This document shows positions 1-64,000 of a stretch of DNA of 64,000 nucleotides, piece by piece; position 1 is the first letter of the stretch, and each line of letters begins with the position of its first letter. The notes beneath the pieces were generated by a model. That model ran no database searches. It was not told where the DNA came from and saw only the letters and a list, made by a program, of their open reading frames with translations. Position numbers and translations under genes: made by a program. Location of the stretch: assembly GCF_900217235.1 (NCBI RefSeq), contig NZ_LT907975.1, forward strand, positions 248,001 to 312,000, in the 5' to 3' direction. The DNA is from Pseudodesulfovibrio profundus (lineage in GTDB: Bacteria; Desulfobacterota; Desulfovibrionia; Desulfovibrionales; Desulfovibrionaceae).

Positions 1-789
1 TTTCTGAAAATGACCCCGTACATGCTCATTATTATCGCCTTCACGATGATGTATGCATTTATTCCCAACATTCGGGTGAAGACGAGTGCGGCCGTGGCCG
101 GTGGTGTCATGGGAGGAATCCTATGGCAGTTGGCTCAATGGGGTTACATCAATTGGCAAATCGGGGCATCGAAATACAATGCCATTTATGGCAGCTTTGC
201 TCAGTTTCCCGTTTTGCTTATATGGATTTACATTAGCTGGATCATCGTGCTTATTGGCGGAGAAGTGAGTTATGCATGGCAGAATATGAATTCATTTCTC
301 AAGCAACGTTTTTTTGGTGATGCTACGCCTTTTGAGCGACAAAAACTGGCAGTGTTGATCATGATCTTCCTGGCTAAGCGATTTCATGATGGTCAACCGT
401 TGCCTTCAGTGAATGCTCTATCCGACTCGCTTATGGCGCCAGTGGACCTGATCTCGGATTTGTTCAAACGGCTGCAGGATGCCGGTTATACTGTCCTGGT
501 TGATATGGAAGGATGTGAGGTGTATGCGCCGGCCCGAGCGCTGGATAACGTGCGTGTGCTTGATGTTATTAAAGTCATCAACATGGATGGGCAGAATCGG
601 ATTTATCAGGATTTTGCAAAGAAATTCAGTTTTCTTGATACGTTGTTTGTTCAGCTTGGTGAAGCAACCAAGGCAAGTGATGCCAATATGACGTTGTTGG
701 AATGTGCCGAGAAGTATCCATCGTACGTTCTGGACCTCGGTGAAACACTCGAACAACATGTATGTCACTCGGATTCTGACGATAAATAA
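1..789 (+). CDS. YihY/BrkB family inner-membrane protein, 5'-truncated by the window edge
   Basis: The reading frame is open from base 1, so the N-terminus lies outside the window. The visible 262 residues begin in the membrane part of a YihY/BrkB (formerly 'ribonuclease BN') protein: hydrophobic segments near residues 5-20, 30-50 and 70-90, and the family-like stretch GGEVSYAWQN. After about residue 105 the protein becomes soluble; QKLAVLIMIFLAKRF and the following helices resemble a winged-helix fold, ending in an acidic tail. The family is widespread but its biochemical role is unresolved. It ends at a hairpin shared with the convergent tgt gene. The family call is fairly sure; the winged-helix reading of the tail is inference. 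Confidence 0.8.
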   Translation, partial: FLKMTPYMLIIIAFTMMYAFIPNIRVKTSAAVAGGVMGGILWQLAQWGYINWQIGASKYNAIYGSFAQFPVLLIWIYISWIIVLIGGEVSYAWQNMNSFLKQRFFGDATPFERQKLAVLIMIFLAKRFHDGQPLPSVNALSDSLMAPVDLISDLFKRLQDAGYTVLVDMEGCEVYAPARALDNVRVLDVIKVINMDGQNRIYQDFAKKFSFLDTLFVQLGEATKASDANMTLLECAEKYPSYVLDLGETLEQHVCHSDSDDK

Positions 790-803
790 GCAGAGAATGA
801 ACG

Positions 804-838
804 AAAGGGGGGTGCCATTGTGATGGCGCCCCCCTTTT
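804..838. terminator. Bidirectional intrinsic terminator between the YihY-type gene and tgt
   Basis: A GC-rich hairpin (AAGGGGGG-T-GCCAT, loop TGTG, ATGGC-G-CCCCCCTT) is followed by TTTT on the plus strand and by a T-run on the minus strand. It lies between two convergent genes. Confidence 0.85.
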
Positions 839-867
839 CCTGTTCTTTCTTGGGATTGGTAAACTTG

Positions 868-2621
<1,754 letters not shown>

Positions 2622-2698
2622 TGATAATCTCCATAGATGTTGAGCGTCATTGGTTAGCACCAGTCTTACATCGGCTCAAGCAAGAAATGTAGTGGCGG

Positions 2699-2726
2699 TT
2701 GCATTGGAATATGAAGCGTGTAATGT
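2699..2726 (+). promoter_or_regulatory. Possible sigma-70 promoter for cutA
   Basis: TTGCAT and TAATGT are separated by 16 bases, about 25 bases before the cutA start codon. Seen in sequence only; no transcription evidence. Confidence 0.35.
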
Positions 2727-2751
2727 GACCATAAATTTATCTGGAGGATTT

Positions 2752-3075
2752 ATGTCGGAAACATTGGTGTACATGACCTGCGGCTCCACTGAAGAAGCCG
2801 AAAAAATTGGACGGGCTTTGGTTGAGAAGCGGCTGGCTGCCTGTATAAATATGTTTGACGGGATGCGCTCCCTGTATTGGTGGGAAGGCAAGGTGGAGCA
2901 AGGGAGTGAAGTCGTTCTGCTTGCGAAAACGACAGCGAATTTGGTGGAAGAACTGACTGAAGAAGTCAAGCGTCTGCACGAATACGATGTCCCATGTGTC
3001 GTCACTTTACCTATAACTGGCGGAAATACGGATTTCCTTCGATGGATTCATGAGGAGACACAGTCTGAAGGGTGA
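2752..3075 (+). CDS. cutA: CutA divalent-ion tolerance family protein
   Basis: A 107-residue member of the small trimeric CutA family, linked to copper tolerance in Escherichia coli although its molecular role is unclear. Family hallmarks are the start VYMTCGSTEEAEKIGRALV, the block RLAACINMF, the central LYWWEGKVEQGSEVVLLAKT, and the C-terminal HEYDVPCVVTLPI. An upstream extension in the same frame is unlikely: the ATG at 2752 has a strong CTGGAGG site, and the extra residues match nothing in the family. Divergent from nth, upstream of a PfkB kinase. Confidence 0.93.
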   Translation: MSETLVYMTCGSTEEAEKIGRALVEKRLAACINMFDGMRSLYWWEGKVEQGSEVVLLAKTTANLVEELTEEVKRLHEYDVPCVVTLPITGGNTDFLRWIHEETQSEG

Positions 3076-3138
3076 TTTGACTCCTCTTCAACAACTCTTT
3101 ACTCTTCCGCCCATTCAAACGGAACTTCAGGAGGAAGA

Positions 3139-4077
3139 ATGCAGATTTATATCACCGGGTCACTTGCCTTTGACAGGATTATGACCTTCCCAGACAAATT
3201 TTCCAATCATATTTTACCCGACAAGATCCATATCTTGAACGTTTGCTTCCTCGTTGATGGACTTGATGAACGTTTCGGCGGTACCGGTGGAAACATTGCG
3301 TACAGCCTCGCTCTGTTGGGTGAGAAGCCCACGATTCTCAGTCAGGTGGGTAAAGACTTCGACAAGTACGCCGAATGGTTGCAAAAGTATGGAATCTCGA
3401 TTGAAGGCATTTGCACTATTGATTCGGAATTTACAGCGGGTGCCTACATCACCACTGACATGTCGGATAACCAGATTACCGGTTTCAATCCCGGGGCAAT
3501 GAAGCATCCTTCTCAGTTCGATATGAAAACCATCGATCCCAAGGAAGCGCTTGGAATTATTTCTCCCGGCAACCTGAATGACATGATGGATCATCCGAAA
3601 TACTACCGCGAAAATAATATCCCGTTCATTTTTGATCCGGGCCAGCAGATTCCTGCTTTTTCCGGTGAGCAGCTCGTGGATGCTTTTGATGGTGCAGAAA
3701 TCCTGATCACCAATGACTATGAGTTGGAGATGATTCTGAACTCAACCGGCCTGACGAAAGAGCAGGTTGTGGATAAAGTCTCCTACCTTATCACCACGCT
3801 TGGTGAGAAAGGCTCGGTCGTGAACTGCAAGGGCGAGGAAACTCGCGTTGATGCTGTTCCGGTAGAAAAGGTTGTCGATCCGACTGGTGCCGGTGATGCT
3901 TTCCGTTCCGGTTTGCTGAAAGGACTGTCCATGGACAAGACCGTTGTTGATGCATGCAAACTGGGCTCTGTCTGTGCAGCATACGCTGTTGAACATAGCG
4001 GAACGCAGGAGCACAGCTTCACCATGGAAGAGTTCACGCAGCGCTTCGAGTCCAGCTTCGGTGATTTGAACAGCTAA
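3139..4077 (+). CDS. PfkB-family carbohydrate/nucleoside kinase
   Basis: A ribokinase-fold kinase of 312 residues. The N-terminal signature is visible as GGTGGNIAYSLALLG near residues 50-65, and the C-terminal signature, with anion hole and catalytic aspartate, as DPTGAGDAFRSG near 250-262. ITNDYELEMIL is the usual switch region. Substrate cannot be fixed from sequence: related proteins are annotated as sugar, adenosine or fructose kinases. A good GGAGGAAG site precedes the ATG. Monocistronic-looking, with its own terminator downstream. Confidence 0.85.
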   Translation: MQIYITGSLAFDRIMTFPDKFSNHILPDKIHILNVCFLVDGLDERFGGTGGNIAYSLALLGEKPTILSQVGKDFDKYAEWLQKYGISIEGICTIDSEFTAGAYITTDMSDNQITGFNPGAMKHPSQFDMKTIDPKEALGIISPGNLNDMMDHPKYYRENNIPFIFDPGQQIPAFSGEQLVDAFDGAEILITNDYELEMILNSTGLTKEQVVDKVSYLITTLGEKGSVVNCKGEETRVDAVPVEKVVDPTGAGDAFRSGLLKGLSMDKTVVDACKLGSVCAAYAVEHSGTQEHSFTMEEFTQRFESSFGDLNS

Positions 4078-4100
4078 TCCCGGCTCTACAAAGTGTTGAT

Positions 4101-4136
4101 AGCCGTACCATCCTGGTTGGTGGTGCGGCTTTTTTT
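4101..4136 (+). terminator. Intrinsic terminator after the PfkB kinase
   Basis: A ten-pair stem AGCCGTACCA/TGGTGCGGCT (one G-U pair) is followed by seven T. Confidence 0.8.
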
Positions 4137-4256
4137 GGGGATTTGTGAAAGCGCGTTGCACAATCTGGACACCTGTGTTGATAATACTTACATGGCAACA
4201 GCGATTAATTATTTGCAGATAACTTCAAACTACCTGTGATAGGGTAGGATACATAC

Positions 4257-5606
4257 ATGAAATTTCATATCACTACGTTTGGCTGTCAGATGAACGTCCA
4301 TGATTCCGAGTGGTTGACTCGTGCTTTGGAGAGTCGCGGCTGGGTTGCCGCTGACGAGGATGAAGCGCAGGTCTACATACTCAACACTTGCAGCGTGCGA
4401 GATAAGCCTGAACAGAAGGTATATAGCGAGCTGGGGCGTATTGCCAGCCATTTGAAGCGTGATGAATCCGTTTTTGCTGCGGTCGGAGGCTGTGTCGCTC
4501 AGCAGGTGGGCAGAGGTTTCTTTGAGCGCTTCCCATTCGTCAAGCTGGTGTTTGGCTCTGACGGCATCGCCAATGCGCCCAATGCGCTGGAGAGAATTGC
4601 TGAAGGTAACGAAGAGCGTGTGGCTCTGCTGGACTTCGTTTCAATATACGAAGAGCGCGAGAATGCCGAAGAGCGGACCGTGACGTTGCCCGAAAACAGG
4701 CAGGCCTTCGTCAACATCATGCAGGGGTGCGACAATTTCTGCTCGTATTGCATTGTTCCCTACACTCGTGGCAGGCAAAAATCTCGCCACCCCGACGCTG
4801 TTTTGGAGGAATGTCTCGCTCTGACCGAGTCCGGTGTTCGAGAAGTAACTCTGCTCGGTCAGAACGTGAACAGCTTTGGAATGGACAAAGGTGGCGTCGG
4901 TGTCAGCTTTGCCGATTTGCTGTACCGTGTCTCTGCATTGGAAGGCTTGGAGCGACTCCGCTTTACCACCTCACATCCCAAAGATATCGCGCCAGAGGTT
5001 ATTCAAGCATTTGGAGAACTTGAGAATCTTTGTCCGTCGCTTCATTTGCCCTTACAGGCTGGCTCTGACTCTGTGCTGAAGGCTATGAAGCGCAAGTATG
5101 ATCGAGAGCGGTATTTGTCTATTGTCGAGCAATTGAAAGCAGCCCGTCCTGACATCGCATTGACTACAGATTTAATTGTCGGTTTCCCCGGCGAAACCGA
5201 GGAAGACTTCCAGCAGACATTGGAAATGGTCGAAAGAGTCGGCTTTGAATCCAGTTTTTCGTTCAAATATTCCGATAGGCCGGGAGTTGCTGCCGTTAAT
5301 ATGGAGCCGAAAGTTGATCCGGTAGAAGCTTCAGAGCGGTTGATGCGGTTGCAGACATTGCAAAATAATATTACTAGAAATTGTCTAAAGAAACTGGAGT
5401 CTCAAGAGACCGTGGCTTTTGTCGAAGGCAAAAGCCGCATGCAAGACGGTTCACAAACATGGTGGAAAGGACGTGATCCTGCTGGCAGGATTGTAAATTT
5501 CCCCATGCCTGTATCAGAAGGTCTCATTGGGAAGATGGTCCCGGTACGTTTGATCGAGGCCAAGAAGCATTCTCTGGTTGGCGAAAGGATTGGCGATCCA
5601 TGGTAA
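4257..5606 (+). CDS. miaB: tRNA-2-methylthio-N6-dimethylallyladenosine synthase
   Basis: A radical-SAM methylthiotransferase that adds the 2-methylthio group to i6A37 in tRNA. The 449 residues show the order UPF0004, radical SAM, TRAM. N-terminal cluster cysteines lie in FGCQMN, NTCSVRDKPEQK and GGCVAQQ; the radical-SAM CxxxCxxC is CDNFCSYC near residue 157, followed by VPYTRGRQKSR; a TRAM region fills the last 65 residues. NTCSVRDKPEQK favours MiaB over RimO or MtaB. Its 3' end overlaps the next gene by 7 bases, indicating an operon with the DUF151 nuclease and the PHP gene. Confidence 0.96.
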   Translation: MKFHITTFGCQMNVHDSEWLTRALESRGWVAADEDEAQVYILNTCSVRDKPEQKVYSELGRIASHLKRDESVFAAVGGCVAQQVGRGFFERFPFVKLVFGSDGIANAPNALERIAEGNEERVALLDFVSIYEERENAEERTVTLPENRQAFVNIMQGCDNFCSYCIVPYTRGRQKSRHPDAVLEECLALTESGVREVTLLGQNVNSFGMDKGGVGVSFADLLYRVSALEGLERLRFTTSHPKDIAPEVIQAFGELENLCPSLHLPLQAGSDSVLKAMKRKYDRERYLSIVEQLKAARPDIALTTDLIVGFPGETEEDFQQTLEMVERVGFESSFSFKYSDRPGVAAVNMEPKVDPVEASERLMRLQTLQNNITRNCLKKLESQETVAFVEGKSRMQDGSQTWWKGRDPAGRIVNFPMPVSEGLIGKMVPVRLIEAKKHSLVGERIGDPW

Positions 5607-6094
5607 AAATGGAAATTTTCGGTTTAGCGCTTGATGAGCACAGCAAGTCTCCCATTCTTGTCCTGAAGAATGAGGAAGGGCTTGCAGTACCTATTTGGAT
5701 CGGTGCCATGGAAGCCATGGCCATCTCCATGGCGTTGAACAAAGTTCCATTTCCCCGTCCAATGACTCACGACCTGTTACTGAACGTCATTACCGAACTG
5801 AAAGGAACCATTAACCGGATAGAGGTGACGAAAGTTGAAGAGGGCACCTTTTACGCTGATATCATTGTCGATACTGCTGATGGTTTGGTGAAAATCGACA
5901 GCCGCCCCTCTGATGCCATCGCCCTTGCAGTTCGGGCCGAGTGCAATATTTACGTTGATGAAGAAGTTATCACAACAGCTGGCGCCCCCATTCCTGAAGA
6001 GGGGAGCGACAAGGTGTTACGCACTCAGGATTCAGATAAGTGGCTGGATGAGTTGGAACAATTTTCCGAAGATGAAACAAAATACAAGATGTAG
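5600..6094 (+). CDS. Bifunctional nuclease family protein (DUF151)
   Basis: A 164-residue DUF151 protein. The core runs from MVKMEIFGLALDE through VPIWIGAMEAMAI and ends near SRPSDAIALAVRAECNIYVDEEVI, which is characteristic of the family. Members have been reported as dual RNase/DNase enzymes in plants and as stress-related proteins in mycobacteria; the substrate here is unknown. The ATG lies inside the end of miaB (7-base overlap), so it is translated from the same message. An acidic tail of about 25 residues follows the domain. Confidence 0.88.
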   Translation: MVKMEIFGLALDEHSKSPILVLKNEEGLAVPIWIGAMEAMAISMALNKVPFPRPMTHDLLLNVITELKGTINRIEVTKVEEGTFYADIIVDTADGLVKIDSRPSDAIALAVRAECNIYVDEEVITTAGAPIPEEGSDKVLRTQDSDKWLDELEQFSEDETKYKM

Positions 6095-6100
6095 GTTGTT

Positions 6101-6751
6101 GTGATCGATTTACATACCCATACGGTTTTCAGTGATGGAGAGCTTATCCCGGCAGAGCTGGTTCGACGAGCCGAGGTGGCAGGCTACAAAGCATTGTGCA
6201 TGACCGATCATGCCGATGAGTCCAATATGTATGCCACCTTGGAAAATGTTCTCCGTTTCGTAAAGAAGCATGGGCATTTCTACGATATCAATGTGATGGC
6301 CGGAGTTGAGTTGACCCACATCCCACCTGCGCTGATCAGCGAGATGGTGGAGAAAGCCCGTGCCGCAGGCGCACAGATTGTCGTTATGCACGGGGAGACA
6401 CCGGTCGAGCCGGTGGCTCAGGGTACGAACCTGGCTGCGATCGAGGCGAAAGTCGATGTACTGGCTCACCCGGGATTGATCACTGATCAGGAAGTTGAGC
6501 TCGCTGCCGAAAACGGTGTTGCCTTGGAGATTACCACCCGCGGGGGACATAGCTACACAAACGGGCACGTGGCTGCCATGGCCAGAAAGCATGGGGCCAA
6601 GCTGGTTATCAATAATGATGCACATGCTCCCCGAGATCTGGTTGATGAAGCTCTTCGCAAAACCATCGCGCTTGGTGCTGGTTTGACTTTGGATGAATAT
6701 CGTCAAACGGAATCCAACGCCTGGGAGATCGTACAGCGATGTATGAAATAA
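6101..6751 (+). CDS. PHP-domain phosphoesterase (histidinol-phosphatase-like)
   Basis: A 216-residue polymerase-and-histidinol-phosphatase (PHP) metal-dependent hydrolase. Metal-binding motifs are in the expected order: HTHT at residues 4-7, TDHAD near 36, GVELTH near 68, VMHGETP near 95, DVLAHPG near 122 and NNDAHAP near 169. Natural substrate is unknown; histidinol phosphate is only one possibility. The start is a GTG six bases after the stop of the DUF151 gene, making it the last gene of the miaB operon. A strong hairpin follows. Confidence 0.85.
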   Translation: MIDLHTHTVFSDGELIPAELVRRAEVAGYKALCMTDHADESNMYATLENVLRFVKKHGHFYDINVMAGVELTHIPPALISEMVEKARAAGAQIVVMHGETPVEPVAQGTNLAAIEAKVDVLAHPGLITDQEVELAAENGVALEITTRGGHSYTNGHVAAMARKHGAKLVINNDAHAPRDLVDEALRKTIALGAGLTLDEYRQTESNAWEIVQRCMK

Positions 6752-6785
6752 TTAATGGTTTTTCGTTATATTACTAAGTTGAATC

Positions 6786-6818
6786 AGAAAGCCGTAGCCC
6801 TGTATGGCACGGCTTTCT
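6786..6818 (+). terminator. Hairpin after the PHP gene
   Basis: A perfect ten-pair stem AGAAAGCCGT/ACGGCTTTCT contains a further inner GCC/GGC pairing. The T-tract is weak (TCTTC), so it may be a partial terminator ahead of the tol operon. Confidence 0.55.
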
Positions 6819-6866
6819 TCGCATGAAGCGGACTCGAATGAGTTCAAATAAAGAATAGGTGGCAGT

Positions 6867-7574
6867 ATGGGTGTTATGCCGGAAAGCGATATCCTCACGT
6901 TGTTGATGGGAGCCACGTTGGCCGTAAAGATGGTCATGATTTTTCTCGCTCTCATGTCCATTTGGAGTTGGACAATCATATTCTATAAATTCATCACCAT
7001 CGGTGCGGCTCGAAAGAAAGTCATAAAGGGATACGAAGCCTTTGTTGAAGCCGAAGATTTGACCAACGGGCTGAAAGCTTTGGGTAGAAAAGATGATTCG
7101 CCCCTGGGGAGAGTGTCCAATCTGGCAGTCAAGGAATTCCGCCTTCTGGAAAAGGCTGATGTCAATCGCGAACGCAAGCGGTTATTGGTGAAAGACACCC
7201 TGCGACGTGTTCTCAAGCAAGGTATTTCCAAGGAAATGCGCCTCATGACCCGCAACCTGCCTTTCCTCGCCACATGCGCCAATGCAGCACCGTTCATCGG
7301 CCTTTTCGGGACGGTATGGGGAATCATGCACTCGTTCCATTCAATTGGGCTGGCACAGTCTGCCGCGCTGGCAACTGTCGCTCCTGGTATTTCAGAAGCC
7401 TTGATTGCTACAGCTATTGGGCTCCTCGTGGCTATCCCGGCAACTATTTTCTACAACTATTTTCTTGGGAAATTGAACGAGGTTGAATCTGGAATGGTCG
7501 ATTTTGCCGGTGCATTCCTCAACCGTGCAGAACGGGAAATCGCATGGTCCTCCAAGGGCGAAAAGTCCAACTAG
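6867..7574 (+). CDS. tolQ: TolQ-type proton channel subunit (MotA/TolQ/ExbB family)
   Basis: Forms, with TolR, the proton channel that energises the Tol-Pal cell-envelope complex. The 235 residues show three membrane segments: about 15-40, 135-160 (AAPFIGLFGTVWGIMHSF) and 170-200 (IATAIGLLVAIPATIFYN). The last two carry the conserved channel signature GLFGTVWG. A cytoplasmic loop with basic residues separates the first and second. tolR starts 9 bases after its stop. ExbB is the alternative name, but the tolB-pal context supports TolQ. Confidence 0.93.
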   Translation: MGVMPESDILTLLMGATLAVKMVMIFLALMSIWSWTIIFYKFITIGAARKKVIKGYEAFVEAEDLTNGLKALGRKDDSPLGRVSNLAVKEFRLLEKADVNRERKRLLVKDTLRRVLKQGISKEMRLMTRNLPFLATCANAAPFIGLFGTVWGIMHSFHSIGLAQSAALATVAPGISEALIATAIGLLVAIPATIFYNYFLGKLNEVESGMVDFAGAFLNRAEREIAWSSKGEKSN

Positions 7575-7583
7575 GAGTCAGGT

Positions 7584-7997
7584 ATGGCTATTAAAACCGG
7601 AGGCGGTTTCCTAAACGAAATCAACGTGACGCCCTTTGTTGATGTCATGTTGGTGTTGCTGATCATTTTTATGGTCACGGCACCACTCATGACTCAGGGA
7701 GTTGAGGTTGATCTTCCCACGACGAAGACCGTCACGAATCTTCCTCAGGATTCCGAGCATCTTGTGCTTTCCATCAAGAAAGATGGGAAATTATTTTTGG
7801 ATGAGTATGAGGTCGGAATTGAAGAGCTTGAAGATCACTTGAAGCGACTTGTTTCCAAACAGAAAAAGCAGCTTTTCCTCCGCGCAGACAAAGAAGTCGC
7901 ATACGGAAAGGTTGTGCAGGTGATGGGGGAAATCAAGAGTGCCGGAATTGATCGGCTTGGTATCGTTGCCGAGCAAACAAAAGATGATAAGAAGTAA
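7584..7997 (+). CDS. tolR: TolR/ExbD-type subunit
   Basis: A 137-residue partner of TolQ with a short cytoplasmic N-terminus, a single membrane helix near residues 15-35 and a periplasmic domain. The family-defining block NEINVTPFVDVMLVLLIIFM contains the conserved aspartate (VDVMLV) used in proton translocation. The start has a GGAGTCAGGT site. It sits between tolQ and the TolA/TonB-like gene. Confidence 0.95.
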   Translation: MAIKTGGGFLNEINVTPFVDVMLVLLIIFMVTAPLMTQGVEVDLPTTKTVTNLPQDSEHLVLSIKKDGKLFLDEYEVGIEELEDHLKRLVSKQKKQLFLRADKEVAYGKVVQVMGEIKSAGIDRLGIVAEQTKDDKK

Positions 7998-8017
7998 TCC
8001 GTAAGGATTAATACAAT

Positions 8018-8932
8018 ATGCGACTGAGTCTGGGCCTAGCCTTATCCGTTATATTCCACGTTGGTTTCCTTGCCTACGCTTTGTTTTGGACAGGGGGCAC
8101 TGATGTGCGTGTGAATATGGATCGTCCGGTGTATACCGTTGATCTGCTCTCATTAGCGCCGCCTCCGCCGCCTGCTCCAAAGCCGGTGGTGGAAGTAGAG
8201 GCTGCGTCCACTCCTGAGCCTGAGGTGCCTGTCGTAGAGGCTGCTCAGGAACCGGCTGTTGAGGTTGAGGCTGCACCTGTTGTTGAGGCGAAGCCCGAGG
8301 TTAAGCCAACACCTAAACCAAAACCGGAACCAGAGCCAAAACCGGAAGAGATCAGCCCTAAAAAGGTTGAAAAAAAGACCGTTGTAAAAAAGAAAAAACC
8401 AGAACCGAAACCCAAACCTCAACCTAAGCCCAAACCAAAACCCAAGAAAACTGCTGCGCAACTTCGCTCCGAAGCATTGGCTGCAGCCAAGGCTTCTGTC
8501 AAAAAACAGGAAGCCAAGAAGGTGCAGGCGCTTAAAGACGAATTGGCCGCACTCAAGAAGCGTGAGGGTGAGCAGGTTTATGCCCATGGTGGACAGGAAG
8601 GCGGCGAAGAGGGCGGTGTTGCCGGAGGAACGCGTGGTGGTGTCGGGTCCGGTCTGTCTGAAGTGTATGCGCTGATTGTTGGGACTGCCATCAAGAAAAA
8701 CTGGCGTTATCCCAGCTTTGCTGGAGAAGCCAATCTGATGGCAACTGTTGAGATCACACTGGATATGCAAGGTAAAATTTTGTCATCGAAAATACTGGTG
8801 ACGTCTGGAAATCCAGAGTTTGACAATTCGACGCTTAGAGCTATCAAGGAAACAGAATATGTGGAACGTCCCCGAACGGAGCGAGACCAATTATTACGGA
8901 TCAATTTCAACAGCCAGGAACTCTCAGAGTAA
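8018..8932 (+). CDS. tolA: TolA/TonB-like energy-transducing protein
   Basis: A 304-residue envelope protein spanning the periplasm. One membrane anchor occupies residues 4-25. A long Pro/Glu/Val/Lys-rich segment (about 45-150) is full of KP and EP repeats, then comes a Lys/Ala-rich helix (about 150-190), a Gly-rich linker (GGQEGGEEGG) and a C-terminal TonB/TolA-like domain from about 210. The position between tolR and tolB favours TolA, while the PK repeats and C-terminus read as TonB-like, so the cellular role is called from context. tolB begins four bases after its stop. Confidence 0.82.
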   Translation: MRLSLGLALSVIFHVGFLAYALFWTGGTDVRVNMDRPVYTVDLLSLAPPPPPAPKPVVEVEAASTPEPEVPVVEAAQEPAVEVEAAPVVEAKPEVKPTPKPKPEPEPKPEEISPKKVEKKTVVKKKKPEPKPKPQPKPKPKPKKTAAQLRSEALAAAKASVKKQEAKKVQALKDELAALKKREGEQVYAHGGQEGGEEGGVAGGTRGGVGSGLSEVYALIVGTAIKKNWRYPSFAGEANLMATVEITLDMQGKILSSKILVTSGNPEFDNSTLRAIKETEYVERPRTERDQLLRINFNSQELSE

Positions 8933-8936
8933 CGGT

Positions 8937-10247
8937 ATGAAAAGATTATTATTCATTTGTATTTGCTTAGTTTTCGCATTGTCCTTCACCCCACAAGCTG
9001 AGGCGGCAGGCCCCCTCACCGTTGATATCCATGGTCCAGGGCAGCGCTTGGTCAATATCACGCTGTTGCCGCCAAAGGGTTTGGATGGCAAGCCTGTTCC
9101 TGAGGCAGCTTCCAAGGCTTTTCAGGACTTGGTCGTTAATAACCTGAGCTACATTCCATTTTTAAAGATCATCCCTGTGAACAGTATTCTGGGCGGCGAC
9201 CCGAGCACAGGGGTGAAGGGAAGTGAAGTCGACTTCAAACCCATGCAGCTTGCCAGGATTGACCTGTGCATGACCACTGGCTGGAATGGAAATTATATTG
9301 AGGCGCGTGTCTTTGAAACGTTCAGCGGAAGACGAGTCGTGGGCAAGCTTTACAAGGATGTGGATGAAGACACCCTTGCTCAAGCTGCAGACCGGTTCTG
9401 CTCCGCATTTCTTGAAGCGTTGACTGGCAAGAAGGGGTTCTTTGATTCTCCGATTGCTTTCGTCAAGCAGACTGGTGAAGCAAAAGAAATCTTTACGGTT
9501 TTGCCTCAGGGCCGGAATTTGAAGCAGATCACCAAACTGGGCGGGTACAATCTGAGCCCCGCATGGTCGGAGAACGGTGAAAAGATAGCATTTACCCACA
9601 TTGGAAAGACGCGTCACGAGTTGGGTATATATGATGGTAAGGCTGGGAATATCAGAATGTACACCAAAGGATTGGGTAACACTGTTATCAGTCCGGTGTT
9701 TGGGCCTAATGGGCAGCTCATTTTGTCCTTGAACCGTAATGGTGCTACCAATATCCACGAGCTTGATCCTTCGTTCAAACCGACAAAGACGTTGGCTCGA
9801 AGCGCGTATATTGATGTTTCTCCCAGCTTTGACCGTACTGGATCAAAGATGGTTTTTACCTCCGGGCGTGCTGGTAATCCGCATATTTTCTTGATGGATA
9901 TGAAGAGTGGGCAGGTACGACGGGTAACTGTTGCGGGTAAATACAATACACATCCATGTCTCAGTCCTGATGGACGGTATGTCGCATACACCCATCGGAC
10001 TGCGAACGGACACCGTATATTCCTGCATGACCTGACCACAGGTCGTGAAAAGCAATTGACGTTTGGTCCGGGCAATGATGAATATCCTGCTTTTGGACCG
10101 GATGGGTATTTCATTGCCTTTGCTTCAAGTCGTACAGGTAACTATCAGTTATACCTGACGACACGGCATGGAGACATGCCGCGTAAGATTCTGACCGGGA
10201 ACGGACAGGCGTACGCTCCTGCTTGGGATACTTCGTTACAGTGGTGA
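8937..10247 (+). CDS. tolB: Tol-Pal system periplasmic beta-propeller protein
   Basis: A 436-residue periplasmic protein linking TolA to Pal. The signal peptide covers about residues 1-24 and ends at AEA. An N-terminal domain of about 150 residues is followed by a WD40/PD40-type propeller; repeats are recognisable as NLSPAWSENGEKIAFT, DVSPSFDRTGSKMVFTSGR, HPCLSPDGRYVAYT and YPAFGPDGYFIAFASSR. A longer frame exists upstream but overlaps tolA; the ATG at 8937 with its signal peptide is clearly the start. Followed by pal. Confidence 0.95.
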   Translation: MKRLLFICICLVFALSFTPQAEAAGPLTVDIHGPGQRLVNITLLPPKGLDGKPVPEAASKAFQDLVVNNLSYIPFLKIIPVNSILGGDPSTGVKGSEVDFKPMQLARIDLCMTTGWNGNYIEARVFETFSGRRVVGKLYKDVDEDTLAQAADRFCSAFLEALTGKKGFFDSPIAFVKQTGEAKEIFTVLPQGRNLKQITKLGGYNLSPAWSENGEKIAFTHIGKTRHELGIYDGKAGNIRMYTKGLGNTVISPVFGPNGQLILSLNRNGATNIHELDPSFKPTKTLARSAYIDVSPSFDRTGSKMVFTSGRAGNPHIFLMDMKSGQVRRVTVAGKYNTHPCLSPDGRYVAYTHRTANGHRIFLHDLTTGREKQLTFGPGNDEYPAFGPDGYFIAFASSRTGNYQLYLTTRHGDMPRKILTGNGQAYAPAWDTSLQW

Positions 10248-10295
10248 TTTGTTACGTTTATAGGGTTGATTTTTGTTTGAGAAAGGGTACACGTA

Positions 10296-10373
10296 ATGGG
10301 TAGTCGGACTAAGTGCGTGAAAAGCATGAAACATGAAGGCCGGGCAACGGCTCTAGCTAAGGAGTTGGCATGA
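10296..10373 (+). CDS. Possible 25-codon leader ORF overlapping the pal start
   Basis: An ATG at 10296, 8 bases after GAAAGGG, opens a 25-codon basic frame (MGSRTKCVKSMK...). Its TGA overlaps the pal start in the form ATGA, and the pal ribosome site lies inside it. The peptide resembles nothing I know. It could couple pal translation or be chance. Confidence 0.25.
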   Translation: MGSRTKCVKSMKHEGRATALAKELA

Positions 10374-10936
10374 AATCGAGATGGAACCTTGCTGTATTGG
10401 TCGTTCTGGCAATGGCGCTGATGGTAGGCGCTGGTTGTGCCAAGAAAACAACCTCAAGCACACCGCCTGATTCTCAGGTTGAGGTGACAGATGATTCATC
10501 CTGGACACCACCTCCTGCTCCTGAAGAAAAAAAGGTGGATGAGGCTGCTCTTGCAGCAGAGGCCGCAGAGCGTGAAGCCCGTGCAAAGGCTGAAGCTGTT
10601 GAAGAATTGACCAGTGTGACGATCCTTTTCGATTTTGATTCGTATGAATTGAGCGAAGAAGCTCGTTCAATGCTTGCCCTGAAAGCTAACATCATGCGTC
10701 AGTATGATGACGTTCGTGTTGTAATCGAAGGGCATTGCGACGAACGCGGCACAGAAGAATACAACCTGGCTCTTGGCGAACGACGTGCTCGTGCAGCTTA
10801 CGAGCATCTCGTCATTCTTGGCGTTGCTCCGGAGCGTATGTCTCTGGTGAGCTTCGGTGAAGAACAGCCGGTCGATCCCGGGCACAATGAAACAGCGTGG
10901 GCCAAGAATCGACGCGCCGAGTTTGTTGTTCAATAA
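10370..10936 (+). CDS. pal: Peptidoglycan-associated lipoprotein
   Basis: An outer-membrane lipoprotein of 188 residues that anchors the membrane to peptidoglycan. The signal peptide ends in a lipobox-like VGAGC with the acylated cysteine at residue 23. A low-complexity Ala/Glu linker (about 45-80) leads to an OmpA-type domain with VVIEGHCDERGTEEYNLALG, GERRARAAYEHL and AKNRRAEFV, which hold the diaminopimelate-binding residues. It is the last gene of the tol locus and ends at a strong terminator. Its AAGGAG site lies inside a short upstream frame. Confidence 0.95.
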   Translation: MKSRWNLAVLVVLAMALMVGAGCAKKTTSSTPPDSQVEVTDDSSWTPPPAPEEKKVDEAALAAEAAEREARAKAEAVEELTSVTILFDFDSYELSEEARSMLALKANIMRQYDDVRVVIEGHCDERGTEEYNLALGERRARAAYEHLVILGVAPERMSLVSFGEEQPVDPGHNETAWAKNRRAEFVVQ

Positions 10937-10953
10937 GGTATCTTCCAGAGAAT

Positions 10954-10992
10954 AAAAAAACGCCGTTCCCAAATTGGAAACGGCGTTTTTTT
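10954..10992. terminator. Terminator between pal and pgpA
   Basis: A stem AACGCCGTT-c-CC / GG-a-AACGGCGTT is flanked by an A-run on the left and seven T on the right, so it can serve both convergent genes. Confidence 0.9.
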
Positions 10993-11037
10993 GGGTGCAG
11001 AAGTTGTTGGTTATTCTATTGGTTGGCGTGCCAGTTT

Positions 11038-11517
11038 TTACAATAGCGCCATGAGCAGATGTAAGCAGATTAATGCGTAAATTCCTGCAACACCATCATC
11101 TATCATTACACCGTAACCGCCGGGAAAAGCTGTCTCAGCCCATTTGACGGGCCATGGCTTGGCAATGTCGAACAGGCGAAAGAACAGGAAAGCGAGGCCA
11201 AGGCTCCACAGCGGCATTGCCGTAAAGAAGAGAAGGGCAAGCCATTGGCCGAACAGTTCATCCACGATGACGCAACCGGGGTCTTTACGGCCCATAACGG
11301 CTTCTGCACGATTACATGCCCAGACGCCGACAAAGAACACAAAGGCGAGAATGGCGATTCGTCCCCACAATGGAAAAGGGAGAAAGAGCCATGGAGCGGC
11401 AACGGTTGCAGCCAGTGATCCCCATGTCCCCGGTGCTTTGGGGAAGTGACCAACAGGGCCAAGTGTTGCTACTGCTAGGGCCAGCTTGTCAGAAGGTAAG
11501 GTCGTTTTCATATGCAA
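11038..11517 (-). CDS. pgpA: Phosphatidylglycerophosphatase A
   Basis: Dephosphorylates phosphatidylglycerophosphate to phosphatidylglycerol in the inner membrane. The 159 residues carry the PgpA hallmarks: GPVGHFPKAPGTWGSL near residue 20, the acidic metal-binding region KDPGCVIVDELFGQWLAL near 75-95, and the FRLFDIAKPWPVKWAE block near 113-128. Three to four membrane segments are apparent. Either Met-1 or Met-3 could be the start. It is convergent with pal. Confidence 0.92.
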   Translation of the reverse strand: MHMKTTLPSDKLALAVATLGPVGHFPKAPGTWGSLAATVAAPWLFLPFPLWGRIAILAFVFFVGVWACNRAEAVMGRKDPGCVIVDELFGQWLALLFFTAMPLWSLGLAFLFFRLFDIAKPWPVKWAETAFPGGYGVMIDDGVAGIYALICLHLLMALL

Positions 11518-11812
11518 TCATGTCTCACTTAATAGATATTGGATGCACTTGATACGCTTCGCACCGTGACTATGTCAAAGCCTCTGGTGCATGGTTCGCG
11601 GGATAATCCATAGATGGCTGTCGGTGTGCTTTTTATCTGCCCAATTTATTGAACCATCTTTATTTTTAGACTCGTCCAGAGATGGTCCTTTCTTATTTCC
11701 TACACCATACCATATGCATAATTAGTTCGTTGAGTTGTTCTCAACATGTTTTTCAGGTACAGTTTGAGGTTGTATTTGATGATTTTTGAGTAACCTGATT
11801 TACAGGAGTAGC
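11518..11812. promoter_or_regulatory. 295-bp intergenic region with inverted repeat upstream of the permease gene
   Basis: This divergent intergenic region between pgpA and the permease holds no convincing gene. It is AT-rich and contains the inverted repeat GTTGAG-ttgtt-CTCAAC at 11729-11745, about 70 bases before the permease start, a plausible operator for a regulator I cannot identify. Confidence 0.35.
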
Positions 11813-13015
11813 ATGCAATCATTCTTTCAACTTTGGAACGAAGCGGCAATAACGACTGTTGGATTGTTTTGGATGGCTTTCTGGGCCTTTGGCTTGGGAT
11901 ATCTTATCAGCAGCATGATCCAGGTTTTCGTTACTCGAGAACGAATGAAAAAAGGGATGGGAGGCAGCTCTGGCCGGAGTGTCTTTCTAGCTACATTTTT
12001 CGGCTTTATTTCTAGCTCGTGCAGCTTTGCGGCACTTTCTACCACTCGGTCTCTGTTTGCAAAAGGGGCGGGGCTGATTCCAGCCTTGGCCTTTATGCTC
12101 GCCTCGACCAACCTTGTTGTTGAGCTTGGAATTATCATTGCCGTGTTCTTGTCATGGCAGTTTGTAGTAGGTGAGTATGTTGGAGGTATTCTTCTGATCC
12201 TCTTCATGTGGGCTCTGGTCCGAGTAACTCTTCCTGCCGGTCTGGAGAAAGAAGCCCTCAAACATGCGAGAGAGCAAACAGATGACAATGATGGTGACGG
12301 CAGCCAAGACTGGCGGGAATTGATTGTTTCACGAGAGGGATGGTTCAAAGTAGCGCAACGCTATGCAATGGAGTGGTCGATGGTCTGGAAAGATGTGACC
12401 ATCGGTTTCACCGTTGCTGGTATTATTGCAGCCTTTGTACCCCGGTCATTTTTTCAGGCGCTCTTCATCAGTTCGGATGTTGCGGATCCGACTTTTTGGC
12501 AGGTCTTGTCGCAGGCTGTCATCGGCCCGGTTGCCGCTTTTTTCACCTTCATAGGCTCGATGGGCAATATCCCGTTGGCTGCTGTTCTCTTTAGTAACGG
12601 GGTCAGTTTTGCTGGAGTCATGGCCTTTATTTTCAGTGACTTGGTCGTCTTCCCGGTTCTAAGGATTCAGGCTCAATACTACGGCAGGAAAATGGCCTTC
12701 TATTTGTTGGGCATATTGTTGACCGTACTCGTAGCTGCAGCAGTAGCCATGCATTATGGATTTGCCGCACTCGACATGCTGCCCACAAGCGAATCGGCAC
12801 GGGTGCTCACGGATAGAAGCTTTTTTGCGGTGGATCATACGTTTGGCCTTAATCTTGTTTTCATCATTCTTTCAGGCGTATTCGTCATTTGGAAAAGAAT
12901 GGGCGGACACGATCATATGGATCACGGATCAAAATCAATTGGTGAAAAAATCTTGTTTACGTTGTCCATGATTGCGTACGGTTGGCTTGCAGTTGGTTTG
13001 GTTTTGCCAGTGTAG
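11813..13015 (+). CDS. UPF0718/ArsP-type permease
   Basis: A 400-residue polytopic membrane protein of the DUF318 (UPF0718) family, to which the organoarsenical exporter ArsP belongs. Eight or more hydrophobic segments are apparent. The family-typical FGFISSSCSFAALSTTRSL near residues 64-82 carries a membrane-embedded cysteine, and PVAAFFTFIGSMGNIPLAAVLFSNG is a second conserved-looking block. A TTG frame begins 27 bases earlier, but the ATG at 11813 has AGGAG at proper distance. The SAM methyltransferase gene 40 bases downstream is probably co-transcribed. Substrate is unknown; arsenical or metal export is inference from family and neighbour. Confidence 0.8.
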   Translation: MQSFFQLWNEAAITTVGLFWMAFWAFGLGYLISSMIQVFVTRERMKKGMGGSSGRSVFLATFFGFISSSCSFAALSTTRSLFAKGAGLIPALAFMLASTNLVVELGIIIAVFLSWQFVVGEYVGGILLILFMWALVRVTLPAGLEKEALKHAREQTDDNDGDGSQDWRELIVSREGWFKVAQRYAMEWSMVWKDVTIGFTVAGIIAAFVPRSFFQALFISSDVADPTFWQVLSQAVIGPVAAFFTFIGSMGNIPLAAVLFSNGVSFAGVMAFIFSDLVVFPVLRIQAQYYGRKMAFYLLGILLTVLVAAAVAMHYGFAALDMLPTSESARVLTDRSFFAVDHTFGLNLVFIILSGVFVIWKRMGGHDHMDHGSKSIGEKILFTLSMIAYGWLAVGLVLPV

Positions 13016-13055
13016 TTGGACACATAAATTCCAAATAATAATTTTAGGGGAACGT

Positions 13056-13622
13056 ATGAATGAAAAGCCTGTTGCCGCCGGGAAGAGCAGCCTGGACCTC
13101 GTTGATAACGATTTGGTTTTTAGTGAAGTCATTGTCGATCCTGACGGAACATATTTGGATATGGCTTGTGGTGTCGGTAGGTATACTGTGGAGCTTGCAG
13201 GGCAACTCAATGCCGATGCCACGGTACATGCCTTTGATTTATGGGAAGAAGGCATTGCTGAATTGACGAATTATGCAAAGCAGCATGATTTGAAATCGAT
13301 AAAGGCCAAGCTTGTCGATATAACGGCACAACTCCCTTTGCAGGACTCAACTATTGATGTGTGCCTGATGGCAACTGCTCTACACGATTTGCCAGAATCA
13401 ACGAGAAGTGGGGTTGTTGAAGAAGTATCACGAGTTATCTCTCCTGGTGGCTTTTTTATTCTGATCGAGTTCAAAAAGGTCAATTATGGCCCTGGCCCGG
13501 ACATAGATGAGCGCATTGGAGAATCAGATGCAGATGAACTAGTTCTTCCTCACGGATTTACGAAAAAGAACGTCGTGGATTTGGGAGAGTTTACTTATCT
13601 GATTAAGTACATGAAGAAATAA
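13056..13622 (+). CDS. Class I SAM-dependent methyltransferase
   Basis: A 188-residue Rossmann-fold methyltransferase. Motif I is visible as YLDMACGVGRYTVELA near residue 30, an acidic motif II follows in VHAFDLWEEGI, and the motif IV region is DVCLMATALHDLPES, before SRVISPGGFFILIEF. HDLPE resembles UbiE-like and arsenite-methyltransferase-like enzymes, but the three-cysteine pattern of ArsM is absent, so the acceptor is unknown. The start at 13056 has a GGGG site; an upstream in-frame extension overlaps the permease gene and is disregarded. It likely forms a two-gene unit with the permease. Confidence 0.85.
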   Translation: MNEKPVAAGKSSLDLVDNDLVFSEVIVDPDGTYLDMACGVGRYTVELAGQLNADATVHAFDLWEEGIAELTNYAKQHDLKSIKAKLVDITAQLPLQDSTIDVCLMATALHDLPESTRSGVVEEVSRVISPGGFFILIEFKKVNYGPGPDIDERIGESDADELVLPHGFTKKNVVDLGEFTYLIKYMKK

Positions 13623-13819
13623 AACAGGTTGAGGGTTGATTTGGGTATCGGCTACCAGTCTGATTAGTGTATGAATGATGATGGGTTGGAGCTACTCTTA
13701 GACGCGTCCCGGTGAGTCATCAAGTGTCATAAGAGTATGTTGTTTTGATCTTGTCGTGATTATTCAAGACTGGCTCTTAGGGTGCTATTACATTCTAAAA
13801 AACATCAAAGGAGCAAGTT

Positions 13820-14209
13820 GTGCATTTAAAATATGCCATTTTCTACGTTGAAGATGTCGCCCGGAGTATTGAGTTTTATGAGCAGGTCTTTGGTCTGAAA
13901 CGTACCATGATCCATGAGTCTGGTGACTATGGTGAGTTGGATACCGGGGCCACGACACTGTCTTTTTCATCACGTCGCCTAATGACTGAGCTCGGTAAGT
14001 CACCTGGAGTTCCCGACCCGACATCTCCCATTTTTGAAATCGCTTTTGAAACGGATGATGTGCCTGCCGCCCTTGAGAAGGCTCGATCTGCTGGAGCTAA
14101 GGTGGTGCAAGAAGTGCGTGAGGAAGAGTGGGGGCAGACCACAGCCTATGTTCTCGACAACAACGGTTATCTGGTCGAAATATGTTCGCCGGTCCAAGGC
14201 GCGTCATAG
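13820..14209 (+). CDS. VOC-superfamily protein (glyoxalase/dioxygenase fold)
   Basis: A 129-residue vicinal-oxygen-chelate protein with two beta-alpha-beta-beta-beta modules. The first starts LKYAIFYVEDVARSIEFYEQVFGL and the second IFEIAFETDDVPAALEKARSAGAKVV, closing with YVLDNNGYLVEICSP, where the final glutamate is a typical metal ligand. Function ranges from lyase to antibiotic sequestration, so none is assigned. The start is a GTG after AAAGGAG. Its last 43 bases overlap the end of the convergent AraC gene. Confidence 0.85.
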   Translation: MHLKYAIFYVEDVARSIEFYEQVFGLKRTMIHESGDYGELDTGATTLSFSSRRLMTELGKSPGVPDPTSPIFEIAFETDDVPAALEKARSAGAKVVQEVREEEWGQTTAYVLDNNGYLVEICSPVQGAS

Positions 14210-14850
14210 CCACTGTCGCAAATACTCCATGCCGGATGGTGAGAATCTATCCGGCTGGAGGCGAGTTCTCCGGGAGTCATGGCGAACCAGTTTTTTAACT
14301 CTCGTGTCATATGGGCTTGGTCAGAAAAATTACATTCATGGGCTGCTTCATGTAGTTTGCATCCAGACAAGATACAGCGGACAGCCTTTCTCGCTCTGGC
14401 CAATCGGCGCCAAAAGCCTGGATTTCTCCCTGTGGTTTTCAGGGTATGGCGCTGGAGCGTTCGCAGACTTACGCCCAAATTGTTGGCTGCCTCAGAGGGG
14501 GACGCTGCAAATGCCAAGCAGTGCATCATGTCCGAGACTCTTGATGACAACGAGGCAGCATTATATGTCAATTGGGTCAGGGCATCCATGGAGTCAGGCA
14601 AGGGGTGACTTTCGAGTACCTGAGGACAAATCGTCGCTCCAGGCTTGAGTCGAACCCCAATGAATGTCGTACCTTCTTGCGCAAATACTTTCTTGGGTGA
14701 GGACATGAGGCTTGAGATGAATAGGTGCTGTGGTTTTCCGGGAGCCTGCTTGATGATCAAGTCTCGGCAACCATCAGGCATGATGGGAAAAACTTGATCG
14801 GTGTCTGTTACGGATGACCAGGTTTCGAGGATTGGGTCATCAAGAGTCAT
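14167..14850 (-). CDS. AraC-family transcriptional regulator
   Basis: A 227-residue regulator with an N-terminal sensor part containing FPIMPDGCRDLIIKQA, as in AraC proteins of the DUF6597 type, and a C-terminal double helix-turn-helix (about 130-205): EAANNLGVSLRTLQRHTLK and EAAHECNFSDQAHMTRELK, followed by FAMTPGEL. The start at 14850 (MTLDDPILE) is chosen because AAGGTAG precedes it; an in-frame extension upstream would approach maf. The target may be the adjacent VOC gene, but that is a guess. Its 3' end runs 43 bases into the opposing VOC gene. Confidence 0.88.
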   Translation of the reverse strand: MTLDDPILETWSSVTDTDQVFPIMPDGCRDLIIKQAPGKPQHLFISSLMSSPKKVFAQEGTTFIGVRLKPGATICPQVLESHPLPDSMDALTQLTYNAASLSSRVSDMMHCLAFAASPSEAANNLGVSLRTLQRHTLKTTGRNPGFWRRLARARKAVRCILSGCKLHEAAHECNFSDQAHMTRELKNWFAMTPGELASSRIDSHHPAWSICDSGYDAPWTGEHISTR

Positions 14851-14888
14851 GTCACTACCTTTGGAATACGTATAATAGAAGCCGGGAG

Positions 14889-15500
14889 CTATCTGGCTGC
14901 AATCACTCTCCACTGAACCAGGGTCTCAATCACCTCTGTAAGAGGTAATCCAACAACATTCGTATAGGATCCTTTGATATCCTTAACGAGAAAGGTTCCA
15001 ATCCCCTGAATGGCATATGCTCCGGCTTTATCCACGGGTTCCCCTGTGGCGATATATCCGAGCAACTCCTTATCACTTGATTCCCGCATGTAAACATCTG
15101 TCACCACAGCCTGTGTTACGGCCTTGCTGTTGTCGAGAATAATGCAGAATGCTGTAATTACCTGATGTTTTTCACCCGCTAATGCCTTGAGCATGTTCAA
15201 CGCATCTTCTTCATTGTGTGGCTTGCCCATTATCCTGTCATTCAAAACAACGATGGTATCGGCACCAATTACTGTTGCATCTGGATGCTGGTTTGCCACA
15301 TCACGGGTTTTCATCTCCGCCATACGCAAAGCATATTCTTGTGGGGACTCATCATCTTCAGGCAATGGCTCATCCAATGTGCTTGGCTGAATTGTTAAAT
15401 CCAGCCCAAGCCCTTGGAGCAGTTCTTTTCGTCTGGGTGACCCAGAGGCCAAAACGATTTCTTTTTCTGATTGAAATGGTCCGGTAGCTGTATTGTTCAT
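14889..15500 (-). CDS. maf: Maf-family nucleoside triphosphate pyrophosphatase
   Basis: A 203-residue house-cleaning pyrophosphatase hydrolysing non-canonical or surplus NTPs. Clear motifs are the start block IVLASGSPRRKELLQGLGL, VIGADTIVVLNDRIMGKP with the catalytic aspartate, and GEPVDKAGAYAIQGIGTFLV followed by GSYTNVVGLPL. The IQG and VVGLPL blocks resemble the YhdE (dTTP/UTP) subgroup rather than YceF, an assignment from memory. It lies upstream of the AraC gene with 38 bases between, and is divergent from the motB-like gene. Confidence 0.93.
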   Translation of the reverse strand: MNNTATGPFQSEKEIVLASGSPRRKELLQGLGLDLTIQPSTLDEPLPEDDESPQEYALRMAEMKTRDVANQHPDATVIGADTIVVLNDRIMGKPHNEEDALNMLKALAGEKHQVITAFCIILDNSKAVTQAVVTDVYMRESSDKELLGYIATGEPVDKAGAYAIQGIGTFLVKDIKGSYTNVVGLPLTEVIETLVQWRVIAAR

Positions 15501-15667
15501 GGTTTCGATTCATGGCTCAAAAGTAATGAAGCGTCAAATGGTGACGGTTTTTTGTCGCATTGATCTATATCTATGTTTTATGATTAAAATACTCAATTAT
15601 TACAGATTCTTGTCGTGTTGGCAGAGTTATTGCTTCGAACGAAGTATCGAAATCTCATGGAGCGATA

Positions 15668-16390
15668 ATGCAGGATAATAGGCAAGGACCAAATATGAAC
15701 TTTACTTCTTTCAATCAATTTGAAAGCAGCTCGCCTGCTCGTGGCATGAATGACTGGGCTGTACCCTGGGCAGATTTGATGATGGTGATGTTTGTCCTGT
15801 TTGTTGTTCTGTTTATTTACGCCAGCACTCACCAGGATGTTAAGATTCTGTTTAGCCAGCAGAGCGCAGATGAAGCACGATCGACAAGTACGCTCGATCC
15901 ACTCATTGGTCTTATTGGTCAGCTTTCCAGTAGGGCGGATATCAATGGTAATGGCGATGTCGTTCAAGTGGGAGACAAGGATGTGCTGTATCGCTCTCGG
16001 GCAGATGGCGTAACCGTTGTCCGCGAAAATGGTGATCAAATACGAATCACATTGCGTGGAGCTTTGTTCTTTCAGCCGGGCAGTGCCGCTCTGAACCCTG
16101 ATGCAGGTCAGTATATCCGAGAAATAGCCGAAATCGTGCAGCTTCGAATTGGTACCGTGCACGTAATAGGCTTTTCATCTGAAGATGAGGCTACAGGAAA
16201 AGGTGCATTCACTCTTTCCACAGATCGTGCCGCCGAGGTTGCCGAGTTACTCATGACACGTTTTGATGTTTCAGAAAAACGAATGGTCATTACGGGCCGT
16301 GGACCTTACCAGCCCGAATTGCCGGAAACATCCGCGACCAATAACTCGCTGAACAGACGTGTTGAAATCGTCATTACCAACGCCAAATGA
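15668..16390 (+). CDS. MotB-like stator protein with OmpA domain
   Basis: A 240-residue protein with a short cytoplasmic N-terminus, one membrane helix (about 38-60) and a periplasmic OmpA-like peptidoglycan-binding domain (about 125-235). The stator-type aspartate is present in PWADLMMVMFVLFVVLF, and the C-terminal block STDRAAEVAELLMTRFDVSEKRMVITGRG is OmpA-like. Starts at 15668 or 15695 are both possible; each has a purine-rich site. The MotA-like partner follows 15 bases later. The order B-A is opposite to the usual motAB, and no flagellar genes are nearby. Confidence 0.82.
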   Translation: MQDNRQGPNMNFTSFNQFESSSPARGMNDWAVPWADLMMVMFVLFVVLFIYASTHQDVKILFSQQSADEARSTSTLDPLIGLIGQLSSRADINGNGDVVQVGDKDVLYRSRADGVTVVRENGDQIRITLRGALFFQPGSAALNPDAGQYIREIAEIVQLRIGTVHVIGFSSEDEATGKGAFTLSTDRAAEVAELLMTRFDVSEKRMVITGRGPYQPELPETSATNNSLNRRVEIVITNAK

Positions 16391-16405
16391 TTATACGAGG
16401 TTGTT

Positions 16406-17275
16406 ATGAATAAAAAAAATCTGCTTGGCGTCATTGTGAGCCTGTTGATATTTGTTGGAAGCTTTTTGCTGACTGGCGCAGCGGCTGCATATTGGAACCT
16501 CGCCGCGCTACTGGTGGTTGTCTCAGGACTGACGGCTGCCATGTTGATCAGCTATCCGGTTGAGCATGTCAAAAATGCGTTCATGGTAGCCAGAAATGCG
16601 TATCGCAATGGTCGAGCCACATCAGGCGAGATCGTAACGACACTGCTTGATCTGTCAGTGAAGTCAAAAGTAGATGGCGTTCTTTCCCTTGAACGTGCTG
16701 AAGCTAAGGATACCTGTTCATTCTTGAAGACTGCCCTGGCCTTGCTTGTTGATAATTACAAGGAGGATGAAATCAGGGATACCTTGAACACTGAAATGGC
16801 TTTCTTCAACCTTCGCCGTCAGCAAAGTGAGCGTTTTTTCCAAACCATGGCCAGAATGTCTCCTGCTTTTGGTGTCGCAGGCAGTGTAATTGGCCTCATC
16901 GGATTGTTGATGGGTATAAATGATACAGCGGTTATCTTGAAGAACATCCCGGTAGCATTTATTTCCACACTGTACGGGCTTGTACTAAGTAATCTTGTTT
17001 TTTCCCCGATTGCAGAGAACATCAATTATTCTACCCGAGAAGAATTGCTCAACCAGAAGTTGGTATTGGAAGGGGTTATTGCCATTGGTAAGGAGCAGAA
17101 TTCCTACAAACTTGAGCGGAAACTAGCATCATTCCTGAGCCCCAGTGAGCGAGCTGGTAAGACGGAAACGCTCCGTAGAATCACTCGAAAATATGTAGAA
17201 AAAAAGAAAGCACCTGTTGAGCCGGTCGATTTGGTCGACAAGGAGCCACAGATAAAGGCTCCAGATGCTGCCTAG
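16406..17275 (+). CDS. MotA/TolQ/ExbB-family stator channel protein
   Basis: A 289-residue partner of the preceding MotB-like protein. Hydrophobic segments lie at about 8-25, 28-50, 150-172 and 182-205. The MotA-type channel block is RMSPAFGVAGSVIGLIGLLMGIN, followed by PVAFISTLYGLVLSNLVFSPIAENI. A cytoplasmic loop and a long basic, Lys-rich C-terminus complete it. It may drive a flagellar motor as an alternative stator or power another envelope process; the sequence does not decide. Followed by a strong terminator. Confidence 0.85.
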   Translation: MNKKNLLGVIVSLLIFVGSFLLTGAAAAYWNLAALLVVVSGLTAAMLISYPVEHVKNAFMVARNAYRNGRATSGEIVTTLLDLSVKSKVDGVLSLERAEAKDTCSFLKTALALLVDNYKEDEIRDTLNTEMAFFNLRRQQSERFFQTMARMSPAFGVAGSVIGLIGLLMGINDTAVILKNIPVAFISTLYGLVLSNLVFSPIAENINYSTREELLNQKLVLEGVIAIGKEQNSYKLERKLASFLSPSERAGKTETLRRITRKYVEKKKAPVEPVDLVDKEPQIKAPDAA

Positions 17276-17291
17276 TATCTAGTTTGATGAG

Positions 17292-17322
17292 AAAAAGGAG
17301 TCCTATGACTCCTTTTTTTTTT
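17292..17322 (+). terminator. Terminator after the MotA-like gene
   Basis: Stem AAAGGAGTC/GACTCCTTT with loop CTAT is followed by ten or so T. It shows that longer upstream frames into glk are not its real start. Confidence 0.9.
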
Positions 17323-17364
17323 GATGATATATGCTATCGTTCCGCCCACGGAGGATGCGTAACG

Positions 17365-18315
17365 ATGGTAAAAATATTGGCTGCGGATATAGGCGGAACT
17401 AACAGCCGGTTCGCAGTATTTGAAAGCACTGACGGAGAGTTGAAGATGGAAGATTCCATCTGGCTCCAAACACATGACGTCGAATCGTTTCCCCTGTTGC
17501 TTGAGCAGCTTTGGGATAGTGACTTCTCTGGGACTCCAGGCTCTTTTGACAGTATCACTCTGGCTGTTGCGGGAGCAGTCTCACACGAAAGGAAAAGTCG
17601 CTACCTCCCAAACATTCCATGGGAGATAGATTTGGATGAAGTCGATTTTGGTACATCCAATGCTGCCTTGATAAATGATTTCGCAGCGCAGGCGTATGCA
17701 TGCAGAACTTCAGCCATTAATGATTCCCACACAATTCAGAAAGGGGAGGCAGAGCCAGACTCTGTTATTGCAGTAATCGGCGCTGGGACCGGTCTGGGGT
17801 ATTCAGCTTTGTTGCCGAGCAAGTCGGAATGGACCGCTCTTGCATCAGAAGGCGGTCATATGGCTTTCCCGTTCAATGGGCAGGAAGAGTTCGCCTATGC
17901 AGAGTTCAACAGGCGGGAAAGTAAGCGGAACTGGCCCGAGGGCGACAGTGTTGTAACCGGCCTTGGGTTGCGGCTTCTTCATAAGTACCTGACGGGCAAC
18001 GACCTTTCTCCCAAAGAAATCTCAGAGGTAGTAACCCCGGAAAGCGAGACCACCAAATGGTACGCTCGTTTTTATGGCAGAGCCTGTCGCGACTGGGCTT
18101 TATCCACCATGTGCTATGGGGGAATCTACATTGCCGGAGGAATTGCTTCAAAGAATAAACTGTTTGTCGATTCTCCGGATTTCCTTGCTGAATTTCATAA
18201 TTCTCATGTCTATGAATCCTTTCTCCATACTGTTCCGGTGATATTGAATGTTAACGAGGAAAGTGGGCTGTATGGAGCAGCTTTTTACGCCTCGCAGTTG
18301 CGTAAGAGCAGGTGA
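17365..18315 (+). CDS. glk: Glucokinase
   Basis: ATP-dependent glucose phosphorylation. The 316-residue protein is of the bacterial Glk (hexokinase-fold) family: phosphate-binding ADIGGTNSRFAVF at residues 7-19, catalytic aspartate in AALINDFAAQAYA near 107, ADP-binding VIGAGTGLGYS near 140, and LASEGGHMAFP near 160. The start at 17365 lies after GGAGG (spacing about 10) and downstream of a terminator that rules out the longer frame. Its TGA overlaps the GTG start of the next gene, so it heads an apparent three-gene operon. Confidence 0.9.
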   Translation: MVKILAADIGGTNSRFAVFESTDGELKMEDSIWLQTHDVESFPLLLEQLWDSDFSGTPGSFDSITLAVAGAVSHERKSRYLPNIPWEIDLDEVDFGTSNAALINDFAAQAYACRTSAINDSHTIQKGEAEPDSVIAVIGAGTGLGYSALLPSKSEWTALASEGGHMAFPFNGQEEFAYAEFNRRESKRNWPEGDSVVTGLGLRLLHKYLTGNDLSPKEISEVVTPESETTKWYARFYGRACRDWALSTMCYGGIYIAGGIASKNKLFVDSPDFLAEFHNSHVYESFLHTVPVILNVNEESGLYGAAFYASQLRKSR

Positions 18316-19022
18316 TAGCTGTGCAGTCTTCAACAAAACGTCTTTTGGTGTTGTGTGTCATTGGTGCGCTGATTGCGTCTTATTTCGTTTTCGATTTGGG
18401 GCATTTCTTTTCATTGGAATATTTCAAGGAATCCAAAGAGCGTTTTATTGAACTATACAATCAGCACACGTTCACCTTCATAGCTGTATATTTTTGCATT
18501 TATGTAGCAGTCACAGCGCTCGCTCTTCCCGCAGCGACTATTATTTCGCTAGCTGGTGGTGCGATGTTTGGCTTGGTCACCGGTGTTATCGTTGTATCCT
18601 TTGCAAGCAGTATAGGTGCTGCTGTCGCCTTTGTGATTTCCAGATACGTCCTGCGGGACTGGGTTCAGGATCGATTTGGCGATAAGTTGGCTAAAGTTAA
18701 TGAAGGGATTGAGAAAGAAGGGGCTTTCTATCTGTTTACGCTTCGACTCATCCCCATCTTCCCATTTTTCGTTATCAATACAGTGATTGCTTTGACCCCA
18801 ATGCGTTTGCGGACTTTCTACTGGGTTTCACAGCTTGGCATGTTCCCTGCGACAGTTGTTTACATCAACGCAGGGAAAGAACTTGGGCAACTGGAATCAT
18901 TGTCGGGACTGCTTTCTCCAAGTTTGATACTATCGTTTGCAGTCATTGGTGTTTTTCCACTGGTCATGAAAAAACTTCTGAGTTTGTACAAGAGCAAAAG
19001 GCGGGCAGATGGCAAAGTATGA
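18312..19022 (+). CDS. TVP38/TMEM64 (DedA-like) membrane protein
   Basis: A 236-residue polytopic membrane protein of the VTT/SNARE-associated family. Family blocks visible are ALALPAATIISLAGGAMFG near residue 72, GAAVAFVISRYVLRDWVQDRF near 98, and LRLIPIFPFFVINTVIALT near 145, with a basic C-terminus. Starts at GTG 18312 or GTG 18321 are possible. VTT proteins are implicated in lipid scrambling or envelope homeostasis; the role here is unknown. It overlaps the downstream flavin reductase by 14 bases. Confidence 0.87.
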   Translation: MIAVQSSTKRLLVLCVIGALIASYFVFDLGHFFSLEYFKESKERFIELYNQHTFTFIAVYFCIYVAVTALALPAATIISLAGGAMFGLVTGVIVVSFASSIGAAVAFVISRYVLRDWVQDRFGDKLAKVNEGIEKEGAFYLFTLRLIPIFPFFVINTVIALTPMRLRTFYWVSQLGMFPATVVYINAGKELGQLESLSGLLSPSLILSFAVIGVFPLVMKKLLSLYKSKRRADGKV

Positions 19023-20460
19023 TTATGACATAGGGATAATCGGTGGAGGAGCGGCCGGACTTACTGTTGCCGCTGGTGCTGCCCAGCTTGGTGTTAAAAC
19101 CATTCTGATTGAAAAAGATTCGAAGTTGGGTGGTGACTGCCTGCACTATGGGTGTGTGCCAAGTAAAGCGCTGATTAAATCAGCATCAGTCTACCAAAAA
19201 ATGCGAACAGCAGAGCACTATGGATTGCCCCCGGTAGATTTGCCACCAGTTGACCTTGGGAAAGTCAACGACAGGATTCAAGGCATTATCGATAAAATTC
19301 AGGTTCATGATTCCGAAGAGCGTTTTTGCCAACTGGGCGCCAAGGTTGTGTTTGGCGATGCTTCTTTTGTTGATGATCATCAGGTTGAGTATGACGGAAA
19401 ACGGGTCTCTGCCAAATACTGGGTGTTGGCAACAGGCTCGGAACCGGTCGAGTTGCCCATCCCCGGGCTTGCAGAGGCTGGGTACTGGACCAACATGGAT
19501 ATTTTCTCCCTGCGGGATTTACCCAAATCAATGATCGTCATCGGTGGTGGGCCTATAGGATGCGAATTGGCTCAGGCTTTTTCTCGTTTGGGGACTGATG
19601 TCAGGATACTGCAGCGAAACTGTCAGATTTTAGCCGCCGATGATCAGGATATGGCTGAGATGGTTCAGGATGCTTTCCGACGGGAAGGGATCGGATTGGA
19701 CCTGTGCGCTGAGACTCAGGAGGTCAGAAAGACTGCTGCTGGTGTTGAATTGACCTATGAAGCTCACGGCGAAACGCACACAATCAGTGCGGACAAGATA
19801 CTGGTGGCCGTTGGAAGACAGCCCAGTATCAGTACGCTACAGCTTGAAAACGCAGGTGTGGAGTATGACGCTAGAGGAGTGAAGGTTGATGACCGTTTGC
19901 GTACTTCGCAAAAGCATATCTTTGCAGCCGGAGATGTCATTGGAAAATACCAATTCACTCATGCCGCCGGATATGAAGGCGGTATTGTTATTTCCAATGC
20001 TGTCTTCAAGCTCCCTCGTAAAGTGGATTATACGTGGATGCCCTGGTGTACTTACACTGAACCGGAACTGGCGAGCTTGGGCCTCAACGAGATGGCAGCC
20101 ACAGACGCGGGAATCGAGTATACTGTTTGGGAGGAATCCTTTTCCGTTAACGACCGTGCTCAGGCTGAAGGGTACCCTGAAGGGAAAATTAAACTCTTAC
20201 TTGATAAAAAAGGGAAGCCGCTAGGCGTGCAAATGGTAGGTGTTCATGCCGGAGAACTCGCAGCCGAATGGGTGGCTGTTCTCAATTCGAAAACCAATCT
20301 TACAACAGTTGCTTCTGCCATGCATGCATATCCCACCGTAAGCGAGATAAACAAACGGGTAGCTGGAAAGGTTCTGTCCTCCAAGCTCTTCTCGGACAAG
20401 GTGCGAAAGACGCTTAGTTTCATTTTTGATTACAAGGGGAGGGCTTGTACTCTTGATTAA
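19009..20460 (+). CDS. Pyridine nucleotide-disulfide oxidoreductase (MerA/Lpd-like)
   Basis: A 483-residue flavoprotein disulfide reductase. FAD-binding GGGAAGLTVAAG lies at 12-23, the redox disulfide is Cys44-Cys49 in GGDCLHYGCVPSK, NAD(P)-binding MIVIGGGPIGCELAQAF is near 175, the second FAD motif is HIFAAGDVIG, and the C-terminal dimer domain has the His-Glu pair in HAYPTVSE. The C-terminal Cys pair of mercuric reductase is absent, so MerA itself is unlikely; so is classical Lpd, as no 2-oxoacid dehydrogenase genes are nearby. The 14-base overlap with the TVP38-like gene suggests a joint membrane-associated function. Confidence 0.88.
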   Translation: MAKYDYDIGIIGGGAAGLTVAAGAAQLGVKTILIEKDSKLGGDCLHYGCVPSKALIKSASVYQKMRTAEHYGLPPVDLPPVDLGKVNDRIQGIIDKIQVHDSEERFCQLGAKVVFGDASFVDDHQVEYDGKRVSAKYWVLATGSEPVELPIPGLAEAGYWTNMDIFSLRDLPKSMIVIGGGPIGCELAQAFSRLGTDVRILQRNCQILAADDQDMAEMVQDAFRREGIGLDLCAETQEVRKTAAGVELTYEAHGETHTISADKILVAVGRQPSISTLQLENAGVEYDARGVKVDDRLRTSQKHIFAAGDVIGKYQFTHAAGYEGGIVISNAVFKLPRKVDYTWMPWCTYTEPELASLGLNEMAATDAGIEYTVWEESFSVNDRAQAEGYPEGKIKLLLDKKGKPLGVQMVGVHAGELAAEWVAVLNSKTNLTTVASAMHAYPTVSEINKRVAGKVLSSKLFSDKVRKTLSFIFDYKGRACTLD

Positions 20461-20526
20461 TCGGTCAAACATGGGTAAGTGACCACCTTCTTTCATTTCG
20501 CGAGATTAAATTGAGGAGATGCACAT

Positions 20527-21009
20527 ATGGGTGATAAGAGCCGTTATCGCAAAATGTTTCCGGTATCGTGGGAACAACTGCAGCGTGATTGCCGCGCACT
20601 TTCATGGCGCTTGATGGACAAGGGGCCCTGGAAAGGAATTATCGCAATTACCCGTGGAGGCTTGGTCCCTGCTGCCATCCTCGCTCGTGAACTCGATATT
20701 CATCTTATTGATACGATTTGTCTGTCCAGTTACAACTGGAAAGAGCAAGGAGATGCCACAGTCCTGAAGCCCATTGAGAACGATGGAGAAGGCTGGATTC
20801 TTATTGATGATCTCGTTGACACAGGCAAAACCGCCAAAATAGCTCGTGACATGGTTCCAAACGCTCACTTTGCTACAGTGTATGCCAAGCCAGAGGGACG
20901 CCCAATGGTAGAAACATACATTACCGAAGTCAGTCAGGATACGTGGATTCTGTTCCCATGGGACGCAGGATCACAGTTTGTCGAGCCGATCATTCAGACA
21001 GTGGATTAG
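20527..21009 (+). CDS. gpt: Xanthine-guanine phosphoribosyltransferase
   Basis: Salvages guanine, xanthine and to some degree hypoxanthine to nucleotides using PRPP. At 160 residues it fits Gpt. Visible are [20 protein letters not shown] near residue 37 and the PRPP motif [16 protein letters not shown] near 97, then [12 protein letters not shown] and WILFPWD. The start follows GAGGAG. The next genes encode a BMP-type nucleoside transporter, which supports a purine-salvage locus. Confidence 0.92.
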
Positions 21010-21012
21010 TCG

Positions 21013-21043
21013 ATCCATTAATATATTGATAATAGTAATGGAT
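21013..21043. repeat. Inverted repeat between gpt and the BMP lipoprotein gene
   Basis: ATCCATTA at 21013-21020 and TAATGGAT at 21036-21043 are perfect inverted arms with a 15-nt spacer. It lies upstream of a candidate promoter and could be an operator or weak hairpin. Confidence 0.4.
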
Positions 21044-21064
21044 GTGGTCGCAGTTCAAAGGGCC

Positions 21065-21093
21065 TTGCCCTGAAACGCGTGCTGGGATAATGG
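21065..21093 (+). promoter_or_regulatory. Candidate sigma-70 promoter for the nucleoside transporter operon
   Basis: TTGCCC and TAATGG are 17 bases apart, 32 bases before the BMP start codon. Confidence 0.45.
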
Positions 21094-21124
21094 ATTCTGA
21101 TCTTAACGCTAACGGAGAAGTCCC

Positions 21125-22270
21125 ATGAAAAAAGTAATGAGAATGTTTGTAGTCATGGCTGCTATGGCCATGATGCTTACCCTGTTTGCCTGTGGCGAAG
21201 CCCCGCAGGAAAAGAAAGCTGAGCCTGAAGCTGCTCCTCAGGTAGAGGAAAAGGCTGAAGCGACTGCTGAGAACGAAAAGATGAAAGTAGGTTTCGTCTA
21301 CGTTTCTCCCGTCGGTGATGCCGGTTACTCCTATTCCCACGACCTCGGCCGTCAGGCTGTTGTTGAGCTTGGTTACGTTGATACCAAGTATGTTGAGTCC
21401 GTTCCTGAAGGTGCTGACTCCGAGCGCGTCATCCGCAACATGGCCCGCAAGGACTTCGATCTGATTTTCACCACCAGCTTCGGATACATGGACCCCACCA
21501 TCAAGGTTGGTAAAGAGTTCCCCGAAATCGCATTCATGCATTGCTCCGGCTTCAAGAAGTCCGAGAACGTTTCCAACTACTTCGGTCGCATCTACCAGTC
21601 CCGTTACCTGACCGGTATGGTTGCTGGTGCCATGAGCAAGACCAACAAGCTCGGCTATGTTGCTGCTTTCCCGATTCCTGAAGTTATTCGCGGCATCAAC
21701 GCCTACACCCTGGGTGCACGTTTGATGAACCCCGAGGTTGAAGTACGCGTTGTTTGGACCAAGACCTGGTACGATCCGGCTCTGGAAAAAGACGCTGCCA
21801 AGTCCCTTCTGGATGCAGGTTGCGACGTAATCGCCCAGCATCAGGATTCTCCGGCTCCGCAGGAAGCTGCTCAGGAAGCTGGCGTTTACTCTGTCGGTTA
21901 CAACTCCGACATGTCCTCTTTCGCTCCCAAGGCGCACCTCACTTCTGCTGTGTGGAACTGGGGTCCGGCTTACATCAAGACTGTTGAAGCTGTGAAGAAC
22001 GGCACCTGGCAGGGCAACCAGTCCATGTGGTGGTCCATGGCTGACGGTGTTGTTGATATCGCCCCGATGGGACCGATGGTTCCTGAAGACGTGAAGACCA
22101 AAGTTCTGGCTGCCAAGGCTGAACTGGTTGCTGGCAATGACACCATCTTCGCTGGTCCTATCAAGAACCAGAAGGGTGAAGTGGCTATTCCCGAAGGCAC
22201 AGTTGCTGCTGACGGCGATTTGCTCGGCATGACCTGGTTCGTTGAGGGTGTTGTCGGTACTACCGAGTAA
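21125..22270 (+). CDS. BMP-family nucleoside-binding lipoprotein of an ABC transporter
   Basis: A substrate-binding lipoprotein of 381 residues. A signal peptide with lipobox LFAC puts the acylated Cys at about residue 23; a Glu/Ala/Lys-rich tether follows to about 55. The BMP (PnrA-like) fold is then evident: MKVGFVYVSPVGDAGYSYSH, DLIFTTSFGYMDPTIKVGKE, FGRIYQSRYLTGMVAGAMS, and AHLTSAVWNWGPAYIKTV. BMP proteins generally bind purine nucleosides, which agrees with the preceding gpt. It is the first gene of a complete transporter and has high-expression codon usage. Confidence 0.92.
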   Translation: MKKVMRMFVVMAAMAMMLTLFACGEAPQEKKAEPEAAPQVEEKAEATAENEKMKVGFVYVSPVGDAGYSYSHDLGRQAVVELGYVDTKYVESVPEGADSERVIRNMARKDFDLIFTTSFGYMDPTIKVGKEFPEIAFMHCSGFKKSENVSNYFGRIYQSRYLTGMVAGAMSKTNKLGYVAAFPIPEVIRGINAYTLGARLMNPEVEVRVVWTKTWYDPALEKDAAKSLLDAGCDVIAQHQDSPAPQEAAQEAGVYSVGYNSDMSSFAPKAHLTSAVWNWGPAYIKTVEAVKNGTWQGNQSMWWSMADGVVDIAPMGPMVPEDVKTKVLAAKAELVAGNDTIFAGPIKNQKGEVAIPEGTVAADGDLLGMTWFVEGVVGTTE

Positions 22271-22285
22271 CTACGTGGACAATAC

Positions 22286-23350
22286 GTGCTGAAAGTAAGA
22301 AAAAGAGAAGAACCCTGGAAGTGGGGCGCCCTGGTTGTATTCCTGGGCGCCCTGCTCTTTTCCCTTGTCGTGAGCGCTTTGCTGCTCGCATGGCAGGGCA
22401 AAGACCCCGTCTATGGAATGGATATTCTGTGGCAGGGCAGTTTTGGTAATCTGTGGGCCCTGGAAGGGGCGCTGCTCAAGGCCATACCGCTTTTCCTCTG
22501 CTCACTGGGCGTTGCCGTCGCTTTTCGGATGCAAATCTGGAATATCGGCGCAGAAGGTCAGTTTGCATTGGGAGCTATTGGAGCCACTTGGGTTGCGCTC
22601 GGATTTCCGAATCTGCCAGGTTACCTTCTGCTCCCCATGATGTTTATTATGGCATTCATCCTGGGAGGTCTGTGGGCGGTTATTCCGGCTCTTCTTAAAA
22701 TGAAGCTCAGAGTCAATGAAATCATTTCGACTCTGATGCTGAACTATATTGCGATCCTCTTATTGGATTACCTTGTTTTCGGCGTTTGGAAAGATCCGAC
22801 CAGCTTCGGCTTTCCGATGACCCCGGAATTCACCTCTGGTGCTGTTATCTCTGGAATAGGGGACAGCCGGGTGCACTGGGGTCTTTTATTTTGCATGATC
22901 GTCGGCATTGGATTGTGGGCGTTCATGAGTTTCACTCGTCTTGGTTACGAACTCAAGGCAAGTGGGCAAGGTGCTCGCGTGGCCAAGTATGCCAAGATTC
23001 GATATGGCTTTTTGGTTGTTTTCGTAATGGCTCTTTCCGGTGGTTTTGCTGGATGGGCCGGCTGCATAGAAACTTCCGCAGTCCTTAACAGGCTGCAGCC
23101 CAGCCTGATGGTTGGCTACGGATATACAGCCATTGTAGTTGCCTGGCTTGCACGCCTTGAACCCCTCAACATTGCTTTCGCCTCCTTCCTTCTCGCCGCT
23201 CTTCGTGTGGGTGTTGAAAATATGCAGTTGGAGTTACAGATTCCAGCAGCCTTTGGCGTGATTATGGAAGGTATGATCTTGCTGATGGTTTTGGCTGGAC
23301 AGTTCTTCATTTTGTATAAACTGGAACGTAAGAAATCTTCGCAGGGGTAA
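22286..23350 (+). CDS. ABC transporter permease, nucleoside type, subunit 1
   Basis: A 354-residue permease of the branched-chain/simple-sugar (BPL_transp_2) family, with about ten membrane segments. Family-typical sequences are FRMQIWNIGAEGQFALGAIGA near residue 80, the cytoplasmic loop LKMKLRVNEIISTLMLNYIAI near 145, and LTRLGYELKASGQGARVAKYA-like sequence near 215-238. The start is a GTG. It lies between the BMP lipoprotein gene and the second permease, which begins 4 bases after its stop. Confidence 0.9.
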   Translation: MLKVRKREEPWKWGALVVFLGALLFSLVVSALLLAWQGKDPVYGMDILWQGSFGNLWALEGALLKAIPLFLCSLGVAVAFRMQIWNIGAEGQFALGAIGATWVALGFPNLPGYLLLPMMFIMAFILGGLWAVIPALLKMKLRVNEIISTLMLNYIAILLLDYLVFGVWKDPTSFGFPMTPEFTSGAVISGIGDSRVHWGLLFCMIVGIGLWAFMSFTRLGYELKASGQGARVAKYAKIRYGFLVVFVMALSGGFAGWAGCIETSAVLNRLQPSLMVGYGYTAIVVAWLARLEPLNIAFASFLLAALRVGVENMQLELQIPAAFGVIMEGMILLMVLAGQFFILYKLERKKSSQG

Positions 23351-23354
23351 AAGT

Positions 23355-24272
23355 ATGTGGGAATTAATGATACCCCTTTTGGCGGCCACGGTTCAATCTG
23401 GCACTCCTATTCTTTTTGCCACACTTGGTGAGATGATGACCGAGAAGGGTGGTGTGCTCAATCTGGGCGTGGAAGGCATGCTGGCTGTTTCCGCACTGGC
23501 TGCTTTTGTTACGAGCATGTACACAGGGTCGCCTTGGCTGGCTTTCTTTGCTGGCGGATTTGCCGGTTTCGCCATGGCTGCTCTTCATGGGTTTGTGTGT
23601 ATTACCTGCTTGGGCAATCAGGTTGTGTCAGGGCTCGCAATTACCATACTCGGACTTGGCCTTGCCGATTTCATTGGCGTTCCCTATGTAGGGCTTCCTG
23701 CACCAGGCTTTGATCCGTTCCCGTTCCCTGTCCTTTCCCAGATTCCGATCATCGGAGATATCTTTTTCAAGCATGACGCGCTGGTGTATGTTTCTTTTGT
23801 CGTCCCTGTCATTTTTTGGTTTTTCCTGAAAAGAACCAGCCTCGGAATGCATGTGTCAGCTACTGGAGAAATGCCTGCTGCTGCAGCTGCAGTTGGTTTG
23901 AAACCCATCAAGTTACGGTATCTTGCCGTTGTTGTCGGTGGCTTCCTGATCGGCCTTGGCGGGGCCTATCTTTCTCTCGCTTATACCCACCTGTGGACTA
24001 ACGGTCTGTCAGGCGGTCGTGGTTGGATCGCGGTAGCTCTTGTCATTTTCGCCTTCTGGCGTCCTGGAAGGGCTGTTATCGGAGCGTATCTTTTCGGTGG
24101 TGTCATGGCGTTCCAGCTTCGTCTTCAGGCAATGGGAACCAATCTTCCTTCTTCACTGCTTCTGATGCTCCCATATCTTCTTACCATTATAGTTCTGATC
24201 ATTTCTGCTGCTCGCGGGCGTCGTATCGATGCTCCTGCAGCGCTTGGAACTAACATCGAACCGGAAGGCTAG
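23355..24272 (+). CDS. ABC transporter permease, nucleoside type, subunit 2
   Basis: A 305-residue second permease of the same transporter, with eight to ten membrane segments. Recognisable blocks are FATLGEMMTEKGGVLNLGVEG near residue 20-40, the loop CLGNQVVSGLAITILGLGL near 85, and SLGMHVSATGEMPAAAAAVG near 170-190. It sits 4 bases behind the first permease and 4 bases before the ATPase start. Confidence 0.9.
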   Translation: MWELMIPLLAATVQSGTPILFATLGEMMTEKGGVLNLGVEGMLAVSALAAFVTSMYTGSPWLAFFAGGFAGFAMAALHGFVCITCLGNQVVSGLAITILGLGLADFIGVPYVGLPAPGFDPFPFPVLSQIPIIGDIFFKHDALVYVSFVVPVIFWFFLKRTSLGMHVSATGEMPAAAAAVGLKPIKLRYLAVVVGGFLIGLGGAYLSLAYTHLWTNGLSGGRGWIAVALVIFAFWRPGRAVIGAYLFGGVMAFQLRLQAMGTNLPSSLLLMLPYLLTIIVLIISAARGRRIDAPAALGTNIEPEG

Positions 24273-24276
24273 ACGT

Positions 24277-25812
24277 ATGAGCGGTTTTAATTTCGTCCGA
24301 CCTGCTGGTTTCAGGCAATTACCCGAAGACACCAAACCTGTTGTCAGTCTTAAGGGATTGACCAAGCGCTTCGGAAAGGTTGTCGCGAATGACGGTATCA
24401 TTCTCGATATATACCCCGGACGCATCAAGGCGTTGCTCGGTGAGAACGGAGCAGGCAAGTCGACCATGATGTCCATGCTTGCTGGGCGTTACCAACCGGA
24501 TGAAGGGCATATCGAGGTCAAAGGCAAACCTGTTCGTTTTCAGACCTCCAAGGATGCCATCGCTGCTGGCATTGGTATGGTGTACCAGAATTTCATGTTG
24601 GTTGATTCGATGACTGTTGCCGAAAATGTCCTCCTTGGTCAGGAAGGCAGCTTTATCGTCAATCCACGCGAGATGGAAAAACGTGTTGGAGAGTTGGCCA
24701 AACAGTACGGTTTGGCTATTGATCCAGCGGCGCACATCACTGATTTGTCGATGGGAGAGCGTCAGGTTGTCGAGATTTTGAAGCTGCTGTATCGCGAGAG
24801 CCAGATTCTCATTTTTGATGAGCCGACAGCCGTTCTTACCCCCGAAGAGACCAACAGTCTTTTTGAGGCACTCTGGCGAATGACTGAGCAGGGAAAATCA
24901 ATTATTTTCATCAGTCACAAGCTGGAAGAAGTCATCGCCTTGGCCGACGAGATAGCAATTCTCCGTCGTGGCCGCATTGAGGGCGAGTTGGACCCGGCAG
25001 CGATCGAGTCGAAAGCCGACCTCGCTTCAAAAATGGTTGGCAAGGATGTTCTGCTGGAAGTCGACAGAAGTGAAGTCGAGATAGGTGAGCCGGTTCTGGA
25101 AATCAGGAACATGAATGGCCTGGGCCTGCGCAACATCGATCTTGAGGTCAAAAAAGGTGAGGTTGTAGCTATTGTCGGCGTTGCCGGTAATGGACAAAAA
25201 GCCCTCGTCGAAGCTGTAACCGGCCTTGTCAAACCGCCCATCGATACCGTGTTCATCATGGGACAGCCCTGGCGCAAGTTTTTTGCTGAGTCCACATGGA
25301 ACAGATCCATGTGCTACATCCCTGAAGACCGACTGGGCCTTGCTACTTTGCGTAACCAGAACCTGGTGGACAACCTGTTGCTGACTACTCGCAAAGGGTT
25401 TGCCAAAGGGTGGTGGCTTGATAAAAAGCAGGCAGAAAAAGATACCATCGATCTCATAGAAAAATTTGATATCAGGCCCGGAAGAATCCATGCACTTGCA
25501 TGGCAGTTGTCCGGTGGCAATCTACAAAAAGCAGTGCTTGCCCGTGAACTTTACAGGCAGCCACGGCTGATTGTTGCCGAGCAGCCAACGCAGGGGCTTG
25601 ATGTCTCAGCCACAGAAGAAGTTTGGGGACGTTTGCTTCAGGCTCGTGATATGGCTGGTATTATGCTGGTTACCGGTGACTTGAATGAAGCCCTCCAGCT
25701 TGCTGATAAAATCGCTGTTATTTATCGGGGTGAAATATTGGGTATTTTGCCGACCTCCGATCCTGAAACCACAAGTAAGATCGGACCATTGATGGCCGGT
25801 GTCGTAGAATAA
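24277..25812 (+). CDS. ABC transporter ATPase with two nucleotide-binding domains
   Basis: A 511-residue duplicated ATPase of the sugar/nucleoside class. The first domain has Walker A GENGAGKSTMMSML near residue 55, signature LSMGERQ and Walker B ILIFDEPTAVLTPEE. The second has a degenerate Walker A GVAGNGQKAL near 305, signature LSGGNLQKAVLARELY and IVAEQPTQGLD; this asymmetry is normal in the class. The start at 24277 is used; the longer frame overlaps the upstream permease. It completes the lipoprotein-permease-permease-ATPase operon next to gpt. Confidence 0.93.
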   Translation: MSGFNFVRPAGFRQLPEDTKPVVSLKGLTKRFGKVVANDGIILDIYPGRIKALLGENGAGKSTMMSMLAGRYQPDEGHIEVKGKPVRFQTSKDAIAAGIGMVYQNFMLVDSMTVAENVLLGQEGSFIVNPREMEKRVGELAKQYGLAIDPAAHITDLSMGERQVVEILKLLYRESQILIFDEPTAVLTPEETNSLFEALWRMTEQGKSIIFISHKLEEVIALADEIAILRRGRIEGELDPAAIESKADLASKMVGKDVLLEVDRSEVEIGEPVLEIRNMNGLGLRNIDLEVKKGEVVAIVGVAGNGQKALVEAVTGLVKPPIDTVFIMGQPWRKFFAESTWNRSMCYIPEDRLGLATLRNQNLVDNLLLTTRKGFAKGWWLDKKQAEKDTIDLIEKFDIRPGRIHALAWQLSGGNLQKAVLARELYRQPRLIVAEQPTQGLDVSATEEVWGRLLQARDMAGIMLVTGDLNEALQLADKIAVIYRGEILGILPTSDPETTSKIGPLMAGVVE

Positions 25813-25889
25813 TTCCCCTGAATCGCTGTATTGAGATAACGTCAAGTCATCTGGCTTGAATTAATACTTACTGCTCAAAGGAGTTTACC

Positions 25890-26645
25890 ATGAAAAGCAA
25901 TAAGATGTTTACTATTGTCGTGGCAGCTATACTGACTGTCGCTCTTGCTGTTCCTGCTTTTGCTGGTGCCGTGTTGGACGATGTGAAAAAGGCCGGTGTT
26001 ATCACTGTTGGCAACAGCCCTGACTATCCTCCGTTCGAGTCCATTGGTGACAATGGTGAGCGTATTGGCTTCGACATTGACCTGCTTAACGCAATGGCCA
26101 AAAAAATGGACCTTGAAATCAAATGGGTCACCATGGAATTTGCTGCAATCGTAACTGCTGTTCAGAGCGGTCAGGTCAATGTTGGCATGTCCGGTTTCAG
26201 CATCACTCCCGAGCGCGCAGAGCAGGTGAGCTTTTCCGCTCCGTACATTGCAAGCGGTCAGGTCATCGTTACTCGTCCTGATTCCGACATTGCATCTGTT
26301 GCTGACCTGAAAGGCAAAAAGATTGCCGTCCAGTTGGGCACCACCGGTGAACAGCAGGCTGACAAGATCGAAGGTGCTGAAGTCGTCAAGCCCGAGAGCT
26401 ACAACATCGCTTTCATGATGCTGCACAACCGCGCAGCCGATGCTGTCATCGCTGATCTGTCCGTTGCAGATGAGTACATGAAGCAGGGTACCTTCAAGCG
26501 CGCCGGCGAGCCGCTTTCTTTTGAGGAGTTTGCTATCATCTCCAAGAAAGGCAACGAGCCGCTTCTGGACGCCCTGAACAAAGCCCTTGAAGCTGTAAAA
26601 GCTGACGGTACATACGACGCTATCGTCAAAAAGTGGAATCTCTAG
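25890..26645 (+). CDS. Polar amino acid ABC transporter substrate-binding protein
   Basis: A 251-residue periplasmic solute-binding protein of family 3 (SBP_bac_3). The signal peptide ends near AFA at residue 24. The mature protein opens GVITVGNSPDYPPFESIGDN with the amino-acid-binding pattern FDIDLLNAMAKKMDLE, then GMSGFSITPERAEQVSFSAP and IAVQLGTTGEQQA. The ligand may be a basic or polar amino acid. A GGAG site precedes the ATG. It is separated from its permease by a strong hairpin. Confidence 0.92.
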   Translation: MKSNKMFTIVVAAILTVALAVPAFAGAVLDDVKKAGVITVGNSPDYPPFESIGDNGERIGFDIDLLNAMAKKMDLEIKWVTMEFAAIVTAVQSGQVNVGMSGFSITPERAEQVSFSAPYIASGQVIVTRPDSDIASVADLKGKKIAVQLGTTGEQQADKIEGAEVVKPESYNIAFMMLHNRAADAVIADLSVADEYMKQGTFKRAGEPLSFEEFAIISKKGNEPLLDALNKALEAVKADGTYDAIVKKWNL

Positions 26646-26654
26646 CATTGATTA

Positions 26655-26681
26655 GCCGGAAGGGGAGTAACCCCTTCCGGC
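26655..26681 (+). promoter_or_regulatory. Intercistronic hairpin between binding-protein and permease genes
   Basis: A perfect 11-pair stem GCCGGAAGGGG/CCCCTTCCGGC with loop AGTAA and no U-tract. Such structures after binding-protein genes usually stabilise the upstream mRNA or attenuate the downstream gene. Confidence 0.8.
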
Positions 26682-26701
26682 ATTAATTTCAGGAGTTGGC
26701 T

Positions 26702-27412
26702 ATGGATTTCTCTCTCGTTTTCAAACATTTTGACATGCTCCTGAATGGAGCGGCTGCCACCATACAGGTTACCTTTGGCGCATTGGCAATGGGCCTTGTG
26801 CTTGGCGTAATCGCAGGTACCTGTCGTATCAGTCGCCGTTTCTACGTCAGAATAATTGCGGATACCTACATTCAGGTTATTCGTGGAACACCGATGCTGT
26901 TGCAGATATTCTTCTTCTACCTCGGTTTTCCTCAGATTTACATGATGGTGACAGGGCAAGGAATATCTCCTGACCCATTGATTACTGGTATTGTTGCCCT
27001 TGGAATCAATAGTGGCGCCTATAATGCGGAGATCATTCGAGCCGGTATCCAGTCCATCAACAGAGGACAAATGGAAGCTGCTCGCAGTACTGGTCTTGGT
27101 CACACACAGGCCATGATTTACATCATACTACCCCAGGCCTTGAAACGTATGATTCCGCCCCTGGGTAACGAATTGATCGTGCTGCTTAAGGATTCATCGT
27201 TGATCTCAACTATTGGTGTTGCTGAATTGATGTATTCTGCAAAAGTACTTGGAGCAAAATACTACACGTACGTCCCGTTCCTTGTTGGAGCCGGTTGTAT
27301 CTACCTGATATTGACGTTTACGTTCTCGCGTATTTTCAATCTCATGGAGCGAAAGCTATCAGCAGGTAGCGGGTCCAGAGAAAACTCTGGAGCTGTTCCC
27401 GACCTCGGATAA
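26702..27412 (+). CDS. Amino acid ABC transporter permease (HisM/GlnP type)
   Basis: A 236-residue permease with about five membrane segments. The HisM-family start LLNGAAATIQVTFGALAMGLV, TYIQVIRGTPMLLQIFFFYL, the EAA loop QMEAARSTGLGHTQAMIYI and IVLLKDSSLISTIGVAEL are all visible. ATG at 26702 is preferred because AGGAG lies 7 bases upstream; a TTG six bases earlier abuts the ribosome site. It is followed by a terminator and then dgt; no cognate ATPase gene is present in the window. Confidence 0.92.
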   Translation: MDFSLVFKHFDMLLNGAAATIQVTFGALAMGLVLGVIAGTCRISRRFYVRIIADTYIQVIRGTPMLLQIFFFYLGFPQIYMMVTGQGISPDPLITGIVALGINSGAYNAEIIRAGIQSINRGQMEAARSTGLGHTQAMIYIILPQALKRMIPPLGNELIVLLKDSSLISTIGVAELMYSAKVLGAKYYTYVPFLVGAGCIYLILTFTFSRIFNLMERKLSAGSGSRENSGAVPDLG

Positions 27413-27430
27413 CACACCGAAAAATCAAAA

Positions 27431-27461
27431 AAGCCTCCTGCTCATTGCAGGGGGCTTTTTT
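27431..27461 (+). terminator. Terminator after the amino acid permease
   Basis: Stem AGCCTCCTGC/GCAGGGGGCT (one G-U pair), loop TCATT, preceded by an A-run and followed by six T. Confidence 0.9.
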
Positions 27462-27598
27462 ATGTCTGATAAATATTATCGCTGTGTTGAGCTACTGGCT
27501 ATTTATTCTGGAATTCATTAGCTTACAATGAGTTCGCTCATCAGAAATTGGCGAAGCAGAGCAGGCGGAATAGATTGGATTTCACCAAAGGATTTGCT

Positions 27599-28870
27599 GT
27601 GAAGAATAGTTTTTATACCAGTTTTGATACGGAATGCATTGGCCGGGGGCAGTCTAAGAATGATAAAGGGCGGACGCCTTTTGAGCAGGACCGCGATCGC
27701 ATTATCTATTCTCCAGCATTTCGTCGCTTGCAGAATAAAACCCAGGTGTTTTTGTCCGGTGAATTTGATTTCTATCGCACACGCCTCACTCATTCCATGG
27801 AGGTGTCACAAATCGGGCGTTCCATAGTGAACCACCTGAATCGGACCTCGACAGCACTATCTGATGACCATCATATCGATCAGGATTTGGTTGAATCCAT
27901 ATGTTTGGCTCATGACATTGGGCATCCTTCCTTTGGCCACGCAGGCGAACAGGTATTGAATACCATGATGCAGGAGTCTGGTGGTTTTGAGGGAAACGCG
28001 CAAAATTTACGAATTCTTGTGGACCTGTTTTACCGAGATAAAACCTGTTGGTCTGGGATGAAGCCTACGCGGGCATTTCTTGATGGGATGCTCAAGTATA
28101 AGACCTTGTTTTCTGAATCAGAGAAGAAAAAGCACCATTTCATTTACGATTTTCAATCTGACATTTTGGAATTCGTGAGTCCTGATCAGCTCTTTACCAG
28201 TCTTTTTGATACTGAAAAGGAACGCAACAGTTTCAAGTCGCTGGAGTGTCGGATCATGGATTGGGCGGATGACATCGCTTATTCCATTCATGATATTGAT
28301 GATGGAATCCGAGCTGGTTTTATCTCAATGAAAAACATCCGCAACTGGATGGATGAACACAACGACGATTTATCGAAGGATCAGCACGGTTTTTTGGATG
28401 ACTTATGTCTGGCTATTGCTGATGATTCCTTCAGCTCTTTTCTTGCCAGGCTAATAGGTACTTTCATTCATGGCACGACTTTGGTTGAAAGAGAAACTCC
28501 TCTTTCAGAGAGTACCAACCGCTATAATTACGATATACATATTTCAGAAGATTGCCTTGAGCTATGCACACTGCTCAAGCGACTTGCCATCTCGCTCGTT
28601 TTTCATACCCCGCAGGTGCACCAGTTGGAGTTCAAGGGTGGGCGAATCCTGAAGGGATTATTTGAAGTGATGGAGCAGGAGTATTTGAATGGCAGGGCTA
28701 ATTACAACCTGCTACCGGCACATTATCACAATGCAATGAACAATGGTGATGTCCATCATAGGCGTAGATTGTTGTGTGATTATCTTTCAGGAATGACTGA
28801 TGGATTTGTCGTCAGAACATACAAGCGTATGTTCGATCCTGATTTTGGATCGATTATCGATCTGATCTAG
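27599..28870 (+). CDS. dgt: Deoxyguanosinetriphosphate triphosphohydrolase
   Basis: An HD-domain dNTP triphosphohydrolase of 423 residues. Markers are DRDRIIYSPAFRRLQNKTQVF near 27-47, RTRLTHSMEVSQIGRSI with the first metal histidine, the HD pair in CLAHDIGHPSFGHAGE near 103-118, and WADDIAYSIHDIDDGIRAGF near 222. A GTG start at 27599 has AAAGGA at good spacing; an alternative TTG start at 27548 would add 17 residues. It ends 22 bases before an IS1595-family element. Confidence 0.88.
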   Translation: MKNSFYTSFDTECIGRGQSKNDKGRTPFEQDRDRIIYSPAFRRLQNKTQVFLSGEFDFYRTRLTHSMEVSQIGRSIVNHLNRTSTALSDDHHIDQDLVESICLAHDIGHPSFGHAGEQVLNTMMQESGGFEGNAQNLRILVDLFYRDKTCWSGMKPTRAFLDGMLKYKTLFSESEKKKHHFIYDFQSDILEFVSPDQLFTSLFDTEKERNSFKSLECRIMDWADDIAYSIHDIDDGIRAGFISMKNIRNWMDEHNDDLSKDQHGFLDDLCLAIADDSFSSFLARLIGTFIHGTTLVERETPLSESTNRYNYDIHISEDCLELCTLLKRLAISLVFHTPQVHQLEFKGGRILKGLFEVMEQEYLNGRANYNLLPAHYHNAMNNGDVHHRRRLLCDYLSGMTDGFVVRTYKRMFDPDFGSIIDLI

Positions 28871-28892
28871 ATGGGAATTAAGTTTTATTTTT

Positions 28893-29601
28893 GGGGCTGT
28901 ACCAGATAACTCCTTTGGGTTATCGGTATGGCAATGCGAAAAAGTCGTTTGAGCAAGGACAAGCAGCTTCGTTTAATCGAACATTTTGTGGCTGGCACGA
29001 CAGCTCGTTGCGCTGCCGATCTGGTTGGTGTGAACGTCAAAACAGCCGCCTATTACTTTCACCGGCTCCGGGAAATCATAGCGGTAGAAGAGTCCTGTGA
29101 AGGGATGGATTTTGGCGAATTTGAGGTCGATGAGAGCTACTTCGGTGGCAAGCGAAAGGGCAAAAGAGGACGTGGGGCGGCTGGTAAGGTTCCTGTTTTT
29201 GGAATCCTTAAAAGGGGCGGGAAGGTCTATACACAGGTGATTCCTGATGCGAAAGGTAAAACCTTGCTTCCCATTATTCAGGAAAGAATCCAGCCAGACA
29301 GTGTGGTTTACTCGGACTGCTGGTATGGCTACAATGTCCTTGATGTGTCAGCGTTCAAACACTTCCGAATCAACCACTCGAAGCTGTTTGCAGATAGCCA
29401 CAACCACATCAATGGAATCGAGAATTTTTGGAACCAGGCCAAACGCCATATGAGGAAATTCAACGGCATTCCAACCAAGCATTTTTCTCTGTTTTTAAAG
29501 GAATGCGAGTGGCGTTTTAATAACAGCAATCCGCGAAGCCAGTTTAAACAACTGAAACAGTGGGTTAGAAGACATATGGGCTAGTTATCTGGTACAGCCC
29601 C
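28893..29601 (+). mobile_element. IS1595-family insertion sequence (IS1016-like), complete
   Basis: A 709-bp element with perfect 19-bp terminal inverted repeats, GGGGCTGTACCAGATAACT at 28893-28911 and its complement at 29583-29601. It is flanked by an identical 8-bp direct repeat TTATTTTT (28885-28892 and 29602-29609). IS1595 members typically make 8-bp duplications. The single transposase gene is intact, so the element may be active. The right-hand repeat contains the stop codon of the lipoprotein gene. Confidence 0.95.
28928..29584 (+). CDS. IS1595-family transposase
   Basis: A 218-residue DDE transposase of the ISXO2/IS1595 type. After an N-terminal DNA-binding part (TTARCAADLVGVNVKTAAYY), the catalytic acidic residues appear in FEVDESYFGGKRKGKRG near residues 63-75, VYSDCWYGYN near 123, and HINGIENFWNQAKRHM near 155-170. 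The glutamate of the last block makes this a DDE version. The length matches the short IS1016-like subgroup. Its stop codon lies within the right terminal repeat. Confidence 0.93.
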   Translation: MAMRKSRLSKDKQLRLIEHFVAGTTARCAADLVGVNVKTAAYYFHRLREIIAVEESCEGMDFGEFEVDESYFGGKRKGKRGRGAAGKVPVFGILKRGGKVYTQVIPDAKGKTLLPIIQERIQPDSVVYSDCWYGYNVLDVSAFKHFRINHSKLFADSHNHINGIENFWNQAKRHMRKFNGIPTKHFSLFLKECEWRFNNSNPRSQFKQLKQWVRRHMG

Positions 29602-29823
29602 TTATTTTTTTTCCTGGATGACTTCTATGTCTTCCTGATTCAAGCGTACTCCCAGACCTTGTTCGTTCTCAAAAGAGTATGTCTCTGATTGAACATCGTA
29701 ATTGAGAGCGCCCTTGGCTGTATATATGTCTCCACCTTTGGTGGTTACTTCGTATTGCTTGGAACCGCACCCGGCAAGAAGAAGGGTGCTGGTGAAAATA
29801 AATAGAAAAAAAAGCTGTCTCAT
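29602..29823 (-). CDS. YgdI/YgdR-like small lipoprotein
   Basis: A 73-residue lipoprotein. The signal peptide MRQLFFLFIFTSTLLLAGC ends in lipobox LAGC with the acylated Cys at 19. The mature part, with YEVTTKGGDIYTAKG and a terminal LNQEDIEVIQEKK, resembles the DUF903 SH3-like domain of YgdI/YgdR; function unknown. The start at 29823 has GGGGAG upstream. Its TAA is the first triplet of the 8-bp target duplication of the adjacent IS, so the gene remains intact. Confidence 0.8.
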   Translation of the reverse strand: MRQLFFLFIFTSTLLLAGCGSKQYEVTTKGGDIYTAKGALNYDVQSETYSFENEQGLGVRLNQEDIEVIQEKK

Positions 29824-29919
29824 TGAATCTCCCCTGTGATCAAGAGTTGCCATACGTTATATCGCATTGATTCCGGATTTCAACACTTATTTGATGGCAT
29901 TCAACAATGTATCGATTTC

Positions 29920-30708
29920 CTATAAATTGAGTAGGGTAGATGCATTGCTCATGATTTGGTCTATTGCGGCTTCATTGAGCGAGAGGCGTTTTTTGAGTTG
30001 GTTAAGTTCAATACCTGCGTCAAATAGGGGATAATCGCTGCCGAAAAGCAGGCTCTCGATACTAAAAGCATCGAATAGTTCCTTCAGCATACTGTCATCA
30101 ATGAAGTCGAGCGAACTCGATGTATCAACTAAGATGCCTTTTCCAGCCAGGTGTTCTATGGCCTCTTTCCAGTGACGGTATCCGCCCATATGAGCAGCAA
30201 CAATAGTCGTTTCAGGGAAAGCTGCTTTGATTGCGGCAAGCTTGCGAGGGCATGATGGATTCTCATCCGGCGGGAGTGTGTCTCCTACGTGAAAAAGACA
30301 GATGAATCTGTCCTGAATCATTTCCATGACATCAAATAAGGCAGGATCATCCATCCGAAACCCTTGGAAGTCCGGGTGAAATTTCAATCCTTTTATCCCA
30401 TTGCTTTCCAGACGATCCAATTCTCTTTCCATCTGGTCGAATCTGGGGTGTACAGTCCCGAAAGGAATGAATTGATCATATTCCTTGCTGGTCTGTATGG
30501 CCCAGTTGTTGGCCGGAATGACTTGTGCTGGAGCTGTAGCGGCTGTCAGGACCACGGATTTATCGATGCCTGAAGTGGACATGCGCTGAAGTAGATCGTC
30601 AGCTGTGCCCGTTCCGACCGGATGAATTGAATAGTGATTTTCCAGTTGGTGCAGAACTTTATCGGCAATTTTCGGATGGAATACGTGAGTATGGAAATCA
30701 ATAAGCAT
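29920..30708 (-). CDS. Amidohydrolase-family (TIM-barrel) protein
   Basis: A 262-residue metal-dependent hydrolase/decarboxylase-like protein of the Amidohydro_2 family. It starts MLIDFHTHVFHP with the HxH metal motif and has GIKGLKFHPDFQGF near 108, a histidine in FICLFHVGDT near 138, IVAAHMGGYRHW near 170, and FGSDYPLFDAG near 225 with the conserved aspartate. No substrate can be inferred. It lies downstream of the thioesterase gene on the same strand with a 64-bp gap and may or may not be in that operon. Confidence 0.83.
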   Translation of the reverse strand: MLIDFHTHVFHPKIADKVLHQLENHYSIHPVGTGTADDLLQRMSTSGIDKSVVLTAATAPAQVIPANNWAIQTSKEYDQFIPFGTVHPRFDQMERELDRLESNGIKGLKFHPDFQGFRMDDPALFDVMEMIQDRFICLFHVGDTLPPDENPSCPRKLAAIKAAFPETTIVAAHMGGYRHWKEAIEHLAGKGILVDTSSSLDFIDDSMLKELFDAFSIESLLFGSDYPLFDAGIELNQLKKRLSLNEAAIDQIMSNASTLLNL

Positions 30709-30772
30709 GGCCGCGAAGATGCCAGATCAACGCGGCCATGTAAACGGCTGTTTTAGTGCTATGGGATATTTT

Positions 30773-31189
30773 TTAACCGAACAAGGATTTCAACCATTCC
30801 GGTACCCTGGTGGGTTTTCCTTCCTTGTTGACAGCTGCATGCTCCGTGAATCCTGTAGCGTGTAAAGTTTCCCTGTCTTTATCCCAAACTTCATATGCGA
30901 ATTTCATGGATGCACGTTTCCACAGACTGATACCGACCCGAACATGAATTTCATCATCGAAGCGCACAGGCGCACGGTAGCGGCTCTGCGCTTCACGTAC
31001 CGGAAGGATAATGCCTCGCCTTTCAACTTCGGCGTAACTCATTCCGTGCTCCCGTATGAAGAAGCTTCGAGCTCGTTCATATATATGCAGATATTCTGCA
31101 TAATAGAGAACGCCCATGGTGTCTGTTTCGCCATAAGAAACAAAGTGCTTATACCAGCTATGATTTGATGGGAAATCCGGCGTAGCCAT
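30773..31189 (-). CDS. Hot-dog acyl-CoA thioesterase (YbgC/FcbC-like)
   Basis: A 138-residue single hot-dog domain. The active-site region is FVSYGETDTMGVLYYAEYLH near 13-32, where the catalytic aspartate of the family sits (E-T-D-T-M-G), followed by YERARSFFIREHG. In many bacteria ybgC is next to tolQ, but here it is about 23 kb away, downstream of the apgM-like gene. Its ATG overlaps the apgM stop by one base (TAATG), suggesting coupling. Confidence 0.87.
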   Translation of the reverse strand: MATPDFPSNHSWYKHFVSYGETDTMGVLYYAEYLHIYERARSFFIREHGMSYAEVERRGIILPVREAQSRYRAPVRFDDEIHVRVGISLWKRASMKFAYEVWDKDRETLHATGFTEHAAVNKEGKPTRVPEWLKSLFG

Positions 31190-32385
31190 TATTTGAGCCC
31201 CAACTGGTCAAGTGCGTAAGAGAGCAATGTGTGGCCCTCTTCAAGTTTTACCCCTGTCTGGTTGGCCTGTGCTTCGGAGAAGCTTGGCACGTTGGATGGA
31301 GCGCACCCTGAACCGTTTATGAGGAAGGGCACAGCATCCATTGTGTGTGTCCGTTCGGCAATCGGGGTGAAGTGATCACATGTGACGATCCAGGCAACGT
31401 CTTCATCCTTAAGCGCTTCCCTCAGCGGAGCAACAACTTGAGCATCAAAACGGTTGATGGCTTCGACTTTGTCCTGTGCATTGCCGCCATGGCCGCATTC
31501 ATCAGGTCCTTCCAGATGAACGAAAACAAAATCGTTCTCCTTCAGAAACTCAAGTGCTGCATCAACTTTACCTTGGTAATTGGTATCAAGGAGTCCTGTA
31601 GCCCCTTCAACTTCAATCACATCCATGCCGGAAGCAAAACCGAGGCCCTTGATGAGATCAACTGCTGAGATGACGCCACCTTTAAGTCCGAAGGTTTCAG
31701 TGAAGTTCGGAAGGGAAAGAGGGCGCCCTTGTCCCCACGGCCAAATGGAGTTGGCCATCGACATATTGATATCTCTGTTTTCGAGGATTTCCTTAGCCTC
31801 AAAAACAAGGTCCCAAAGATGTGGGCTCTTGGAAAAAGCCCGTAGGTCAAGCTTAATTGGTTTATCTGTGATGTCGTGCGGGGGATTGATTGCTATCTGA
31901 GCATCATCACTCTTCGCGCCATCTTTCTGAACCAGCAGATGTCGATACTGAATGCCTGGGATAAAGGTATAGGTCTCGTTACCAAGCTTTTCCTGAAGCG
32001 CTTCAACTACAGGGCGCGAAACTTCCGTATCAATGTGACCGGAAGAGTAATCACGCATGTACCCGTCAATATTGAGCTGCGAAACGGTCACGAGGTTCAG
32101 GCGCCATACAAGGTCGTCTTCACTCAGTTCAAGCCCTTGAGCCGCGGCTTCGATGGGGCCGCGTCCAGTATGGTAGCGGGCAGGATCAAAGCCGAGCAGA
32201 GCCATGTTGGCAACATCGGATCCAGGCTGCATTCCTTCAGGAACGGTCTGGGCAACACCGACTATACCGTCTTTTGCCAGTTCATCCATATTGGGAGTAT
32301 CGGCAGCTTCCATGGTCGTCTTGCCGCCTAGCTCCTCCAGAGGCCAACCTCCCATGCCATCGGCGATGAGGTAGAGTACTTTCAT
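31189..32385 (-). CDS. apgM: ApgM-family phosphotransferase: phosphoglycerate mutase or homoserine kinase
   Basis: A 398-residue member of the cofactor-independent phosphoglycerate mutase group of the alkaline phosphatase superfamily. The metal/phospho-site start MKVLYLIADGMGG, the ApgM-typical PGSDVANMALLGFDP near 53-67, FVHLEGPDECGHGG near 292, and WIVTCDHFTPIAERTH near 335 are all present. It lies 12 bases downstream of hom; no thrB is seen nearby. Enzymes of this family adjacent to hom have been proposed to act as homoserine kinase, so that function should be considered alongside glycolytic mutase. Confidence 0.88.
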   Translation of the reverse strand: MKVLYLIADGMGGWPLEELGGKTTMEAADTPNMDELAKDGIVGVAQTVPEGMQPGSDVANMALLGFDPARYHTGRGPIEAAAQGLELSEDDLVWRLNLVTVSQLNIDGYMRDYSSGHIDTEVSRPVVEALQEKLGNETYTFIPGIQYRHLLVQKDGAKSDDAQIAINPPHDITDKPIKLDLRAFSKSPHLWDLVFEAKEILENRDINMSMANSIWPWGQGRPLSLPNFTETFGLKGGVISAVDLIKGLGFASGMDVIEVEGATGLLDTNYQGKVDAALEFLKENDFVFVHLEGPDECGHGGNAQDKVEAINRFDAQVVAPLREALKDEDVAWIVTCDHFTPIAERTHTMDAVPFLINGSGCAPSNVPSFSEAQANQTGVKLEEGHTLLSYALDQLGLK

Positions 32386-32397
32386 TATAACTTCCTA

Positions 32398-33696
32398 CTA
32401 GAGGATTCGGAACTTCACACACGGTTCTACCGTGAAGTCCATTGCATCGATTTCATTGATTACGGCGTCTACGTTTTTAGCAGCCGTTTCGTGGCTGATG
32501 ATGACCAGCGGAACGCCTTCCATTCCTGCTTCACCTTTCTGAACGGCCTGCGCAATAGAAACACCATGTTGCGCCATAGATTGAGTTATGGCCGCCATGA
32601 CACCAGTCTTGTCCGCCACTGTGAAGCGGAAATAGTATTTGGATACGGACTGTTCCGGCGGCAGAATGGTTGCACGCTCAATAGGCTTGTTGTCGAACCC
32701 GGTGTTGTCAGGCAACTCGCAGGAGCCCTTCATCTGGCGGGTCAGGTTCATAATGTCTGCCAATACGGCGCTTCCGGTGGGCAGGTCGCCAGCTCCCTGA
32801 CCGTGGAGCATCACAGGGCCAACGGCATTGCCTTCGATACGGACAGCGTTGTAATTACCGCCTACACGGGCCAGCAGATAGGTGTACGGAACCAGGGCAG
32901 GGTGTACGCCTGCCTCCAGTTTACCTTCCACATCCATTACATGGGCCAGCAGCTTGATGCGATAACCGAATTCGCGAGCAAACTGGATATCCATCGGGGT
33001 GACGCTGGTGATTCCCTGTACCGGGATTTCATTGAGAGGGTAGTCCACGCCGTATGCCATGCGTATGAGCACGCAAAGCTTGTGAGCAGTATCGAATCCT
33101 TCGATGTCAAAGGACGGGTCTGCTTCGGCGTATCCAAGATCCTGGGCCTCGGCAAGGGCAGTCTCGAAATCCATACCCTTGGTGGTCATTTCAGATAAAA
33201 TATAGTTGGCTGTGCCATTCATGATGCCGAGCATCTTGTTGATTTCGTCACCGGCGAGGCTTTCTTTCAAAGTTTGAACGATGGGAATACCGCCAGCGCA
33301 ACTGGATTCGAACATCAGGCCGACATTGTTATCAATGGCTGCCTGAAAAAGTTCCAGTCCATGTTCAGCCAGCAGGTGCTTGTTGGCTGTCACAACATGT
33401 TTCTTTTGTTCAAATGCATCAAGGATGAGGTTCTTGGCAGTATCCAGTCCGCCCATGAGTTCGACGACAATGTCGATATCAGGATCACTGACCAGTGCAT
33501 GCGGATCATCCGTAAAAGAGACCCCTGGACCTGGATCAAAGGCGCGTTTTTTGTTGAGATCGCGAACAAGAACCTTTTTGATTTCTATACGTTTGCCCAG
33601 GCGTTTTTCAATGCGCTCGGCGTTCATATCAAGAATTTTGGCCAAGCCGGAACCTACGGTTCCAAAACCGCCCAAACCAAGTTTAATACTTTCCAT
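32398..33696 (-). CDS. hom: Homoserine dehydrogenase
   Basis: Reduces aspartate semialdehyde to homoserine on the way to threonine and methionine. The 432 residues comprise a Rossmann NAD(P) domain (LGLGGFGTVGSGLAKIL), the catalytic domain with HVVTANKHLLAEHG near 97, GIMNGTANYILSEM near 155, the substrate-binding AEADPSFDIEGFDTAHKL near 190, and a C-terminal ACT domain (about 350-430) for feedback control. It lies 3 bases downstream of the aminotransferase gene and 12 upstream of the apgM-like gene, forming a tight operon. Confidence 0.96.
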   Translation of the reverse strand: MESIKLGLGGFGTVGSGLAKILDMNAERIEKRLGKRIEIKKVLVRDLNKKRAFDPGPGVSFTDDPHALVSDPDIDIVVELMGGLDTAKNLILDAFEQKKHVVTANKHLLAEHGLELFQAAIDNNVGLMFESSCAGGIPIVQTLKESLAGDEINKMLGIMNGTANYILSEMTTKGMDFETALAEAQDLGYAEADPSFDIEGFDTAHKLCVLIRMAYGVDYPLNEIPVQGITSVTPMDIQFAREFGYRIKLLAHVMDVEGKLEAGVHPALVPYTYLLARVGGNYNAVRIEGNAVGPVMLHGQGAGDLPTGSAVLADIMNLTRQMKGSCELPDNTGFDNKPIERATILPPEQSVSKYYFRFTVADKTGVMAAITQSMAQHGVSIAQAVQKGEAGMEGVPLVIISHETAAKNVDAVINEIDAMDFTVEPCVKFRIL

Positions 33697-33699
33697 TAT

Positions 33700-34911
33700 T
33701 TACCCCTTAGAGAAAAATTTACGCAGGTTGCGAACAGCCTGATTCGTGCGATGACGGTTTTCAACGAAGCTGAAACGTACGTGGTCATCGCCATATTGGC
33801 CAAATCCGAGACCTGGAGATACTGCGACTTCTGCTTCTTTGAGCAGTAACTTGGAGAACTCGACAGACCCCATGTGCTTGAATTGCTCAGGGATCGGTGC
33901 CCAGAGGAACATGGTAGCCTTTGGCGGGGTGACTTCCCAACCGATGCGGTTCAATCCTGCACACAAGGCGTCGCGGCGATCCTTGTATACATCCATAATG
34001 TCTATTACGGCCTTGTCCATGTCTTCGCGGCTGAATTGCGGGTTCTCGCCCAGATCGCCGTTGAGTGCACATGTCGCAGCAATCTGGATTGGCTGATAAA
34101 TGCCGTAGTCGAGATAACTTTTGATGCGGGTCAGTGCCTGCACCATGTCCGGGTTGCCTACGCAGAAGCCTACGCGCATACCGGCCATGGAATAACTCTT
34201 GGTCAGGGAGAAGAACTCGACGCCGACTTCCTTGGCTCCATCCGCCTGCATGAAGCTGGGGGCCTGATAACCGTCGAAGACGAAATCTGCATATGCCAGA
34301 TCGTGAATGACAAACAGTTCATGCTCTTTGGCAAAATCAACGATACGCTGAAAGAACTCAATTTCCACACACTGTGTTGTCGGGTTGTGCGGGAAGTTGA
34401 TAATCAGCAACTTGGGCTTGGGCCAAGTATGAGTGACGGCTGTTTCAAGGTTTTCGAAGAAATCCTGACCCGGTCCGATGGGCACACGTCGTACATCAGC
34501 GCCTGCAATGATCGAAGCATAAGGATGGATAGGGTAGGCCGGGTCCGGTGCCAGCACGACATCGCCCGGGCTGAGCATGGCCAGCGCCAAGTGGGCCAAA
34601 CCTTCCTTGGCGCCCATGGTGACACACACTTCCTGATTGCGATCCAAAGAAACGTCGTAACGACGGTAGTACCAATCACGGATGGCTTTACGAAGGCCTT
34701 TGATACCTTTGGACGCTGAGTACTTGGAGTTTCCTGGCTTGTACGCCGCCTCTGTCAGCTTGTCGAGAATGGGCTTTGGTGTGGGCACATCGGGATTGCC
34801 CATGCCCAGGTCGATGATATCCGCGCCCGCGTGGCGCATTTTCATCTTTAATTCATTAACCTGAGCAAAAACATAGGGGGGCAGTCTGTCGACTCTCGCA
34901 AACTTGGACAT
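33700..34911 (-). CDS. Class I/II PLP-dependent aminotransferase
   Basis: A 403-residue fold-type I aminotransferase. Visible are [19 protein letters not shown] near 36, the start of the cofactor domain [12 protein letters not shown]-like near 100, [11 protein letters not shown] near 172, and the PLP lysine in [18 protein letters not shown] near 238. The family includes alanine (AlaC), aspartate and LL-diaminopimelate aminotransferases; position ahead of hom suggests aspartate-family amino acid metabolism, but the substrate is open. The start at 34911 (MSKFARVD) has GAGGAG nine bases upstream; the longer frame has no support. Confidence 0.9.
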
Positions 34912-34949
34912 GTTGAAAAACTCCTCAATTTTATTAATGCAAGTTAGAT

Positions 34950-34979
34950 TACATACTCGCTTAAATCTGTAGCTGTCAA
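34950..34979 (-). promoter_or_regulatory. Candidate sigma-70 promoter of the aminotransferase-hom-apgM operon
   Basis: On the minus strand TTGACA and TATGTA are separated by 18 bases; the -10 box ends about 39 bases before the aminotransferase start codon at 34911. Confidence 0.5.
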
Positions 34980-35099
34980 AATGAAATTGCACTGATAATG
35001 CAAGGTGTATCTTGACCTCGGAAAGACTTTTTCATAGCGTCCTTATTTCAATGCTGTATTCTACGTCCTCGAGACGAAAAATTCCTTAAGGAGATATTA

Positions 35100-36023
35100 A
35101 TGGTCCAGAAATCCGAAACCATCTGGTTCGACGGCAAACAGGTTCCCTGGGACGAGGCAAATGTTCACGTCCTGACTCACACTCTGCATTATGGTGCAGG
35201 CGTTTTTGAAGGTATTCGTGCATACGAATGCGCAGATGGTTCGTCCGAGGTGTTTCGCCTCGAAGAGCACATGGTTCGTCTGATTAACTCTGCTAAGATT
35301 CTCGGAATCACCGTTCCGTATACAGCAGAAGAGTTGACCGAGGCTGCAGTTGAGACCCTCAAGCTCAATAAGCTGGCAGGTGCTTATATCCGTCCTCTGG
35401 TTTTCATCGGTGACGGCGCCATGGGTGTCCATCCCGGCGACAACCCCATTCGCACCATCATCGCCACATGGCCCTGGGGCGCTTACCTCGGCGAGGAAGC
35501 CCTTGAAAAGGGTATTGCCGTCAAGTGTTCCACATTCAATCGTCACCATGTCAATGTCATGATGACCAAGTCCAAGGCTTGCGGCAACTACGTCAACTCT
35601 GTTCTGGCCAAAACCGAAGCTGTCGCCGACGGGTATCATGAAGCGATTCTGCTCGACACCACCGGTCATGTTTCCGAGGGCTCTGGCGAGAATATCTTCA
35701 TGGTTCAGGATGATGTCATCTACACCCCGCATGCCGACGGCGTGCTCGGCGGTTTGACCCGTAATTCCATCATCACTCTGGCGAATGATCTTGGATATGA
35801 AGTACGTGAAGAGCCGCTGACTCGTGACATGCTCTATGTCGCGGATGAGGTTTTCTTCACTGGTACTGCCGCAGAGTTGACTCCCATCAGCTCCATTGAC
35901 CGTCGACAGATCGGTTCCGGCATTGCTGGTCCGGTAGCCAAGCTGCTGCAGACTGAATACTTCAAAATCGTCAAGGGTGAAAACTCTGATTACGAACACT
36001 GGTTGCATCGCTATTCCATCTAG
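35100..36023 (+). CDS. ilvE: Branched-chain amino acid aminotransferase
   Basis: A 307-residue fold-type IV PLP aminotransferase catalysing the last step of leucine, isoleucine and valine synthesis. Family marks are WFDGKQVPWDEANVHVLTHTL at the N-terminus, HYGAGVFEGIRAYE near 36, KACGNYVNSVLAKTEA with the PLP lysine near 158-173, DTTGHVSEGSGENIFMV near 185 and EVFFTGTAAELTPI near 250. AAGGAG precedes the ATG. Monocistronic, divergent from the aminotransferase-hom operon, with a terminator downstream. Confidence 0.95.
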   Translation: MVQKSETIWFDGKQVPWDEANVHVLTHTLHYGAGVFEGIRAYECADGSSEVFRLEEHMVRLINSAKILGITVPYTAEELTEAAVETLKLNKLAGAYIRPLVFIGDGAMGVHPGDNPIRTIIATWPWGAYLGEEALEKGIAVKCSTFNRHHVNVMMTKSKACGNYVNSVLAKTEAVADGYHEAILLDTTGHVSEGSGENIFMVQDDVIYTPHADGVLGGLTRNSIITLANDLGYEVREEPLTRDMLYVADEVFFTGTAAELTPISSIDRRQIGSGIAGPVAKLLQTEYFKIVKGENSDYEHWLHRYSI

Positions 36024-36082
36024 AGGTTCCGTCATCGAGAGTTGATAGAAAGTCTAGAAAACCAGTACGCGATCTGGTAGGT

Positions 36083-36124
36083 AAGGGGAAACTCGACGCG
36101 AGAAGTCGTTTTTCCCCTTTTTTG
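36083..36124 (+). terminator. Terminator after ilvE
   Basis: AAGGGGAAA pairs with TTTCCCCTT across a 19-nt internal segment (with a further CGACGCGAGAAGTCG hairpin), followed by T residues. Confidence 0.75.
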
Positions 36125-36173
36125 GGAAAGCCAGAATGTAACCTGTTACCGCGTCACACTTCCGGGTAGTTTC

Positions 36174-38057
36174 ATGAGTACATCGAACCTGACTGCAAAA
36201 TACCGTCCCCAGACCTTCGGCGATGTCGCCGGACAGGAAGCCATCAAGTCCATTCTCTCAAGAGCGGCAGCATCGGATAAGATTGCCCCGGCATATCTTT
36301 TTTCCGGAACGCGTGGTGTTGGTAAAACGACCATTGCCCGTATCTTTGCCAAAGCGCTCAACTGTGTGAATGCACCAACGGCAGAGCCGTGTAACGAGTG
36401 CTCCAATTGCAAGCAGATCACAGCTGGTGTGGCTGTTGACGTCATTGAAATTGATGGTGCATCCAACCGCGGAATTGATGATGCCCGGCGCTTGAAAGAG
36501 GATATCGGCTACGCACCTGTTGAGTGCCGGTACAAAGTGTTCATCATTGATGAAGCCCATATGTTGACGAAAGAGGCGTTCAACGCGCTCCTCAAAACCC
36601 TTGAGGAGCCGCCACCGCGAGCTACGTTCATCATGGCGACCACCGAACCACATAAATTTCCCCCGACCATCATCAGTCGTTGTCAGCATTATATCTATAA
36701 AATGCTGACGCAGCAGGAGTTGGTCAATCACCTCGAAAGTATCATGAACATGGAAGAGCTTCCGTTCGAGCCGGGGGCTTTGGAAATTATTGCCAAGCGC
36801 GGCGCTGGTAGTGTGCGCGACTCCATGTCATTGCTGGGGCAGGCCCTTGCCATGGGATCCGATGTTCTGCGGGAAGAAGAAGTCCGAAACTTTCTTGGTC
36901 TTGCCGGACAGGATGTATTTTTCCAGTTGATGGAAGCCATGCACTCCCGTGATCTGGTGGCAGTGGGTATGGTCTTGCGTCAGGTGCTTGATCAGGGACT
37001 TGACCTGGGCTTTTTCCTGCGCGAACTGACAAACTGCTGGCGAAACATGTTTTTACTGCGACAGGCCGGTGAAAAAGCTTTGCCGTTGCTTGGTATGTCG
37101 GGCGAAGAAGCCCGGGCCTGGCTTGAGTGGGCTGGCAAGTTTGATCCATCCCATATTCACGCCTGCTGGCAGATGACCCTCGATGGGCAGCGAAAAGTCA
37201 TGACTAGCCTTGAGCCTGCTCTGGCTCTTGAGTTGTTGCTGCTGAACCTCACGAGCCTTCCGGACTTGATTAATCTTGAGTCTGTAGGCTCTGCTCCAAC
37301 TGGTGGAACTCCACCACCGCCTCCAGGGCAACAAGGTGGTAATTTCGGAGGTGGTCAGCAAGGCCCTCAAGGCGGAGGATATGGTCAGCAGGGAGGCGGA
37401 TTCGGACAACAGTCCGGCCAGCGTTTTGCTCCTCCACCTAAACAATCGAGTGTCCCGGCCCAGCCTGCCGCTCCCTCTCCCCATGCGCAGCAGAACCATG
37501 TTGCTAACTCCACAATGCCAACTGCATCGCGCCAGCAGGCCGCTCCTGTGCAGCAGCAAGCTGAAGTTGTAAGAAAGCAGGTTGCTCATGGCTCCGAAGT
37601 TCAGGAAAGCCACACTAAGACTGCACCTGCAAGCTCCCCCGTGGACTCAAACAGAGTGAACCAACCGCTTTCTGACTCGAAAACATTTGCGCCGAAGGGG
37701 CCAAGGAACTGGGAAGGTTTTCTTGAGTTCGTCAATGAAAAGAATGGCAAAATTCCGGTTAAAGCCGCCAAACTTCGTTTGAATAAAGGGGAGTTGCGCG
37801 GCGACGAATTGGTGATTACATGCGGTACCAGGATGCAGTGCGCCCAGCTTTCTGAAAAACAGACATTCAACGCATTGGATTCTTTGACGAGAGAATATTT
37901 CGGCCCTTTGGTTGAAGTTAAGGTTGAAACAGGTGATATTGCCGTCCACAAGACGGACAAGCAGCTTCGAGAGGAGGCGGAAGCGCATCCCGGCGTGAAA
38001 ATGATAATGGACACGTTCAGTGCGCAGTTGATTTCCGTCAGCCATCGAAAACAATAA
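36174..38057 (+). CDS. dnaX: DNA polymerase III subunits gamma and tau
   Basis: The clamp-loader ATPase, 627 residues. Walker A GTRGVGKTT is near residue 45, four zinc cysteines are at about 63-79 (CVNAP...CNECSNC), and DEAH (IIDEAHML) is near 124. The sensor region SVRDSMSLLGQAL is near 212. A Gly/Gln/Pro-rich linker spans about 375-465, then a C-terminal tau-like domain. I saw no A-AAA-AAG slippery heptamer before the linker, so production of a short gamma form by frameshift is not supported. First gene of dnaX-ybaB-recR. Confidence 0.96.
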   Translation: MSTSNLTAKYRPQTFGDVAGQEAIKSILSRAAASDKIAPAYLFSGTRGVGKTTIARIFAKALNCVNAPTAEPCNECSNCKQITAGVAVDVIEIDGASNRGIDDARRLKEDIGYAPVECRYKVFIIDEAHMLTKEAFNALLKTLEEPPPRATFIMATTEPHKFPPTIISRCQHYIYKMLTQQELVNHLESIMNMEELPFEPGALEIIAKRGAGSVRDSMSLLGQALAMGSDVLREEEVRNFLGLAGQDVFFQLMEAMHSRDLVAVGMVLRQVLDQGLDLGFFLRELTNCWRNMFLLRQAGEKALPLLGMSGEEARAWLEWAGKFDPSHIHACWQMTLDGQRKVMTSLEPALALELLLLNLTSLPDLINLESVGSAPTGGTPPPPPGQQGGNFGGGQQGPQGGGYGQQGGGFGQQSGQRFAPPPKQSSVPAQPAAPSPHAQQNHVANSTMPTASRQQAAPVQQQAEVVRKQVAHGSEVQESHTKTAPASSPVDSNRVNQPLSDSKTFAPKGPRNWEGFLEFVNEKNGKIPVKAAKLRLNKGELRGDELVITCGTRMQCAQLSEKQTFNALDSLTREYFGPLVEVKVETGDIAVHKTDKQLREEAEAHPGVKMIMDTFSAQLISVSHRKQ

Positions 38058-38087
38058 GTCAGTAACGATAACGACCAGGAGAGAATA

Positions 38088-38399
38088 ATGAAAGGTATGA
38101 ACGAAATGATTCGCCAGGCGCAGGTTATGCAGCGCAAAATGAGCGAGAAGCAGGAAGAGTTGAAATCCACCATCGTCGAGGCCACCAGCGGTGGCGGTAT
38201 GGTGACAGTCAAGGCTACCTGTGGTCAGGAAATCACCGAGGTCCTGATTGAAGATTCCGTCATGGAGTCCGGTGATAAAGACATGTTGCAGGATCTCGTT
38301 TTGACGGCCGCCAACGAAGCCCTCAAGAAGTCCAAAGAGCACATGGAAAAGGAATTGTCCTCCATCACTGGTGGATTGAACATACCTGGCATGTTCTAG
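38088..38399 (+). CDS. ybaB: YbaB/EbfC nucleoid-associated protein
   Basis: A 103-residue dimeric DNA-binding protein. The helical N-terminus MNEMIRQAQVMQRKMSEKQEEL, the glycine turn ATSGGGMVTVKATCGQEITEV, and the C-terminal LVLTAANEALKKSKEHMEKEL are classic for YbaB. It is placed, as usual, between dnaX (30 bases upstream) and recR, behind an AGGAGAG ribosome site. Predicted role: nucleoid organisation, possibly with recombination genes. Confidence 0.95.
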   Translation: MKGMNEMIRQAQVMQRKMSEKQEELKSTIVEATSGGGMVTVKATCGQEITEVLIEDSVMESGDKDMLQDLVLTAANEALKKSKEHMEKELSSITGGLNIPGMF

Positions 38400-38518
38400 A
38401 TTGGAACCTGCCGTTGAGGTGTGGGGCATGAAACGGTACCGGTGCGTACGTTGAGCCGTAAGTACAAGGACTTGTTTTCTGCCCCTTATTTTTTGTTCAT
38501 TGGTACAAGGAGATTTCG

Positions 38519-39124
38519 TTGAATAATCTTCCCGGTCCGATGAGAGAGGTTGTTGAACAACTCTCATCTTTGCCAGGTATTGGACCCAAGTCCGCACTTC
38601 GTATTGCGCTTACTTTGCTGAAAATGCCCAAGGAGAAGGCGGGGGGAGTCGGTCAGTCCATACTGGAACTCAGAGAAAAGCTGTGCTTGTGCGACGAGTG
38701 TGCTTGTCTGGCCGAAAGCAGCCCATGTTCGATTTGTTCTGATCCCGGACGCGACTCTGATCAGTTATGCCTTGTCCCTGAATGGGACGCTCTTCTAGCT
38801 ATGGAAGAGATGGGCGTGTTCAAGGGGAAATACCTCGTCCTCGGTGGTTTGCTCTCGCCGCTCGAAGGTATCGACCCGGGCCAACTTGAGATCGAGCGCC
38901 TTCGCAGGCGTCTTGCGTCTGGAGATATTTCTGAATTGATTTTGGCGCTTGGGGCAACTCTTGATGCCGAATCAACAGCTTCCTACATCAAGAATCTTGT
39001 TGAGTCCGATTATCCCGACATCAACGTCAGTCGCCTTGCTCAGGGTATACCGATTGGCGGTGAGGTGAAGTTCATGGACAAGGAAACCTTGAAGCAGTCT
39101 CTGGTTCATCGCCAGAAAGTATAA
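38519..39124 (+). CDS. recR: Recombination mediator protein RecR
   Basis: Acts with RecF/RecO in loading RecA at gaps. The 201 residues have an N-terminal HhH (SSLPGIGPKSALRIAL), a C4 zinc finger (CLCDECACL...CSICSD) near 57-77, and a Toprim domain with KYLVLGGLLSPLEGIDPGQL near 102-122 and ILALGATLDAESTASYI near 141. The start is TTG with an AAGGAG site 7 bases away. It is 119 bases after ybaB and 17 before recD2. Confidence 0.95.
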   Translation: MNNLPGPMREVVEQLSSLPGIGPKSALRIALTLLKMPKEKAGGVGQSILELREKLCLCDECACLAESSPCSICSDPGRDSDQLCLVPEWDALLAMEEMGVFKGKYLVLGGLLSPLEGIDPGQLEIERLRRRLASGDISELILALGATLDAESTASYIKNLVESDYPDINVSRLAQGIPIGGEVKFMDKETLKQSLVHRQKV

Positions 39125-39141
39125 ATTGCGGTGCAGTTGCC

Positions 39142-41352
39142 ATGAATGAAGATCAGTTGTCGCGCCTTACCGGTGCGGAAGTTCAGTCCGTTGTCTATTA
39201 CAACAAGGAAAATGGATACACCATTGCTCGGGTGCGCGTTCCTGACGAACCCGGGACCGTTTCCATTGTTGGGACCATGGGAGAGCTTTCGGCTGGCTCT
39301 ACTCTTGATATTGCAGGTGTGTGGACTGTTCATCCGAAATTCGGACGCCAAATGGAAGTGCGATCTTTTGAAGAATCGCGCCCGGCAACGGAAAATGGGG
39401 TGATAAAGTTCCTCCAATCCTCCATCAAGGGCGTGGGAGAGAAGACCGCTTCGATCATGGTCGAGGAGTATGGTGTTGGTGTTCTTGATGTTCTTGATGA
39501 CAACCCGGAAGAGTTACTATCCATCAAAGGCATCTCCAAGAACAAGTTGAAAGACATTATTGAGTCCTGGACGAAGCAACGGGAGATTAAGAATCTCCTT
39601 GTGTTTCTTCAGACACACAACGTTCCGACTACTTTCGCTGGTAAAATTTTCCACTTATATGGCGCGCAGGCTGAGAAAAAGCTCCGCGATAATCCCTATG
39701 ATCTGGCATATGAAATCCGTGGAGTTGGGTTCAAAACTGCTGACCAGATGGCTATGAAGCTCGGGTTTGAGCCTGATTGCGCCCAGCGGTTGGAAGCTTC
39801 CATCGTGTATTATATGTTCACATATTGTGAGCGAGGCGGGCACATGTTCATCCTCAAGGATAAACTGTTGGCCGAAGTCGCTCGTATGCTGGACGCCCAT
39901 GATTTCAACAAGTTGGAACTTGCTCTGTATTCACTTGAAGAAAAGAAGCGGGTCCGAATAGAGGATTTGCCGGAACAGCATCTTTCCGATGCCGTGTATC
40001 TGATGCATTTCTTTCACTACGAAAACGAGATCACGCAGCGCCTCTACCAGCTTGTCAGCCATCCTTCGTCTGTCAGCCGTAAAAAGATCGATAAAACCTT
40101 GCCTCGTGTGGAAGACAAGCTTGGGTTCACTCTTTCGGATGAGCAGAGAGAAGCGGTTTTCGATGCCTGTAGCAACAAGGCCTTTATCATCACCGGTGGG
40201 CCTGGAACAGGTAAGACGACTATTACCAAGGCAATCATGCTGACACTCAAGGAGCTTGGGCTTAAAATCCTTCAAGCAGCACCAACAGGTCGAGCAGCCA
40301 AGCGCATGTCTGAGGCGACTGGGCATACCGCGCAAACAGTGCACCGGATGCTGCAGTATCAGCCGGATGGCGGCTTTCACTACTGCGAGGATCAGAAGCT
40401 CAAAGGTGATGTGCTTATCATCGATGAGGCCAGTATGGTGGATGCGCATCTTTTTGTAGCCATTCTACGTTCTCTTCCCCATACATGCCGTTTGATTCTG
40501 GTTGGTGATGTAAACCAGTTGCCCAGCGTTGGCCCGGGAAATATCCTTGGTGATCTTATTGATTCCAAACGTGTCCCGTGCGCTGTTCTTACCCATATTT
40601 TTCGACAGGCGCAGGAAAGTTTTATAGTTGTTAATGCGCATAGAATAAACAATGGCCAGTTCCCCCGGCAGCATCCGCAGCAGGCACCGGAAGCTGATTT
40701 CTTTTGGATTCCGCAAGAGAATTCGGCCAAGGTTCAGAAGCTGATCCTTGATAGTGTTTGTGATCGCATCCCGGATCGATACGGCCTTGACCCGCTTCGT
40801 GACATTCAAGTTTTGACTCCGATGCATAAAGGGGATGTCGGGACCCAGGCGTTGAACGCAGCTTTGCAGGAGCGGCTCAATCCGCCTTCTCCGCATAAGC
40901 CGGAGATTAAACGAAAGTTCTCGACATTTCGTGAGGGCGATCGTGTTATTCAGATGAAGAATAACTACGACAAGGAAGTCTTTAATGGGGACCTCGGCTG
41001 GATTCTGGAAGTTGATCCGGACGATCAGGAACTATTCATCGAATTTGATGGCAATCAGGTTGTCATTGAGTCGAGTGAGCTTGATGAACTGAGCCTTGCC
41101 TATGCCGTATCCGTTCATAAATCTCAGGGAAGTGAGTATCCTGCCGTTGTCATGCCGGTGGTTACTCAGCACTACATGCTGTTGCAGCGGAACCTGTTAT
41201 ACACAGGACTTACCAGAGCCAGAGAACTGGCTGTCATGGTAGGCAGTGAGCGTGCTTTTCAGATTGGATTGAACAATGCCACCGCAGGCAAACGCAGCAC
41301 CCACCTTGCGCATCGATTGCGCACCATGTTTTTGTCCAATACGTTGAAATAA
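39142..41352 (+). CDS. recD2: RecD2-type ATP-dependent DNA helicase
   Basis: A 736-residue SF1B 5'-3' helicase of the RecD2 (RecD-like without RecBC) class. The N-terminal OB-like region opens VQSVVYYNKENGYTIARVRV, then tandem helix-hairpin-helix motifs (FLQSSIKGVGEKTASIMVEE), and a RecA core: Walker A ITGGPGTGKTTITKA near 350, TGRAAKRMSEATG near 388, Walker B VLIIDEASMVDAHLF near 425, GDVNQLPSVGPG near 455, and YAVSVHKSQGSEYPAVVMP near 654. Likely co-transcribed with recR. Confidence 0.95.
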   Translation: MNEDQLSRLTGAEVQSVVYYNKENGYTIARVRVPDEPGTVSIVGTMGELSAGSTLDIAGVWTVHPKFGRQMEVRSFEESRPATENGVIKFLQSSIKGVGEKTASIMVEEYGVGVLDVLDDNPEELLSIKGISKNKLKDIIESWTKQREIKNLLVFLQTHNVPTTFAGKIFHLYGAQAEKKLRDNPYDLAYEIRGVGFKTADQMAMKLGFEPDCAQRLEASIVYYMFTYCERGGHMFILKDKLLAEVARMLDAHDFNKLELALYSLEEKKRVRIEDLPEQHLSDAVYLMHFFHYENEITQRLYQLVSHPSSVSRKKIDKTLPRVEDKLGFTLSDEQREAVFDACSNKAFIITGGPGTGKTTITKAIMLTLKELGLKILQAAPTGRAAKRMSEATGHTAQTVHRMLQYQPDGGFHYCEDQKLKGDVLIIDEASMVDAHLFVAILRSLPHTCRLILVGDVNQLPSVGPGNILGDLIDSKRVPCAVLTHIFRQAQESFIVVNAHRINNGQFPRQHPQQAPEADFFWIPQENSAKVQKLILDSVCDRIPDRYGLDPLRDIQVLTPMHKGDVGTQALNAALQERLNPPSPHKPEIKRKFSTFREGDRVIQMKNNYDKEVFNGDLGWILEVDPDDQELFIEFDGNQVVIESSELDELSLAYAVSVHKSQGSEYPAVVMPVVTQHYMLLQRNLLYTGLTRARELAVMVGSERAFQIGLNNATAGKRSTHLAHRLRTMFLSNTLK

Positions 41353-41505
41353 GCAAATCTATTCCTCTTCACCTTGCAAATTGTAAGGAAAAGTGGTGAA
41401 TTATGATTTGCATTATATCATTGTGAACGATGCGATGTTGCATTGATCACCTTTTTTGTTATTCGTTTATTTTAACAGGCTGATATTAAAGAGAAAGGAG
41501 TTTAC

Positions 41506-42009
41506 ATGCTGAGCCAGAAACTTGAGGCTGCTCTTATTGATCAAATGAATTGGGAAATCTACTCCGCACATATATATCTTTCCATGTCATCGCACTTTGC
41601 TCAGGAAGGATTGGGCGGCTTTTCCAAATGGATGTTTGCCCAGTATCAGGAAGAAATGTTCCATGCGATGAAATTCTTCAATTATATCAATGAAGCTGGC
41701 GGTCATGCTAAACTTGGTCAGATCGAAGCTCCCCAGGTGTCCTGGGAAACTCCTCTGGCTGCGTTCGAGAATGCTTTGGAGCATGAACAGGGTGTGACTG
41801 CACGTATCAACGCCATTGCCGACCTGGCTGTGGAGGAAAAGAACCACGCTGTAGGAATCTTCCTGCAGTGGTTCATCTCTGAGCAGGTCGAAGAAGAAGA
41901 TAGTGTCGGCGACATCGTCGGCAAGCTCAAACTCGTGGGCGACGGAGGCGGTCTCTTTATGTTGGATCGCGATCTGGGCACAAGGGTGTTTACTGAACCG
42001 ACCGAATAG
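41506..42009 (+). CDS. ftnA: Non-haem ferritin
   Basis: A 167-residue iron-storage ferritin. The four-helix bundle shows ferroxidase ligands: Glu17 in MNWEIYSAHIYLSM, Glu/His in YQEEMFHAMKFF near 49-53, Glu94-region in ALEHEQGVT, and WFISEQVEEED near 122-130. There is no haem-binding Met signature of bacterioferritin. GAAAGGAG precedes the ATG. The 153-bp upstream gap is AT-rich and surely holds its promoter; a possible iron or peroxide operator could not be assigned. Confidence 0.93.
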   Translation: MLSQKLEAALIDQMNWEIYSAHIYLSMSSHFAQEGLGGFSKWMFAQYQEEMFHAMKFFNYINEAGGHAKLGQIEAPQVSWETPLAAFENALEHEQGVTARINAIADLAVEEKNHAVGIFLQWFISEQVEEEDSVGDIVGKLKLVGDGGGLFMLDRDLGTRVFTEPTE

Positions 42010-42084
42010 CAACCTCACAAGATGGCCGATGGACTTTGTTGTCCATCGGCCATCAAACGATTCACGCCTTGAAAAGGAGTAGCG

Positions 42085-43770
42085 ATGTCGGAAGCGAATA
42101 TGAATGTTGTCATTGGTGGTGAAGCGGGACAAGGTCTCGCCACCGTGGGGCAATTGTTGGCAAAAGCCGTAACGAGAGCTGGATACCACATGCTGGTCAA
42201 TCAGGACTACATGTCGCGTATCCGTGGAGGGCATAACTTTTTCTCCATTCGATTCGGCTCAACCCCTGTAGAGTCTCATACGGAAGATATCGACATATTG
42301 GTTGCTCTGACTGCAGAAACCGTCGAACTGCATGCCGATGAGCTCACGGATAATGGCATTATCATTGCCGGTGATGACATTGATACAGGCGACCACAAAG
42401 CGCTGAAGATTCCGTTCAAGGAACTGGCTCCCAAGCAGTTGTTTTACAATGTGGTGGCGCTTGGCGTGCTGGGTGCATCTGTTTGTGTCGATCCCTCTAT
42501 TCTGGAGAAATTACTCAAAGAACGATTCGAGAAAAAGGGTGACGATATCGTCAAATCCAATCTCGAAGTTCTGCACAAATCCTATGAATGGGCAAAGAGT
42601 CAGGAAGTGGACTTCACTTGTTTGGAACTTCCCGAAAGTCAAGGTAAGACCAAGCTGATGATGCATGGTAACGAAGCTATTGCGATGGGGGCGTTGGCAG
42701 CCGGTTGCAATTTTGTTTCATTTTACCCGATGACACCATCCACTTCGGTGGCCACGACCATGATCACCAAGGGGCGGCACCTGGGCATGAAGTATGAACA
42801 GGTTGAGGACGAAATTGCTGCTATGAACATTGCCATTGGCGCATCCTTTGCCGGAGCCAAGGCAATGGTGACAACCTCCGGTGGAGGCTTTGCCCTCATG
42901 ACCGAGGGAATAAGCCTTGCCGGTGTATCGGAAACGCCGGTGGTTACAATTGTTGTTCAACGGCCAGGACCTGCAACCGGACTTGCAACCAGAACTGAAC
43001 AGGCTGATCTCAACCTAGTCCTTTATGCAGGACATGGTGAGTTTCCCCGCGCCATTTTTGCTCCCGGAACCGTAGAGGAGTGCTTTTACCTTACGCATAG
43101 GGCGTTTGACCTTGCCGAGCAGTACCAGACTCCGATGTTCGTCTTATCTGATCAGTATCTGGCTGATTCCTATCGGGATGTCGAAATGTTTGATGTCGAC
43201 ACGCTTCCAGAGGTGGCGGACCCCATGCTCGAAACGGATGCAGACCCATATCTGCGCTACGAACTGACCGAAGATGGAATCTCTCCGCGACTTATTCCCG
43301 GCTTTTCGGAACAACTGGTCCGCGCAGATTCGCATGAGCATGCTGAGAACAGCTCCATGACTGAAGATCCTGATAATCGCGTTCGCCAGAATTCAAAGCG
43401 CCTCGTGAAAGGGTGCGGCATTTGGCAGGATGTGATTGGTCCCGATTATTACGGTGAAGAGAACCCAGATGTCCTTTTGATGTGCTGGGGTTCATCTGTC
43501 GGAGCCTGTCTTGAAGCTGCGGACAAGTATGAAGGCAAGAAAGTCAGTGTCCTGCATTTCAAGCAAGTTTATCCACTGCGTGAGGAGCAGTTCATGGATT
43601 ACCTTGAGTCTGCTGGTGAAGTCGTTGCCGTTGAAGGCAATGCGACCGGGCAGTTCGCCAAGCTGGTGGCCCAGGAAACAGGGTTCAGGGTTGGAAGCTA
43701 CGTCCTTCGTTTTGATGGTCGTCCGTTGTCGCCGCAGTATGTCCTCAAGGGACTCAAGTCTATAATTTAA
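42085..43770 (+). CDS. korA: 2-oxoacid:acceptor oxidoreductase, fused gamma-alpha subunit
   Basis: A 561-residue subunit of a 2-oxoglutarate (or related 2-oxoacid):ferredoxin oxidoreductase. Residues 1-190 are a gamma domain (VVIGGEAGQGLATVGQLLA, YMSRIRGGHNFFSIRFG). From about 195 the alpha subunit follows: NEAIAMGALAAGCNFVSFYP, the TPP-binding EQVEDEIAAMNIAIGASFAG near 235-255, and VVQRPGPATGLATRTEQADL near 290. It is paired with korB 11 bases downstream. KorAB is the best guess for substrate class; pyruvate is unlikely given the subunit design. Confidence 0.92.
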   Translation: MSEANMNVVIGGEAGQGLATVGQLLAKAVTRAGYHMLVNQDYMSRIRGGHNFFSIRFGSTPVESHTEDIDILVALTAETVELHADELTDNGIIIAGDDIDTGDHKALKIPFKELAPKQLFYNVVALGVLGASVCVDPSILEKLLKERFEKKGDDIVKSNLEVLHKSYEWAKSQEVDFTCLELPESQGKTKLMMHGNEAIAMGALAAGCNFVSFYPMTPSTSVATTMITKGRHLGMKYEQVEDEIAAMNIAIGASFAGAKAMVTTSGGGFALMTEGISLAGVSETPVVTIVVQRPGPATGLATRTEQADLNLVLYAGHGEFPRAIFAPGTVEECFYLTHRAFDLAEQYQTPMFVLSDQYLADSYRDVEMFDVDTLPEVADPMLETDADPYLRYELTEDGISPRLIPGFSEQLVRADSHEHAENSSMTEDPDNRVRQNSKRLVKGCGIWQDVIGPDYYGEENPDVLLMCWGSSVGACLEAADKYEGKKVSVLHFKQVYPLREEQFMDYLESAGEVVAVEGNATGQFAKLVAQETGFRVGSYVLRFDGRPLSPQYVLKGLKSII

Positions 43771-43781
43771 GGAGCGTGAAT

Positions 43782-44612
43782 ATGGTCTCCATTGAACAAT
43801 ACGGTGAATTTGATACGAGCTGGTGCCCGGGATGTGGTAACTTTCCCTTGCTCAAAGGCATGAAAGAGGCACTTGTCGGCCTTGGGCTTCAACCTCATGA
43901 AATTCTTGTTTCGTCGGGCATTGGTCAGGCTGCAAAGACTCCGCATTACATGAAATGCAACATGTTCAACGGGTTGCATGGGCGTTCTCTGCCGGTGGCC
44001 CAAGGCATGAAGATGGCAAACCCTGAGATGCCTGTCATTTGTCAGTCAGGTGATGGTTGTTCTTACGGTGAAGGTGGAAACCACTTTTTGGCTGCCATTC
44101 GTCGAAATATGGACATTACCCTTCTGGTTCACAATAACCAGATTTATGGTTTGACCAAAGGGCAGGGCAGTCCGACGACCACCCGTGGTCAGGTCACCAA
44201 AACACAGCCGGACGGCGTGCCTTCCGAGGCTTTCAACCCTGTGGCTGTTGCCATCTCCATGAAAGCCAGCTTTGTTGCGCGTGCCTTTACGGGTGAAACC
44301 GATCACCTCGCCTCCATGATAAAGGCAGGCATCGAACACAAGGGGTTTGCCCTGATTGACATCATGCAGCCCTGCGTATCCTTCAACAAGGTTAATACAT
44401 TTGGATGGTACAAGGAGCATAGTTATATCCTTGAAGATCATGATCCCAGCGACTGGATTGCAGCAATGAAGCTTGCTGACGAGTTCCCGGACAAGATTCC
44501 CCTGGGGGTTTTGTATAAAAATGACAAGGAACCGTATCCAACCTCCGAGGTCCTCGCCAAGAAGCGATACGACAAAGAGGAATTGAAAAAAGTCCTGCAA
44601 TCATATGCATAA
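43782..44612 (+). CDS. korB: 2-oxoacid:acceptor oxidoreductase beta subunit
   Basis: A 276-residue TPP-binding subunit. The beta signature DTSWCPGCGNFPLLKGMKEA is near residue 10, HGRSLPVAQGMKMANPEM near 67, and the TPP motif GDGCSYGEGGNHFLAAIRRN running to HNNQIYGLTKGQGSPTT near 90-130. Cysteines near the N-terminus and in KPCVSFN-like IMQPCVSFNKVN could hold a cluster in the family. ATG at 43782 is chosen over a GTG at 43776, which lies too near the AAGGAG site. No separate ferredoxin-type delta subunit gene is adjacent. Terminator follows. Confidence 0.92.
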   Translation: MVSIEQYGEFDTSWCPGCGNFPLLKGMKEALVGLGLQPHEILVSSGIGQAAKTPHYMKCNMFNGLHGRSLPVAQGMKMANPEMPVICQSGDGCSYGEGGNHFLAAIRRNMDITLLVHNNQIYGLTKGQGSPTTTRGQVTKTQPDGVPSEAFNPVAVAISMKASFVARAFTGETDHLASMIKAGIEHKGFALIDIMQPCVSFNKVNTFGWYKEHSYILEDHDPSDWIAAMKLADEFPDKIPLGVLYKNDKEPYPTSEVLAKKRYDKEELKKVLQSYA

Positions 44613-44616
44613 ATCG

Positions 44617-44642
44617 AAAGGGGAGCGAAAGCTCCCCTTTTC
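44617..44642 (+). terminator. Terminator after korB
   Basis: Stem AAAGGGGAGC/GCTCCCCTTT with GAAA tetraloop and a short T-run. Confidence 0.88.
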
Positions 44643-44711
44643 CCTTTACAAAGTCATGCTTCTTTGAGACTCATCTGGCTCTTGATGTAAACTATCATTT
44701 TTGAGGTAGAA

Positions 44712-46394
44712 ATGAGTAACGAGTCAGAAAAGATTATTTATTCCATGTACAAAGTGACCAAACGTCATGGTCAACGCGAAGTACTGAAGGATATTTCTCT
44801 ATCATATTTTTATGGCGCCAAGATCGGCGTACTCGGTCTGAACGGCTCGGGTAAGAGTTCCTTGCTGAAGATCCTTGCCGGTGTAGATACCGAGTTCGAC
44901 GGCGAGACACATGTTAAGGACGGGTACACAGTCGGATACCTTGAGCAGGAACCTCTGATAGGCGAAACGCGCACCGTGCGTGAAGTCGTAGAGGAAGGCG
45001 TCAAGGAAATCATGGATATCATCCGTGAATACAACGAGATCAACGAGAAGTTTGCCGAGCCGATGGAGCCCGAGGAAATGGATGCTCTTATCGAGCGTCA
45101 GGGCCAGGTTCAGGAGTTGATGGACGCCAAGGGCGCATGGGATATCGACTCCCGCCTCGACATGGCCATGGATTCTTTGCGTTGCCCTCCCGGGGACACT
45201 TCGGTTGAGGTGATTTCCGGTGGTGAAAAGCGTCGTGTTGCTCTGTGCCGTCTGCTCTTGCAGTCTCCTGATATTCTGCTTCTTGATGAGCCTACCAACC
45301 ACCTTGATGCCGACTCGGTTGCATGGTTGGAAAAATTCCTTTCCACCTTCCCGGGTACAGTCATCGCTGTAACTCACGATCGCTACTTCCTTGATAATGT
45401 TGCGGGCTGGATTCTTGAGCTCGACAGAGGACGAGGAATTCCCTGGAAGGGGAACTACTCCTCATGGTTGGAGCAGAAACAGAATCGTCTTGCGCAGGAA
45501 GCCAAACAGGACGCCGAGCGCCAGAAAACACTTTCTCGCGAATTGGAGTGGATCAAGATGTCCCCGAAGGGGCGTCGAGCCAAAGGTAAGGCACGTATCA
45601 ATGCGTACGAGGCTATGGTCTCTCATGAGAGTGAACGTCTTGCAGATGATCTGCAGATCTACATTCCGCCGGGACCGCACCTTGGCAAACAGGTTGTTGT
45701 TGCTGAGAATGTGACTAAATCCATGGGCGACAAGTTGTTGATGGAGGACATGAACTTCATCCTTCCGCCCAACGCAATTGTTGGTATCATCGGTCCGAAC
45801 GGTGCGGGTAAATCCACGCTTTTCAAGATGATTACCGGTGAGGAGACTCCTGACTCCGGCGAAATGCAGACGGGTCAGACAGTCAAGTTGGCTTATGCGG
45901 ACCAGAATCGTGAATCCCTGGTCCCCGGTAAAACGGTATATGAGATCATCAGCGAAGGCGCCGAATTCATCAAACTGGGCGATCGAGACATCAATGCCAG
46001 AGCCTACTGCTCTCGGTTCAATTTTGCCGGTTCCGACCAGCAAAAGGATGTTGCAGTCCTGTCTGGTGGTGAACGAAACAGAGTTCACATGGCCCAGATG
46101 CTCAAGTCAGGCGCAAACGTTCTGCTCTTGGATGAGCCAACCAACGACCTCGATGTGAACACTATGCGCGCCCTTGAGGATGGTTTGGAGAACTTTGCCG
46201 GTTGTGTACTGGTTATCAGCCACGATCGTTGGTTCCTGGATCGAATCGCGACCCACATCATTGCCTTTGAGGGTGACTCCAAGGTGGAGTTTGTCGAAGG
46301 TAACTACAGTGATTACGTTGAGGATCGCAAAAAGCGTCTTGGCGTGGATGCTGATCAGCCGCACAGAATCAAGTTCCGTCGACTTACCCGATAA
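44712..46394 (+). CDS. ettA: Energy-dependent translational throttle protein (ABC-F)
   Basis: A 560-residue soluble ABC-F ATPase with two nucleotide-binding domains that acts on the ribosome. Domain 1: GLNGSGKSSLLKILAGV near 37, signature SGGEKRRVALCRLLL near 173, ILLLDEPTNHLDADS. The linker (about 240-320) has the EttA-like SPKGRRAKGKARINAYE. Domain 2: GPNGAGKSTLFKMITG near 360, SGGERNRVHMAQMLK near 455, VLLLDEPTNDLDVNT. An arm insertion (about 95-135) in domain 1 fits EttA. Its natural terminator has been split by an IS5-family insertion. Confidence 0.95.
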   Translation: MSNESEKIIYSMYKVTKRHGQREVLKDISLSYFYGAKIGVLGLNGSGKSSLLKILAGVDTEFDGETHVKDGYTVGYLEQEPLIGETRTVREVVEEGVKEIMDIIREYNEINEKFAEPMEPEEMDALIERQGQVQELMDAKGAWDIDSRLDMAMDSLRCPPGDTSVEVISGGEKRRVALCRLLLQSPDILLLDEPTNHLDADSVAWLEKFLSTFPGTVIAVTHDRYFLDNVAGWILELDRGRGIPWKGNYSSWLEQKQNRLAQEAKQDAERQKTLSRELEWIKMSPKGRRAKGKARINAYEAMVSHESERLADDLQIYIPPGPHLGKQVVVAENVTKSMGDKLLMEDMNFILPPNAIVGIIGPNGAGKSTLFKMITGEETPDSGEMQTGQTVKLAYADQNRESLVPGKTVYEIISEGAEFIKLGDRDINARAYCSRFNFAGSDQQKDVAVLSGGERNRVHMAQMLKSGANVLLLDEPTNDLDVNTMRALEDGLENFAGCVLVISHDRWFLDRIATHIIAFEGDSKVEFVEGNYSDYVEDRKKRLGVDADQPHRIKFRRLTR

Positions 46395-46408
46395 TACATG
46401 CTTACAAA

Positions 46409-46420
46409 GGCGCTCTTTGT
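46409..46420 (+). terminator. Left half of the ettA terminator, separated from its right half by an IS
   Basis: GGCGCTCTTTGT here is the exact reverse complement of ACAAAGAGCGCC at 47699-47710, which is followed by six T. With the IS and one TTCTT copy removed they form a perfect 12-pair stem with loop TTCTT 15 bases after ettA. Confidence 0.85.
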
Positions 46421-46425
46421 TTCTT

Positions 46426-47693
46426 GAGACCTCTGCACGGCAAATCCCACACTTTTACTCTTTAACTATTTGATTTATTATGCTATTATTTCTCCATCCA
46501 AAGGAGGAAGGCATGGCTATTCGGCAGAAAGGACCTCGGTTGGGTGATTACTTCCTGGGGCACCGCAGAACCAAGACCACATTTCTGGATGAGATCAACG
46601 AACTCATCGACTGGCAGCCCATCAACGCCTTTCTGTGCAAGAAGATCAGGCGCAAGGCCAACGCCGTGGGCAATCCCGCCTATCCGCCTCTGGCGATGTT
46701 CAAGATTCTGCTCTTGCAGCGTTGGTACAACCTGAGTGATCCGGGCGTGGAGCAGGCGCTGCTCGACCGGCTCTCCTTTGTCAGATTTACCGGTTTTTCC
46801 ATCGAGGACGACGTGCCGGACGAGACCACCATATGCCGTTTCCGTAACGGTTTGATCCGCCTGAAGGTGCTGGACTCCTTGCTCGACATGCTTAACCGCC
46901 AGCTTGAAGGACAAGGGCTTCTTGTCCGTGAGGGAGCCGTGGTGGACGCCTCGGTAGTCGAGTCGCAGCGGCGGCCGCGCAAGGTTATCGACGTGATGCC
47001 TGAGGACCGTTCCGAGGACGCCGAAGAACAGGATGGGCCGGTGGACTGCCGGGTCAGCTATTCGGATGACGAGGAGGCGGCCTGGCTCCGCAAGAGAAAT
47101 CGGGCCTATTACGGCTACAAGCTCCATGCCGCGACGGACAGTCGAGACGGGTTTCTGCTCTGTGGTCACATCACTCCCGCGAACCATTCGGACACGGGCG
47201 AATTCGAGCGGCTCGTGAATGGCGTCGGCCTTGATCCCGGCGCACGGGTTTATGCGGACAAGGGCTATTGCAGCGGGAAGAACCGGGACATTCTGTTTGA
47301 TCGCGATTTGGAGGACGGAACCATGGACAAGACGCCTCGTGGCGGCAGGCTGACAGACTTCGAAAAGACCCGCAACCGTGACATCAGCAGCATTCGGCAA
47401 ATAGTCGAGCGGGCCTTCGGCACACTCAAACGTGGCTACGCATTCTTTCGGTCCCGATACGTGGGTCGTGAGAAGGTGGAGGGAGAGTTCCACATCCTCG
47501 CCATGGCGTTCAATTTGAAAAAAGCTGTTCGACTGGCGCGAGCCTGAAGGGAGAGGTGCGTCCAAAATCCGGCATTTCGGCCAGAAATGGCAGGAAAAGG
47601 CCGGGAATGAGCCCAAGCTGGGGTGCGGTCAGAACATCAAATTGGGTGCGGAGCGCAAGGCACGGACGCGAAAAGGGGATGCGCAGAGGTCTC
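46426..47693 (+). mobile_element. IS5-family insertion sequence, complete
   Basis: A 1268-bp element with 11-bp perfect terminal repeats (GAGACCTCTGC at 46426-46436, GCAGAGGTCTC at 47683-47693). It is flanked by direct repeats TTCTT (46421-46425 and 47694-47698). It carries one intact transposase and a 146-bp non-coding 3' part. Its GC content is clearly higher than the surrounding genes, suggesting recent arrival. Confidence 0.9.
46513..47547 (+). CDS. IS5-family transposase
   Basis: A 344-residue DDE transposase. The N-terminal DUF772-type domain (PLAMFKILLLQRWYNLSDPG, DETTICRFRNGL) is followed by a DDE_Tnp_1 catalytic domain with aspartates in GAVVDASVVES near 139 and VYADKGYCSGKNRD near 247, and glutamate in IVERAFGTLKRGYAFFRSRY near 305. 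The start at 46513 has AAGGAGGAAG upstream; a longer frame would begin only 54 bases inside the left IS end. Same strand as ettA, so ettA read-through could transcribe it. Confidence 0.94.
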   Translation: MAIRQKGPRLGDYFLGHRRTKTTFLDEINELIDWQPINAFLCKKIRRKANAVGNPAYPPLAMFKILLLQRWYNLSDPGVEQALLDRLSFVRFTGFSIEDDVPDETTICRFRNGLIRLKVLDSLLDMLNRQLEGQGLLVREGAVVDASVVESQRRPRKVIDVMPEDRSEDAEEQDGPVDCRVSYSDDEEAAWLRKRNRAYYGYKLHAATDSRDGFLLCGHITPANHSDTGEFERLVNGVGLDPGARVYADKGYCSGKNRDILFDRDLEDGTMDKTPRGGRLTDFEKTRNRDISSIRQIVERAFGTLKRGYAFFRSRYVGREKVEGEFHILAMAFNLKKAVRLARA

Positions 47694-47698
47694 TTCTT

Positions 47699-47716
47699 AC
47701 AAAGAGCGCCTTTTTT
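47699..47716 (+). terminator. Right half of the split ettA terminator with its T-run
   Basis: ACAAAGAGCGCC followed by TTTTTT; complementary to 46409-46420. It now lies just past the IS and directly before the stop of the minus-strand EAL/GGDEF gene. Confidence 0.8.
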
Positions 47717-49985
47717 ATTCGGTACCCAAAGGGGGACGCCTATCCAGCGCTACGGAGTTCCCCGGCTTGGACTTAGCGAACTTCTTGATGTGGGCTGCTC
47801 GCTCGCCAATTTCCATCAACGAGCATTGACCACATATTTCGATGACTCCAAGAGAGATCGTGATAAGTGGAAACTTTCCTTCTTTGCCATCACGCCCCAC
47901 AGCTTGAATCCAGCCTCGCTCTCGGTCTTCAGTACAATAGCAGTTGCTAACCAATCGGCCAAAACAACGTGTGATGGACTTGCAGATTCGTTCGACTGAT
48001 TGTGGGTTGGTCATAAGAACGAAGTCGTCACCACCGATATGGCAGAGTAGGGAATCCTTGTCCGAGTGCTTTTTCATGGCCCAACTCATGATGTCTGCTG
48101 CGAGTCGTATGATTTGATCACCGTTTTTGAATCCGTAGGTATCATTGTATACTTTAAAGTGATCCAAATCCGCGTAAATGATGCTGAATCGCTTGTTTTG
48201 TTGAATACGGCTTTCCACTTCGCGTTCAATGGATACATTCCCGGGCAGACCAGTGAGAGGATTGGTCCCTTTGGCCATGTCGATCTGAATTTTTGCAAGT
48301 GCATTGAGTAGGCTTTGAACCGAGACAACACCATACAAATAGCCTTTTCTGGTGATTATGATGTCATCATAGGCCTTGAGCGGCTCCCGTTTCATTGCTT
48401 TTCGAGCTGCCTGTTCAACCGGCATGTCGATGTCAACAATCAGTGGTTTTGAATCCATTACCGAGTCAATGGATCGTTTGTAATACAGTGCGACACCATA
48501 CTGGGAAGAAAGTTGTCGGTTGAGGTGGTATTCCATTACCAAACCAATAGGCATATCGTTTTCTGCTATGACGATATTGCTGAACCTGTTGTTCTTCTTG
48601 AAAAAGTTTTGTGCGTCTGAGACGAGGAACGATGGGGGAAGAGCATGGGGCGCTTTGGCTATGTCGCCCACCGGGATAGAGCAGGTGATGCTTTTATTAG
48701 TCACATCGCTAACGGATTGGAGGTCAAGACACTCTTTGGTCAATGTTGGTTTAGGTAAGCTGGGACGTGAGATGAAATACCCCTGGCCGCAATGTACTCC
48801 AATATCCTTGAGGCATACAGCTTGGGCTTTTGATTCGACTCCTTCTCCTATGATCTTGGACCCGATTTTATCTGCAAAAGTGACTGTCGTTTCCACCAAT
48901 GCCCGCTTTACAGGATCTTTGTGGATGCCTGAAATCAGCGACTTATCAAGCTTGATATAATCCGGCTGCATTTCTGCGATAGTCGTCAGGCCAGCGTACC
49001 CAGCTCCTGCATCATCCACTGCGACTTTAAATCCCTGATTGCGGTAGTGATCGAGTGTGCGGTGGAATAGTGCAAACTCCTGAACACTGTGTCGCTCGGT
49101 AATTTCAAAAACGATGTTGTCAGGGGTCAATCCGGCTTGTTCCATCAATTCAAGGGTCTTACCCGGGGTGAATTCCGGGTCAGCCATGGTTTTAGGGTGG
49201 ATATTAAGAAAAAGCCGTTGTCCTGGTGCCAGCATGCCTATACTGGCTACTGCCGACTCCCTGCAAAGTTTCTCCAGGGCGAACAATCTTCCCAATTGTT
49301 CGGCTGTTTCAAAGAGAACCACCGGAGATTCGAAGGATGATCCTGCGGGGCCTCTAGTCAAAGCCTCCCAGCCGAAAATGCTGCCGGTTTTAAAATCGAG
49401 AATAGGTTGGAATACAGTTGATATGAGGCGATCGGACAACACACTATTGAAACGATTGGCTATGGATAGTCCCTTCATGTTCAAAGGGATGCGTATCATT
49501 CGCCTTGCCTCAACGAGAGCGGTTGCGTACTGGGATGTAAGGTTGAAACCGCTTTCATTATTGAGCAAAGCATAGCCCATGCCCAAATCAATACCCAGTC
49601 CGGTTTGGCGATACATGGTTTTCTTCAGTCCGTTCTGGGCCTGTATTTTGTATTTATATGCGAGATCGGCGGCATTTCCTTTATGAGGGATTAAGATAGC
49701 CATTTCTCCAGGCCCAACGTGTTGTAGGGTATTGTCATTGCTAGTGTTTTCTGAGTCTGTCAGGATTTGCTTCAGTTCAAACTCCAATTGCTCGATAAAA
49801 CTGATCCCGTACATTTCTTTGAGGATGGAGTAATCCTTGATTGCAATGAGGATCAAAGCATGGTGACTACTTGTCCCGCAACACTCATTTGCCATGAGAA
49901 GTTGAGGAAGTTCCGTGTGCATAGATTCGTCCTGTTTGGTTGGATTTCGGTTGGTGAATAATCGAAATAGCAGTGAGTTGCTCAT
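47715..49985 (-). CDS. EAL-CBS-GGDEF cyclic-di-GMP signalling protein
   Basis: A 756-residue soluble protein. Residues about 30-170 look like a degenerate GGDEF-type domain. An EAL phosphodiesterase domain follows (about 175-420): STVFQPILDFKTG, GWEALTRGP, FLNIHPKT, VFEITERHS, VAVDDAGAGYAGL, YIKLDKSLI, and CGQGYFISRP, so most catalytic acids are present. Two CBS-like repeats occupy about 440-570, and a C-terminal GGDEF domain (from about 580, LTGLPGN) has the variant GGDDF near 650 without an RxxD inhibitory site. No membrane segment is seen. Confidence 0.9.
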   Translation of the reverse strand: MSNSLLFRLFTNRNPTKQDESMHTELPQLLMANECCGTSSHHALILIAIKDYSILKEMYGISFIEQLEFELKQILTDSENTSNDNTLQHVGPGEMAILIPHKGNAADLAYKYKIQAQNGLKKTMYRQTGLGIDLGMGYALLNNESGFNLTSQYATALVEARRMIRIPLNMKGLSIANRFNSVLSDRLISTVFQPILDFKTGSIFGWEALTRGPAGSSFESPVVLFETAEQLGRLFALEKLCRESAVASIGMLAPGQRLFLNIHPKTMADPEFTPGKTLELMEQAGLTPDNIVFEITERHSVQEFALFHRTLDHYRNQGFKVAVDDAGAGYAGLTTIAEMQPDYIKLDKSLISGIHKDPVKRALVETTVTFADKIGSKIIGEGVESKAQAVCLKDIGVHCGQGYFISRPSLPKPTLTKECLDLQSVSDVTNKSITCSIPVGDIAKAPHALPPSFLVSDAQNFFKKNNRFSNIVIAENDMPIGLVMEYHLNRQLSSQYGVALYYKRSIDSVMDSKPLIVDIDMPVEQAARKAMKREPLKAYDDIIITRKGYLYGVVSVQSLLNALAKIQIDMAKGTNPLTGLPGNVSIEREVESRIQQNKRFSIIYADLDHFKVYNDTYGFKNGDQIIRLAADIMSWAMKKHSDKDSLLCHIGGDDFVLMTNPQSVERICKSITRCFGRLVSNCYCTEDRERGWIQAVGRDGKEGKFPLITISLGVIEICGQCSLMEIGERAAHIKKFAKSKPGNSVALDRRPPLGTE

Positions 49986-50151
49986 ATGATACTAATCCAA
50001 GTCACATGTGATTGAATAGAATGGCTCTCCTGAATCCTAGTCACACATACCTACATGCCAACTGATCTCTATTGTTACCTCGCAGTTACGGTTGTCGATT
50101 AATTGGGTTACACATCAGGATATCAAACCTCTGAGATAAAAATACGCAACC

Positions 50152-50188
50152 AATTAAAAGGGGCGGCCGCTAATGCGACCGCCCCTTT
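50152..50188 (-). terminator. Terminator after the accAD gene
   Basis: Read on the minus strand, AAAGGGGCGG pairs with CCGCCCCTTT (ten pairs) with an inner CGC/GCG, followed by TTTTAATT. Confidence 0.75.
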
Positions 50189-50210
50189 AGTGCTTGATGT
50201 CTATTCTGAC

Positions 50211-52457
50211 TTATCGGTAGTAGAGGTTTCTACCACCAATGGTCAAAAAGGTGTGCTGCAGGTTCTTCCTGATGTCTTTTCTGCTCCAGACTCCCTGGAT
50301 ATGTCCTCGGGAGAGTGCTTTGAAGCAGTTATGATAATCCGGCGGAATCTCGATACCGGTGGTTTCCTTGATAACGCCCGGTCCAGCAAACCCGAGTCGC
50401 GAAGAGCGTACGGCATACTGATAGGGGGAACAGCCAAGGAAGGATGCAACCGGTCCAGCATAGGAGTTGGTGTCATAGAGCACGATGTAGAGCCCACCGG
50501 CTTCAATGTACTTTCTGACGGCCATGGTACAGCGCGGCATCTGAATCAAGCCGTTAACGCCTTCCTGAATGCGAATTCCGGCTGTTCCATGGACATACGC
50601 CAGGAAAGGCTGGTGCTTGGTTTGAGCAAGCTCCAGGGCTCGGATGAATTTCTCACCTTCTGCAGCTCCAACCGAGCCACCTCGGAAGTTGGCGATCAGT
50701 GTGGCGCAGGTCAGATGGATCCCTTCAAGAGAAGCATTGAAGGTCATGCAGCCGCTCTCAAGTCCGGTTTTCTCTTTTGCGGCTTCAACGCGCTTTTCAA
50801 AGTTGGGAAAGCCGGTTGGGTTGCCGCATGAGATGTCGCGGTTGAATTCCCGGATGGAATCTTCATCAAATATATTGTGGAGATACCATTGGTATTCCAT
50901 GGGGAAGTTGTAACCGCAATGCGGACACACTCCGGCAAAATCGGTGAACAGGTCTCGCGCCCAGATATCGAGGCAGCCTCGCTTTTCCGAATGAGGGCAA
51001 GATATTTCCCTGTCGAGCTTGGCTTGTGGGCTGACATAGCCATTTCCGTTCACCACAAGACTTTCTGAGCCTTCGGCTTTTGAAAGACCTGTCAGATCAA
51101 TTTCCTGCTGTCGTTCTACCTCGGATTTTATACCGAGTTTTTTGGATATGTTGCGATACAGGGCATCGACTCTACCTGTTACGACATGGATTTCATCCAT
51201 GGTCTCTTCGCAAACACGGCTGATGCGTTGCTTGAAGGGCTTTACCAGATCATACAGGATGATTGAAGTGGTGCTGGAGACAATACCGCTGCTGGTAGCG
51301 TTCAGCTTTTCCAGCATCGATCGGTTGTCTTTGAAAGCATGTTTGGCAAGCTTGCGATATTTTTTGAAACGGCGTGAGATCAATCGCTCGCGAGCAGTGT
51401 CATTCATTGTCCATCTGACAATGATATCCGTGTGTTTACGGAAGTGACGGAGGGCAATTGCCCGAAAGAGTCGAAGTCCACGGACCGAAAGAGTAACCTC
51501 ATCGGTTGCCCTGACGACCTGATCACGTACCTGCTTATAGAAGTCAAAATGATCGGCGCGAGCACCGAGGGGCGGCTCTTGGATGATCTCATCAATGTAA
51601 CCGTTCTTCAGGTTGTCCTGAGCGGTGATCTGCTGCGCTATGGCGCAGGATTCAATCAGTTCGGTCGGAGCGCGTTCGGTCGATTTGATGCGACCTTCAA
51701 TTGCTGCGGCTCCCTCAGGTGAAATAACCGAATAGTAGCCGTGGGAAAGCATGAGTCGCTTGTCAGCCATTCCGATGGCTTCAGCACCGCCAGACCCGCC
51801 TTCGGAGAAGATGGCAATGATAGGAACGGGGATTCCCGCCATTTCATATATGTTTTCAGCAATTTGCTGTGCCGCTCCCGGGTAGTCCTCAATAGGGTAG
51901 GAGCCGGGGGTGTTGACATAAGCGTGAATGGGAATCTGCTCACGGGCGGCAACTTTCATGTACTTCAAGGCCTTGGAGTTACCCCATGGCTTGATGGAGC
52001 CTCCGTTACGAAACTCCTGTCCATGGCCTTTTTCCTGCCCAACAACCATAACAGGCTGGTTGATGATCTTTTTGCCCTTACGGCGCGTAATGTACGCACG
52101 GGCAATGACCATGCCGGGGTCGATGGAGTGTTCGTCCATTCCACCGACTTCAGTGTAATTGTCGTAGACGTTTTCCAGGATGTCTTTCAGACAGATACGC
52201 TGGGGATGCCTGACGATGCGGACCTTGTCCATGGCGGTCAGTTGACCGTCAATGGCAGCTTCGACAGCTTCCAGACGCTTGCCCAGTGCTTCGACTGCTC
52301 GGATGCGCTTGTCCTCGGCCTCATGATTATATTTGGCAGGAAACTTGCCGATTTCTTGAGCAAAAGCGTCAAGCTCCGGGCGCTGTTTATTACCTAATAT
52401 CTCGCGGGCATAGTTGACCCGTTCTAGTAACTCATTGAGTTTTTTGTCTATATTCAT
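50211..52457 (-). CDS. accAD: Fused acetyl-CoA carboxylase carboxyltransferase (AccA-AccD)
   Basis: A 748-residue fusion with alpha then beta order. The N-terminal half resembles AccA: KVRIVRHPQRICLKDILENV near 83, GHGQEFRNGGSIKPWGNSKA near 145, IPVPIIAIFSEGGSGGAEAI and SHGYYSVISPEGAAAI near 215-255. A helical linker (about 330-470) leads to AccD: a four-Cys zinc ribbon at about 486-512 (CPHSEKRGC...CPHCGYNF), then GCMTFNASLEGIHLTCAT and the oxyanion-type GTAGIRIQEGVNGLIQM near 655. It is 11 bases downstream of accC. No biotin carrier domain is in the protein. Confidence 0.9.
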   Translation of the reverse strand: MNIDKKLNELLERVNYAREILGNKQRPELDAFAQEIGKFPAKYNHEAEDKRIRAVEALGKRLEAVEAAIDGQLTAMDKVRIVRHPQRICLKDILENVYDNYTEVGGMDEHSIDPGMVIARAYITRRKGKKIINQPVMVVGQEKGHGQEFRNGGSIKPWGNSKALKYMKVAAREQIPIHAYVNTPGSYPIEDYPGAAQQIAENIYEMAGIPVPIIAIFSEGGSGGAEAIGMADKRLMLSHGYYSVISPEGAAAIEGRIKSTERAPTELIESCAIAQQITAQDNLKNGYIDEIIQEPPLGARADHFDFYKQVRDQVVRATDEVTLSVRGLRLFRAIALRHFRKHTDIIVRWTMNDTARERLISRRFKKYRKLAKHAFKDNRSMLEKLNATSSGIVSSTTSIILYDLVKPFKQRISRVCEETMDEIHVVTGRVDALYRNISKKLGIKSEVERQQEIDLTGLSKAEGSESLVVNGNGYVSPQAKLDREISCPHSEKRGCLDIWARDLFTDFAGVCPHCGYNFPMEYQWYLHNIFDEDSIREFNRDISCGNPTGFPNFEKRVEAAKEKTGLESGCMTFNASLEGIHLTCATLIANFRGGSVGAAEGEKFIRALELAQTKHQPFLAYVHGTAGIRIQEGVNGLIQMPRCTMAVRKYIEAGGLYIVLYDTNSYAGPVASFLGCSPYQYAVRSSRLGFAGPGVIKETTGIEIPPDYHNCFKALSRGHIQGVWSRKDIRKNLQHTFLTIGGRNLYYR

Positions 52458-52468
52458 AGTGCTGTCTT

Positions 52469-53887
52469 TTAGAATTCAAGAAGATTTTCCGTCTTTTCAA
52501 TAAGGAACGGAATATTTGATTTCATGTCCAGGCCACTGGAGTCTGCGCCGTTGAGCTTCAAATCCTTGAGGAAGGCAACGCCTCGCTCTTTGGCTTCGGC
52601 CAGATCTTTACCCCAGATGATGGCCAGGGCCAGGTTCGGATCGTATTCCGTGGGAATCTGATACGGCCTGTCTTGGGGGACGTGAGTATGGAAACGGATC
52701 CAATCCTTTTTCTGCCAGCCCAACTCCTGAATCATGCCAACCCAGGGTGCAAATCCGTTGTCGGTGTCTTCGGCAATCAGTCGGTATTCAATGCTGACCC
52801 CGTCAAAGGTGACGTCTTCCTGCTTGTAGCCAAGTGGCTCGCCCAGGCCGATGCGGATTTGCTCGCGGATCAGATTAACGTCGTTGTTTCCTTTAACAGA
52901 AGCAATATCTGCGGAAACACCATTCTCAACCTGGATGCGTGTGTTAACTTCCATCAGGAAAGGCTCTCCTTGTGGAGTGACGATCCATTCCCATGTCCCG
53001 ACGTTGTCGTATTTGATCTCTCGGGCAATGGAGAGGGAGTATTCAGTGATGTCGTCGAGGAGTTTCTGAGCGTTGAATGTGTAGTTCATGCCCTGTGGCC
53101 AAAAGCCTGGTGCCACTTCGATACGTTTTTGCAGTCCGGGAGACTGAACCGAACAGTTACGGGTGCCGAAGTGAACAGGATTGGTTCCAGAGCGATCAGA
53201 AGCGATCTGAACTTCCAGGTGGTTGAAGTCGAATACGCGCTGCTCGATGAGTATGCCTTCATCGTTGAATGTGCGGAGTGAGAAGTTGCGGATGCGACGA
53301 TACGTTTGTCTGAAACGCGCCATGTCTTCGCATTCGTCAATACCCATTCCACCACCACCGGCAGATGCCTTGACCAAAACGACCGGGCGGGAAATGCCCA
53401 TCTTTTCCTGAAAGTCGAAAAGACTCTGAGCAATGGATTCGGCTTCCAACTCGTCGTAAATGGCTCGGTCTGAGCCGGGAACTGTTGGGACGCCGAGCTT
53501 ACGAGCAAGGCGTTTCGTATTGATCTTGTCACCCAAGTCCCTGATCACCCGCCAGGAAGGGCCGATGAAGGTCATGGGACGATCTCGCTCTGTCACGCGT
53601 CGTGCAAAGCGGTAGTTTTCCGAGAAGAATCCATACCCGGGATGAATGGCTGTGGCCCCAGCTTCATCGGCAACCGAAAGGATGTCTCCTGCGTCGAGAT
53701 AATTGTTGATGCGGTACAGGGACTGCTCTCCACCCAATTTGCGGGCAACGTCAGTGTGTCCGGATTCTTTGTCTTCTTTTGTATACAGAGCAACGAACGG
53801 AAGGCCGAGCTCATGACAGGCCTCCATGATTCTAACAGCTATTTCGCCTCTGTTTGCTATCAGTACTTTATTACCTTTTATACTCAC
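52469..53887 (-). CDS. accC: Biotin carboxylase-like protein
   Basis: A 472-residue ATP-grasp carboxylase. The N-terminal KVLIANRGEIAVRIMEACHE, ATAIHPGYGFFSENYRFA, the Gly-rich ATP loop KASAGGGGMGIDECEDM near 168-185, VHFGTRNCSVQS near 240, and MEVNTRIQVENGVSAD near 300 are visible. Differences from standard AccC are notable: QSPGLQKRIE instead of QRRHQKVVE, VENGVS for VEHPVT, and a short insert (VKGNNDVN). A GTG at 53887 is chosen as start since KVLIANRGE normally lies at the N-terminus. No biotinyl domain is present. Confidence 0.87.
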   Translation of the reverse strand: MSIKGNKVLIANRGEIAVRIMEACHELGLPFVALYTKEDKESGHTDVARKLGGEQSLYRINNYLDAGDILSVADEAGATAIHPGYGFFSENYRFARRVTERDRPMTFIGPSWRVIRDLGDKINTKRLARKLGVPTVPGSDRAIYDELEAESIAQSLFDFQEKMGISRPVVLVKASAGGGGMGIDECEDMARFRQTYRRIRNFSLRTFNDEGILIEQRVFDFNHLEVQIASDRSGTNPVHFGTRNCSVQSPGLQKRIEVAPGFWPQGMNYTFNAQKLLDDITEYSLSIAREIKYDNVGTWEWIVTPQGEPFLMEVNTRIQVENGVSADIASVKGNNDVNLIREQIRIGLGEPLGYKQEDVTFDGVSIEYRLIAEDTDNGFAPWVGMIQELGWQKKDWIRFHTHVPQDRPYQIPTEYDPNLALAIIWGKDLAEAKERGVAFLKDLKLNGADSSGLDMKSNIPFLIEKTENLLEF

Positions 53888-54124
53888 GGGATAATTCTCT
53901 TTGGAGTTACGGTTTTGAAGGTGCTTTAAATAACTTGTCTTGAATGATCTTGCAAACACCCATTATCTTAAATATTTTAAGAGTTTAACCTGAAACACCT
54001 GTTTAAATTTATAATTATGGATTTTTGACAAAAAAATAGGTAGGAAAACAGTTCGCAATAGTGAAAAGCTTCAATTTTGTCATATTTGGCAAAAAGCTCA
54101 AACACTTAATGAGGGAGAGAAAAC
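53888..54124. promoter_or_regulatory. Divergent AT-rich promoter region between accC and the FAD oxidoreductase
   Basis: This 237-bp divergent spacer has no gene. It holds TTGACA at 54025-54030 on the plus strand and an imperfect palindrome TTTTGTCATATTTGGCAAAA near 54076-54095, about 30 bases before the oxidoreductase start. Promoter assignment is tentative. Confidence 0.35.
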
Positions 54125-55387
54125 ATGGATTACGTAATTGTCGGAAATGGCGTTTCCGCTATCGGAGCAATCGAAGGGATTCGCCAACATGATACATCGG
54201 GGAGTATTTTGGTTGTCAGTGACGAAGAGGTGCCAACATATGGGCGTCCTCTCATTTCCTATTATCTTTCTGACAAGATCAAATTTGAAACACTCCCGTT
54301 CCGCCCAGAAGAATTCTACAAGAAAAACAATGTAGAAATGAAGCTTGGCTCACGTGTCCTCTCGATCAACTCAGCAGAAAACAAGTTGATCCTGGACAGC
54401 GGGGAAGAGGTTCAATACGGCAAACTGCTCATTGCTACAGGGGGGTCCCCTGTTCAGCCTCCACTGCCAGGCATTGAAGGGCCTGGAGTCCACAATTTTA
54501 CTACGGTTGCACATGCCGAGGCGTTGCGTGAGTTGGTGGATAAGGTCCAGAAGGTCGTGGTCATTGGAGCAGGGCTTATTGCTTTGAAGGCTGCTGAAGG
54601 TTTCGCAGAAAAAGGTGTCGACGTAACAATTGTGGTCCGGTCCCGTATCATGCGGACATATTTTGATGATACTGCCAGTGAATTGATCGTTGAACACCTC
54701 GAGAAAAACGGTATTCGTTTTCTTCAAGGGTGCGGTACAAAGGAAATTGTCCGCCTGGGTGATGGAACCATCAAAGGTGTTGAAACTGATGAAGGATTAG
54801 TTGAAGCAGATGTCGTGATCGTTGCAGCAGGTGTGCGACCGAATATGGGGCTGGCAACTCAGGCCGGAATTGAGACCAATCAGGGAATCAGAGTCAACGA
54901 TTACATGGGCACCAATGACGAAGACGTCTTTGCTGCAGGTGACGTTGCAGAAGCTCGGGACTTGTTGACCGGAGAGTTCACTGTTCGCCCCATTTGGCCG
55001 AATGCCTATTCACAGGGAAGGTATGCTGGAATGAACATGGCTGGCGCCAACAATCCCTATACCGGTGGCCTGTCCATGAACTCCATTACCTATTACGGAC
55101 TGGCAACAATTTCGGTTGGCGAAACAAATCTCGACGGTGATGAGGGATATGAAACAGATGTCCACCTTGATCGTGAGAGAAGTGTGTATAGAAAGCTCAT
55201 TTTCAAAGACGATAAGCTTGTGGGCTGCATCCTCATAGGTGATATTGATGCCGCCGGCTTTTATACGAGCTTCATTAAAAATGGCTTCAAACTGGATGAA
55301 GACGCCAAGAAGCGCCTGACTGAAGGAGATCCTTCACCTGCGCTGTGGCCGGATGAGTTCATCGAAGGCATGATGAATAATCCGTAA
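54125..55387 (+). CDS. NAD(P)/FAD-dependent oxidoreductase (NADH:rubredoxin or nitrite-reductase-large-subunit-like)
   Basis: A 420-residue Pyr_redox_2 flavoprotein. FAD-binding YVIVGNGVSAIGAIEGIR at residues 3-20, the substrate-side YGRPLISYYLS near 39, LLIATGGSPVQPP near 102, the NAD site VVVIGAGLIALKAAEGFAEK near 144, and DVFAAGDVAEARDLLTGE near 267 are clear. The C-terminal third resembles the domain of rubredoxin and NADH-dependent reductases. No redox cysteines of CoA-disulfide reductase type are obvious. Partner and substrate are unknown. It follows GAGGGAGAG and ends at a terminator. Confidence 0.88.
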   Translation: MDYVIVGNGVSAIGAIEGIRQHDTSGSILVVSDEEVPTYGRPLISYYLSDKIKFETLPFRPEEFYKKNNVEMKLGSRVLSINSAENKLILDSGEEVQYGKLLIATGGSPVQPPLPGIEGPGVHNFTTVAHAEALRELVDKVQKVVVIGAGLIALKAAEGFAEKGVDVTIVVRSRIMRTYFDDTASELIVEHLEKNGIRFLQGCGTKEIVRLGDGTIKGVETDEGLVEADVVIVAAGVRPNMGLATQAGIETNQGIRVNDYMGTNDEDVFAAGDVAEARDLLTGEFTVRPIWPNAYSQGRYAGMNMAGANNPYTGGLSMNSITYYGLATISVGETNLDGDEGYETDVHLDRERSVYRKLIFKDDKLVGCILIGDIDAAGFYTSFIKNGFKLDEDAKKRLTEGDPSPALWPDEFIEGMMNNP

Positions 55388-55410
55388 GACTTGATGATAC
55401 GAAGGTTAAT

Positions 55411-55441
55411 CAGGGGACTGCGTTTGCGTGGTCCCTTTTTT
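55411..55441 (+). terminator. Terminator after the FAD oxidoreductase
   Basis: GGGAC pairs with GTCCC around TGCGTTTGCGTG, followed by seven T that overlap the stop codon region of the convergent cyclase gene. Confidence 0.75.
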
Positions 55442-57641
55442 ATTTCTTTGTATGTTGATAAATTCCGTCCCATACTTCGGGCGGGTTATTTATCAGAGTA
55501 TTGCATCGCTTTTCATAAAGACTGTAAAGAACATCATCAGTTCCAAATGTCTTCAGTTTGCGTATTAGTTCCATGGTCTCGGCGAATTGGCCTTTAGCGT
55601 ATGACTCTAATGCCTTATCAAAAAGATTGAATTCTTCTATCCGATGATCAACATCATCATGCTCATATACCGTGTAAACAGCGACAGGTTTGGCTTTCCC
55701 CTTTACTTTGACCTTGTCTATGAAGCGGAAGAGAAAATCATCACCGCAAGCAGTAACGATACTTCTGCTAACAAGAATTTCCAGGCCGTAAAATTTAGTT
55801 AATCCCTCGATCCGTGAGGCCAGATTCACGTTATCGCCTATCAAGGTGTAGTCAAAAAGCTCCGTGGTTCCCATATTCCCGACATGTACCAAACCGGAGT
55901 GAAGTCCAATGCCTGCCTGGATTGTTATTCCATAGCTTTCCAGAAAGATATTATTCAGTTTAGCGAGCTCCTTTTGTTGGGCAAGAGCTGCTTTCACTGA
56001 CTTAATCTGATGATTTTCGACATCAACGGGCGCATTCCAGAAAGCCATGACCGCATCGCCAATGAATTTGTCCAGCGTGCCATTGTGCTGGGTTATGATT
56101 TCGGTCATGGGGGTCAAATAATCATGCAGCAAGGTGGTTACCTGTTTAGGCGGGAGTTTCTCGGATATGGAGGTGAAATCACGTACGTCGGAGAACTGTA
56201 TCGACACTTCCTTTTCCTGACCCTCAAGTTTCAACAAGTCAGGGCTTTCCATTATTTGTGAGATAACGGACGGTGCAAGATAATGGGAGAACGCACTGTG
56301 TATGTATTCTTTTGCTTTTTCTTCTCGCCAGTACTTGATTGCCGTTATGAAAGTAAAAGTTATGACCAATGTGAATATTGGATATAGGGGCGATGCAAAG
56401 AAGTGAAAATGAGTGAAAAGGGCTGAGCTTCCAAACCATATTCCCAGCGAAAGGATGACTGCGGGTACACTAAGCCATAGAGCGTTCGTCCACATGAGCA
56501 ATATCGTTATTGCTGCCCCTGTTATCACAACTGCAGATAATTCTATCAGAATAGCCCACTCAGGCTGCCGGACAGGTTGTCCGGATAGAATGTTGTCGAC
56601 AATTGTTGCATGTACTTCAACGCCAGGAAAGCCGGGGTCGAGAGAGGTGGGCCTGATGTCTTTGAGGCCTGCAGCGGAGGTGCCTATGAAAGCTATACGC
56701 CCTTTTAGGTCAGCGGGACTGGCTTTGCGTTGCAGTATATCGATTGCGCTGATGTAATCAAAAGTGCGCGAAGGGCCTCTGTAGTTGATCAGCATTTTGC
56801 CCTGTCTATCTGTTGGAATAACAGAGTTGCCAAATCGAATGGATTGCACACCACGTTCGTTTAATTTCACGACTACATTCTGTTCAGGAAACGCCTGTCG
56901 GAGAGCTGCAAGAGCAAGGCTGGGGTAAACGTTTTCTTCCCAGCTAAATAGAAGCGGCACTCGTCTGTAGATGGCGTCTTCGTCGGCAGCAATGGTGATG
57001 AAGCCTGCGCCAGGAGCATTGCTGGAATAGAGAGGAAGCGGACATATGGCAGAAACCGCTTGTGGAAGAGCCTCATGTACTGGAATGGCGCCAGGGCTGC
57101 TTATGATAGTGGGGTTAATTGGGGTGAGTTCGCAGTTTGCGTCAATTCCTTTGGCCTGATCCGGATTTGTTATGAAATCGAAACCCAAAATGAATGGACC
57201 GGTCTTCAAATTGCTTGCAAGTAATTTGTCATTGTCTTTCAGTGAATCCGGCAGGCCGGAAAATTTGATGTCGACCCCGAGAATATTCTTGATATTCCTT
57301 TGAATATTAATTGGCGAACTCATGTCGGGTTCCGCGAAGATAATATCGGTAGCCACGGCCGCAACTTCATACTGTTGCAACGTTTTTAACAGGAAGGCTA
57401 CCTGGTATCGGGGCCACGGCCATTGACCCGCTTCGCGAAGGCTGCGTTCATCTATATCAATTATAAGAGGGACTCGTGTAACTGGAGGGGTGTGGTTTTT
57501 TTGTAGGAATTGGTCATAAATAATGTGATCTATGTGTCTACCCAGTGGGAAGTGAGTCACGCACAAAAACAAAGCCAGAAGTGTTGTTACACTGCCTGCA
57601 ATGGCAATGGTCCATTGTCCCTTGGCTATTTTATGGTTCAT
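55440..57641 (-). CDS. CHASE2-domain class III nucleotide (adenylate/guanylate) cyclase
   Basis: A 733-residue membrane sensor cyclase. A first membrane helix lies at about 12-30. A large extracytoplasmic CHASE2 domain spans about 35-330 (VPLIIDIDERSLREAGQWPW; VAFIGTSAAGLKDIRP). Further membrane helices are at about 355-435. The cytoplasmic class III cyclase domain is at about 475-650, with metal aspartates in VSIQFSDVRDFTSISEKL and FIGDAVMAFWNAP, and LIGDNVNLASRIEGLTKFYG. A short C-terminal tail has TPR-like helices. The gene is divergent from the type I secretion operon. Confidence 0.92.
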   Translation of the reverse strand: MNHKIAKGQWTIAIAGSVTTLLALFLCVTHFPLGRHIDHIIYDQFLQKNHTPPVTRVPLIIDIDERSLREAGQWPWPRYQVAFLLKTLQQYEVAAVATDIIFAEPDMSSPINIQRNIKNILGVDIKFSGLPDSLKDNDKLLASNLKTGPFILGFDFITNPDQAKGIDANCELTPINPTIISSPGAIPVHEALPQAVSAICPLPLYSSNAPGAGFITIAADEDAIYRRVPLLFSWEENVYPSLALAALRQAFPEQNVVVKLNERGVQSIRFGNSVIPTDRQGKMLINYRGPSRTFDYISAIDILQRKASPADLKGRIAFIGTSAAGLKDIRPTSLDPGFPGVEVHATIVDNILSGQPVRQPEWAILIELSAVVITGAAITILLMWTNALWLSVPAVILSLGIWFGSSALFTHFHFFASPLYPIFTLVITFTFITAIKYWREEKAKEYIHSAFSHYLAPSVISQIMESPDLLKLEGQEKEVSIQFSDVRDFTSISEKLPPKQVTTLLHDYLTPMTEIITQHNGTLDKFIGDAVMAFWNAPVDVENHQIKSVKAALAQQKELAKLNNIFLESYGITIQAGIGLHSGLVHVGNMGTTELFDYTLIGDNVNLASRIEGLTKFYGLEILVSRSIVTACGDDFLFRFIDKVKVKGKAKPVAVYTVYEHDDVDHRIEEFNLFDKALESYAKGQFAETMELIRKLKTFGTDDVLYSLYEKRCNTLINNPPEVWDGIYQHTKK

Positions 57642-57775
57642 AGTGGTTTGCTTGTGACGAGTCTAATTATTGAATTATTTAACTAAAAATGTGATCATAG
57701 TTGCACAATACTAATTTTTCTTTTAAAAAATAGGTTACGAATTAATAGTAATATTTTAATCGTTTGAAATTATTA

Positions 57776-57794
57776 GTGAACATTTTCAGTTCAC
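57776..57794. promoter_or_regulatory. Inverted repeat upstream of the type I secretion operon
   Basis: GTGAAC-attttca-GTTCAC forms a perfect 6-bp dyad with 7-nt spacer, 22 bases before the tolC-like start, in the very AT-rich divergent region shared with the cyclase gene. It may be an operator or part of a promoter. Confidence 0.4.
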
Positions 57795-57816
57795 AATATA
57801 CACACGGGAGTTGGCT

Positions 57817-59136
57817 TTGAAAAGGGTGCATTTGTTTTTACATGTTATGCTGGCAGTTTTCGTGCTTCCCTTGGCTGCTTCTGATGTCTGTGCTCAGGAA
57901 GTTCGCTCCATGCACTTACCTGAACTTCTACAGCAGCTTGTTGACAACCATGACAGAATCAAGGCGTCTGAAGAGCGTTTGCTATCTGTTGAGCATGCGA
58001 AGGAAAGCGCTAAAGGCGGGTGGTTGCCACGGCTTGATGCAACGATAGAAGGCGGAAGGGAGAATATTGATAAACCCCAAGTGACCGCAACTCAGATGAA
58101 TCGGAACGAGCAAACGGTAACAGCGCGACAGTTGATTTATGATTTCGGAAAAGTGTCAGGAAGGATTGAGTCTGCTGAGGGAGTGGTTCGTGAGCACGAA
58201 GCAAAGCTGGCTCAGGCAAAGCAGGAGATACTGGCACTTGGGATTACAGCTTACTTACGTGTCGTTCGTTCAAGAGAGCTGGTCAAATACGCCAAGCGCT
58301 CGGAGGAAAGCATTAAAGAGCTTTCAGGGATGCAGGAAATCCTTGTGGAGCGTGGAGCCGGGTACTCTTACGAAGAATTGCAGGTCAAAGGCCAATTAGC
58401 TGGCACACAGTCATACCGGGTGACGCAGGAGCGGGAACTTCTGACAGCCATCAACAATTTCAGGTCCATTTTCGGTTTTACTCCAGATCAGAGTCAGGTA
58501 GCGGCGATGTCGCCAATCAGTGTCCCACGCAAGTTTCTGCCGGCTAATGTCGACGAAGCCGTGGCCATTGCATTTGAAAACAACCCGTTACTGCTTGAAA
58601 CGCGTCACACACTTGAGCGATTGGCCGGTGACCTTCAGTCGGAAAAGTCTGATTACTTTCCTAAATTCGACGCGGTACTCGAAGCAGAGCGGATGGAGAA
58701 TGATCAGGGTAATGAGGGAGTTCGTAATGAGCAGCGTGGCTCGCTTCAGATGACATACAATTTATTCTCCGGGTTCAGTGATCAGGAGGATATCCTTTCT
58801 GTCCAATCAGATATGAACAGCACTCGGCGGATGCTCCTGGATCGGCAGCGTACCATTGAGGAAAGTGTGCGAAATGCATGGCTGGAACTGACTACACTGC
58901 AAAAAAACGTGGAATTGTATGAATCACAGGCCAACATAACCTGGGAATTCCTCGGGCTGGTGAAGAAAAAGAAAGCGATGGGTGAAGAGGTTCGGTTGCT
59001 GGATATCCTCGTTGGCGAACGAGACTACATCAATGCAATCAGCGCAAAGGTTGCCACGGACATCGATACCATCATTGCCGGGTATACGCTCCTGTATCAA
59101 ATGGGTTTGATTACGGAAGACATTGTACAGATGTAG
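57817..59136 (+). CDS. TolC-family outer-membrane efflux protein of a type I secretion system
   Basis: A 439-residue outer-membrane channel subunit. The signal peptide MKRVHLFLHVMLAVFVLPLA ends near the AQ of VCAQ (about 27). Two coiled helical repeats follow, with LLQQLVDNHDRIKASEERLL, RQLIYDFGKVSGRIESAEG near 107 and, in the second repeat, LQMTYNLFSGFSDQEDILSVQ near 305. These are typical TolC/LapE features. A TTG at 57817 is preferred (GGGAG six bases away). The ABC gene begins 46 bases after its stop. Confidence 0.87.
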   Translation: MKRVHLFLHVMLAVFVLPLAASDVCAQEVRSMHLPELLQQLVDNHDRIKASEERLLSVEHAKESAKGGWLPRLDATIEGGRENIDKPQVTATQMNRNEQTVTARQLIYDFGKVSGRIESAEGVVREHEAKLAQAKQEILALGITAYLRVVRSRELVKYAKRSEESIKELSGMQEILVERGAGYSYEELQVKGQLAGTQSYRVTQERELLTAINNFRSIFGFTPDQSQVAAMSPISVPRKFLPANVDEAVAIAFENNPLLLETRHTLERLAGDLQSEKSDYFPKFDAVLEAERMENDQGNEGVRNEQRGSLQMTYNLFSGFSDQEDILSVQSDMNSTRRMLLDRQRTIEESVRNAWLELTTLQKNVELYESQANITWEFLGLVKKKKAMGEEVRLLDILVGERDYINAISAKVATDIDTIIAGYTLLYQMGLITEDIVQM

Positions 59137-59182
59137 TGTTGAGCCCATTTACTACAATAGAGAACCAGTGCCAGGAGCCGGA

Positions 59183-60871
59183 ATGAAAGAGCTGTTTATA
59201 AGAATGCAAGGCTCTAAAGCACTCGCAGGCGAAATTCTTGTTGCCTCGTTGTTCGTCAACCTTTTGTTTCTTGCATCTCCTATTTTCGTCATACAGATTC
59301 TGAGCCGGTACATCGGTTATGGCTTTGATGGTACGCTGTATACTTTGACCACTGGCATGGTCATTGCCGTTGTTCTCAATGTCGGTTTTTCACTGGTTAG
59401 AATGCGCATGTGCGCTGCTCTGAGTGTGGAACCTGACATGGCCTGGCAGACTTCCGTTCACGAGGCGCTGACAAAAGTACAATACATGGCGCTTCACTCG
59501 TTTTCTCGCAATAAGATACAGCAATTGGTGGCTGCACCCAGAGTTATTCAAGCGGCTTTCGAAAGTCAGCGCGTGAGTGCTGTCTTGGATATGCCGTTTT
59601 ATCTGATTTTTATATTGGCAATCTATTTAATCAGTCCTTTGTTAGCGTTAATCACGCTCACGGCTACCGTTGTCAGCATGTTGACCGCATATGTAAATAG
59701 TTCGCATATCAACAAGGTGGATGAGGCCCTCAGAAAAGAGTCGATGGGACACAGCAGCAGCATGCTGTCAGCAATAAATAGTATTGAGTCGGTACGAATT
59801 CATGGTGCTGGACCATTTCTTCTTTCATTGTGGAAAAACCAGTATGCGGCGATAGGTGCTATCAGGAATTCTGTACTGCACAGCAGGAGCTGGACTGCTG
59901 CGCTTATGCAGGGGCTCAGCGCTCTTTTGAAGGTCGCCATATATGCTGTTGGTGCAAAACTGGTGGTGTCTGGCAGCCTGTCAGTGGGGGCTCTCATTGG
60001 CGTCAGTATCCTGTCGGCCAAGGCTCTCCATATTTCGTCAGGTTTTATGCAGGCCGTGCAAATGATGGGAAAAGCCAAGGCGGCTCAGGAATTGATATCG
60101 GAGTTTTCTCAACTTCCTCATGAGCGTGAAAATGCATCGCATCCACCGGACTTCAGCGGGCAAATGGCTTTGCAGGATCTTTCGATAATGTTTGAAGGGC
60201 AAACAGGTCCTTTGATTGAATCTCTTACGCTGCCGATCCCAAGTGGCTCCGTTCTTGGCATCATTGGGAAAAATGGGACTGGAAAAACGACACTTTGCAA
60301 AATGCTGGTCGGTCTTGTCGAACCTACTCGGGGGCAACTGTTGATAGGTGGCGTTGATCTCCGGCAAATATCTTCGGACTGGTGGCGTTCACAGATTATG
60401 TATGTCCCGCAGGAGCCAATGTTTATCGACGGCACTTTCAGAGATAATATCATTATGTCGGCTCAAGATATTGATACTGCAGATCTTGATGAAATCATTC
60501 GTTTGGCTGATCTGAAGCGGTACCTTGATGCTTCGCTTCGTGGACTTGATTCATTGGCTGTAGATGGCGGAAAGACGCTTCCGGTTGGCATACGTAAACG
60601 TCTGGGCCTAGCCAGAGCGCTTGTCGGTGGCGGTAAAGTCGCTATTTTTGATGAGCCCACAGATGGTTTGGATAAAGAGGGGTGCCAAGCCGTTTACACT
60701 GTTTTGAATATTCTGAGAAAGCGCGGTGTGACCATTGTTGTGGTCTCACAGGATCCTAATATTATACAAGGCTACAATAAAATTATTGATTTAGATAGCA
60801 AGCCGGTGCCAAGGGTGGCTGTCGTCAAGGTTGGTAGTGACGAAAGACACGGCAAAGCAGGGGATGCATGA
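59183..60871 (+). CDS. Type I secretion ABC permease/ATPase with degenerate signature
   Basis: A 562-residue half transporter of the PrtD/LapB group, without an N-terminal C39 peptidase. About five or six membrane helices occupy 1-300. The ATPase has Walker A GIIGKNGTGKTTLCKMLVG near 361 and Q-loop YVPQEPMFIDGTFRDNI near 410, but the signature reads LPVGIRKRLGLARAL near 465 in place of LSGGQ, and the H-loop histidine position reads VVSQDPN. Walker B AIFDEPTDGLD is normal. Start at 59183 follows GGAG; the longer frame overlaps the upstream gene. Its stop overlaps the next start (ATGA). Confidence 0.88.
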   Translation: MKELFIRMQGSKALAGEILVASLFVNLLFLASPIFVIQILSRYIGYGFDGTLYTLTTGMVIAVVLNVGFSLVRMRMCAALSVEPDMAWQTSVHEALTKVQYMALHSFSRNKIQQLVAAPRVIQAAFESQRVSAVLDMPFYLIFILAIYLISPLLALITLTATVVSMLTAYVNSSHINKVDEALRKESMGHSSSMLSAINSIESVRIHGAGPFLLSLWKNQYAAIGAIRNSVLHSRSWTAALMQGLSALLKVAIYAVGAKLVVSGSLSVGALIGVSILSAKALHISSGFMQAVQMMGKAKAAQELISEFSQLPHERENASHPPDFSGQMALQDLSIMFEGQTGPLIESLTLPIPSGSVLGIIGKNGTGKTTLCKMLVGLVEPTRGQLLIGGVDLRQISSDWWRSQIMYVPQEPMFIDGTFRDNIIMSAQDIDTADLDEIIRLADLKRYLDASLRGLDSLAVDGGKTLPVGIRKRLGLARALVGGGKVAIFDEPTDGLDKEGCQAVYTVLNILRKRGVTIVVVSQDPNIIQGYNKIIDLDSKPVPRVAVVKVGSDERHGKAGDA

Positions 60872-62202
60872 TGTCGAATCCGGAATCAAAATCATCTTGC
60901 GGCATCAATACTTCCACAAGGCTCTTCTTTTATCTTTGTGTTGTTTTTTGTGTCAGTTTCATTGCCTGGGCTTCCTGGGCGCCTTTGGACATTGTCAGCG
61001 ATGCTGTTGGGGAGGTCATACCTAGTTCAAAGGTGAAGAGAATTCAGCATTTGGAAGGGGGGATTGTTCATTCGATCCTGGTGAATGAAGGCGATACTGT
61101 CGAAGCTGGTCAGCCATTGATAGAACTGGAGGCTACTGCGAGTGATTCGACTCTTGAGGAGTTGAACGTTCGGATTGCGTCGTTGCAGGTCCGGGTAGCT
61201 CGGCTGGAAGCTGAAGCATTATGGTTTACGACAGATGTCGAGGACAAGCAGATAGAACCTTATTCTGTTCCCTTTGCTGTTCCGGCAGAGCTGGGTACCA
61301 TTTCAAACTCCCTTTTGGAGCAGGCCAGTGATTTGTATGAGGCCAGGCGGGAAAGGGTCGTGAACGATATAAGTGCACAGCTTGAGCAGGTAAAACAGCG
61401 TCAGCAGGATATTCATGAGATTTCCGCACGAATACGAAATCAGCGGCAAAATCTTAAGTATGTTCGGGAGCAGATCGCCATTAGCGAAGAGTTGCTCAAG
61501 GATAAGTTGACGACAAGATATAAACACCTGGGCTTCCTCAAGGAAGAGTCTGCTCTTGTAAGCAAAATCGAAGAAGACAATGCAGCTTTGGCTCGGACAC
61601 GGTCCATGCTGACCAACGCCAGACAGGAGCTCGACCAGATTGCCAACTCGTTTCATGAAGACGTTCAGGAGAATCTTCGCAAGTCCCGTCGTGAATTGTT
61701 GGAATTGTCACAGCGCCTGAGAAAAATGGAAGACAGTCTTGAAAGAACAGTAGTCAGATCGCCTTCCAAGGGGATTGTTAAAACAATTTATGTGACGGGT
61801 GAAAAGGAAGTGGTGCAGGCCGGAATGACTATTCTGGATATAGTTCCGGCTGATGACAAACTGGTTGTCGAAGTCCATTTGCCATTAGGAGATATCGGGT
61901 ATGTTCATGTCGGCCAGAATGCATCTGTGCGACTGGCAACTGGTGATGCACGAATGTTCGGCAGTCTCCATGGCAAGGTTCACCGAATCAGCCCGGATGC
62001 CATTACCAATCGCGAAAATGAAACATACTATCGTGTACTAGTGGAAACCGAACAGGATAGCTTTCAGAAAGAGGGACGGACATATCAACTCTACCCGGGT
62101 ATGCGTCTTCTTGTCGGTATCAAGACCGGTGAACGCACGGTAATGGAGTATCTGCTGTATCCATATTTTGAAGCACTGTATCACGGACTACAAGAGCGAT
62201 AG
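60868..62202 (+). CDS. HlyD-family type I secretion membrane fusion protein
   Basis: A 444-residue periplasmic adaptor. A membrane anchor lies at about 17-40, then VKRIQHLEGGIVHSILVNEGDTV near 52, a lipoyl-like half followed by long coiled-coil helices (about 80-300) and the second half ERTVVRSPSKGIVKTIYVTGEKEVVQAGM near 295-320. The C-terminal YQLYPGMRLLVGIKTGERTV is the AprE/HlyD end block. ATG at 60868 overlaps the ABC stop. With the two genes upstream it completes a tripartite exporter; no RTX or other secreted substrate gene is nearby. Confidence 0.92.
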   Translation: MMSNPESKSSCGINTSTRLFFYLCVVFCVSFIAWASWAPLDIVSDAVGEVIPSSKVKRIQHLEGGIVHSILVNEGDTVEAGQPLIELEATASDSTLEELNVRIASLQVRVARLEAEALWFTTDVEDKQIEPYSVPFAVPAELGTISNSLLEQASDLYEARRERVVNDISAQLEQVKQRQQDIHEISARIRNQRQNLKYVREQIAISEELLKDKLTTRYKHLGFLKEESALVSKIEEDNAALARTRSMLTNARQELDQIANSFHEDVQENLRKSRRELLELSQRLRKMEDSLERTVVRSPSKGIVKTIYVTGEKEVVQAGMTILDIVPADDKLVVEVHLPLGDIGYVHVGQNASVRLATGDARMFGSLHGKVHRISPDAITNRENETYYRVLVETEQDSFQKEGRTYQLYPGMRLLVGIKTGERTVMEYLLYPYFEALYHGLQER

Positions 62203-62208
62203 TATTTC

Positions 62209-62970
62209 TCACAAGGGGAATATGTTTTTTGCGATCATCATCCATCCCAAGAAAAATACCAACAAAATCGCCAGTTTTTTATATCCGTTGTCAGAAATCC
62301 TTTTGAACGCATAGATTCCGCAAAAAATACCTAAGCAAAGCCCGGGAATCGCTGGAAGCGTATACTCAATTACTTCTTTTGTTATCAATCCTGCGTATGC
62401 CTGTGAGAGAATTGCCAGCAAACTGCTGATGAGGAAATACAGAGCAAGGGTGCCCTTAACTTCGTTCTTGGACCAAGGCTGTATGGCAGAATAAATTATT
62501 ACGGGTGGACCGCCGACACCAATGCTTCCAGCCAGTATCCCGGAAGTGAAACCTGTAGCAAGGGTGATAGGCAGGCCGAGGACCTTTTGCGTTGGTTTGG
62601 CCAGTAATTGATAGCTCGTAAACGCGATCATTATGATACCGAGGATAATCGATAATACTTCAGCAGAAGTTTGCTTAAGTATGTATGCTCCAATGGGGAT
62701 TCCCGGCAAGGTGATCAGGAACAGTGTCGAAATGGTCGCCAGATGGACAGATTTTCTTAACTGAACGCTCAATGTGGCATTGATGATCAGCCCCAAAAGC
62801 AAAACCAGTGGGATGATCGTTTTGAACGGAATAAAGAAGCCAAGAAGTGGAAGGGCTATTAAACCGAATCCGAATCCGGTAAGGCCTTGAACAAATCCGG
62901 CTACCGTAACAATGAGTATAAGCGACAGTGTCTCGAACATTGGGAGCATGTACGTTAATAGTTTAAACAT
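62209..62970 (-). CDS. TauE/SafE-family sulfite/anion permease
   Basis: A 253-residue protein with about eight hydrophobic helices. Family-typical half-repeats are GFVQGLTGFGFGLIALPLLGFF near 20 and GFTSGILAGSIGVGGPPVIIYS near 140-165. TauE/SafE proteins move sulfite, sulfonates or other anions; in a sulfate reducer this is of interest but the substrate is not shown. It is convergent with the secretion operon, only 6 bases separating the stops, and no hairpin lies between them. Confidence 0.88.
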   Translation of the reverse strand: MFKLLTYMLPMFETLSLILIVTVAGFVQGLTGFGFGLIALPLLGFFIPFKTIIPLVLLLGLIINATLSVQLRKSVHLATISTLFLITLPGIPIGAYILKQTSAEVLSIILGIIMIAFTSYQLLAKPTQKVLGLPITLATGFTSGILAGSIGVGGPPVIIYSAIQPWSKNEVKGTLALYFLISSLLAILSQAYAGLITKEVIEYTLPAIPGLCLGIFCGIYAFKRISDNGYKKLAILLVFFLGWMMIAKNIFPL

Positions 62971-63050
62971 GCCAACAGGGTAATGTGCTAATATCTAAAA
63001 AGATAAAAATGGTTGCATCAAAAATGTATGAAAGTGTATAAGTACGATAA

Positions 63051-63278
<228 letters not shown>

Positions 63279-63285
63279 TTGCAAT

Positions 63286-64000
63286 GGGTAACCCAAAAAA
63301 AAAGGTTCATCCGGCTAAAGCGTACTTCGCTTCGTGAATTCCCATGATCCTGAGCTTGAAGAACTCGGTATCCCGATATCCGTAGGCTTGTCGTTTCAGC
63401 GTCTTGATCTTGTTGTTGGTTCCCTCGATTGGGCCTGATGAGATGGGATGGTCGTAATAGGCAAGAATGCCGAAACGATACGAGGCAAGCGTCCTCGCCA
63501 TGATCTGCAAAGGGCGTATCTCCGAGGCTTCGGCTCTGGCGATCCAGTCGTTGATGACTTTCTCTGCCGTCGCCTTGTTCGGCTGGGACCAGAGTTGCCG
63601 CAAATCCTCTTTCAGATAGTAGGCTGTCGCCAGAGGTTTGTTCAGCCGCAACGCTTCATCCAAGCGCTCCTTTTCATCACGGCTTTCATCCAGATTTTCG
63701 GGGTTTTTCAGAAGAATCCATCGAGTTCCTTTGACCGCTTTCCTTTCAAGTGGCGAGGTGAGTTCCCGAAAGAGCTGGCGGCGGATCTGCGTGATTTTCT
63801 CGTTCATCAGCTTGACCACATGAAACCGGTCAAACACGATAGCCGCATTCGGCAAGTTCTCCATGACAGCGCTGATGTAGCCTGCGTTCATGTCCGTCGC
63901 CACAGCCGCAATCTTGGCTTTTGTCTTCTTGAGACGTTCCCAAAACGGGGTAAGCGTTTCTCGACTTCGTCCTTCACCAACAAAGACGACTGCGCCACTT
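63286..64000 (-). mobile_element. ISL3-family insertion sequence, one end in the window, rest beyond the right edge
   Basis: The transposase end lies near the ferredoxin stop. GGGTAACCC at 63286-63294 is a plausible terminal repeat start and ATTGCAAT (63278-63285) a plausible 8-bp target site, but the other end is not visible, so both boundaries are provisional. Confidence 0.55.
63307..64000 (-). CDS. ISL3-family transposase, N-terminus beyond the window edge
   Basis: The frame is open to base 64000 on the minus strand, so the gene starts outside. The visible 230 residues are the C-terminal DDE_Tnp_ISL3 domain: VVFVGEGRSRETLTPFWERL, AAVATDMNAGYISAV with one catalytic aspartate, AIVFDRFHVVKLMNEKI with the next, and PISSGPIEGTNNKIKTLKRQ with the glutamate, ending YGYRDTEFFKLRIMGIHEA. 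The frame is undamaged as far as seen. It is convergent with the ferredoxin gene. Confidence 0.93.
   Translation of the reverse strand, partial: SGAVVFVGEGRSRETLTPFWERLKKTKAKIAAVATDMNAGYISAVMENLPNAAIVFDRFHVVKLMNEKITQIRRQLFRELTSPLERKAVKGTRWILLKNPENLDESRDEKERLDEALRLNKPLATAYYLKEDLRQLWSQPNKATAEKVINDWIARAEASEIRPLQIMARTLASYRFGILAYYDHPISSGPIEGTNNKIKTLKRQAYGYRDTEFFKLRIMGIHEAKYALAG

Follow-up and report, generated by a model that had tools for sequence, protein, structure and literature searches.

A TIGR02535 (ThrB2)-type ApgM-like protein encoded beside hom in Pseudodesulfovibrio profundus: a candidate second homoserine kinase

Gene organization of the locus

The locus lies in a 64,000-nucleotide stretch of the Pseudodesulfovibrio profundus genome (NZ_LT907975.1, positions 248,001 to 312,000; hereafter the window), and coordinates are counted from its first letter. 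Three intact genes follow one another on the minus strand: a class I/II aminotransferase (33700-34911, 403 residues, PF00155), the homoserine dehydrogenase gene hom (32398-33696, 432 residues, NF004976, 523.5 bits, cut-off 205) and an apgM-like gene (31189-32385, 398 residues, PF10143 and PF01676). The top model for the aminotransferase is alanine transaminase NF006033 (602 bits, under the cut-off of 647), and the C-terminus of Hom shows a weak ACT match. The gaps of 3 bases (33697-33699) and 12 bases (32386-32397) between these genes agree with the spacing given in the initial annotation. That annotation did not list the fourth gene of the run, also on the minus strand, which encodes a YbgC/FadM-type acyl-CoA thioesterase (30773-31189, 138 residues, TIGR00051, 69.5 bits, cut-off 68.7); its start and the end of the apgM stop codon share a single base. 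The single promoter proposed for the genes was not borne out: a consensus scan of 29850-35110 returned two sites (6.0 expected in shuffled sequences), both on the opposite strand, and a minus-strand TTGACA noticed by eye at 34979-34974 has no good -10 element at normal spacing.

Family assignment and active-site residues

The ApgM-like protein passes TIGR02535 (‘proposed homoserine kinase’, the ThrB2 type; 474.6 bits, cut-off 446.3), TIGR00306 (476 bits, cut-off 320) and NF003242 (‘cofactor-independent phosphoglycerate mutase’; 479 bits, cut-off 426), and it falls far short of the mutase model NF003104 (282 bits, cut-off 489). As judged from its sequence, it is a further member of TIGR02535, a family already proposed to consist of homoserine kinases. 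Residues D9, S56, D57, D295, H299, D337, H338 and H347 are all present; we take these eight positions to form the two-metal site and the catalytic serine (phosphoserine) of an alkaline-phosphatase-like fold. They are kept in 96 of 100 aligned ApgM loci (10 of the 100 being duplicates of a genome), and the other four deviate only at the Asp following the Ser, which is Glu in three and Leu in one.

Homology to the archaeal ApgM structures (PDB 2zkt, 3kd8 and 3idd) extends over nearly the whole length of the window protein (E = 2.6e-61 for 2zkt), and the metal and phosphoserine residues are identical. In contrast, where the archaeal mutases 2zkt and 3kd8, the two compared here, read DRRAGR and LLxR, the window protein reads DYSSGH and WPWGQG, and most of its relatives read D[YF]S[AS]GH and W[PL]WGQG. 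The Arg residues of the archaeal words are presumably substrate-binding. The motif D[YF][SA][SAG]GH occurs in 49 of 55 host-family genomes and in 33 of 35 other genomes checked in the phylum, and the ApgM clade is split from 2zkt and 3kd8 by a long branch with support of 100/99. A second ApgM paralog of the host (C1:4044334, 311 bits) scores under every curated NCBIfam cut-off, and no threonine gene was noticed when its neighbors were read by eye.

Homoserine kinases and phosphoglycerate mutases elsewhere in the genome

The lack of thrB, previously stated for the window, extends to the whole genome, in which the canonical GHMP-type ThrB (TIGR00191) finds no match over its cut-off (best 41.4 bits, cut-off 168.25). 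Neither of two weak matches is ThrB: one is nearest to a heptose-phosphate kinase model (374 bits, under the cut-off of 600), and the other passes the IspE model TIGR00154 (190 bits, cut-off 139).

Outside the window, at C1:2731847-2732332, the host has a gene for a homoserine kinase of the shikimate-kinase type (NF040667, 237 bits against a cut-off of 197; the model exceeds its cut-off in none of 14 control genomes). This protein is 25.6% identical to E. coli AroL, and the separate second copy in the genome is 46.7% identical, which repeats the low/high pattern reported for DvMF_0971 (27%) and DvMF_1410 (47%) (PMC5764234). The shikimate-kinase-type homoserine kinase of D. vulgaris was established by genetics and complementation: DvMF_0971 complements an E. 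coli thrB mutant, and in strain Miyazaki F threonine rescue is reported only for mutants in thrC, hom and the shikimate-kinase-type gene (PMC5764234). By model and pairwise identity, the host protein is a candidate homoserine kinase of the type proven in Desulfovibrio. We therefore reject the idea that apgM fills an empty homoserine kinase step.

The host also carries a strong gpmI (680 bits, cut-off 331), and we therefore reject the window apgM as its only phosphoglycerate mutase. Four PF00300 matches exceed the cut-off and may include a cofactor-dependent mutase. The initial annotation had suggested checking the genome for thrB and for gpmI or gpmA, and had held that a canonical thrB elsewhere, combined with the absence of any other mutase, would speak against a kinase role; the genome holds no thrB over the cut-off and does hold gpmI. 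Of its central proposal, a non-canonical homoserine kinase, the family assignment stands through TIGR02535. The inference that the protein supplies a missing step fails, because the shikimate-kinase type is present and, unlike ApgM, near constant in the host family. A non-canonical kinase elsewhere in the genome had not been foreseen.

Distribution in the host family and phylum

The shikimate-kinase type exceeds its cut-off in at least 187 of 197 host-family genomes, or is present in 193 by an E-value reading; the division into at least 187 over the cut-off, six just below and four lacking was read from the tally together with the best E-value rows. Among the matches listed, the four lacking it are G185 (only 1.3e-31) and G200, G231 and G318 (none). 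ApgM is patchy, with presence in 115 of 197 genomes (102 at 312 bits or more and 13 at 196-281 bits). Among the matches listed, none of these 115 genomes has ApgM without the shikimate-kinase type, and 78 of 197 have the kinase without a full-length ApgM, G165 and G245 with their weak or partial ApgM matches being placed among the 78. In the co-occurrence analysis as a whole, near-cut-off copies in G082 and G037 and truncated ones in G101 and G075 were scored as present.

Across the phylum, TIGR02535 exceeds its cut-off in 122 of 148 genomes and ThrB in five of 148. Of the 124 ApgM carriers outside the host family, 102 lack both ThrB and any second-tier shikimate-kinase-type protein. A gpmI over the cut-off is present in 74 of these carriers and absent in 50, four of the 50 having gpmI in two sub-cut-off pieces. 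Outside the host family, Fisher tests gave no significant complementarity between TIGR02535 presence and ThrB (p 0.12), second-tier shikimate-kinase-type proteins (p 0.49) or the two combined (p 0.13). Common in the phylum and often encoded next to hom or thrC, the TIGR02535/ThrB2 type is the protein usually proposed where a homoserine kinase is missing.

Conservation, selection and decay

The neighborhood was examined in 55 host-family and 35 other loci, a non-random set of best scorers plus a hand-picked spread from which ten duplicates were removed; 25 loci in each of the two groups have a flank of only ∼1.5 kb. In 48 of 55 host-family genomes apgM has a same-strand hom within 2 kb, an arrangement that exceeds chance, and the thioesterase lies within 2 kb in 47 of 55. 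For eight apgM loci without an adjacent hom, neighbors were listed as open frames and judged by eye. With hom or thrC counted together, the figures are 48 of 55 in the family and 20 of 35 elsewhere, neither gene being found within 2 kb in the remaining 15 of 35, where many loci have only 1.5 kb of flank.

Among 21 congeneric genomes, median dN/dS is 0.159 for apgM and 0.131 for hom, using only pairs with dS below 1.5 (65 of 210 for apgM, 81 of 210 for hom). In the host genus, apgM is thus under purifying selection like that on hom. The ApgM motif is decayed in Halodesulfovibrio and in Nitratidesulfovibrio-like relatives. A scan of 80 loci directed at D. vulgaris recovered Desulfovibrio sp. A2, a Desulfovibrio MAG and Halodesulfovibrio, with D. 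vulgaris not among them; the gene order aroL, aminotransferase, hom suggests that D. vulgaris would carry an apgM-like gene after hom.

Possible functions of the ApgM-like protein

That ApgM-family proteins may be homoserine kinases, as mentioned in the initial annotation, is in print for TIGR02535-type proteins (PMC7311316, PMC9026213). According to PMC7311316, mutants in BT2402 of Bacteroides thetaiotaomicron need threonine, BT2402 fails to rescue an E. coli thrB mutant, and 15 of 29 prototrophs seemingly without ThrB in GapMind carry a TIGR02535 protein. In most Bacteroidetes the gene is grouped with a fused asd-hom and with thrC and is regarded as supplying a missing step (PMC9026213), and for a TIGR02535 protein of Dehalobacter an L-threonine kinase role in corrinoid synthesis has been proposed (PMC4285132). 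Our literature search found no TIGR02535 protein with demonstrated homoserine kinase activity. The usual ground for the ThrB2 proposal, that no other known homoserine kinase is present, does not apply in the host, which encodes the NF040667 protein.

We favor, at roughly even odds (probability about 0.5), the reading that the window apgM encodes the phylum's TIGR02535/ThrB2-type phosphotransferase, a candidate second homoserine kinase undergoing displacement. The protein would probably work through its two-metal site and a phosphoserine intermediate: a small-molecule donor would phosphorylate Ser56, and transfer of the phosphoryl group to homoserine would yield O-phosphohomoserine, which threonine synthase then uses. 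It can be at most a second homoserine kinase because the shikimate-kinase-type enzyme is encoded elsewhere; by gene content it is not the sole candidate in the host, and it is probably not the main one. The host family has apparently gained the shikimate-kinase type and is apparently losing ApgM lineage by lineage, the host genome having both.

With the shikimate-kinase type encoded in the same genome, ApgM need not act on homoserine. It might be a phosphotransferase of the threonine/aspartate branch with another acceptor, such as threonine or another alcohol, homoserine being served by the shikimate-kinase type alone. This is rather unlikely, yet several observations fit it: the homoserine step is covered in all 115 ApgM-bearing host-family genomes (among the matches listed), ApgM is nonetheless under selection in the host genus, an L-threonine kinase role is proposed for the Dehalobacter protein (PMC4285132), and BT2402 failed to complement E. 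coli thrB (PMC7311316). What tells against another acceptor is the company of hom, aminotransferase and thioesterase in the window, the subfamily motif shared by 33 of 35 genomes checked elsewhere in the phylum, and the 102 of 124 non-family carriers without ThrB or a second-tier shikimate-kinase-type protein.

Two further readings fare worse. A second phosphoglycerate mutase lodged in the hom operon by happenstance would account for the passed TIGR00306 and NF003242 models and for the 50 of 124 non-family carriers lacking gpmI over the cut-off (four with a split gpmI), but it is made improbable by the host's own 680-bit gpmI, by the NF003104 score (282 against 489), by the replaced DRRAGR and LLxR words, by the supported long branch (100/99) from 2zkt and 3kd8, and by gpmI over the cut-off in 74 of the 124 carriers. 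Least probable of all is a remnant of an ancestral threonine operon with no present role: the catalytic residues are intact, dN/dS in the host genus is close to that of hom, and the motif is retained in 49 of 55 examined relatives holding the gene, against which stand the 78 of 197 host-family genomes with the shikimate-kinase type and no full-length ApgM (among the matches listed) and the degraded motif in Halodesulfovibrio and Nitratidesulfovibrio-like relatives.

Possible displacement and comparison with known systems

On the reading of ApgM as a second homoserine kinase, it is conceivable, and we suggest it only tentatively, that some 100 host-family species keep two homoserine kinases that share neither fold nor chemistry, an ATP-dependent enzyme of shikimate-kinase fold and an alkaline-phosphatase-fold enzyme using phosphoserine and another donor, with displacement midway. 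If true, stages of a displacement (both kept, motif decayed, gene lost) would be visible in living relatives. The host family would make a clean test case: with the position constant and a kinase of proven type in the background, apgM is seen with its motif retained, with its motif decayed, and lost altogether. There is also a warning here: a TIGR02535 gene beside hom is by itself no proof that a genome depends on the TIGR02535 protein.

Like BT2402 and other ThrB2 proteins, the window protein passes the TIGR02535 model and adjoins a threonine-branch gene in a genome without canonical ThrB over the cut-off. Unlike the ThrB2 genes of most Bacteroidetes, the window gene is found with hom and an aminotransferase, alongside a homoserine kinase of proven type. 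The product proposed for it is the same as that of canonical ThrB (TIGR00191). The host's own NF040667 kinase, of the DvMF_0971 type, differs from the window protein in its unrelated fold and in being encoded outside the hom operon.

Operon context and family membership

The ApgM-like gene (31189-32385, minus strand) belongs to an operon whose content is plausible for threonine synthesis. On the same strand it follows genes for an aminotransferase (33700-34911) and hom (32398-33696) and precedes a thioesterase gene (30773-31189), all four assigned with Pfam and NCBIfam. The gaps of 3 bases (aminotransferase to hom) and 12 bases (hom to apgM) agree with the spacing in the initial annotation, and apgM overlaps the thioesterase gene by one base; the shared promoter proposed there is unproven, because a consensus scan upstream of the operon detected no sigma-70-like site on its own strand. 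Among Desulfovibrionaceae, hom lies within 2 kb of apgM in 48/55 genomes and the thioesterase gene lies downstream within 2 kb in 47/55; outside the family, hom or thrC occurs within 2 kb of apgM in 20/35. Elsewhere in the window, a 218-residue frame (28928-29584) bears what we take to be a resemblance to IS1595-type transposases.

The protein simultaneously exceeds the cut-offs of three curated NCBIfam models, scoring 479 bits against 426 for NF003242 'cofactor-independent phosphoglycerate mutase', 476 against 320 for TIGR00306 apgM, and 475 against 446 for TIGR02535 'proposed homoserine kinase'. It is a true member of the already proposed TIGR02535 family. That ApgM-family proteins may replace homoserine kinase, as raised in the initial annotation, is in print: TIGR02535 has been described in this role (PMC7311316), and ThrB2 is reported as largely complementary to ThrB in gut genomes, with 278 of 300 carriers lacking thrB (PMC9026213). 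In published work, BT2402 mutants need threonine and complementation failed (PMC7311316), BT2402 is named 'the alternative homoserine kinase', with conserved zinc sites and a non-conserved calcium site (PMC9765024), and a threonine kinase role is proposed for one member (PMC4285132). Within the open-access literature, no report was found of ApgM coexisting with a shikimate-kinase-type kinase.

The homoserine kinase step in P. profundus

The absence of thrB from the window extends to the genome in its entirety (4.22 Mb in 3 contigs), where no ThrB passes its cut-off; weak matches were rejected as belonging to a heptose-phosphate-kinase-like protein and IspE. Whole-genome searches found thrC (173 bits, cut-off 167) and, as the initial annotation had asked about, gpmI (680 bits). 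There are two shikimate-kinase homologues: one is AroL, with 46.7% identity to its E. coli counterpart, whereas the second, at 25.6%, scores 237 bits against a cut-off of 197 for NF040667 'homoserine kinase', a model that, judging by its name, was probably built on DvMF_0971 of D. vulgaris Miyazaki F. According to PMC5764234, threonine rescued DvMF_0971 mutants, DvMF_0971 complemented the growth defect of an E. coli thrB mutant, and DvMF_0971 and DvMF_1410 are 27% and 47% identical to E. coli shikimate kinase II; the corresponding proteins of two genomes of genus g145 show 28.3% (L134) and 45.8% (L108). Given the model match and the activity demonstrated for this type in D. vulgaris, P. profundus most probably encodes a functional homoserine kinase beyond the window.

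A 376-residue frame occurs at two distant places in this genome (L018:1586-2716 and L020:7663-8793); the copies are identical over the first 330 residues compared, which marks the frame as part of a repeat, perhaps a transposase read in antisense.

Distribution across the phylum and family

Among 148 Desulfobacterota genomes (6 from the family, 142 outside), 122 pass the TIGR02535 cut-off, 5 that of ThrB and 89 that of gpmI (94 if matches with E of 1e-60 or better are counted); NF040667 is passed in precisely the 6 family genomes. Outside the family, TIGR02535 carriers number 124/142, two near-cut-off or truncated kinds being scored as present; gpmI is over cut-off in 74 of these and not in 50. 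A second tier of shikimate-kinase-type proteins (145-186 bits to NF040667) appears in 23/142 genomes; these possibly represent further homoserine kinases below the cut-off, and the 11 loci examined showed neither hom nor thrC in the vicinity. This tier (e.g. L139-L149) stands apart, the matches listed after it reaching at most 119 bits. Complementarity with TIGR02535 is not significant across the 142 genomes (ThrB p 0.12, second tier p 0.49, both p 0.13). In 12 of the 142, neither ThrB over cut-off nor a near-cut-off TIGR02535 match nor a second-tier protein was found (G002, G013, G015, G020, G052, G065, G067, G073, G083, G105, G139, G141); some hold lower-scoring ApgM homologues.

Within the family (197 genomes), 187 pass the NF040667 cut-off, and best E-values indicate that 193 carry the protein. 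TIGR02535 is over cut-off in 60; counting lower-scoring full-length copies, ApgM occurs in 115 (102 clear, 13 divergent), every one of which also carries the NF040667-type kinase. The kinase occurs without ApgM in 78 genomes, and 4 have neither. Thus, in this family the shikimate-kinase-type kinase is constant and ApgM variable.

Functional interpretation

The best reading, to which we assign a probability of about one half, is that the ApgM-like protein is a second, ancestral homoserine phosphotransferase being displaced. The candidate homoserine kinase of the initial annotation is favored by family membership, but the genome has no need of ApgM to explain threonine synthesis. Action on a different acceptor, which the threonine kinase proposal illustrates and the hom operon does not favor, is a less probable but tenable reading. 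In a 45-row ApgM tree with 11 forks open, 14/15 family proteins cluster together with support (97/96), nested in a clade separated from the archaeal mutases 2zkt and 3kd8 by a long branch (100/99); family row L105 is placed elsewhere. A second P. profundus paralog (C1:4044334-4045539; L017:7212-8552) forms a very long branch, scores 311 bits to TIGR00306, passes no curated NCBIfam cut-off and, by eye, adjoins a small nucleotidyltransferase-like frame.

That the gene is a leftover is very improbable. ApgM is kept where present, and across 21 congeneric genomes apgM has a median dN/dS of 0.159, against 0.131 for hom, with synonymous sites near saturation and 65/210 and 81/210 usable pairs, respectively. 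Decay is seen in genera g133 and g145, where ApgM at the same locus is 35-40% identical to that of P. profundus, versus 52-57% for hom (4 loci), and the DYSSGH motif is gone while all eight catalytic residues are retained. Desulfovibrio sp. A2 and a Desulfovibrio MAG, both presumably close to D. vulgaris Miyazaki F, carry copies with 86-88% identity to the g145 query, and the order of genes in g145 (aroL, aminotransferase, hom) is consistent with DvMF_1410 to 1412. If g145 does match D. vulgaris, the genetic data for that species come from a lineage whose ApgM had already lost the motif and therefore tell little about the kept form in the window.

A mutase isozyme, unlikely beside gpmI, would fit the two mutase models. 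The ApgM-like protein aligns with archaeal mutase structures along almost its full length. The P. profundus protein and 96/100 aligned loci retain each of the eight metal and phosphoserine positions, the other four loci deviating solely at the Asp following Ser (Glu in three, Leu in one). The pattern D[YF][SA][SAG]GH occurs in 49/55 family and 33/35 other phylum genomes; among the 8 exceptions, L119, L053 and L054 are off by a single residue. Since Arg residues in such mutases bind phosphoglycerate, the replaced Arg-rich words would speak for a substrate other than phosphoglycerate: where the archaeal mutases 2zkt and 3kd8 have DRRAGR and LLxR, the ApgM-like protein has DYSSGH and WPWGQG instead.
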